Source: Gemmatimonadota bacterium (lineage in GTDB: Bacteria > Gemmatimonadota > Gemmatimonadetes > Longimicrobiales > RSA9). From it: a DNA stretch of 34,062 nt. The notes under the pieces were generated by a model. It saw only the letters and a list, made by a program, of their open reading frames with translations, did no database searches and was not told where the DNA came from. Below, piece by piece: positions 1 through 34,062 of this stretch (positions within the stretch are counted from its first letter, which is position 1; each line of letters opens with the position of its first letter). The DNA lies in assembly GCA_039715185.1 (NCBI GenBank), contig JBDLIA010000031.1, positions 1 to 34,062 on the forward strand. The letters run 5' to 3'. Position numbers and translations under genes: made by a program.

Positions 1-1
1 G

Positions 2-739
2 CATATCCGGCACACGCTCGAGCGGCTGGAGCGCCGCATCGCGGAGCGGTTTCCGGGGTCGGGGCTGCGTCGCGTCGCGGGGGACCTGCGCGGCATCGCC
101 GAGGAGACCGAGTCGGTGCTTCAGCGCGCGCGCCGGCCCCACTGGCCGATTCGCCTGGCGGTCTACGCGGCGCTGGCAGCGATCGGCGCGCTCGTCGTCG
201 CGCTGGTCATCATCGTGCGGACCCAGCTATCCGTCGAAGTGGCAGGCGTAGGAGACCTTCTCCAGTCGATCGAATCCGCGGCGCAGGATCTGATCTTCTT
301 CGGGCTCGCTGTCTACTTCCTGTTGACCATCGAGACGCGCCACAAGCGCAAGGCGGCCCTGCGCGAGCTACACCGCCTGCGCAGCATCGTCCACATCGTG
401 GACATGCATCAGCTAACGAAGGATCCGGAGCATCTGCTCTCGCCAGAGCAGGTTACGCCGTCCTCTCCCTCTCACCGCCTGGGTCGTTTCAAGCTCGCCC
501 GCTACCTGGACTACTGCACGGAGCTGCTGTCGTTGAGCAGCAAGCTCGCCGCTCTGCACGTGCAGCACGTGAACGACCCGGTCGTGCTGAACGCGGTCAA
601 CGACGTGGAGGTGCTCGCCTCGAACCTGTCCAACAAGATCTGGCAGAAGATCGTCATCGTGGACACGGCCGCCGGGCGCGAGGCGGGGTCGCACGCACGT
701 CGCCAATCGGAGGCGCTCACCGATAGTATGGACGCCTAG
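2..739 (+). CDS. Conserved membrane protein of unknown function, 5' end missing
   Basis: The frame is open from the left edge, so the true start lies outside the window. A GTG at 116 is internal to a continuous reading frame and is unlikely to be the start. The visible part is about 245 residues: a charged, probably helical segment rich in Arg and Glu, then two hydrophobic stretches (AVYAALAAIGALVVALVIIV and LIFFGLAVYFLLTI) separated by about 30 residues, then a cytosolic-looking tail with a conserved-looking stretch (RYLDYCTELLSLSSKLAAL) and IWQKI near the end. This suggests a two-helix inner-membrane protein. I do not recognise a characterised family or a catalytic motif. It is followed by a 59-nt gap and a same-strand oxidoreductase, so co-transcription is possible. 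Confidence 0.75.
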   Translation, partial: HIRHTLERLERRIAERFPGSGLRRVAGDLRGIAEETESVLQRARRPHWPIRLAVYAALAAIGALVVALVIIVRTQLSVEVAGVGDLLQSIESAAQDLIFFGLAVYFLLTIETRHKRKAALRELHRLRSIVHIVDMHQLTKDPEHLLSPEQVTPSSPSHRLGRFKLARYLDYCTELLSLSSKLAALHVQHVNDPVVLNAVNDVEVLASNLSNKIWQKIVIVDTAAGREAGSHARRQSEALTDSMDA

Positions 740-798
740 GCACGATTTCGGGCACGGCCCACGAGGGGTCGCCGTCGAACCAGACGCTGAGGTTTGCC

Positions 799-2976
799 TT
801 GAGCGCCATCCGCCGTTTCGTCCAGTTCCTCGCCGGCCTCGCGGCCGGCATCCTCAGGCTGCTCGGCCTGGTCGGGGATCGCCCCGAGTCCACGCGCCCC
901 CCCGCGGTGCCGCCCGGGCAGAAGGCCAGGGTCGCGGTCCTGGGCGGCGGGTGCGGGTCCATGGCGACGGCGTTCGAGCTGACCGCCACGCCCGAGTTGC
1001 GCGAGCGCTTCGACGTAACTGTCTATCAGCAGGGGTGGCGTCTGGGTGGCAAGGGGGCCAGCGGACGGAACGTCACGCCGGGTTACGGGCTGCGCATCCA
1101 GGAGCACGGGCTGCATATGTGGATGGGCTTCTACGAGAACGCCTTCAGCACGATCCAGGCCTGCTACGAGGAGTGGGACAAGAGCCCGGACAACCCGTTC
1201 CAGACCTGGAAGGATGCCTTCACCGCGCAGAACCTCATCAACCTGATGGAGAAGCGGGAGGTGGACGGGCTCACCACGTGGGAGCCCTGGACGCTGGACT
1301 TCACGGGCATCGAGTGCGGGGTGCCGGGCAAGCCGCTAACGGCGATCGAGTTGCTGAAGTGCATGGTTCGCCTGCTCCTGCACCACCACGAGCGACACCC
1401 GGTCACGGCTCACGGAACGCGGGGGCATGACGCCCTGTCGCGCATCAAAGAACACCTGGAATCGGCCGGCGCGGACCCCGACCCCGCGGCGCTGAGCGCG
1501 GCCGTGGCGGGGCACATCGCCGCCGGACACGAGCACGTGCAAGATTCGACCGCCTCCACCGAGGGTCTGGACCTCAACCTGCGCCGGGTCTGGCTCATGC
1601 TGAACCTGGGCTGGGCGATGTTCAAGGGGTTCGTCGAGGATGTGCTTCCCCACGGGGCCGCTGGCTACGCGAAGATCGACGACGTGGACTTCCGCGCGTG
1701 GCTGGTGTCGCACGGTGCCCGGCCCGAGTACACCGAGGCGGCACCGATCCGCGCTCTCTACGACCTCGGCTTCGCCTACGAGGACGGCGACATCGAGCGC
1801 CCGTCGGCGGCCGCGGGTGTGGTCCTGCGTGTGGTGATCGGCATGGTCTTCGGCAGCCGGGGAGCGCCCCTGTGGCGCATGAACGCCGGCATGGGCGACA
1901 CCATCTTCACCCCCCTCTACGAAGTGCTCGAGCAACGGGGAGTGAAGTTCGAGTTCTTCCGTCGGGTCACGGACATCGGCCTCGACAAGGATCCCGAGAC
2001 CGGCGAGAACCGGGTAGCGACCATCGAGGTAGCGCGGCAGGTGGACGTCCTGCCCGGCTACCGCACGCTCATCCCCGTCCGGCACCTGCCATGCTGGCCG
2101 TCCGAGCCCGACTGGGAGCACATCGAGGACGGGGCTGCGATCAAGGCGAGGCTCGACGCGCAGGGGCTCACCCTCGAGTCTCACTGGTGCCAGCAGGAGG
2201 TCGGCCACGAGACGTTGGAGGTTGGCCACGACTTCGACATCGTCGTATGCGGGATTTCCGTGGCGGCGCTGAGTGACATCACCGGCGATCTGATTACGGC
2301 GAGCGACGATTGGAAGAACATGGTCTACGGCGTCCGGACCGTGGCAACGCAGGCGCTGCAGTTGTGGGTGAACGAGGGCCTGGACGGCCTCGGCTGGGAC
2401 CACGGAGCGGTGGTGTCTACGGCGTTCGCAGAGCCCACGGCGAGCTGGGCGGTGATGAGCCACTTGATCCCTATGGAGGACTGGCCCGAGGGCGACGAGC
2501 CGAAGGGAATCCACTACTTCTGCGGCCCTCTCGATCTCGGTACCGCGGTTCCGCCCCCCGGCGCGCACACGTTCCCCCGAGAGATGTTGGATCGGGTCTT
2601 TGACGGATCGGCGTCGTGGCTATCGGACAACATCGCGGTGCTGTGGCCGCGCGCCGCGATGGGCAACGGCTTCAACCTGAACTGGAGTGCGCTGTACGAC
2701 CCGCGGAACGAGGTGACCGAGGATCGCTTCGCGTTCCAGTACTTCCGTGCCAACATCGACCCCACCGAGCGCTACGTGCTGTCGGTGCCGAAGACGACAC
2801 GGCTGCGACTGCACCCGGGCGACTCCGGCTTCCCCAACCTGTTCCTCGCGGGAGACTGGACGAGGACCCGGCTCAACGCCGGTTCTGTCGAGGCCGCGAT
2901 CGAGTCGGGCATGCTGGCGGCGCGCGCTATCAGCGGCTACCCGAAGAAAATCCACGGGGTGGGGGAGCTGCTGTAG
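799..2976 (+). CDS. FAD-dependent carotenoid desaturase-like oxidoreductase with N-terminal hydrophobic segment
   Basis: The 725-residue protein starts with TTG, supported by GAGG at 789-792. Residues 45-62 carry a dinucleotide-binding motif (VAVLGGGCGSMATAFEL), followed by GWRLGGKGASGR (79-90) and the EHGLHMWMGFYENAF block. That block resembles the GLHVFFGCYNNLF region of zeta-carotene desaturase (CrtQ) and phytoene desaturases. Residues 680-705 (NLFLAGDWTR, then GSVEAAIESG) form the C-terminal FAD-binding signature of the amine-oxidase/desaturase superfamily. The first 25 residues contain a hydrophobic stretch (FVQFLAGLAAGILRLLGLVG) that may anchor the enzyme to the membrane. It is paralogous to the convergent fusion protein at 2992-6264, sharing the N-terminal blocks and most C-terminal motifs but lacking the decarboxylase-like tail. 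The substrate is unknown; a hydrophobic isoprenoid is the reasonable inference from the family and from nearby cruF. Confidence 0.85.
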   Translation: MSAIRRFVQFLAGLAAGILRLLGLVGDRPESTRPPAVPPGQKARVAVLGGGCGSMATAFELTATPELRERFDVTVYQQGWRLGGKGASGRNVTPGYGLRIQEHGLHMWMGFYENAFSTIQACYEEWDKSPDNPFQTWKDAFTAQNLINLMEKREVDGLTTWEPWTLDFTGIECGVPGKPLTAIELLKCMVRLLLHHHERHPVTAHGTRGHDALSRIKEHLESAGADPDPAALSAAVAGHIAAGHEHVQDSTASTEGLDLNLRRVWLMLNLGWAMFKGFVEDVLPHGAAGYAKIDDVDFRAWLVSHGARPEYTEAAPIRALYDLGFAYEDGDIERPSAAAGVVLRVVIGMVFGSRGAPLWRMNAGMGDTIFTPLYEVLEQRGVKFEFFRRVTDIGLDKDPETGENRVATIEVARQVDVLPGYRTLIPVRHLPCWPSEPDWEHIEDGAAIKARLDAQGLTLESHWCQQEVGHETLEVGHDFDIVVCGISVAALSDITGDLITASDDWKNMVYGVRTVATQALQLWVNEGLDGLGWDHGAVVSTAFAEPTASWAVMSHLIPMEDWPEGDEPKGIHYFCGPLDLGTAVPPPGAHTFPREMLDRVFDGSASWLSDNIAVLWPRAAMGNGFNLNWSALYDPRNEVTEDRFAFQYFRANIDPTERYVLSVPKTTRLRLHPGDSGFPNLFLAGDWTRTRLNAGSVEAAIESGMLAARAISGYPKKIHGVGELL

Positions 2977-2991
2977 CCCAGGCGTGGCCGT

Positions 2992-5900
2992 CTAGGCTCG
3001 AGGCGCTCTCCACACCGTCTTCCCCGGGTCCGCGGTGAAGTCCATCTTCACCCACCAGCCGAACTCGGCTGTGAGCTCCGAGCCGGGCAGTCCCAGCGCG
3101 CTCACGATCCTGTGGCTCTGCCACTCCGGGATGGTCACCCGGAATTCTCCCGCGAGCGGCCCCGCTCCGCGGAACTCCTTCACCGTGCACGGTCCCTCGA
3201 TGATCGCCTGGTAGCAGGCCTTGGCGCTGTACTCGGCGTCGCGGAACTGCTTGAGGTTGACGATGCCCACCTGGTGGTGGAGCAGGTCGTCCACGATGCT
3301 GCACAGCAGCTTCAAGCCGCTTACGCCCATCTTCTCGAGTTCCTGGCGCGCCTCCCAGAGGTCTCGCACCTCCCGCCAGGCGGCCTTCATGTCGTGCCAG
3401 GCCACGTCCAAGGTGCCTCGCTCCCCTTCACGTTCCACCGCGATCAGCACTTCCTGGCGGCCCTCGGTGGTAGTCGCCAGGGGGTCGTAAACGAGGGTCT
3501 CGGCCACGAAGCTCATCGGGTCGGAATCCTGCGCGGGCATCGCGACGCTGCCGATCTCCTTGCGGAAGCCCCACACCTCGCGGCCCGTCAGCGTGCCCAC
3601 GCCGTTGTCCAGGATCAGGTACGGGTTCCACCAGACCAGCCGCGGGTCGCTCCGGTCGGGGCCGGTCGTCCCCAGGAGCGGCACCCAGAGAGCCGCCTCG
3701 TGGTCCGGAATCCAGCCGATCGCCTGCGGGATGGAGGTGAGTTTCGCGGCCAGGAACGAGATGAAGACGTGCGATCCCAGCACCTGGTAGTGCACCGCCC
3801 CGTCCGCCGGGGCATTGAGGAAATGGTCCACGGTCTTCTGCGTGGCCGCTGGGTCGCTCGATTCCAGCGCGAACATGTAGGTGGTGGCGTCGTACACGAG
3901 CCCAGGGACCTGGGCGACCTGCTCGCCGTACTCGTAGGTCGTGACATAGGTGGGCAACCCGCTGCCGCTCACAGCGCTCCCGGGATCGCCCGCCGGTACG
4001 CCTCCGCTTCCCTGCATGAAGGTCCCTCCCACGATGGTTTCAGGGTGGCCGCAGATGGCCTTCGAGGCCTCGAGGCCAGCCATGATCGCCGACTCAACTC
4101 CGGCGGTGTTGAGGCCGGACCTGGCCCAGTCGCCGCTCAAATACAGGTTGTCGAAGCCTGACTCGTGTGCCCACAGGCGGACACGGGTGCTGCCCCTGAC
4201 CGAGGTGACGCAGCATTCAGTTGGGTCGACGTTGGCGCGCAGGTACTGCGCGTCGAGCTTGGCGCGTCCGGTGGCGCCCGGGGCGAAGAGGACATCCCAG
4301 TCGAACTCGCTGGTGGCGGTGACCGCGTCCGGCCAGATGTCCTTGGCGTTCCTCTCCAGCCACCCGCCCACCAGGTCGCTCACCTGCCGCAGCGCGCGGT
4401 CCGGGACCGCGGCGTCCGCCGAAGGTGCTGCGAAGTCCCACGTGTTGAGGGGGCCGCACAGGTAGTGAAGAGACTTCGGGCCTTCGCCCTGCCTCCACTG
4501 TTCGTACGCCAACACCTGGCTCATGTCCGCCCATATGTCGATCGGTTCGACGGCTCCCACCGCCGCTGGCTTGGCGTGCGTCCAGCCCAGGCGCTTCAGG
4601 GTTCGGGTCATCCAGAGCTGGTTGGCCTCGGTCGGCACCAGTCCGAGCCCGTCCGTCATGGCCGCGAACGCCGGACTGGCGTCCATCAGCTCCTGGCACA
4701 TCGAGGGGTCCTCGTTCAGCTTCTTGAACACGCCCAGCGAGATCCCCAGCACCACGTCGTCGAAGTCCCGCCCGAGCTCGATCGTCTCGTCGCCCGCCGC
4801 CGGCCACTGGTTCCAGCTGGACTCCCAGTTGACCTCGGCGTCCTTCATGGCGGCGCCGTCCACGATCCGGTCCCAGAAGGGCTCGCTGGGCCAGCACGGG
4901 ATGCCTTGCTCGGAGTAGAAGATCGGGTCGTACGACCCGTCCACATAATCGACCTGACGGTCCATATGAACGCGCTGAATCAGGTTCTTGTCCTCGGACA
5001 GCTCCAGGCGCCGCACCTTTCTGAACAACTCGAACTTCACGCCCCGGTCCTTGAGCACGAGGTAGATGGGCGACACGATCACCTCGCCCATGCCCGACTG
5101 CATCTCGAACAGGACCGCCTCCTTGTAGGTCGCGGCGGTGCGGATCATCACCCTCAGCGCCGTTCCCGCCGCGAAGTTGGCGACCATCGTGTCCTTGGTC
5201 TTTTCGTAGGCGAACGCCAGGTCGTACAGAGCGCGCAGCGCCGGCTGCCGGGCGGCGGTGATGCCCGGCTTGACCATGACCTCTCCCACTACCTCGGGCG
5301 CGCCGTTCTCGACCAGCCACTCGAGCAACTCGTAGCCGTCGATTCGGTTCAGGTCCCAGTCCTTCAGGATGCCGTATTTCGGGTTGGTGATGCCCCGGAA
5401 GACGGCCGCCGCTATCTCCATCATCTCCCACAGCAGGTGCAGCGGAGAGGCGGGCCGGGGGTGATCGTCCACGTGCTGACGCAGCGCACCCGTCGCCGCA
5501 TCGAGCAGATGCGAAACGCCCTGCAGGTGTTCGTGTGGGTGCATCGTGTGGTCGCCCTCGAAGGAGCGCAGCCAGTGGTGCGCCCTCTTGAGAGCCGTAT
5601 GCGGGTGGACGCGGTCGAAGCGCGCGTGCCGCTCTCGCTTGCGCACGGACTGGTGCTCCTCGCGGGTCGGCTGCCACCTCTCCATCGCCTCCCGGTAGCG
5701 CCGCCCCACCTCCGGATCGATGTCGATGGGGTCGTGGCGGAGCTTTCCCCCGAACCACTTGAGGCACGCCTTCGCCTCCTCCTCCAGCACCATCTTGAAC
5801 AGGTGCTCCAGAAGTGAGACGGCCTCGGTGATGGCTCCCCACGGGGACAGGAACACCCCGCCCTCGCCCGGCACGTCGGCGTTGGTCGGCCACTCGTAGT

Positions 5901-6264
5901 CCCAGAACGTCGACCCGTCGCCCAGCCCGATGGGCGTGAAGGACTGGGCCTTCAACGCATCCCGCCAACTCTGAAAGGGGCTGTCGGACGCCAGGCCGCG
6001 CGCGCGCATTTCGTCGTATGCTTCGCGGAGCACGGCGAAGGCGTTCTCGTAGAACCCGAGCCAGACGTGCAGGCCGTGCTCCTCCACCCTCAGGCCCCCG
6101 TCCTCCCGGCGGCGACCGGTCGCGCCCTTGCCTCCCAGACGCCACCCCAGCGAGTACACGGTTACGTCGTATGCCTCCCGGAGCTCAGGAGTGGCCGTGA
6201 GGGCCCAGGCCGTGGACAATGATCCGACCCCGCCCCCCAGAATCGCAACGCGCTGCTTGGCCAT
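2992..6264 (-). CDS. Fusion of CrtQ-like FAD oxidoreductase with acetoacetate-decarboxylase-like domain
   Basis: This 1090-residue protein starts at ATG 6264, with AAGGAG about 10 nt upstream and the preceding gene's stop 3 nt away. Residues 1-750 are a desaturase-like flavoprotein: RVAILGGGVGSLSTAWAL (5-22), GWRLGGKGATGR (40-51), EHGLHVWLGFYENAF, and a C-terminal NLYLSGDWARSGLNTAGVES block. Residues from about 785 to 1080 match the acetoacetate decarboxylase (ADC) fold family, with GREVWGFRKEIG around 894-905. In ADC the motif reads like GREVWGFPKK and its first lysine forms the Schiff base. Here that lysine is kept (K902), but the neighbouring lysine that lowers its pKa is Glu. No frame break separates the halves. 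The reaction is unknown; oxidation followed by decarboxylation or another Schiff-base step on a lipid-like substrate is an inference. It is the last gene of the TonB-cruF-cyclase operon and converges with its paralog at a 15-nt gap. Confidence 0.85.
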   Translation of the reverse strand: MAKQRVAILGGGVGSLSTAWALTATPELREAYDVTVYSLGWRLGGKGATGRRREDGGLRVEEHGLHVWLGFYENAFAVLREAYDEMRARGLASDSPFQSWRDALKAQSFTPIGLGDGSTFWDYEWPTNADVPGEGGVFLSPWGAITEAVSLLEHLFKMVLEEEAKACLKWFGGKLRHDPIDIDPEVGRRYREAMERWQPTREEHQSVRKRERHARFDRVHPHTALKRAHHWLRSFEGDHTMHPHEHLQGVSHLLDAATGALRQHVDDHPRPASPLHLLWEMMEIAAAVFRGITNPKYGILKDWDLNRIDGYELLEWLVENGAPEVVGEVMVKPGITAARQPALRALYDLAFAYEKTKDTMVANFAAGTALRVMIRTAATYKEAVLFEMQSGMGEVIVSPIYLVLKDRGVKFELFRKVRRLELSEDKNLIQRVHMDRQVDYVDGSYDPIFYSEQGIPCWPSEPFWDRIVDGAAMKDAEVNWESSWNQWPAAGDETIELGRDFDDVVLGISLGVFKKLNEDPSMCQELMDASPAFAAMTDGLGLVPTEANQLWMTRTLKRLGWTHAKPAAVGAVEPIDIWADMSQVLAYEQWRQGEGPKSLHYLCGPLNTWDFAAPSADAAVPDRALRQVSDLVGGWLERNAKDIWPDAVTATSEFDWDVLFAPGATGRAKLDAQYLRANVDPTECCVTSVRGSTRVRLWAHESGFDNLYLSGDWARSGLNTAGVESAIMAGLEASKAICGHPETIVGGTFMQGSGGVPAGDPGSAVSGSGLPTYVTTYEYGEQVAQVPGLVYDATTYMFALESSDPAATQKTVDHFLNAPADGAVHYQVLGSHVFISFLAAKLTSIPQAIGWIPDHEAALWVPLLGTTGPDRSDPRLVWWNPYLILDNGVGTLTGREVWGFRKEIGSVAMPAQDSDPMSFVAETLVYDPLATTTEGRQEVLIAVEREGERGTLDVAWHDMKAAWREVRDLWEARQELEKMGVSGLKLLCSIVDDLLHHQVGIVNLKQFRDAEYSAKACYQAIIEGPCTVKEFRGAGPLAGEFRVTIPEWQSHRIVSALGLPGSELTAEFGWWVKMDFTADPGKTVWRAPRA

Positions 6265-6267
6265 GAA

Positions 6268-9200
6268 TCACCGCTCCTTTGGAGGACGCTCCGGCGGCGA
6301 TGCCGTTCGCTCCAGCAACGCCTGATCGTACGTGAGGCCCAGGGCCTGGGCTGCCTCGGCGCCCTCGCGCCACAGCGACACGGCCCGGTCGGGCCGGCCG
6401 CGCAGCGCCTCCAGCCGGCCCTGGTAGTAGCGCGCAGTGGGCACGCAGATGGGGAACATCTTCCCGTGCGCGCGCAGCAGGCGGGAGAGAGCGCGCGCGC
6501 TTGCGGAGGCGTCGCCGTCCCAGGCGAAGGGGGTCGCTCCCGCCCGGTCGTCGCCCGCCTCGGCCAGCGCGAAGAACACGTCGGCGGCTCCGGCGATACT
6601 CCACAGCGGATAGTAGACCGCCGGCGGCTCGCCGCCCAGCCACTCCAGCGTGCGGATGGCCGCGTCAAGGGCGCGTTCGCTGTCGCCGCGCTCCAGATAG
6701 GCCCTGGCCAGGATGCCGCTGCAGGTCAGCAAGTCTGTCTTGCTCTGGTCCTCCGCATGCAGAAGCCGCTCCACCTCGCTGATCGCGTAGTCGGTGGCGG
6801 CGCCCGCGTTCAGTTGGGCCGCGAGCTGGCCTACCCGCGCCCAGGTCTGGGCCTGGGGTGCGCCGTGGCGGGCGGATCGCGCGGCCTCCTCGTAGACCTC
6901 CTGCGCCCGTTCGAAGTCTCCGCGCAGCAAGAAGCCGTAGCCGTAGGTGGCCTTGCACGTTTCCCAGCGGAACCTGTCGCCTAGAGCGGCGAACATCTCC
7001 GTACTCCGCTCGGCCGACGCCCCTGCGCCGTCCCAGTCCCCGCGGGTGATCGCCCGGATGAGAGCGAGCAGGTGGCCGCGCCCGATGATCGATGGGCGCC
7101 CAGACGCCTCGGCGACCTCCAGCGCGCGCCTCATGTACCGGCTCGCCAGCCCGCTCATGCCGCCCAGGTCTGCCACTATGGCTATGGAGCCGAAGCCGTT
7201 CACCTGCTCCGCCACAGCGCCGCAATCTTCGGCCATGTTGAGCGCTGCCAGCGTGGCGTGGAGGAGGCGAAGCTTGTCGTTGTCGAAATACGCCACCTCC
7301 GCGACGCGCTTGTAGACCATGGCGCCGTGGGCCCGTCGCTGGCGGATCCTCTTGCCGCCCACGCGCACGAATGGCAGCAGTCGGTGGGTCGCTTGCACTC
7401 CGACGTGAAACAGCAGACTCGCGCCGAGCGATACGCCTGAGCGGTGCACTCTCAAGCCGTAGTGGGCCAGCGAGCGCTCCAGGTGGCCTCGGGCCCTATG
7501 GAACTGCGACAGGCGGATGCGCGCCTCCGCCAAGCCGCGCTCCCACTCCGCGCGTCTCGTGCGCTCTACGTCGAGTGATCCGCCCGCCTCGAGCTCGACC
7601 GCGCGAGACAGGAAGCGCACCGCCTCGCGATTGGAGAACGCCTCGACGGCCTCTACGCCGGCGGCCTCCAGGTAGCCGAGGGCGCGGTCCCGTACCTCCG
7701 CGCGGTCCCAATGGTGCGCCAGCAGCGGCGCGCGCCCGCGCTCGACCAGGCCGCCGTGGTGCTCGTACCACTCGGCTACGGCGCGGTGCAGTTGTCGGCG
7801 CTGGGAGAACAGCAGCGCGCCGTACACCACGTCTTCAATGATCGCGTGCCGGAACTCGAACGCCCCGCCGCCGTCCGCGGCGTCGTCGAGCGGCGCGATG
7901 AGGTCTCTGTCCGCCAGCAGCGCCAGCCCTTCGTCCAGGCGCGCGCGCGCTTCGCGGACGGGATAGACATCGCGCAGCATCGGCACGGTGAACGCGCGGC
8001 CGATGACGCTGGCCGTCTTGAGGATGAGCTGAAGGTGAGCGTCCAATCCGTCAACGCGCGTGAGCACGATCTCCTGCACGCTGGCTGGGGCCTCGATGTC
8101 CTCCAGGTGTCCCGATTCGGTGTGGACGCGGCATCCATCGCCCGAGATCTCGAGCAAGCCCCGATCGCGCAGTGCTCGCACCAGCTCCGTGGAATGGAAC
8201 GGGTGGCATTCGGCCTGGCGGAGGACGTAATCGACCAGCTCCTGTGGGACGCGCTTCACGCCCAGCGCGAGCGCGACCAGAGCTTGGACATCCGATTCGC
8301 CCAGAGGCCGCAGGCGCAGCCGTTCGACGCCCGCCTGATTGGCGAACGCTGCGAGCTCCGGCGGCAGCGGGCCGGTCGGCGGTCGCATGCTGATCACGAT
8401 CTGCAGGTTCGACACACGACGCGCCACCGCGTCGATCAACGCGTTGGACGGCGAGTCGAACCAGTGCGCGTCTTCCAGCAGGAGGATCGTCGGCTCCTGC
8501 TGGGTCGCCCACTCGAGCAGGCGGATGACGAGCTCCTGGACGCCCGCCGCCCGCGTCTCACCCGTCATTTCCCGGCTGGTATCGTTCTCCGGCAGCCCGA
8601 CCGGTACGATGGCGGACAGCAACGGCGCCCACCTGTTCAGCCTTGCGTCTTCCCCAAGCGCCTGCCGGAGAGCGGCCGGCCGGTTCGCCACGTCGCTGGG
8701 CAGCAGGCCCTCCAGAACCGACCGCCAGCCGAAGTAGAGGGTGCTGCTGCGCAGAGAATCACCGCCCCCTGCGAGCACCCTCACGCCGCGCTCATCTGCG
8801 TCGTGCACGAAGGCGCCCAGCAGCGTCGACTTCCCCAGTCCGGCCTCTCCCTCGACGATGAGCGTCCCGCCCTCACGCCTCTCGGCCGAATCCAGGACGG
8901 AGCCGAGTCGGCGCAACTCGGCCGTGCGTCCCACGATCTGGTCGGTGGCCCTCACCGGCGCCCGCGTCGCCAGAGTGGTCGGCCGGTACGCGACTACATC
9001 CGTCTCGAATCCCTTGAGCGAGAGCGTAGTCGAAGCTTCGAAGGCGACCTGTCCGCCGGCAGCGTCGTGAGTTGCCGCGTCGCACAGGATGCTCCCCTCG
9101 GCCGCTTTCATGAGCCGCGCCGAAAGGTTTATCGGTGGGCCGACGATGGCGTAATGGCGCCGCTCGACGCCCCCGTAGGCTCCGCAGAAGACCGTCCCGG

Positions 9201-10251
9201 TGGTGACCCCGATCGGGGAGGCCAGATCTTTGGCGGCCAGCGCTTGGTGGATCTCCAGCGCCGCGCCGATGGCCCGGGTCGCCGCGTCCTGAACAGCCAG
9301 CGGAGGAAGCCCGAAAGCGGCGATCAGAGCCGTGCCCTTGTCGTCCGAGGCGAGGCTGTAGATGCTCCCTCCGAAGCGCTCCAGCGCGCTCTGGATCGAC
9401 CGTACGGCAGAGTGGAGGCGTTCAAAATCGCCCACGTCCTTCGCCTCGCCGATTCCCACGAATAGAAGGGAGAGCCGCCGGAACTCGCCGAGCCAATCGT
9501 CCTGGCCGGCCTCCAGCCGGTGCGCCACCGCTCTCGGGATCTGCGCACGGAGGACGTCCAGCGCCGGTACCGCCGGCTGTATCGGGACCACGACTGGAAC
9601 CGCTCCCTGCGCCCCCTCGAATCTGAGGAGTCCACCCGCGAGAGGTTCGCCGGCTGCCGTCCCGATCAGAGCGGCCGCGCGCGCGGACAGCAGGACCTGA
9701 CCGGGGGTGCCCGCCGCGTCCACCTGCGCCAGCTGGGCGATGGCCTCTCCTTGCGCCAAAAAAAGCCAGTGCCCCTCCACGCCGCCCACTCGCAACGTAC
9801 TCAGCTGCCCAGCCCCCACCGAAGCTCGCAGGCGCAGCGTGACTTCCGGGTCCGGCTCGAGGCCGTCCAGCGTCGCGAGGATCTCCTTGCCACAGGACGC
9901 TGCGAGCAGCACGGCTTCCTTGAGCGCCTCGGCGCCCTCCATGCACTGCCATGCAGCGAGCACCGCGTCGCCGGCGAACAACACCACGTCGCCTCCGGCT
10001 CGCTCGATCACCCCGACCATGCGGCCGAAAGTCTGGTCCAGGACCTGGGACAGGCGCTCGGCGCCCGCGGAGCCCGTCGCCGCGAGGCGTCGCGTCAACG
10101 GGGTGAAGCCGGCCAGATCGGCGAACAGCACCGCGGCCACGCCGTCGATCCGCTCGGGGTCGCGCGGTGAATCCGTCCACCCTGCGACCCGCTCTCTCTC
10201 GTAGCGCGGAAGGAACGCCGCCAGCCGGCGTTCGAGGGAAGTCCCCGACAT
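6268..10251 (-). CDS. Soluble-adenylyl-cyclase-like protein: two class III cyclase domains, NTPase, TPR region
   Basis: The 1327-residue protein starts at ATG 10251, which shares one base with the stop of cruF (TGATG), so translation is probably coupled. Residues 36-200 form a first class III cyclase domain (C1), with metal-binding Asp45 in FADLAGFT and Asp95 in FAGDAVLAAW. Residues 258-425 form a second (C2), with SDDKGTALIAAFGLPP (302-317), GTVFCGAYG and PPINLSARLM (Asn375, Arg379, the transition-state pair of the family). Residues 438-600 are an AAA/NACHT-like NTPase with Walker A GEAGLGKST (468-476) and Walker B ILLLEDAHWFD. The rest is a long helical TPR-like region. The order C1-C2-NTPase-TPR and several blocks match animal soluble adenylyl cyclase (ADCY10). 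In C1 the usual adenine-selecting lysine four residues before Asp95 is Leu91, so substrate choice or activity is uncertain. No membrane helix or signal peptide is evident. Confidence 0.88.
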   Translation of the reverse strand: MSGTSLERRLAAFLPRYERERVAGWTDSPRDPERIDGVAAVLFADLAGFTPLTRRLAATGSAGAERLSQVLDQTFGRMVGVIERAGGDVVLFAGDAVLAAWQCMEGAEALKEAVLLAASCGKEILATLDGLEPDPEVTLRLRASVGAGQLSTLRVGGVEGHWLFLAQGEAIAQLAQVDAAGTPGQVLLSARAAALIGTAAGEPLAGGLLRFEGAQGAVPVVVPIQPAVPALDVLRAQIPRAVAHRLEAGQDDWLGEFRRLSLLFVGIGEAKDVGDFERLHSAVRSIQSALERFGGSIYSLASDDKGTALIAAFGLPPLAVQDAATRAIGAALEIHQALAAKDLASPIGVTTGTVFCGAYGGVERRHYAIVGPPINLSARLMKAAEGSILCDAATHDAAGGQVAFEASTTLSLKGFETDVVAYRPTTLATRAPVRATDQIVGRTAELRRLGSVLDSAERREGGTLIVEGEAGLGKSTLLGAFVHDADERGVRVLAGGGDSLRSSTLYFGWRSVLEGLLPSDVANRPAALRQALGEDARLNRWAPLLSAIVPVGLPENDTSREMTGETRAAGVQELVIRLLEWATQQEPTILLLEDAHWFDSPSNALIDAVARRVSNLQIVISMRPPTGPLPPELAAFANQAGVERLRLRPLGESDVQALVALALGVKRVPQELVDYVLRQAECHPFHSTELVRALRDRGLLEISGDGCRVHTESGHLEDIEAPASVQEIVLTRVDGLDAHLQLILKTASVIGRAFTVPMLRDVYPVREARARLDEGLALLADRDLIAPLDDAADGGGAFEFRHAIIEDVVYGALLFSQRRQLHRAVAEWYEHHGGLVERGRAPLLAHHWDRAEVRDRALGYLEAAGVEAVEAFSNREAVRFLSRAVELEAGGSLDVERTRRAEWERGLAEARIRLSQFHRARGHLERSLAHYGLRVHRSGVSLGASLLFHVGVQATHRLLPFVRVGGKRIRQRRAHGAMVYKRVAEVAYFDNDKLRLLHATLAALNMAEDCGAVAEQVNGFGSIAIVADLGGMSGLASRYMRRALEVAEASGRPSIIGRGHLLALIRAITRGDWDGAGASAERSTEMFAALGDRFRWETCKATYGYGFLLRGDFERAQEVYEEAARSARHGAPQAQTWARVGQLAAQLNAGAATDYAISEVERLLHAEDQSKTDLLTCSGILARAYLERGDSERALDAAIRTLEWLGGEPPAVYYPLWSIAGAADVFFALAEAGDDRAGATPFAWDGDASASARALSRLLRAHGKMFPICVPTARYYQGRLEALRGRPDRAVSLWREGAEAAQALGLTYDQALLERTASPPERPPKER

Positions 10252-11243
10252 CACCCGGGCGGCCCGTCCGGTTCCGGTGGCCGACCGTGATTGGGAGCGT
10301 CGTCGTGGTGCACGGCGAAGGTGGCGGTGAAGATCGTGATCGATGCGATCGCCGCCGTGATGCCCATGGCGAAGGGGGATATCAGGTGCACGTCCTGGAT
10401 GCGCGGCGAACCTAGCACGGCGTCGATCAGAGCCATCGCCATGTACGCGGACACCGGCATGATCGCGGTGAGGCGGGCAAGTCCCAGCGGCTTCCAATGC
10501 AAGTCGCGGCGGTGAACCGGTATGCGTCGCTCGAGGAACCTATACACCAGGAACACGACGAAGCTGGTCACCATCCAGCCCTGGTAATTCTGCCAAGGCA
10601 CCCCGAAGTGGGTGCTGGTCGTCGGCGGCAGACGCGTCGCGACGGCGCACTCGGTTGGCTCGGCCACGGCCACCAGCCATCGCCACGCGGGAATCGAGGT
10701 GGTCGCACCCGCGGCCGCCGCGTCCGTCGTCCCCGGTATGGCCTCGAAGCTCATGATCGGGTCCATGGTGATGTCCCACGCCGTCATCACCGCCGCGCTC
10801 AGAAGCGCCATCCAGACCACCCAACTGACGCGCGAGCTCGGGTTGCTCACCGCCCTGCCCTCGGCCACGAGATTCGCTATCACGTAGCTCGGGTAGAACA
10901 TCATGTACCAGGCGAACGGAATCAGGTACGGTATGCGTCCACCGATCTTGGGTCCGAACAGAGACGTGTAGCAGTATGGGCCGAACAGCCAGCCGTTGCT
11001 CTGGCCGACCCACTCGGCCGAGAGAGAAAGGAGCGTGGCGCAGGCGATCAACACGGAGGCGCGCCTCCACCCGAGCATGTACCAGGAGTGCACGAAGGCC
11101 AGCGAAGCAGCAACGGGCACCAAGATGGGCCAAGGAATCCGGTCTATGTCCGAGAAATGGGCGTGCCCGTGCAGCGCGATGAAGAAGAGGAAGAGTGCGG
11201 CTGCGAGGCCGAAGAGCAGCCAGTCCTTGGTGGTCTGTGACAA
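10251..11243 (-). CDS. cruF: CruF-like carotenoid 1,2-hydratase (carotenoid biosynthesis membrane protein)
   Basis: The 330-residue integral membrane protein has about seven hydrophobic segments. It matches the Caroten_synth family, which contains gamma-carotene 1',2'-hydratase CruF and bacterioruberin-pathway hydratases: SAEWVGQSNGWLFGPYCY (from about residue 75), the WDITMDP motif (156-162) and FGVPWQNYQGW (214-223). These enzymes add water to the end of acyclic carotenoids in the membrane. I chose TTG 11243 because AGAGGGG lies 5 nt upstream. The in-frame ATG at 11285 has no Shine-Dalgarno and lies inside the inverted-repeat element described next to it. About 45 extra residues, rich in Ala and Thr, sit between the DP motif and FGVPWQN. 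The stop overlaps the cyclase start by one base. The family call is firm; the exact substrate is not. Confidence 0.85.
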   Translation of the reverse strand: MSQTTKDWLLFGLAAALFLFFIALHGHAHFSDIDRIPWPILVPVAASLAFVHSWYMLGWRRASVLIACATLLSLSAEWVGQSNGWLFGPYCYTSLFGPKIGGRIPYLIPFAWYMMFYPSYVIANLVAEGRAVSNPSSRVSWVVWMALLSAAVMTAWDITMDPIMSFEAIPGTTDAAAAGATTSIPAWRWLVAVAEPTECAVATRLPPTTSTHFGVPWQNYQGWMVTSFVVFLVYRFLERRIPVHRRDLHWKPLGLARLTAIMPVSAYMAMALIDAVLGSPRIQDVHLISPFAMGITAAIASITIFTATFAVHHDDAPNHGRPPEPDGPPG

Positions 11244-11252
11244 CGTGGCCCC

Positions 11253-11421
11253 TCTAGAGGACTGTAACAGGTGAGTACTTGGCATTCGAGGGGCGATGCA
11301 TCCCGCCCGGGGTCGTTGGGACTCCTCGCAATAGCCCTGCTATTACTCGTCCTCCCGCCTCCCCGGATCGGGCGCCTCGCCCCTCTCGATGCTCAACTAT
11401 CACCTGTTACAGTCCTCTAGA
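11253..11421. repeat. 169-bp element with perfect 22-bp terminal inverted repeats
   Basis: The left arm (11253-11274, beginning TCTAGAGGACTGTAAC) and right arm (11400-11421) are exact reverse complements over 22 bp and enclose 125 bp. Both outer ends are the palindrome TCTAGA, so the arms can be read as 16-bp terminal repeats plus a duplicated TCTAGA, CTAG or TA target. Removing the element and one TCTAGA copy joins the receptor stop codon directly to the AGAGGGG ribosome site of cruF, which looks like an ancestral tight operon junction. A small internal hairpin (AATAGC-CCT-GCTATT) lies at 11331-11345. Alternatives are an invertible segment or a long-range RNA stem between the two operon genes. 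No transposase or recombinase is in the window. Confidence 0.85.
11271..11420 (+). pseudogene. 49-codon signal-peptide-like ORF resembling the start of the adjacent TonB receptor
   Basis: This ORF runs on the strand opposite to the flanking genes, inside the inverted-repeat element. It starts at GTG with GAGG 11 nt upstream and ends at a TAG in the right repeat arm. The product begins MSTWHSRGDASRPG, then has a hydrophobic run (LGLLAIALLLLVLPPP) and a DAQ that looks like a signal-peptidase site. The adjacent receptor begins MSTWRRRSASRPG and ends its signal at GEAQA. The DNA shares GTGAGTACTTGGC (11271-11283 and, on the minus strand, 13975-13963) and TCCCGCCCGGG at nearly the same offset. It looks like a detached copy of a receptor 5' end. 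Expression is unknown. Confidence 0.55.
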
Positions 11422-13975
11422 ACGTGAAAGTGACCGAGCCGAGCACCCTGCGTCGTATCAACGTTCCGCCGAACAGCTGATAGCGCTCCTGATCGAACAC
11501 GTTGGTGGCGACCGAACGGATCGTGACCCTGTCATTCACGACGTAGCCGGCGGAGAGATCCACGGTCTGGCTCGCCGGAACCGGTCCCGCGAAGATCCCC
11601 GACGCCCAGTCGTAGGCGCTCACGAAACGCGCGTCCGCGCGCAGGCTCAAGCCGGTCTCGCCCCGGTAGCCGAGCGATAGCTTCACCTTGTGCTCGGGAG
11701 TGTTGGGCAGCACCTGGTCGCCCGGCACGACCTCCGACGAGTCGACGTCGAACTCGAACAGCGAATAGTTGGCCTCGAGTTGGACGACATCCGAGAGCTG
11801 TGCCGTCGTAGCCAGCTCGACCCCCCACTCGTCCACCACTCCGGCGTTGCCGAGCGAGAACACCAGCGCCGTCTGGCCGTTCGGCAGCCTGGTAAGGCCC
11901 GCCGCGGAGACCGGATCCACCGCGGCCAGCCCGCCAAGAGCGGCCTGCTGCACGGCGTCTCGAGCGGCCGGGTCGATCCGGGCATCGGCGGTCCACGAGG
12001 GGAAAGCAGGGTTTACGCCAGGGAGCAGGTCGGTGACGAAGTTGCTGAGGCGTGAGAAGTAGGTGTCGACCGAAAACGACACGCGTTCGCCGACCTGGCG
12101 CCGGTAGCCGAGCTCGACCGACGTGACCCGCTCGGTCTCCAACTCCGGGTTGCCGATGGCGAGAACGGGCACCGCGCCCGAGCTGGAGAACAGCTCGCCG
12201 TCGGGCACGGCCAGCAGCGCGTCGCCGAGCGGGGACGCGCGTAGTCCCGCCTCCAGCGCCGTGAAATCCGCCGGCGGGCCGACAGGGAAATTCACGAATA
12301 GCTCCAGGGTATTGGGTACCTGGAAGGCTCGGTTCACCGAAAGCCGGATCGCCTGTTCGAAGGTGGGCTGATACACGAGCGCAGCCTTGGGCGAGAACTG
12401 GGCGTCGAAGATGTCGCCCTGATCGAAGCGAGCCGCCGCGACGAACCGAAGCTCCGGCACCAGGAAGTAGTCCATCTGTCCGTAGAGCGAACCGTACAGG
12501 TCGTGGCGCGCGTCGTCCGCCGCCAGTATCAACGTCTCGCGCGTGTCGATGAAGCTGTTGCGCAGGGAACCGCCCAGGACGATGCGGCCGCGGCCCTCCC
12601 ACAGCAGGCGGTTGTGCTGCAGCTCACCCTGCACCACGTGCGACCGGTCGTCGATCGGCGTGTTGGTGGCCAGCGACCAGCCAGGGTCGGAGGCGACGCG
12701 GCCGGAGTACCAGAAGGACGCGTTCCACCCGGCGTTGCCCCAGGCGACCCGCGCCCAGGGCCTGTAAGCCCGGTCTCGCTGGATGCGGCCGCCGCCCGTC
12801 ACGACGATCTCGTTCTGCACCTCCGCACCACCCGCTTCCACCGTGAGCTCGGACCCGTCAGCGCCGTAACGGTCCAGGCGCGCCGTGGCGTATAGGGCGG
12901 AGAGCCGATCGGGGGATCCCGTTGCGCTGGTGCCAATCTGACCGTCGGTGACCTGGCCTGCGACCGGCCGCAGCTCGAAACCGGGAGCGGGGGCGGTGAA
13001 CGACTCTTCCGTCGCGTCCGCGTATTCGCGATCCAGGTCGCCTACACCGGTCCGCGAACGATTCCAGGTGTCGCTGCTGGAGTAGCCGACATTCACGCGG
13101 TAGGCCCAGGAGCCATCGCCCAGGAGGCCGCTGCGGCGCAAGTCCCCGCGGGCGGTGCCTAGCGAACCGCCGCCGACGCTGATCTTGGTGCCGACAGTCT
13201 CGCGCGCCCTCGGGGTGCGGATGTCCAGGACTCCGGAGAACGCGTTCGCGCCGTAGAGCGCCGAGCCGGGTCCCCTCACCATTTCGATCCGCGCTACGTC
13301 CTCCAGCGGCATGGAAAACGCGGACCACTCCTGCGAGCCGACGAAGGCTAGCGACACGTCTCGCCCGTCTTGGAGCACCAACACGCGCCGATTGAGCGAA
13401 GTGTTGAAGCCGCGCGCGTTGACGTTGAAGTCGGTGACGTCGTTTTGCACCACGTCGACGCCTGGGTGTTGTGCCAGCGCAAGCGGCAGTTGGCCCGTGA
13501 CCGAAAGTCGGCGGGCGTCCTCTGGCTCAACGACCGAGACCGCGGCCGGCGCCTCGACGATGCGCTCCGCCCTTCGGGAAGCGGCCCGAACCGACACCTC
13601 ATCGATGGCGACGGGCTGGACCTCCAGGATGATCTCGACGCGCTGGTCCCCGGCTGTGGCAACGATTTCCACGAGGCGCGTCCGGTACCCGAGCCGAGAC
13701 GCGGACAGGCGCTGTGGGCCGAGCGGCACTCCCGTGATTATGAAGAAGCCGTCCGCGTCGGCCACCACTCCAGCGGCGCGGCCGACCAGGCCCACCGAGG
13801 CGTACGGGATGCCGGCGGCGCCCGCGCTCAGCACCCGGCCGCGCAGATCCGTGGTCGCCTGCGCCTCACCGGCGCTGGGCATCACGATACCGCCCAGGAT
13901 CGTAGCCCATACGAAAAAGCCCGGGCGGCTGAGAACTCCCGGGCGGGAAGCGGAGCGTCGTCGCCAAGTACTCAC
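11417..13975 (-). CDS. TonB-dependent outer-membrane receptor with carboxypeptidase-regulatory-like domain
   Basis: The 852-residue protein starts at GTG 13975 with GAGGG about 7 nt upstream. Residues 1-42 are a signal peptide ending near SAGEAQA. Residues 43-130 form a CarboxypepD_reg-like beta domain (DLRGRVLSAGAAGIPYASV, GFFIITGVPLGPQRLSA). A plug domain follows (VVEPEDARRLSVTGQLPLAL, ARGFN, VLQDGRDV, IEMVRGPGSALYGANAFSG), then a long beta-barrel ending in aromatic TFTF, typical for outer-membrane insertion. Such receptors import large or scarce ligands using TonB energy; the ligand here cannot be read from sequence. It is the first gene of the minus-strand operon with cruF, the cyclase and the desaturase fusion. 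Its stop codon lies inside the right arm of the inverted repeat, and its start shares 13 bp with the element. Confidence 0.92.
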   Translation of the reverse strand: MSTWRRRSASRPGVLSRPGFFVWATILGGIVMPSAGEAQATTDLRGRVLSAGAAGIPYASVGLVGRAAGVVADADGFFIITGVPLGPQRLSASRLGYRTRLVEIVATAGDQRVEIILEVQPVAIDEVSVRAASRRAERIVEAPAAVSVVEPEDARRLSVTGQLPLALAQHPGVDVVQNDVTDFNVNARGFNTSLNRRVLVLQDGRDVSLAFVGSQEWSAFSMPLEDVARIEMVRGPGSALYGANAFSGVLDIRTPRARETVGTKISVGGGSLGTARGDLRRSGLLGDGSWAYRVNVGYSSSDTWNRSRTGVGDLDREYADATEESFTAPAPGFELRPVAGQVTDGQIGTSATGSPDRLSALYATARLDRYGADGSELTVEAGGAEVQNEIVVTGGGRIQRDRAYRPWARVAWGNAGWNASFWYSGRVASDPGWSLATNTPIDDRSHVVQGELQHNRLLWEGRGRIVLGGSLRNSFIDTRETLILAADDARHDLYGSLYGQMDYFLVPELRFVAAARFDQGDIFDAQFSPKAALVYQPTFEQAIRLSVNRAFQVPNTLELFVNFPVGPPADFTALEAGLRASPLGDALLAVPDGELFSSSGAVPVLAIGNPELETERVTSVELGYRRQVGERVSFSVDTYFSRLSNFVTDLLPGVNPAFPSWTADARIDPAARDAVQQAALGGLAAVDPVSAAGLTRLPNGQTALVFSLGNAGVVDEWGVELATTAQLSDVVQLEANYSLFEFDVDSSEVVPGDQVLPNTPEHKVKLSLGYRGETGLSLRADARFVSAYDWASGIFAGPVPASQTVDLSAGYVVNDRVTIRSVATNVFDQERYQLFGGTLIRRRVLGSVTFTF

Positions 13976-14141
13976 TGTATTCCCTCGAGAGTGCGGCTAC
14001 CGTCGCGGGTGGCAAGCAGCAATAGGGGGGGATCGTGTGGGTGCGGCAACCCCACGCTCCCGGGCGAGGAACCGCGCTCCGGCCTGGCGTGGCGCCGATC
14101 CCGCCGGTTAGTCTCCAATCGGTATGGCCCGGGCCGGGCCG

Positions 14142-14161
14142 GGCCGACCACGCGGTCGGCC
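14142..14161. other. Strong GC hairpin in the divergent intergenic region
   Basis: GGCCGACC (14142-14149) and GGTCGGCC (14154-14161) form a perfect 8-bp stem with a 4-nt loop. Immediately upstream, 14126-14145 is a GGCCC followed by three tandem GGGCC units. No T-tract follows on either strand, so it is not a standard terminator. It lies in the 258-nt region (13976-14233) between the divergent receptor and DUF3307-like genes, where I see no recognisable riboswitch. Confidence 0.5.
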
Positions 14162-14198
14162 GTTGCTGACGCACCGCCAAGACACAGGAGCATCGAGC

Positions 14199-14246
14199 AT
14201 GAGCCATCGCGGGCGCTGGTCTCCGCCCGAAGGGTGCCACCGCTGA
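14199..14246 (+). CDS. Possible 15-codon leader peptide ahead of the DUF3307-like gene
   Basis: AGGAG at 14186-14190 is well placed for the ATG at 14199, giving MSHRGRWSPPEGCHR and a TGA at 14244-14246, in a different frame from the next gene. The next gene's best GTG candidates (14234, 14258) have poorer ribosome sites. It may be a translated leader coupled to the gene, or it may mark the real start if there is a frameshift or sequence error near 14235. Confidence 0.3.
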   Translation: MSHRGRWSPPEGCHR

Positions 14247-14629
14247 GCGAGCAGGCGGTGTGGCTTCTGTTGGCACTGCTGTTCGCTCACTGGCTCGGCG
14301 ATTTCACACCGCTGGCCACCGCGCGCATGCAGAAGGCCAAGGTCGCCGGTGGCCCGGTGGGGCCCATCCTGGCTCACGCGGGCGTACACGCGTTGCTGGT
14401 GTGCGTGGTCATTTTTCTGCTGCGTCCACCGCGGTGGCTGGAGGCGTTCGCCTTGGCCGGCGCGTTGGAGTTCGCGACTCATTTCGGCCTCGACGCCGTC
14501 AGGGCGAAGCTGACCGCCGGCGTGCCAGCGCTCGCCGACCCCACGCACAAGGCCTTCTGGTCCCTGCTCGGCTTCGACCAGTTCCTCCATGCCGCGGTTC
14601 TCGTGGCCATCGCTTGGATCGTCCTGTGA
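14234..14629 (+). CDS. DUF3307-like small integral membrane protein
   Basis: About 131 residues with four hydrophobic stretches. The LLLALLFAHWLGDF opening, an early MQKAK, the HAGVHALLV block and the end block (EFATHFGLDAVRAKL, then FWSLLGFDQFLHAAVLVAIAW) follow the pattern I know for DUF3307: conserved His and Asp in the first helix, an HxxxD near the middle and DQxxH near the end. The function of this family is not established. The start is uncertain: GTG 14234 is used here, GTG 14258 would still keep the whole family-like region, and the better ribosome site belongs to an out-of-frame ATG at 14199. The stop is 25 nt before the next gene, which may be co-transcribed. Confidence 0.65.
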   Translation: MPPLSEQAVWLLLALLFAHWLGDFTPLATARMQKAKVAGGPVGPILAHAGVHALLVCVVIFLLRPPRWLEAFALAGALEFATHFGLDAVRAKLTAGVPALADPTHKAFWSLLGFDQFLHAAVLVAIAWIVL

Positions 14630-14654
14630 ACACCGCGCCGCCCGGAGTGACACG

Positions 14655-16427
14655 GTGAACGTGGCTCGCCTGGTCAAGGAGCTCCGGCGCCGGCACGTGT
14701 TCAAGGTGGCCGTCACCTACGCGATCGTGGCGTGGATCGCCATGCAGGTGGGTGAGGTGGCGTTTCCGCCGCTCGGGATCCCCGACTGGGCGCTGACGCT
14801 CGTCATCGTGCTCCTGGCGCTGTTCTTCCCGGTCGCGATCGTACTGGCGTGGGCTTTCGACATGACGGCGCAGGGTATCGTGCGGACGGGTCCCGTGGAT
14901 GATCCCGTGGCGGCAAACGGGGCCGGCTCCTCGACTCCCGCGGTGGCAGCGACGACTTCCGCCCTGGCGGCGCAACCAGCTCCCGTCGAACCAGACGTCC
15001 TCGCCCGGTCTATCGTCGTGCTTCCGTTCGATAACATGAGCGCGGAGGCCGAGAACGAATACCTGAGCGACGGGATCGCCGAAGACCTGATCATCCAGTT
15101 GTCCAAGTTCGACGCCCTGCGGGTCATCTCCCGCGCGTCGGCGTGGCAGTACAAGGACAGAGGCGGAGGCGCCCGGGACATCGGTCGTGAGCTCGGAGTG
15201 GCCTACATTCTCTCGGGCAGCGTGCGTCGCAGCGGCGAACGCCTGCGGATCGCGGCCGAGCTCGTCGACGCGCGCAGCGACGACCACCTCTGGGCGGACA
15301 CGTACGACCGGCAGTTGCGCGACCTGTTCGATATCCAGACGGACGTCGCCACGAGCATCGTCGCCGCCGTGGATGCCAGCCTGTCGCCGTCGGCCGCCGC
15401 TGTCGCCGAGCCGCTGGCCGCGCTCCCACCCGTGGCCGAGTCGGACCGACGCCGGTCCGCGCCTCCCACCAGCGATCTGGCCGCCTACGACCACTACCTG
15501 CGCGGCCGTCACCACTGGAACCGGCGTAGTCCGGAAGACCTGGAGCGGAGCATCGCGGAGCTGTCTCAGGCTGCTGGCATGGATCCCGATTTCATGCTCG
15601 CGCACGCCGGTCTCGCGGACTCCTACATCACGCTGGCGATCTACGGCGAGCGGGCTCCCCGTGACGTCATGCCGCTGGCCCGCGCCGCCGCGGACCGGGC
15701 CATGGCGCTCGATTCGGGCGCGGCGGAGTCGCTGACCGCCAGGGCCTGCGTGTCAGCGATCTTCGAGTGGGACTGGTCGCGCTCGGAGGTCGAGTTCGAG
15801 AGGGCGGTGCGGGCGAGTCCGCCTTACGTCACGGCCCGCATGTGGTACGCGATGCACCACCTGCTGCCGCTGAAGCGCTTCGCTGGCGCGCGCGCCCACC
15901 TGGACGCGGCGCTTCTGATCGACCCCCTGTCTGCCACGGTGCGCGTGAGCCGCGCCGCTCTCCGCTACTACGAGCGCGCCTACGAAGAGGCGATCGACGA
16001 TCTGCTGGAAGTGATTCACGGACACTCGGATTTCGCACTCGCGCATTTGCTCCTGGGGCTCGCGCGCGTCGGAGCGGGAGCGGCGGACGAGGCCGTGGAG
16101 GCGCTGCTGCGCGCGCGCGAACTGGCGGGAGGAAGCGTGGAAGCGACGGTCGCGCTGGGTCAGGGTTTGGTCGCCCGCGGGCGGCAAGACGCCGCGCGCG
16201 GTCTCCTCGCGGAGCTGGTCGAGCGCGGATCCTCCGAGTATGTATCGGCCAGCCGGTTGGCGCAGCTATTCGTCGGACTCGGAGAACGCGAACGGGCTCT
16301 GGAGGCGTTGGCCCGCGCGGCCGAGGAGCGCGCCAGCGACCTGGTCTGGCTCGACGTCATGCCCGCGTTCGATCCGCTTCGGGATGATCCGGAGTTCGGT
16401 CGGCTGCGTGCGCTGGTCCTGCCCTGA
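14655..16427 (+). CDS. Membrane-anchored FlgO/TolB-N-like domain protein with TPR repeats
   Basis: The 590-residue protein starts at GTG 14655 with GGAG 7 nt upstream. The N-terminus (VKELRRRHVFKVAVTYAIVAW, then VAFPPLGIPDWALTLVIVLL) contains two membrane helices and is the standard opening of a family frequent in Acidobacteria, Gemmatimonadota and Proteobacteria. Residues about 115-255 are a FlgO/TolB-N-like domain (SIVVLPFDNMSAEAENEYLS, SDGIAEDLIIQLSKF, ILSGSVRRSGERLRI, DHLWADTYDRQL). The remainder is a set of TPR-type helical repeats. Family members often carry a kinase, cyclase or winged-helix output domain in front; none is present here. A role as a membrane scaffold in signalling or envelope assembly is an inference. 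It converges with the metallo-beta-lactamase-fold gene at a 9-nt gap. Confidence 0.85.
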   Translation: MNVARLVKELRRRHVFKVAVTYAIVAWIAMQVGEVAFPPLGIPDWALTLVIVLLALFFPVAIVLAWAFDMTAQGIVRTGPVDDPVAANGAGSSTPAVAATTSALAAQPAPVEPDVLARSIVVLPFDNMSAEAENEYLSDGIAEDLIIQLSKFDALRVISRASAWQYKDRGGGARDIGRELGVAYILSGSVRRSGERLRIAAELVDARSDDHLWADTYDRQLRDLFDIQTDVATSIVAAVDASLSPSAAAVAEPLAALPPVAESDRRRSAPPTSDLAAYDHYLRGRHHWNRRSPEDLERSIAELSQAAGMDPDFMLAHAGLADSYITLAIYGERAPRDVMPLARAAADRAMALDSGAAESLTARACVSAIFEWDWSRSEVEFERAVRASPPYVTARMWYAMHHLLPLKRFAGARAHLDAALLIDPLSATVRVSRAALRYYERAYEEAIDDLLEVIHGHSDFALAHLLLGLARVGAGAADEAVEALLRARELAGGSVEATVALGQGLVARGRQDAARGLLAELVERGSSEYVSASRLAQLFVGLGERERALEALARAAEERASDLVWLDVMPAFDPLRDDPEFGRLRALVLP

Positions 16428-16436
16428 TCAGTCGAT

Positions 16437-17741
16437 CTACACAGTGATGTCGCGCTTGGACCCCGACAGGAAGGAGTAGCGCAGGCGCCCGGCCGGCGCG
16501 TCGTTCTGAAAGTCGCGCACGCGCTGGCGCACGGCCTCCATGTGGGCGGCCCGCGTGGCGCTCGCGATGGCGGTGGGGCTGGAGCTGAACCAGAGCCTGA
16601 ATGGCCGATCGACCTCCGGGTTGGAGCTCACCTCGTCCTCCGCACCCAGCCGCGACCGGAGCATCACGTCGATGATCGCCAGGTCCGGGTTGTCGTGGCC
16701 CCCGTCGGCGTTGATGATGTAGTGGTCGGCGGTGATCCGCTTGAAGAGCGTCTCGTCCATGTTGAACTCGGATCCATGGTGCGGGATCTTCAGCACGTCG
16801 ACGTGCAAGCCGGCGCCCTCCCCGACCAGACCCGTCATCTCCAAGCCCTCGAGTAGCTCGTCCTGGTGTCCGTCGCCGGTGAGCAGAGTCGTCTTGCCGT
16901 CGGCCTCCACGTGCAGCATCAATGACGCCAGGTTCGGCAGCGTGACCTCGCCCCGGTCTCCGAGCTCCTTGGCCGCCAGCTGCAGCCGCGCACGGGCTGC
17001 TCCGAGCCCCGCCCCTTCGATCGCTTCCTCGTCCTCGCCGGCCTGGCCGCGGACCTCCTCCAGGACGTGCTCGTTGTCCTCGAGCCAGGTGTTCCACTCG
17101 TCGCGCAGCGCCTCGAGCTCTGCCTCGAACGGCGCCAGGACCCTCACCGTGAAGCCACCGAGCTGGAACGGTGCCTCGCCGGCGCGTGCCATCATGAGCT
17201 TGCCGCCGGCTGGCGGATTGAGCGGTATCCCGAGCTGGGCGCCTCCGACGCGGCGGGAGAGCTGGATCGCCTGCTTCTTGCTCAGGGCCAGGTCCGGTCG
17301 GCCGGCGCCGAACGCCTGCAGCGCCTCGTCGGGGTGGAAGGCCAGCACGCGCGTCATGGCGGCGAACAGGTCGGAAACGCGGCCTTCGTTGTCGTCCACC
17401 ATCTCGTGAAACGCGTTGTGCCAGATCGCGCCGACGTCCGGCGGCTCGGGCGACTCGGGTGCGGGGTGGCTCGCGTTGCCGTTGGCGATCTGGTGCCGGT
17501 GCACGATCCAGCGTACGCGGTCGTCCATCATGCGCAGGATACCCTCGATGTGATCCCGGTCGATATGGCTCACACATACCGCGTCGAGCGTCCCGCCCTG
17601 GTCCCTCAGCTTGCCCATGAAGGGCGCCGCGTGATCGCGCCAGGTGTGGCTCCGGCCTCCGTCCACCAGGAGGCGCGAGTCGTCGTCGGCGGTCAGCAGG
17701 AGGCAGTCGCCCTCGGCCGAGTGGAAGAGCGTGATCTTCAT
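16437..17741 (-). CDS. Metallo-beta-lactamase-fold hydrolase, ComEC/Rec2-like, cytosolic
   Basis: The 434-residue protein starts at ATG 17741, inside the stop of the upstream protease gene (ATGA overlap). The opening MKITLFHSAEGDCLLLTADD and LLVDGG (24-29) are typical of soluble relatives of the ComEC C-terminal domain. The metal motif is SHIDRDHIEG (58-67), giving H59, D61, D63 and H64, so the second His of HxHxDH is Asp. LLTGDGHQDEL and KIPHHGSEFN (around residue 320) supply the later ligands. An insert rich in Glu and Ala (about 160-240) separates the halves. ComEC-like domains are thought to cut DNA or nucleotides. No signal peptide or membrane helix is visible, so it probably acts in the cytosol. 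The coupling to a subtilase suggests the two act together; that is inference. Confidence 0.85.
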   Translation of the reverse strand: MKITLFHSAEGDCLLLTADDDSRLLVDGGRSHTWRDHAAPFMGKLRDQGGTLDAVCVSHIDRDHIEGILRMMDDRVRWIVHRHQIANGNASHPAPESPEPPDVGAIWHNAFHEMVDDNEGRVSDLFAAMTRVLAFHPDEALQAFGAGRPDLALSKKQAIQLSRRVGGAQLGIPLNPPAGGKLMMARAGEAPFQLGGFTVRVLAPFEAELEALRDEWNTWLEDNEHVLEEVRGQAGEDEEAIEGAGLGAARARLQLAAKELGDRGEVTLPNLASLMLHVEADGKTTLLTGDGHQDELLEGLEMTGLVGEGAGLHVDVLKIPHHGSEFNMDETLFKRITADHYIINADGGHDNPDLAIIDVMLRSRLGAEDEVSSNPEVDRPFRLWFSSSPTAIASATRAAHMEAVRQRVRDFQNDAPAGRLRYSFLSGSKRDITV

Positions 17742-19807
17742 GGCGTCACGTCCGTGCGTTGTCGCAGCGATTCGGCTTCGGCCACGCAACGCTCCGCGTC
17801 GATCTCGCCGAAGCCGGCGTCGTTTCGCCAGCGAAAGTCGGCGCCGGGAAGCGGTCGAGCCGTGCGCCGCATGATGCCGTGGATCTGGGCCGCGCTCAGC
17901 TCCGAGTCCACGGCGAGCATCAGAGCGGCCACGCCGCACACGAAGGGGCTCGCCATGCTGGTACCGGACATGCCGACCCACGCCGCCTCGGGATCGAAAC
18001 CGCGCGCCGCCACGATCCCGGTGCCCGGCGCCGCGATGTCCGGCTTGAGGCGTCCGTCCCGCGTGGGGCCCTGGCTGGAGGTAGGGCTTACGCGGCCGCG
18101 CTCAGCGTCGAGGTTGGCGACCGACAGCACCCGCAGCCCACACGCGAGCGAGCTGACGGTCGAGTCGTCGACGTAGGTGCCTTCCTCGAAGAAGGACGGG
18201 AACCGCCACGCCTCACGCTCGCCGAAGGGTCCCAGGCGGCGGGGGTCGTCGCGCTCGATCCACGCGTGGAAGAAGCCGTCGTGGATCTCCTCGCCGATGA
18301 GGCGGACGATCCACTCGCCCGCCGGCACCCCCACGATCGCCTCTCGGGACAGCAGCGGGCTGAGGTATACGCCGACGTAGTTCTCACCGTTGGCGTGGTG
18401 GTACAGCTCGTTGTAGACGCTCACGTAGCTGCCATCGCCGAGCTGGTGATTCTCGATGAACTGTCCGGGCCGTACCGGCGGGAGCCAGTCCTGCTCCGGC
18501 GGCTTGACCTGCACCGAGAACCGGTCCTGCGCCGGGTGCCAGATCTCGAGCTCGTTCTCCGACAGATCCGCGATGCGGTTGCCGACGACGCGCCACCGCA
18601 GGTCGCGGGTCAGTCCCGCCGCGGGCACCCGGCCGCTGGCGTGGATGCGGCCCATGACGAAGCCCACGTCGCCTTCGAACAGCGGGTTCTCCTGCCCCGC
18701 GTTCCCGGCGGCCACGGACACGGCGCGGCCGCGCGTCGACAGCGCCGAGTCGATCCAACGGCTCAGCGCCGAGCTCGCGTCGTGGGCGTGTCCGTTCGTA
18801 CCCAGGCTTATGTTGATCGAGACGGGCATGGGACCGAGCTCGAACGACAGGGCCAGGAGGTATTCGATCGCCTCCGCCACGCGCGTCGAGTCGTAGAACG
18901 ACCGGCGTCGATCCATGTCCTCGTCGGTCAGGTCGACCAGGACGCCGGCGAGCAGCGCCTTCCGGCAGATGCCGCGGTTGCCGCCGGCTATGCTGGCCAC
19001 GTGCGTGCCGTGCGATCCGGGTACCGTCTGGCTCTGCCGCTCGATTTCCTGCGCCGGCACGCCCAGCCCGGCCGAGGCGGCTATTGCGGCGTCGAGGTCG
19101 GCCCGGGTGAACTCGGCGCCGTAGTCGAATCCCCTCAGCCCATCGCCCCGGGCTTCGCTGCGCCCGGCCGGGCTCGGGCGCGCGGAGCCGCCCTGATCCC
19201 AGATTCGAGCCCAGCGCGTTCCTCCGCTCTCATCGAGGAAGTCGGCGTGGGCGAAATCGAAGCCTTGTACGTCGATGATCCCGATGAGGACGCCCGCTCC
19301 GTCGTGGTGCGCGGCGGCGGACCCGACGCGCCAGCGGTCGACCGCCGGCGCGGCCGGCGACCCGCCATGCACCAGCGGCGTCGGAGCCTTCAGCGCCTCG
19401 CCGGGCTCCAGGAACTGAACGTAGGGGTCGTCCAGGAGTTGGCCGAGCGCGTTCAAAGGCCGAGTCGTCGTTCGCAGGTTTGCTGTCCGGGCCGAAAAGT
19501 CGCCCGCCCAGCCCGCGGCGTCGTCGGACAGCGTGACGAACATGCTCACGTCGATTCCGGCGGGCACGCTCCGCAGTTTCCTCTTGCGGAGCTTCCCGGA
19601 CAGCTTGTCGGCGTCCCGCAAGACCAGCGGCGCGGCGGCGTCCCCTCTCAGACGGGGCGTGGTGGTGGCGCCGCGGACGCGCAGGCAGCCGGCGTGCTCG
19701 GCGCGGATCGTGTTGACGGTCCGGCTGCCGTTCCGGATCATGCGCAGGCGCGGGTGAACCTTGATCGCGTCGGGGCCAAGCCACTTGGGGTCACGCGAAC
19801 CGGACAT
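17738..19807 (-). CDS. Subtilisin-like (S8) serine protease without a signal peptide
   Basis: Starting at ATG 19807 (GGAG 6 nt upstream) the protein has 689 residues. The triad is complete: Asp179 in IGIIDVQGFDFAHADF, His266 in GSHGTHVASIAGG, Ser617 in GTSMASP, with the oxyanion Asn369 in SVAAGN. Residues 1-165 form an unrecognised N-terminal region that may be an inhibitory or sensing segment. Between Asn369 and Ser617 there are about 250 residues; part of this (about 400-525, with ELEIWHPAQDRFSVQV, AGEWIVRLIGEEIHDGFF and HAWIERDD) resembles the jelly-roll insert of clostridial Csp-type subtilases. No secretion signal is visible, unlike most bacterial subtilases. The stop overlaps the start of the metallo-beta-lactamase-fold gene by 4 nt. 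A second ATG at 19855 would add 16 residues and is less well supported. Confidence 0.88.
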   Translation of the reverse strand: MSGSRDPKWLGPDAIKVHPRLRMIRNGSRTVNTIRAEHAGCLRVRGATTTPRLRGDAAAPLVLRDADKLSGKLRKRKLRSVPAGIDVSMFVTLSDDAAGWAGDFSARTANLRTTTRPLNALGQLLDDPYVQFLEPGEALKAPTPLVHGGSPAAPAVDRWRVGSAAAHHDGAGVLIGIIDVQGFDFAHADFLDESGGTRWARIWDQGGSARPSPAGRSEARGDGLRGFDYGAEFTRADLDAAIAASAGLGVPAQEIERQSQTVPGSHGTHVASIAGGNRGICRKALLAGVLVDLTDEDMDRRRSFYDSTRVAEAIEYLLALSFELGPMPVSINISLGTNGHAHDASSALSRWIDSALSTRGRAVSVAAGNAGQENPLFEGDVGFVMGRIHASGRVPAAGLTRDLRWRVVGNRIADLSENELEIWHPAQDRFSVQVKPPEQDWLPPVRPGQFIENHQLGDGSYVSVYNELYHHANGENYVGVYLSPLLSREAIVGVPAGEWIVRLIGEEIHDGFFHAWIERDDPRRLGPFGEREAWRFPSFFEEGTYVDDSTVSSLACGLRVLSVANLDAERGRVSPTSSQGPTRDGRLKPDIAAPGTGIVAARGFDPEAAWVGMSGTSMASPFVCGVAALMLAVDSELSAAQIHGIMRRTARPLPGADFRWRNDAGFGEIDAERCVAEAESLRQRTDVTP

Positions 19808-20206
19808 GAGCGTCTCCGGGGGCCTAGTGTGCAACGGTACACTGGGTTGGTCCATGCGCGAGAGATAGTGTGCAGCGGTCGTGCCGCTCGCGCGAGGCCA
19901 GCGGGCTGCGGCGGCCATCGGTCCGAACGCGCCGCCGCTGCGGGCGTCGCAGGCCGACTCGACGGTTTCGAGTCACTCCGCGGCGGGCGCCATCCGGGCC
20001 CGTCCGGGACGCCGGCGTCCCACCTGGTGTGACGTATGTGTCCCGGGCGCGAGGTTTGGGCGACGACCTGCGATCGGGGGTACGAGGAGGACTCGGTCGC
20101 GTCGGAGGGCTCGTCCTGCCTCGACCATCAGGCGCGTTACGAGAACGGAGCGGCCGGCCCGCCCAGGGCCTGCCACCGAGTGGCATTATGGCAACCGGAG
20201 CCTCGT
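19808..20206. other. 399-nt divergent intergenic region without a gene
   Basis: This separates the subtilase (minus) from the small lipoprotein (plus) and must hold both promoters. I see a pair of 13-nt direct repeats near the subtilase start (annotated separately) and no convincing -35/-10 pair. Several frames are open through it on both strands, but none has a plausible ribosome site plus a protein-like composition. Confidence 0.6.
19825..19878. promoter_or_regulatory. Candidate operator: two TAGTGTGCARCGG direct repeats
   Basis: TAGTGTGCAACGG (19825-19837) and TAGTGTGCAGCGG (19866-19878) differ at one base and are 41 nt apart, about four helical turns. The first copy also sits in an imperfect inverted arrangement, AGTGT then ACACT eight bases later. 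They begin 18 nt upstream of the subtilase start codon, a suitable place for a regulator to bind. No regulator gene for them is identified. Confidence 0.4.
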
Positions 20207-20638
20207 ATGGAAGGTGGAATCTCCGTAGCAACAACTGGTCGGGTTCCCGTGAGAATCGTGGGGCTCCTTGCCGTGGCTACCGCCTCCTGCGGAGGTGGCA
20301 TCACGGACTCCGGCGAAGACAATCAGTCGCCCACGGTCGTCGTGCTCTCGGCGCCCGCCGTGGCGGCGGTCGCCCTGCCTGTCGCTTTCACAGTGCTGGC
20401 GACCGATCCCAATGAAGCGCCCGGCTTCCTGCTGGAGCGCATCATCGCCCAATACGGAGATGGCGCGGTGGATACCGCCTTCGTGGGAGGTGACAGCACC
20501 CAGGTGACTTTCTCCCACACTTATCCCACGGTCGGCGGGCGCACGGTGACGTTCACGGCGGAGGATCTGGAAGGGCTATCCGGCCAGACCAGTACGGCCA
20601 TCTCCATCATCCAGCCGGACCCGGCCGTCGCGCCCTGA
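20207..20638 (+). CDS. Small lipoprotein with PKD-like beta domain
   Basis: The 143-residue protein starts at ATG 20207 with GGAG 6 nt upstream; an upstream in-frame start at 20036 would add 57 residues of non-protein-like sequence. Residues 13-28 (VPVRIVGLLAVATASC) form a short lipoprotein signal with Cys28 as the likely lipidated residue, although Arg17 shortens the hydrophobic stretch. The mature part has features of an immunoglobulin-like PKD domain: VVVLSAPAVAAVALPVAFTV, TDPNEAP, a YGDG turn and VTFSHTYPTVGGRTVTF. PKD domains bind surfaces or proteins. No catalytic residues are visible. It converges with the next small gene at an 11-nt gap. Confidence 0.75.
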   Translation: MEGGISVATTGRVPVRIVGLLAVATASCGGGITDSGEDNQSPTVVVLSAPAVAAVALPVAFTVLATDPNEAPGFLLERIIAQYGDGAVDTAFVGGDSTQVTFSHTYPTVGGRTVTFTAEDLEGLSGQTSTAISIIQPDPAVAP

Positions 20639-20649
20639 GCCAGGCGCGT

Positions 20650-20946
20650 CTAGGCTTCTGAAGACCCGCTCGTCCGATCGTGCTCCCGCGGCGCGGTGAG
20701 TTGGCGGTCGTACTCGTGGGCGTCGGCGAGCCTGCGCACGGAAGCGCCCAACTCGGACAGCTCGGCTTCGATCATCGTCAGGCGGTGCTGCGCGTCTTCG
20801 TCCGGCTTCTTCCCCGCGAGACCCTCGCGGAGCATGATGATCGCCTCGACGATGGGCTTTAGAGCGAATCGAGAAGTCAACGCGAGCGCGGGCAGGACGA
20901 TGATGGCGAACACCGCGACGACGGCGAGGAATTCCTCTACGTCCAT
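20650..20946 (-). CDS. Small membrane-anchored coiled-coil protein
   Basis: The 98-residue product starts at ATG 20946 with AGGAG 8 nt upstream; an alternative start at 20979 lacks a good site. Residues 2-26 (MDVEEFLAVVAVFAIIVLPA) form one membrane helix with a short acidic N-terminus. Residues 30-80 (ALKPIVEAIIMLREGLAGKK, then HRLTMIEAELSELGASVRRL) form an amphipathic, probably coiled-coil helix, and a charged tail follows. I recognise no characterised family. The same layout is found in the divergent gene at 21101, and the two are probably distant paralogs. Confidence 0.7.
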   Translation of the reverse strand: MDVEEFLAVVAVFAIIVLPALALTSRFALKPIVEAIIMLREGLAGKKPDEDAQHRLTMIEAELSELGASVRRLADAHEYDRQLTAPREHDRTSGSSEA

Positions 20947-21100
20947 GGCTGGGCTCCTGATTGCGCGATGCGGTGACACGGATCAGCGGTGCCAACGTAC
21001 GGTACGCCATGGCCCGGTGTTTCGGGAAGGCCGCCGGCGCGACGCCGTAGGCCGCGGGCGGGCTCGATAGGACGAGATCTTCAACCAACAGAGAGGGCGC

Positions 21101-21412
21101 ATGGACCCAGAAGTGATTGCCCCCGCGATCCTGACGCTGGTGCTGATTCTGACGGTGGCGGGCGTCGTCCTGCTGCGGCCGCTGGCCAAACACCTAGGAC
21201 TGCTGCTCGAAGCCATGGCGAGAGAGAAGGCGGGCGGGGCGCCCAAGCTGGACACTCAACTGAGCCAGATCCGCGACATGCTGCAGACTCAGGGCGATCG
21301 CCTGGCCCTCATGGAGGAGCGCATCGAGTTCACGGAGGCCCTCGTGCGTCGCCGCGACCCCGCCGCGCTGCCAGGCGTGCAAGGGCCCGAGGAGAGCGCG
21401 GGGGAAGCCTAG
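21101..21412 (+). CDS. Small membrane-anchored coiled-coil protein
   Basis: The 103-residue product starts at ATG 21101 with GAGGG 5 nt upstream. Residues 5-28 (VIAPAILTLVLILTVAGVVL) are one membrane helix. LLRPLAKHLGLLLEAMAREK and the LSQIRDMLQTQGDRLALMEE segment form an amphipathic helix with heptad-like Leu and Met spacing, and the tail is acidic. The arrangement parallels the gene at 20650-20946, transcribed divergently across 154 nt. Both may self-assemble or pair through the helices; function is unknown. The stop is about 90 nt before the zinc protease gene. Confidence 0.72.
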   Translation: MDPEVIAPAILTLVLILTVAGVVLLRPLAKHLGLLLEAMAREKAGGAPKLDTQLSQIRDMLQTQGDRLALMEERIEFTEALVRRRDPAALPGVQGPEESAGEA

Positions 21413-21502
21413 CCGGGACCCGCCGGCCGCGCCTCGCGGGACCGGCGATAGCATGTCATGTTGCGCGCCCGGTAAGGACCCATCCCCCTGCCTGGAGCCA
21501 GC

Positions 21503-24058
21503 ATGCTCTCCGCATACGCCTCGGTGGCCCGCGCCATTGCCCGCGCCGCTCGACTTTCCCTGACCCTCGCATCGAGCGCGGTCGGCGTGGTACTCGTCCT
21601 GCTCACGTTCGCCTCACCCTTTCTGGGCAAGGCCGACGCGGCGGGGCTATCCGTCGCGCTCGTCGCGCAGGAGTCCGATGCCCTCCCGTCGATCGACGAG
21701 AAGACCCGTGGCATGGACAAGCGCGACGGCTTCCTGCCGGTCTACTGGGACGCGGACGAGGGCAAGATCTGGCTCGAGGTGCCATCGCTCGAGGAAGAGC
21801 TTCTCTACGTCGAGTCGCTCGCCGCGGGCGTGGGGTCGAACGACATAGGCCTGGACCGGGGGCAACTCGGCGGGGAGCGCGTGGTGCGGTTTCAGCGGGT
21901 GGGCAGGCGGGTGCTCATGGTCCAGCCCAACTACGCCTACCGCGCCCAGACGCCCAGCGCCGCCGAGCGCCGGGCGGTCAGGGACGCGTTCGCCACGTCG
22001 GTCCTGTGGGGCTTCGAGGTGGCGGCCGAGCAGGACGGCAGGGTCCTCGTCGACGCGACGGACTTCGTCCTGCGCGACGCCCACGACGTGAGCGGGACAC
22101 TCGACGGCACGGGCCAGGGATCCTATCGGCTGGAGAAGAGCAGGAGCGCGCCGTACCTGGAGCGCACCAAGGGGTTTCCGGACAACACCGAGATCGAGGC
22201 CACGCTGACCTTCACGGGCGATGATCCGGGGGCGTGGCTGCGCTCCGTCACGCCCACGCCCGAGGCCCTCACGGTGCGCCAGCGGCACTCCTTCATCCGG
22301 CTGCCGCCGCCGGGCTACGAGCCTCGAGAGAGCCACCCGGGCGCCGGGTTCTTCGGCATCGCCTACGCCGACTACGCTATGCCCATCGACGAGCCGATCA
22401 CCAAGCGCTTCATAGCCAGGCACAGGCTCGAGAAGCGTGACCCGGCGGCGGCCGTGAGCGAGGCCGTCGAGCCCATCGTCTACTACGTGGACCCGGGCGT
22501 GCCCGAGCCGATCCGAGGCGCGCTCGTGGACGGCGCGGCGTGGTGGGCCGAGGCCTTCGAGGCCGCCGGCTACCGGGACGCGTTTCGCGTGGAGATCCTG
22601 CCGGACGGCGCGGACCCGATGGACGTGCGCTACAACGTGATCCAGTGGGTGCACCGTGCCACGCGCGGCTGGAGCTACGGCGCCAGCGTGAGCGACCCGC
22701 GCACCGGCGAGATCATCAAGGGGCACGTGAGCCTGGGGTCGCTACGCGTCAGGCAGGACTTCCTGCTGGCCGAAGGACTGCTTGCGCCCTACGAACGGGG
22801 AGACGAGGCGCCCCCCGAGCTGGCCGCCATGGCGCTCGCGCGCATCCGCCAGCTCAGCGCGCACGAGGTGGGTCACACAATCGGCCTCGCCCACAACTAC
22901 ATCGCCAGCGCGCAGGGCCGCGCCTCGGTGATGGATTACCCGCACCCGCTCGCGCGGCTGACCGATTCCGGGGAGATCGACCTCTCCGACGCCTACGACT
23001 CGGGCGTGGGCGAATGGGACGTGGTCGCGGTGGCTTACGGCTATCAGGACTTCGCGGAAGGGACCGATGAGCCGGCGGCGCTGGAGGAGGTCATTTCCTC
23101 CGCCCGCGCGCGCGGCATCACGTTCGTGTCCGACCAGGACGCGCGCCCCGCGGGCAGCGCGCACCCGCAGGTGCACCTCTGGGACAACGGCACCGACGCG
23201 GCCGCCGAGCTCGAGCGCATGATGGACGTGCGCCGCGCGGCTCTCGACCGCTTCGGCGAGCGCGCCATCCGCGCGGGCCGCCCCATGGCCACCATGGAAG
23301 AGGCGCTCGTGCCGCTCTACCTGCACCATCGCTATCAGGTGGACGCGGCGGCCAAGGTGCTCGGGGGCCTGGAGTACTCCTACGCCCTGCGCGGAGACGG
23401 GCAGGCCGCGCCCAGCCCGGTACCCGCTTCGGCTCAGCGGCGGGCGCTGGCCGCATTACTGCGGACGCTCAGCCCCGCCGAGCTGGCGCTGCCCGAGGGC
23501 GTCGCGACCGCAATCCCGCCGCGCCCCTTCACGTACGGTCCGCACCGCGAGCTCTTCGACCGGTGGACCGGGCTGACCTTCGACGCGGTGTCGCCCGCCG
23601 CGGCCGCCGCGGACGTCACCCTCGGCATGCTCCTGCACGGGCAGCGCGCCGCGAGGCTGATCCAGCAGAACGCCTTCGACGGCTCCCTGCCGGGGCTGGC
23701 CGAGGTGATGGAGCGACTTGTCGACGCCGCGTGGGACGCGCGCCCCGCCGACGCCTATCAGGCCGAGGTCGCGCGCGCGGTGCGGCGCGCGGTGGCGGAG
23801 CACCTCATGGCCATGGTTGCCGGCGCGGACGCCCCGCAGGTCCGGGCCGAGGCATTGCTTGCGCTGGAAGAAGTAGCCGCGCGCGCCCGCCGTGACGCCG
23901 ACGCCGCGGCCGTACCCGCGGACCGGGCGGCGGGCCTCCTGCTGGCGCGCGACCTGGAGCGCTTCGCGGACGACCCCGAGGATTTTGCCCGGCCACCGTC
24001 CCGCGTCGGTCCGCCGCCGGGCAGTCCGATCGGGGAGGAGGCCGGCTGGCGCCGTTGA
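21503..24058 (+). CDS. Secreted zinc-dependent metalloprotease (DUF5117/DUF4953 type)
   Basis: The 851-residue protein starts at ATG 21503 with GGAG 7 nt upstream. Residues 13-47 hold a hydrophobic signal-like stretch (AVGVVLVLLTFASPFLGKAD), which could also be an anchor. The N-terminal half matches DUF5117 (GFLPVYWDADEGKIWLEV, ELLYVESLAAGVGSNDIGLD, VRFQRVGRRVLMVQPNY). The catalytic part carries HEVGHTIGLAHN, an extended metzincin-type zinc site with His454, Glu455, His458 and His464, then VMDYPHP as the Met-turn-like segment. The C-terminal region is helical and rich in Ala and Arg. Proteins of this type are common in Bacteroidota and Gemmatimonadota and are thought to degrade proteins outside the cytosol. 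The length is normal for the family. It converges with the histidine phosphatase gene at a 12-nt gap. Confidence 0.88.
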   Translation: MLSAYASVARAIARAARLSLTLASSAVGVVLVLLTFASPFLGKADAAGLSVALVAQESDALPSIDEKTRGMDKRDGFLPVYWDADEGKIWLEVPSLEEELLYVESLAAGVGSNDIGLDRGQLGGERVVRFQRVGRRVLMVQPNYAYRAQTPSAAERRAVRDAFATSVLWGFEVAAEQDGRVLVDATDFVLRDAHDVSGTLDGTGQGSYRLEKSRSAPYLERTKGFPDNTEIEATLTFTGDDPGAWLRSVTPTPEALTVRQRHSFIRLPPPGYEPRESHPGAGFFGIAYADYAMPIDEPITKRFIARHRLEKRDPAAAVSEAVEPIVYYVDPGVPEPIRGALVDGAAWWAEAFEAAGYRDAFRVEILPDGADPMDVRYNVIQWVHRATRGWSYGASVSDPRTGEIIKGHVSLGSLRVRQDFLLAEGLLAPYERGDEAPPELAAMALARIRQLSAHEVGHTIGLAHNYIASAQGRASVMDYPHPLARLTDSGEIDLSDAYDSGVGEWDVVAVAYGYQDFAEGTDEPAALEEVISSARARGITFVSDQDARPAGSAHPQVHLWDNGTDAAAELERMMDVRRAALDRFGERAIRAGRPMATMEEALVPLYLHHRYQVDAAAKVLGGLEYSYALRGDGQAAPSPVPASAQRRALAALLRTLSPAELALPEGVATAIPPRPFTYGPHRELFDRWTGLTFDAVSPAAAAADVTLGMLLHGQRAARLIQQNAFDGSLPGLAEVMERLVDAAWDARPADAYQAEVARAVRRAVAEHLMAMVAGADAPQVRAEALLALEEVAARARRDADAAAVPADRAAGLLLARDLERFADDPEDFARPPSRVGPPPGSPIGEEAGWRR

Positions 24059-24070
24059 GCGGCTAGTCCA

Positions 24071-24625
24071 CTAGTAGCGCTCGACCCGGGCGGCGGCGAA
24101 GCCGTCGGGGCGGACGATTATCCGGTACAGCCGGTCGTACTCCTCCTCGGGCATGGGGTCGGCCGGCTGACCGGTGAGCTCCGCCACGAGCGCGGGCGTC
24201 GTATTGGAGTGCCCGACCACCAGAATCACCCGCTCGGTGGCCGCCAGTAACGCCTCGGCCAGGCCGGGAATGTCGCGCGGGTCGTAGATCTCGATCTGGA
24301 CCCCGGCGGCGGTCGCGGTGGGCGCCGCCGTGTCCCTGGTGCGGATGAAGTCGCTGCTCAGGACCCGCTCCACGCCAGCGCCCGCGAGCAACGCCGCGAG
24401 CGCCTGCGCGCGCTCGACGCCCGCTTCGGTCAGGGCCGGATCGCGACTCCCGTCGTCCACCTTCTCGGCGTGGCGCACCGCGACGATCAGCCGCTCGCCT
24501 GCCGCAGCCGGCGCCGGGGCCGGGGTGGACCCGCCTCCGTAGCCGCCGCAGGACGCGAACACGAGCGCCGCGGCCGCTAGCCCGGGCCACCGTGCTCGGC
24601 CGCTTCGGCCCCGGCTACGCCACAC
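24071..24625 (-). CDS. Histidine-phosphatase (SixA/phosphoglycerate-mutase superfamily) lipoprotein
   Basis: The 184-residue protein starts at GTG 24625, inside the end of glyS (11-nt overlap), so it is read from the same transcript. Residues 12-26 ([15 protein letters not shown]) make a lipoprotein signal with Cys26, followed by a Gly/Pro/Ala linker. The catalytic domain has VAVRHAEK (Arg51, phosphoryl-accepting His52), [11 protein letters not shown] (Arg95) and VVGHSNTTP (His139), the usual core of histidine phosphatases, with RHA in place of RHG as in SixA-like members. It probably acts on a phosphorylated molecule outside the inner membrane; the substrate is unknown. The GTG has only a weak ribosome site, consistent with coupling to glyS. 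Confidence 0.85.
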
Positions 24626-25937
24626 GTTCCGCCACCCAGTCCGGGACGCGGTCCAGCGACACCCGCTCCTGCGCGAGCGTGTCGCGGTCTCGGATCGTCA
24701 CGGTATCGTCCTCGTTTGTCTGTCCGTCGATCGTCGCGCAGAAAGGCGTGCCCGCCTCGTCCTGGCGCCGGTAGCGTTTGCCGATGGACCCGCTGGCGTC
24801 GTAGAAGGAGGGAATACCGCGCGCACGGAGGCCCTCGTGCAGCCGGGTGGCGAGCTCCGGCAGGCCGTCCTTCTTGACCAGCGGAAACACCGCCACCTTG
24901 ATCGGCGCGAGCTTCGGGTGCAGCGACAGCAGCACGCGCTGCTCGCCCTCCACTTCGTCCTCGCGGTAGGCGTCGGCCAGGACCACCAGCGTGGTACGAT
25001 CCGCCCCCGCCGAGGTCTCGACCACGTACGGGATGTAGCGCTTGGCGCGGTCCACCGGGTCCACGTACTCGAGCTTCTTGCCGGCGTACTCCTGGTGCCG
25101 GCTGAGGTCGAAGTCCGTGCGGTTGTGGATCCCCTCGAACTCCTGCCAGCCGAAGGGCAGCTCGTACTCGATGTCGAACGCGGTCTTGGCGTAGTGCGCC
25201 AGCTCGTCGGGCCCGTGCTCGTGGAAGCGCAACTTCTCCTCGCGAATCCCGAGCGACTTCACCCAGGCCATGCGCTGCTCCATCCAGTACTCGAACCACT
25301 CCTCGTCGGTGCCGGGCTCGACGAAGAACTGCATCTCCATCTGCTCGAACTCGCGCGTCCGGAAGATGAAGTTGCCGGGCGTGATCTCGTTGCGGAATGC
25401 CTTGCCGATCTGGGCGATTCCGAACGGCACGCGCTGCCGGCTGGTGGTCAGCACGTTCTGGAAGTTGACGAAGATCCCCTGCGCCGTCTCCGGACGCAGA
25501 TAGACCGTGGCGGCGTCCTCCTCGACCGGCCCCATGAAGGTCTTGAACATGAGGTTGAACTGACGCGGTTCGGTGAACGTGTCGCGCTTGCCGCAGGAGG
25601 GGCACTGGCCGTCCTGCACGTCGGCGTGGTCGGCGCGAAAGCGCCGGTGGCAGTTGCGGCACTCGATCAGCGGATCCGTGAAGCCTTCCACGTGGCCGCT
25701 CGCCTCCCACACGCGCGGGTGCATGAGGATCGCCGCGTCGAGCCCCTCGATGTCGTCGCGAGCCCGGACCATGGCGTTCCACCACGCGTCCTTGACGTTC
25801 TTCTTGAGCTCCACCCCCAGCGGGCCGTAGTCCCACACCGAGCCCGTGCCGCCGTATATCTCGGAAGACTGGAAGACGTAGCCGCGTCGCTTGCACAGCG
25901 ACACGAGCTTGTCCATCAAAGGGTTGTCCTGAGCCAT
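24615..25937 (-). CDS. glyS: Glycyl-tRNA synthetase, single-chain (alpha2) type
   Basis: The 440-residue class II synthetase attaches glycine to tRNA-Gly in the cytosol. It is the single-chain dimeric type, not the alpha/beta (GlyQ/GlyS) type. Visible are [20 protein letters not shown], the [13 protein letters not shown] block, a zinc-ribbon-like CRNC...CPSC pair, motif 2 ([20 protein letters not shown]) and [14 protein letters not shown]. The C-terminal anticodon-binding domain includes [15 protein letters not shown] and [23 protein letters not shown] 25937 is chosen because family similarity begins there, though the ribosome site is weak. A 16-bp palindrome lies 20 nt upstream. It is divergent from ada and overlaps the phosphatase gene at its 3' end. 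Confidence 0.95.
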
Positions 25938-25956
25938 CAGCCCGATCGGGGTTGCG

Positions 25957-25972
25957 CCCGGCGCGCGCCGGG
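25957..25972. other. 16-bp perfect palindrome in the glyS leader
   Basis: CCCGGCGCGCGCCGGG is its own reverse complement and lies just upstream of the glyS start. In the mRNA it could fold near the ribosome site; it could also be chance in such GC-rich sequence. There is no T-box-like feature. Confidence 0.35.
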
Positions 25973-26081
25973 ATCTGGTCTTCGCCGTATCGAAAAGTGG
26001 GGCGCGCAAGGTAGCGTGCATGCGGGAGGGTGGTCCAGCCCGAAAATACCTTGTTGATTCTCCGGTGGAGCGCGCCCGCGG

Positions 26082-26090
26082 AAAGCCGCA
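26082..26090 (+). promoter_or_regulatory. Ada-box-like sequence upstream of ada
   Basis: AAAGCCGCA lies 11 nt before the ada start codon and differs from the Escherichia coli Ada box AAAGCGCA by one inserted C. In E. coli, methylated Ada binds such a site to activate its own gene. Here it is very close to the start codon, so activation from this position is doubtful. Confidence 0.2.
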
Positions 26091-26101
26091 TATTGCCTCC
26101 C

Positions 26102-27274
26102 ATGAACATGCAAACAGCCGTACCCACGCAGCTCGACCAGGCGCACCGGAATCCGGCCAGGGGCACGGCCGGCCCGCCTGCCTCGGGCGAGCCTCGCTCG
26201 GCGGAGGCGCGGAGCCTGCCGCCGGAACCCGAGATGTACGACGCGCTCCGGCGCGGCGACTCCCGTTACGACGGCGTGTTTTTCGCGACCGTACGGACCA
26301 CGGGAATCTTCTGCCGGCCGTCGTGCTCGGCGCGCACTCCCCTCCGGCGCAACGTGGAGTTCGTGTCGGACACACGGGAGGCGCTGTTGCGCGGGTACCG
26401 CCCGTGCCTGCGCTGCCGGCCGCTCGAGCCGCCGGGTGCGCCGCCGCGCTGGCTGCGCCCTTTGTTGGCGCGGGTCGAGAAGGAGCCGACGCGGCGCTGG
26501 CGCGACCAGGACCTGCGCGACCTGGACGTCGACCCCACGCGCGCTCGCCGCTGGTTCCAGCGGCACCACGGCATGACCTTCCACGCCTACCAGAGGGCCC
26601 GGAGGCTCGGGTCCGCGCTGGGCCATCTGCAGTCCGGCGGTCGAGTTACGGAAGCGGCGTTCGGCCACGGCTGGGAATCCTTGAGCGCCTTCCACGAGGC
26701 GTTTCGGGACGCGCTCGGCACCACCCCAGGCCGCGCAGGCGGAGGGCGGATGGTGCGAGTGCACCGGATCCTGACGCCCCTGGGGCCGATGCTGGCGGGC
26801 GCGACCGACGCGGGGCTCTGCCTACTCGAGTTCGTGGATCGGCGCATGCTCGCGTCCCAGATCCGCACCCTGACGCGCATCCTCGACTGCGCCTTCGTCC
26901 CGGGCACCAACGAGGTCGTCGAGCAGGCCGAGAGTGAGCTCGGCGAATACTTCGCGGGCCACCTGACGCGCTTTTCGGTGCCCGTCGAGCTGCCGGGTAC
27001 GCCGTTTCAGCGGCGCGCCTGGGACGCCCTCACGCGGATTCCGTTCGGGGAGACGCGCAGCTATGCGGACCAGGCCCATGCGATCGGCAAGCCCTCCGCG
27101 GTGCGCGCGGTGGCGCGCGCCAACGGCTCGAACCGCGTGGCGGTGATCGTGCCCTGCCACAGGGTCATCGGCAAGGACGGCAAGCTGAGCGGGTACGGCG
27201 GCGGCGTGTGGCGCAAGCGGAGGTTGCTGGAGCTGGAGGCGCGCGTGTCCGCGGGCTGGCCCCAGCGCGCCTGA
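26102..27274 (+). CDS. ada: Ada: DNA-methylphosphotriester/O6-methylguanine methyltransferase and regulator
   Basis: The 390-residue protein starts at ATG 26102, with a second ATG two codons later. Residues 44-110 are the zinc-binding Ada domain with Cys71, Cys75, Cys102 and Cys105 ([13 protein letters not shown]); one Cys takes a methyl group from phosphotriesters. Residues about 125-210 are an AraC-type DNA-binding domain ([40 protein letters not shown]). Residues about 215-385 are the O6-alkylguanine methyltransferase domain, with the suicide Cys352 in [12 protein letters not shown]. All key residues are present. It repairs alkylated DNA and likely activates its own expression when methylated, as in E. 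coli. An unusual Pro/Ala-rich leader of about 40 residues precedes the Ada domain. It converges with glycerate kinase at a 4-nt gap. Confidence 0.93.
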
Positions 27275-27278
27275 GTCT

Positions 27279-28388
27279 CTAGCAGGTCGCGGCCAGCGCC
27301 GCCCGCACCCCGTCCTCCGCAAGCGCGGCCAGCTCGGCCGGGCCGAGCTGGTCGCCGCCTCCCGCGCGCACCACGACGCCGGCTGCGGGCGGAGCGCTGG
27401 ACCGTCCCGCGACTACCACCGCCGGGACACCCGCGGCGCGCGCTCTCGCCACCAGGACCCCCACGACCTTTCCCAGCGAGGTCTGGCGGTCGTAGGCGCC
27501 TTCCCCCGTGAGCAGGACCCGGGCTCGCGCGAGCCGCCGGTCGAACCCGATCGCGTCCAGAACCCACGCCGCGCCCGGCTCCAGCCGCGCGCCCAGGAAC
27601 GCCACCGCGCCGGCGCCGAGTCCCCCCGCGGCGCCTCCTCCGGGAAGCTTCGCCACGCGCACGCCCAGCTCCTGCGCGATCCGCTCGGCCAGGTTCGCCA
27701 GACCCTCCTCCAGCGCCGCGACCGCCTCCGGCGAAGCGCCCTTCTGCGGCGCGAAGACGCGAGCGGCTCCCGCCGGCCCGGTGAGCGGCGCCGCCACGTC
27801 GGCGAGCGCGATGATCTCACGCGCCCCCGCGCCCAGCGCCTTTTGCCCGGCCTCGGGGGGGACGAGCCGGCGCAGGGTTGGCAGGCCCGACGCCCCGTCG
27901 GCGATGGGCCGCCCGCGCGCGTCAAGAAGCCGCCAGCCGAGAGCCCTCGCCATGCCGGCGCCGCCGTCCACCGTGGCCGAACCGCCCAGGCCCAGCACGA
28001 CGCGTCCGGTTGGCGAGCCCTCGGAAGCCGCCCGCAGAAGCTCGCCCACCCCCCGCGTGGAAGCCCGCAGGGGGTCGCGGCCCTCGCGCGGGACGAGGTG
28101 CAGCCCGCACGCCTCCGCCGCCTCGACGACCAGGTAGTCTTCCGCGGCCAGGTAACGCGCGTCCAGCACCTCGCCCAGCGGCCCGCGGACGGCCGAGACG
28201 CGCCACTCGCCGCCGCGCTCGGCGGCCAGCGCCTCCAGCAGGCCGTTGCCTCCGTCGGAGACCGGCAAGGAAATGATAGAGAGATCCGCCCCTACGGCCC
28301 CTACGGCCGCTCGGGCGCCCCGGGCGAGGGCGCGGGTCGCCTCGGCCGCCGACAGCGAGCCCTTGAACGCCGTGGGACATACGAGCAC
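27279..28388 (-). CDS. Glycerate kinase (GlxK/GarK family)
   Basis: With GTG 28388 the protein has 369 residues, the usual length for the bacterial glycerate 2-kinase family. These enzymes phosphorylate D-glycerate with ATP in glyoxylate, serine or sugar-acid breakdown. Motifs are VCPTAFKGSLSA (3-14, usually APDSFKGSLSA), LPVSDGGNGLLEAL (usually SDGGEGT), VLGLGGSATVDGGAGMARAL (usually GSATNDGGAG) and VLLTGEGAYDRQTSLGKV. Glu to Asn in the SDGG motif and Asn to Val in the GSAT motif are departures that may alter activity. The reading frame is open upstream, but that part overlaps the next gene and has no protein-like composition. No clear ribosome site precedes the GTG, so the start is uncertain by a few codons. 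The gap to the upstream small membrane gene is 62 nt. Confidence 0.85.
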   Translation of the reverse strand: MLVCPTAFKGSLSAAEATRALARGARAAVGAVGADLSIISLPVSDGGNGLLEALAAERGGEWRVSAVRGPLGEVLDARYLAAEDYLVVEAAEACGLHLVPREGRDPLRASTRGVGELLRAASEGSPTGRVVLGLGGSATVDGGAGMARALGWRLLDARGRPIADGASGLPTLRRLVPPEAGQKALGAGAREIIALADVAAPLTGPAGAARVFAPQKGASPEAVAALEEGLANLAERIAQELGVRVAKLPGGGAAGGLGAGAVAFLGARLEPGAAWVLDAIGFDRRLARARVLLTGEGAYDRQTSLGKVVGVLVARARAAGVPAVVVAGRSSAPPAAGVVVRAGGGDQLGPAELAALAEDGVRAALAATC

Positions 28389-28450
28389 GGCGTCACGGCG
28401 CGGCGCCTGCGCCGGGCCGGACGCGGCGCCCGCGGCGGGCGGGGTGGGGG

Positions 28451-28780
28451 TCAGCGGGCGGGCGGAGGGGCGCCGCGAACCGGCCGCGGGCTCGGCTCGG
28501 GCGGTCCGGTTTCTATCCTGAACAGCTCCAGCCTGTGGGCCGCGACGATGTAGCCAACCCAGGCCACGACTACGCCGTACGCCGGAACCGCCAGCACCCC
28601 CGCCGAGGGGACCAGCAGCAAGGACGCGAAGAAGAACACCATGCCGGCTCCCAGCAGGCTGAAGTCGAGGGTTTCTTCGATCGTGGACTTGAACCGTCCG
28701 AGGGCCACGGCTGCCCCGGCACCGGCGAAGAACGCGCCGCTGAAGAGCACGAGGAAGATGCGCCAGCCAGGGGTGAGCAC
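28451..28780 (-). CDS. Small integral membrane protein of unknown function
   Basis: The 109-residue protein starts at GTG 28780 with GGAG about 8 nt upstream. Three hydrophobic stretches are visible (IFLVLFSGAFFAGAGAAVAL, DFSLLGAGMVFFFASLLLVP and LAVPAYGVVVAWVGYIVAA), followed by a proline-rich cytosolic tail. I recognise no family. It is upstream of glycerate kinase on the same strand and divergent from the M16 protease across 197 nt. That intergenic region contains a GGCGCC-TCAC-GGCGCC hairpin at about 28919-28934. Confidence 0.7.
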   Translation of the reverse strand: MLTPGWRIFLVLFSGAFFAGAGAAVALGRFKSTIEETLDFSLLGAGMVFFFASLLLVPSAGVLAVPAYGVVVAWVGYIVAAHRLELFRIETGPPEPSPRPVRGAPPPAR

Positions 28781-28977
28781 GCGGTATACTCCAGACTCGG
28801 AACTTGCGGGCCACTGCTTCTAATGTCGCTCCAACGGGGAGCTTGGCAAGGGCGCCGTGCGCCCGACCCGACCTTGCAGGTTGCCTCGCATCGGGCAGAC
28901 GCACCATGTTGACCAAAGGCGCCTCACGGCGCCCGCATCGTTACCGCCGGACGGTCCTACCAGCAGGAGATTCCACC

Positions 28978-31851
28978 ATGCCTCGTGGTCACCCGCGCGC
29001 GACCCTTCTCGGCGCCGCCTGCGCCCTCCTCGTCCTGCCCGCGGCCGCGTCGGCCCTGCAGGCTGCCGACCAGGTCGAACCCTCGCTGCCGGCTTCGCCG
29101 CTGGACACGGAGCCGCTGGAGGCCGAGCTGCCGCTCGATCCGGCCGTTCGCTCGGGCGTCCTAGAGAATGGACTGCGGTTCTTCATCCGCGCCAACGACG
29201 AGCCTCGCGCCCGCGCCGATCTGCGTCTCGTCGTGAACGCCGGCTCGGTCCTCGAGGACGCCGACCAACTGGGTCTGGCGCACTTCGTCGAGCACATGGC
29301 GTTCAACGGCACGCGCCGTTTCACGGGGCTCGAGCTGCGTACCTACCTGGAGTCGATCGGCATGCAGTTCGGCCCCGATGTGAACGCCTACACGAGCTTC
29401 GATGAGACCGTCTACATGCTGCACGTCCCGACCGACTCGGCGGGCCTGCTGGAGCGCGCGTTCGACGTGCTCGAAGACTGGGCCGGCGCTCAGGTGTTCG
29501 ATGCCGAGCAGGTGGAGCTGGAGCGCGGCGTGGTGATAGAGGAATGGCGCGTCGGCCGGGGCGCCGGGGCGCGCGTCCGGGACGAGCAGTTTCCCCTGAT
29601 CTTCCACGGCTCACGCTACGCGGAGCGCCTTCCGATCGGCACGCCCGAATCCCTGGAGTCCTTCGAGCCGGCGGCCCTGGAGCGATACTACCGCGACTGG
29701 TATCGACCCGGCTTGATGGCGGTGGTCGCGGTGGGGGACTTCGACGCCGACAGCGTGGAGGCGCTCGTGCGGGAGCGTTTCTCGCGGCTCCAGCCGGCCT
29801 CCTCTCCGCGAGCGCGCGACACGCACGCCGTGCCCGGCCACGATGACGTGTTGGTCTCCATCGCCACGGACCCCGAGCTGACGCAGACGCAGGTGGCCGT
29901 GTACCACAAGCTGCCCAGGCCTGAAGATCTGACCGTGGGCGACTACAGGCGCCAGCTGATCGAGCGGCTGTACAACGGCATGATCAATCAGCGCCTCGAC
30001 GAGCTGCGCCGGCTGCCGGACGCCCCGTTCCTGTTCTCTTTCTCCAACAGGGGAGGGCTGGGGCGCACCCGTTCGGTGTACTCCCTGGGGGCGATGGTGC
30101 CGGAAGGCGGCGTGCTGCGCGGGCTGGACGCGGTGCTCACGGAGGCCGAGAGGGTAGCCCGCCACGGCTTCACCGCGACCGAATTGGACCGCGCCAAGAC
30201 GAATCTCCTGCGCGGCCTCGAGAGCGCGTACGCCGAGCGGGAGAATCAGCCATCGGGTCGACTGGTCGCGGCCTACACGGCGCACTACCTGAACGGCAAC
30301 GCCGTCCCGGGAATCGAAGCCGATTACCGGCTCGCGCTCCGGTTCGTACCCGACGTGACGCTGGACGAGGTCGACGGGCTCGCCTCGGGCTGGATCACCG
30401 AGCACAACAGGGTGGTGCTTGTGTCTGGGCCCGCCAAGGAGGGGCTCGACATGCCTACCGAAGGTGAGCTGCTCGACGTCTTCGATGCGGTAGCCGGACG
30501 CGACATCGAGCCCTTCGAGGATGACGTCGCGCTGGGGCCGCTGGTTGAAGCTCCACCGGAGCCGGGGGGGATCGCGGACGAGATCATCCACGATCGGGTC
30601 GGCGTGACCGAGTGGCGCCTCTCCAACGGCGCGGTCGTGTTTCTGAAGCCCACCGAATTCAAGGACGACGAGATCCTGTTCAGCGCCCTCAGCCCGGGCG
30701 GCTCGTCCCTTTACGACGATCGAGACGTGAACTCCGCCGCGTACGCCAGCGGCATCATGACGGAGGGCGGCCTGGGCGCGCTGAATCGGACGGAGCTGCG
30801 CAAGGCGCTCACCGGCAAGGCGGCGTCCGCGCGGCCCTATGTCTCCCCCTACTCGGAAGGCTTCAGCGGCGAGGCATCGCCCCGCGATCTGGGCACGCTC
30901 TTCGAACTCGTGCACCTGATCTTCACCGCGCCCCGGGAAGACGCGGATGCGTTCGACGCGTGGCGCTCGCGCATGATCGAGTTCACCCGCAACCAGGGAG
31001 CCACGCCCCTGCGGGCGTTCTTCGACACGCTCAACACGACGCTCTCTCAGGGCCATCCGCGTGCGCGGCCCTCGACGCCCGAGACGTTCGAGTCGCTGGA
31101 GCTCGCGGAAGCGGCGCGCATATACCGCGAACGATTCGCGGACGCAGACGATTTCGCCTTCTTCCTGGCGGGCACGTTCGCCCTGGACGAGGTGCGGCCG
31201 CTGGTCGAACGCTGGATCGCCAGCCTGCACTCGGTCTCCGGCTCGGAGGACTGGATCGATCGCGGCATCCGGCCGCCCGAGGGCGTGATCAGGAAGACCG
31301 TGCGCAAGGGTCAGGAGGAGCAGGGCCGCACGCAGATCGTCTTCACGGGGCCAATGGAGTGGACTCGGCAACGCTCGCACGACGTCTCGTCGATGGCGGA
31401 GCTGCTGCAGATCCGGTTGCGTGAGAAGCTCCGGGAGGACATGGGCGGCACCTACGGCGTAGGCGTGAGCGGCAACCTCAGCAGGGATCCCTGGGAGAAC
31501 TACTCCGTGCGCATCGGCTTCGCGGCCGATCCGGCGCGGCTGGACGAGTTGAGTCAGGAGGTGTTCCGGCAGATAGACCTATTGCGCGGCTCGCCACCAA
31601 CGGAGGAGGAGGTGGCGACGGTGCGCGAGATCCAGCGCCGGAACCGCGAGACGGCATTGCGCCAGAACGGCTTCTGGAACGGCGCGCTGTCCAGTCTGTG
31701 GTGGCAGGAAAGGGAATTCGGAGAGCTACTCGACTTCGACGAGCGGCTCGAGGGGCTGACGGCGGAAGGGATTCACTCCGCGGCGACCGCGGCCCTGCGA
31801 ACCGACAACTTCGTGCAGGTGACCCTGCTGCCCGAGGAGGAGTCCACCTGA
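28978..31851 (+). CDS. Secreted M16 (pitrilysin-type) zinc protease, two-lobe form
   Basis: The 957-residue protein starts at ATG 28978 with a strong AGGAG 8 nt upstream. Residues 1-28 are a signal peptide (LLGAACALLVLPAAASALQA). The N-terminal lobe holds the inverted zinc motif HFVEH (His102, Glu105, His106) and downstream ERGVVIEEWR (Glu188/189) as the third ligand. The second lobe (about 540-957) keeps the M16 fold (GVTEWRLSNGAVVFLKPTEF, GGTYGVGVSG) without a zinc site, as expected. The size and layout match PqqL-like periplasmic M16 peptidases of about 930 residues. It would degrade peptides in the periplasm in a closed chamber formed by the two lobes. The preceding 197 nt contain no other gene. 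Confidence 0.92.
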   Translation: MPRGHPRATLLGAACALLVLPAAASALQAADQVEPSLPASPLDTEPLEAELPLDPAVRSGVLENGLRFFIRANDEPRARADLRLVVNAGSVLEDADQLGLAHFVEHMAFNGTRRFTGLELRTYLESIGMQFGPDVNAYTSFDETVYMLHVPTDSAGLLERAFDVLEDWAGAQVFDAEQVELERGVVIEEWRVGRGAGARVRDEQFPLIFHGSRYAERLPIGTPESLESFEPAALERYYRDWYRPGLMAVVAVGDFDADSVEALVRERFSRLQPASSPRARDTHAVPGHDDVLVSIATDPELTQTQVAVYHKLPRPEDLTVGDYRRQLIERLYNGMINQRLDELRRLPDAPFLFSFSNRGGLGRTRSVYSLGAMVPEGGVLRGLDAVLTEAERVARHGFTATELDRAKTNLLRGLESAYAERENQPSGRLVAAYTAHYLNGNAVPGIEADYRLALRFVPDVTLDEVDGLASGWITEHNRVVLVSGPAKEGLDMPTEGELLDVFDAVAGRDIEPFEDDVALGPLVEAPPEPGGIADEIIHDRVGVTEWRLSNGAVVFLKPTEFKDDEILFSALSPGGSSLYDDRDVNSAAYASGIMTEGGLGALNRTELRKALTGKAASARPYVSPYSEGFSGEASPRDLGTLFELVHLIFTAPREDADAFDAWRSRMIEFTRNQGATPLRAFFDTLNTTLSQGHPRARPSTPETFESLELAEAARIYRERFADADDFAFFLAGTFALDEVRPLVERWIASLHSVSGSEDWIDRGIRPPEGVIRKTVRKGQEEQGRTQIVFTGPMEWTRQRSHDVSSMAELLQIRLREKLREDMGGTYGVGVSGNLSRDPWENYSVRIGFAADPARLDELSQEVFRQIDLLRGSPPTEEEVATVREIQRRNRETALRQNGFWNGALSSLWWQEREFGELLDFDERLEGLTAEGIHSAATAALRTDNFVQVTLLPEEEST

Positions 31852-31894
31852 GAAGGGCGGTGATCGGCCTCCTCGTCGGCTGTGGTGCCCGGAG

Positions 31895-32116
31895 CTATTG
31901 AACGGCCAGCTGGCCTCCGTACGTCCGCTCCTCTTCGACCGTGCCGTCCAGGCGCCGGATGACGATCTTGCTCGGCAGGTTTGCGCGCGCCAGGCCGGCG
32001 CAGCGGTCTTCGGCGGATTCCCGCGTGTAGTGGAAGCTGTCCGTCTTGGAGGCGGCCGTTCGGACCGACCACCGCCCCCCGGTCGTGGGAATCACCTCGT
32101 ACAGGCTGTGCACCAT
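31895..32116 (-). CDS. DUF2188-like small protein
   Basis: The 73-residue product starts at ATG 32116 with GGAGGG about 6 nt upstream. The pattern YEVIPTTGGRWSVRTAASKT, then FHYTRESAEDRCAGLARANL and IVIRRLDGTVEEERTYG fits DUF2188: a short beta-strand pair with a conserved Trp, an alpha helix that replaces the usual A..A..A run, and a final strand with a DG turn. The family has no established function. It converges with the M16 protease at a 43-nt gap. Confidence 0.7.
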   Translation of the reverse strand: MVHSLYEVIPTTGGRWSVRTAASKTDSFHYTRESAEDRCAGLARANLPSKIVIRRLDGTVEEERTYGGQLAVQ

Positions 32117-32560
32117 TCGGACCCTCCGTCTGTCGACCGACCGATACGAAAGGTCGGCTTCCCTTCCTCCAGGTTGAGGCGGATCTCGTCCGCGGCCCCT
32201 CAATCGGTCAAGCGCCGTGCCAACTTCGCCGGTTTTCGCCGGGGGATCGCAACCCGTTACCCTTTAATCGTTTAGCGATAATCCGTCGAAGCGACCGGCC
32301 GCGTCCGTCGTAATGTTCCTTTACGCTTGCTTCGGAACGTATCGTTCGGCGGACTCGCGCAAGGCTGGGGCAGAGGCCGCGCCGGCGAGTCGGGGGAGAG
32401 TCACCACCGCCAGGAAAGTGACGAGCGGGCGCTTTCGAGCGTCACGGCGTACACGCGCTCGGCCGTTTCGGAGCCGAGCCGTCCCCGGTATGTTCTGGGT
32501 GCAGAGCCGCGTCCACCCCGCCCGTCACGCGGCCCGTCTGGGACATTCAACGTGGAAGCG
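32117..32560. other. 444-nt divergent intergenic region
   Basis: No protein-like frame with a ribosome site is seen here. It contains the most AT-rich short tract in its surroundings (about 32256-32284, including TTTAATCGTTTAGCGATAAT), with a -10-like GATAAT at 32277-32282 but no good -35. A GTTCC/GGAAC pair at about 32315-32338 could fold with a 15-nt loop. It probably holds promoters for the DUF2188-like gene and for the small membrane gene to the right. Confidence 0.4.
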
Positions 32561-32896
32561 ATGCCGCAAATTCCCAGCGATCTCGTCACGGTCGTCTATC
32601 CCGTCGGCGGAATCCTCGCCGGAATCGGGATGTTCATGTTCTTCTTCTTGTGGACGACCATCGCCGTTCGGCGCCAGGGTGCGCGCGTTCGAAACCCGTT
32701 TCGGACCGTGCTCCGACACGCGATCCTGGGCACGATCGTCGGGCTTCTGGTCGCGATCGACTCCTGGTCGCTGTTGGGTCCGCTGCGCTGGCCGGTCGCG
32801 ATCGCGGTGGTCGGAATCGCGGCTCTGGCGACGTTCAGCGCGCTGGGCAAGCACCTCTGGTCGCCGCCCAAAAAAAGGCCGCCAGGGGCCCAGTAG
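32561..32896 (+). CDS. Small integral membrane protein of unknown function
   Basis: The 111-residue protein begins MPQIPSDLVTVVYPVGGILA and has three hydrophobic stretches (YPVGGILAGIGMFMFFFLWT, HAILGTIVGLLVAIDSWSLL and WPVAIAVVGIAALATFSAL) with a basic C-terminal tail ending KKRPPGAQ. ATG 32561 has GGAAG only 4 nt away; an in-frame GTG at 32552 is possible. A longer in-frame extension back to 32327 is Arg/Ser-rich and not convincing. I recognise no family. Confidence 0.6.
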   Translation: MPQIPSDLVTVVYPVGGILAGIGMFMFFFLWTTIAVRRQGARVRNPFRTVLRHAILGTIVGLLVAIDSWSLLGPLRWPVAIAVVGIAALATFSALGKHLWSPPKKRPPGAQ

Positions 32897-32920
32897 GCGG
32901 GCGCTGGCATCACGAAACCA

Positions 32921-32950
32921 TTGATCGACACCGCCCGGCGCGGTTAGATT
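32921..32950 (+). promoter_or_regulatory. Candidate promoter for the HAF-repeat gene
   Basis: TTGATC (32921-32926) and TAGATT (32945-32950) are 18 nt apart and each match the sigma-70 -35 and -10 consensus at four of six positions. They lie about 190 nt before the HAF gene start, so a leader would follow. In a phylum with poorly known promoters this is a weak call. Confidence 0.3.
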
Positions 32951-33139
32951 CTTGGTCCGGCCGCGAGTCGCGGCCTCTCCCCCACATAGCAACGCGGAAG
33001 CATTCGTACGCCCATCAGGCGCGGTGGCTGCCCTCTCCGGTGGTCGCGCCAGGGCATCGCTACCGCGTGCACGCCTCGGGTCCGATTACGGCCTGGCTCG
33101 GTCCGCAGCGGCGAGTATCGACAGCCAATGGAGGTCCCA

Positions 33140-34062
33140 ATGAGGGTACGGTCATCCACCCGTGCGATGACTCTCCCCGTACTCTTGGGCGTCCTCTTCG
33201 GATACGGCTGCGACAGCGCCACTGACCTGGCTTCGCCCGGGTTCGCGCCGTCGCAATCAGCTTTCGAAGCGGGGTACGCCCTGCAGGATCTGGGGACGCT
33301 CGGAGGAGCGTTCTCGAACGCGTTCGAGGTCAACGACGCCGGCCACGTGGTCGGCCGGTCTCAGACGGCCGAAGGCGCTACCCACGCGTTCCTCTTCGCG
33401 GACGGCGCCATGTCCGACCTGGGCTCGCCCGGTGCGGGCAGCAGCGAGGCGTGGCTCATCGGCGACGGCGGCCATATCGCCGGCATCTTCCGCGACGGCG
33501 GCCAGACCCGCGCCGTGGCGTGGATCGGCGGGGTCCCCGCGGATCTCGGCACCCTGGGCGGTTCGTTCAGCGCGCCCACCGCGGTCAGTCCGTCGGGCGT
33601 GGTGGTCGGCTGGAGCGAGACCGCGACGGACGACCGGCGCGCGTTCCGCTGGACCGCGGGGTCCGGCCTCATCGACCTGGGCACGCTCGGCGGAGCCGAA
33701 TCCGCCGCGCTGGGCATCAACGGCTCGGATGACGTCGTCGGCTGGGCCAGGGACGCGTCCGGCAACGAGCACGCCGTGATCTGGCCCTCGGCGGGGGGAC
33801 TCGTCGACCTCGGGACCCTGGGCGGTTTGTTCAGCGAGGCCCTGGCGATCAACGACGCGGGCCAGGTGGCCGGCACCGCGCAGACGGCGGCCGGCGCCAT
33901 GCACGCGTTCCTGTGGAGCTTCGCCACGGGCATGAAGGATCTTACCCCGACGCTGTCCGGCGCCGCGGAGGCCGTCGCGGTGAACGAGGCCGGGCAGGCG
34001 GCGGTACGGGTCACCTCGCAGAGCGATCGCGCCTTCCTGTGGGACGGGGCACAGCTCATGGA
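33140..34062 (+). CDS. HAF-repeat surface/extracellular protein, 3' end missing
   Basis: The gene starts at ATG 33140 with GGAGG 5 nt upstream and is open to the right edge (307 codons seen). Residues 1-24 are a signal region (MTLPVLLGVLFGYGC); Cys24 could be lipidated, although GYGC is a poor lipobox. The rest is built from repeats of about 43 residues starting at 50, 93, 135, 179, 223 and 267. Most open with DLGTLGG, continue with a loop and AxxINDAGxVVG, and end with a HAFLW-like strand. This is the HAF repeat family of extracellular proteins, which probably form a beta-propeller. The later units become less regular (DLTPTLSG in unit six). Ligand and role are unknown. Confidence 0.88.
   Translation, partial: MRVRSSTRAMTLPVLLGVLFGYGCDSATDLASPGFAPSQSAFEAGYALQDLGTLGGAFSNAFEVNDAGHVVGRSQTAEGATHAFLFADGAMSDLGSPGAGSSEAWLIGDGGHIAGIFRDGGQTRAVAWIGGVPADLGTLGGSFSAPTAVSPSGVVVGWSETATDDRRAFRWTAGSGLIDLGTLGGAESAALGINGSDDVVGWARDASGNEHAVIWPSAGGLVDLGTLGGLFSEALAINDAGQVAGTAQTAAGAMHAFLWSFATGMKDLTPTLSGAAEAVAVNEAGQAAVRVTSQSDRAFLWDGAQLM

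Follow-up and report, generated by a model that had tools for sequence, protein, structure and literature searches.

Perfect inverted repeat between receptor and cruF

The window, i.e., the whole stretch of 34,062 nucleotides analyzed here, carries a perfect inverted repeat between a TonB-dependent receptor gene and a cruF-like carotenoid gene of the same direction. This raises the question of what the repeat delimits: a mobile insertion, an invertible switch or an RNA signal separating the two genes. We consider it near certain that the unit is a mobile foldback element and have good confidence in the more specific reading as a non-autonomous foldback MITE of the IS630/Tc1-mariner type that inserted into the TA of a CTAG target. 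Respective features are listed in Table 1.

Table 1. Features of the receptor-cruF junction within the window (positions 1 to 34,062).
Feature	Position	Strand	Evidence
Left 22-bp arm TCTAGAGGACTGTAACAGGTGA; target CTAG plus terminal inverted repeat	11253..11274	+	
Right 22-bp arm TCACCTGTTACAGTCCTCTAGA	11400..11421	-	
MITE, 161 bp, gene-less foldback	11257..11417	.	six copies with identical bounds; RNA fold z = -11.5
TA, left copy of putative target duplication, within CTAG 11254-11257	11255..11256	.	TA at the copies' edges
TA, right copy of putative target duplication, within CTAG 11417-11420	11418..11419	.	
Conserved structured core	11283..11394	+	covariance model R1, 105 bits
Tip hairpin of core, AATAGC CCT GCTATT within GCAATAGCCCTGCTATT	11329..11345	+	tip stem pairs covary
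TonB-dependent receptor gene, 852 aa, stop codon in target CTAG	11417..13975	-	Pfam TonB_dep_Rec_b-barrel, Plug
cruF-like carotenoid gene (Caroten_synth), probable TTG start 11243 behind AGGGG	10251..11243	-	Pfam PF04240

The two arms are perfect reverse complements with 125 nt between them, so that the preliminary description of this locus was right about both their exactness and their position. Within them, we find a second nested pair (11288-11312 and 11361-11385; 25 nt, 76%), i.e., the entire unit is a foldback. When considered as RNA of the minus (transcribed) strand, the unit is predicted to fold with -119.4 kcal/mol compared to -65.3 +/- 4.7 for shuffled sequences, which corresponds to the z-score given in Table 1. 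The element ends were refined via the other copies, an edge search and the empty site of a related element. That is, the foldback of 165 bp consists of the 161-bp element and two TA dinucleotides. The hexamer TCTAGA noted earlier on both sides is indeed present, but it is not a 6-bp duplication, since it is composed of the target CTAG with its TA plus the element ends. A chance origin of the foldback is excluded because copies are found elsewhere in the genome.

The receptor reading frame ends exactly at the element edge, and the right TA together with position 11417 forms its TAG stop codon on the minus strand. The encoded protein ends with VTFTF; a C-terminal Phe is usual in outer-membrane barrels. 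With the unit removed, the minus strand reads ..ACG TTC TAG AGGGGCC ACG TTG.., such that the receptor ends with Phe-stop and its TAG is directly followed by AGGGG, the cruF ribosome site. The tight operon junction proposed before is thus what the sequence yields. The ATG of the listed cruF reading frame (position 11285) falls within the element, and the true start is most likely the TTG from Table 1, while a coding-score gene call places the start near 11237. The host bases following the TA, GAGGGGCCACGTTG, retain the cruF ribosome site. Both the receptor's C-terminus and this ribosome site are preserved because the receptor's TAG stop was itself part of the target CTAG. An empty site for the window locus was not found among family relatives, which do not carry cruF at that place.

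Copies, target sites and placement at stop codons

Next, we studied the occurrence of the element in its host genome. Six near-full copies of the window's sub-family, including edges, are found with 92-98% identity. A covariance model of the core, called R1, gives 51 matches, which form three sub-families with unrelated ends. The element thus combines several dispersed genomic copies with the other marks of a MITE, i.e., it is short (161 bp) and gene-less and has terminal inverted repeats (the 22-bp arms, which include target bases). Sub-family (i) is the window type. Sub-family (ii) has the ends CTAGTGTACCGTTGCAGAAGTCCC and the tip stem CCGTAGC/GCTACGG, and sub-family (iii) is a 284-bp foldback with the ends CTAGCAGGTCGCTGAAAAAGGG and the tip CATAGC/GCTATG. 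A first impression that the latter is the 3' end of an autonomous gene was ruled out, since the 284-bp foldback holds no gene. More copies are probably hidden by the draft assembly, given that many copies are located at contig ends.

Shorter relatives are present as well, the smallest being the 25-bp palindrome CTAGTGGACTGTAACAGTCCACTAG. Such minimal core-less palindromes of two ends are located in G000 at C1:102974-102996 and C5:25467-25487, with 22-bp versions in loci L280 and L286; they are possibly remnants of core deletions. In three further loci (L257, L253, L278), elements stand back to back with one common CTAG, which looks like insertion of one into the edge of another; in some cases, the neighbors are from different sub-families.

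The copies also bear on the suggestion that the unit is an invertible segment, i.e., that a site-specific recombinase flips it via the 22-bp arms and thereby switches the receptor or cruF. Such a switch would fit the exact inverted arms on either side of the 125-bp centre, and invertible switches are known at TonB-linked loci of Bacteroidota. However, the host, whose relatives from the same order and phylum are titled Gemmatimonadota or Longimicrobiales, is not a member of Bacteroidota, no recombinase or DNA-rearrangement protein was found among the window genes scanned, and copies of the arms are scattered over many contigs beside unrelated genes. Furthermore, the arms resemble ordinary transposon ends, while the centre is itself the hairpin core with no promoter role indicated. 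We therefore dropped this reading as highly improbable.

Edges of the form CTA[G...C]TAG are observed in most well-resolved copies, with 1-2 extra bases between end and CTAG in a few. For four insertion sites in the complete genome G012, both flanks were joined and searched for within its genus. All four lie in core operons (L094, L131, L149, L159), namely at rpsI-rpsB, rpoB-rpoC, ribD-ribE and between an outer-membrane protein and an mtaB-like gene, where the genes were named from their sequence. G050, the closest relative, shows a continuous match across all four junctions. For the related element at rpsI-rpsB, the filled site reads AAGCGATA[element]TAGGCGACC and the empty site of a sister genome reads AAGCGATAGGCGACC with a single TA, i.e., the insertion duplicated the TA. 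At rpoB-rpoC and the mtaB-like site the relatives are empty, with spacers too diverged for reading a duplication, and at ribD-ribE the relative is continuous across the junction at the level of flank matches. G191 carries an element at the identical rpsI stop codon. Target duplication and empty site are hence both seen for a related element, and we infer the TA duplication at the window site from its edges. With many genomic copies, empty sites within the same order and TA duplication in CTAG, the earlier idea of a MITE-like insertion with target duplication holds.

A TA duplication that is mostly found inside CTAG is the signature of IS630/Tc1-mariner elements and leads to the IS630-type reading. 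IS630 inserts into TA, and a preference for CTAG is reported in literature cited by PMC2170065, as far as the respective titles by Tenzen tell. IS630-family elements (PF13358) of the relatives G012 and G058 have CTAGTGT.. ends. Compared to the ends of a relative's IS630 element, sub-family (ii) matches at 17/20 positions, the consensus of the window's sub-family at 12/20 (P = 0.0015) and the window copy alone at 10/20 (P = 0.035), while none of 50,000 random 20-mers drawn from the window reached 14. No resemblance to the IS630 ends compared was observed for sub-family (iii) and the end types AGCAGCCCGTGG and GGGCTCGCTC, and the core is absent from the IS630 loci examined.

The host draft of 252 contigs gave zero PF13358 matches, and the mobilising transposase is thus a deduced one. 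Insertion sequences are often lost from draft assemblies, so this absence does not amount to an exclusion. Taken together, the window type was likely moved by an IS630-type transposase. Here, a DDE transposase acting in trans would recognise the terminal repeats and paste the element into the TA of CTAG, duplicating the TA. As the CTAG at this locus held the receptor's TAG stop, such an insertion would leave the receptor's Phe-stop as well as the ribosome site of cruF intact, its only effect on the junction being a spacer longer by 163 bp.

We also evaluated the placement relative to genes. A stop codon is touched by 19 of the ~30 well-bounded copies in the host genome. CTAG itself is about 6-fold depleted in the window (17 found vs. 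~97 expected from base composition), and 7/17 of these sites are stop codons of called genes. Among CTAG sites without element, 27/72 are stop codons, such that the placement is mostly explained by CTAG targeting and the loss of in-gene insertions. A specific targeting of stop codons was therefore rejected; the residual enrichment is small (odds ratio 2.9, P = 0.03) and depends on home-made gene calls as well as on the count of ~30 well-bounded copies. CTAG targeting with loss of in-gene insertions is also a plain account of stop-codon hairpins in the phyla in which the element occurs (see below).

The same statistics weigh on the reading as a cis-acting RNA hairpin, i.e., one under selection as a terminator, attenuator or processing site that splits receptor and cruF expression. 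The very stable fold predicted between two co-directional genes and the frequent position right behind stop codons are in its favor, but the latter is largely expected from CTAG targeting. Compared to the upstream gene, 13 copies have the same and 20 the opposite orientation, i.e., there is no bias, and an RNA role in the direction of transcription was discarded on these grounds. In addition, related elements are located between rpoB and rpoC and between rpsI and rpsB, positions at which cells should not tolerate strong termination. We thus regard a terminator or dedicated regulatory function as quite unlikely. Of the mRNA stem that was suggested to separate the receptor from the downstream genes, the stem stands as a prediction while the separating role is unlikely, and beyond a long intercistronic mRNA hairpin there is probably no dedicated effect on cruF.

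Structured core with varied ends

What is unusual in these elements is the core that the sub-families have in common, in which asymmetric boxes flank a variable tip hairpin. In contrast to the ends, these boxes are conserved: CATTCGAGCGGCGATGCATCC / GGCGCCTCGCCGCTCTCGGTG and CTGCGTTGCTC / CGCGCCTTG show the same internal mismatches across phyla, whereas the tip stem varies. In a consensus fold from a sequence-only alignment of 26 cores of several lineages, two-sided changes are found at 19/28 pairs. Aligning 58 cores to the model raises this to 27/28 pairs, with 257 two-sided cells. Shuffles give 63 such cells, and sliding the partners by 1-3 columns gives 33-69. The 58-core alignment was built on the structure and thereby favors covariation, and the shuffles ignore relatedness; the conclusion of covariation stands since the independent 26-core alignment and the slide control agree.

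With regard to the folding strand, the core strand shows three conserved U-G pairs, while elsewhere A-C cells outnumber G-U cells, and the complement strand folds better in 7/8 elements and equally well in the remaining one. Given this mixed evidence, neither strand is claimed as the folding one. Rfam gave no family at or above the gathering score, the window yielding sub-threshold hits only, and a literature search with sequence motifs returned chance matches only. No description of the core was found in the literature; the MITEs Chunjie and Nezha lie outside the sequence comparison, so a known name may exist.

One may ask whether the core rather than the ends defines the mobile unit, i.e., whether a common enzyme recognises the fold and inserts the element at TA while the paired arms drift. 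A conserved core with unrelated ends, of which three types occur in a single genome, TA/CTAG edges common to the end types, and a fold preserved by covariation are in accordance with this reading. On the other hand, CTAGTG-type ends match IS630 ends clearly beyond chance, which drift would not yield. No linked mobility gene was identified, at the level of a listing of recurrent reading frames near elements, and the Gemmatimonadota carriers tested have no Y1/RAYT protein. We thus regard it as unlikely, albeit less so than the switch or the RNA signal.

For the preferred IS630-type MITE, we suggest that the core is kept because its folded strand may help the element to spread or persist, and that it may be joined to whatever ends an active transposase recognises. 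More generally, we tentatively propose, with slightly more doubt than belief, an undescribed cross-phylum superfamily of mobile hairpins with one structured core and varied transposon ends. Here, the core would be a functional ssDNA/RNA module that is bound by a common factor and aids the success of a MITE under any transposase. The usual description of bacterial MITEs is that of decayed copies derived from a single parent insertion sequence, with conserved ends and a free middle; we observe the reverse. Middle and fold are conserved together in Gemmatimonadota, Acidobacteriota and Desulfobacterota, and it is the ends that are swapped. If the core is functional, such elements are more than debris.

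Occurrence across phyla and relation to known systems

Model R1 matches 32/150 genomes of Gemmatimonadota, 33/199 genomes in the phylum of a Thermoanaerobaculia MAG (Acidobacteriota) and 13/198 genomes in the phylum of a Desulfobacterales MAG (Desulfobacterota), which makes at least three phyla, named here after record titles. An exact motif scan with one genome per species gave at least 120 stretches, mainly from Gemmatimonadota. The motif matches listed also include Thermoanaerobaculia, Desulfobacterales and other proteobacterial MAGs, and one Thermoanaerobaculia genome holds 51 exact motif copies. A motif match in Symploca was rejected as a member since it scores as chance with the model. 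No matches were found in viral contigs, phages and E. coli, and an origin from these was discarded. Two weak plasmid matches, from Desulfosarcina and Novosphingobium, show model scores of members or remote members. The one on the Novosphingobium plasmid (L230, 1479-1587) is a remote core of 42.7 bits that lacks CTAG edges and has quite different arms, GAAAAGGGCCC..GGGCCCTTTTC.

Among known systems, IS630 and ISY100 together with their derived MITEs share with the window element the TA duplication and the preference for TA in CTAG; the CTAGTGT.. ends of IS630 elements in relatives are similar. In contrast to IS630/Tc1-mariner elements, it has no transposase gene, a long foldback and a structured core. 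Chunjie from Geobacter uraniireducens and Nezha from cyanobacteria are likewise small multicopy foldback MITEs, a likeness by description only. Going by a title in PMC10969869, Chunjie was reported inside an operon without breaking it. MITEAba12 from Acinetobacter is, like the window element, gene-less with terminal repeats, and an insertion sequence resident in its host mobilises it (PMC6382973). Its conservation is mainly found in the ends, its middle is variable and its duplication spans 9 bp, whereas the window element shows a conserved middle, differing ends and TA. REP sequences with RAYT are also extragenic palindromes with many copies, some in arrays. Compared to these, the window element is a longer structured unit with a TA duplication, and a REP/RAYT assignment was rejected since no Y1 transposase (PF01797) was found in the Gemmatimonadota carriers tested.

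Beside single copies, arrays are observed. In L068 (491-1345; G012 C1:3738490-3739344), a 171-bp core-bearing unit is repeated in five head-to-tail copies with 99% identity, and shorter arrays are found in L069, L071 and L111. In L083, L100, L103, L094 and other Longimicrobiales loci, the left arm of many copies contains ~75 nt of AT-rich inserted sequence. A motif like ACATTACATTATGTCATGTCCGCTATACATT recurs in this insert and recalls a promoter or a protein-binding sequence. Finally, the same foreign sequence interrupts the right end at the same place in L094 (near 3708) and L101 (near 497; both in core orientation). It holds the start of a protein, MEEVSIIGIDLA.., with the look of a transposase of the IS110 type.
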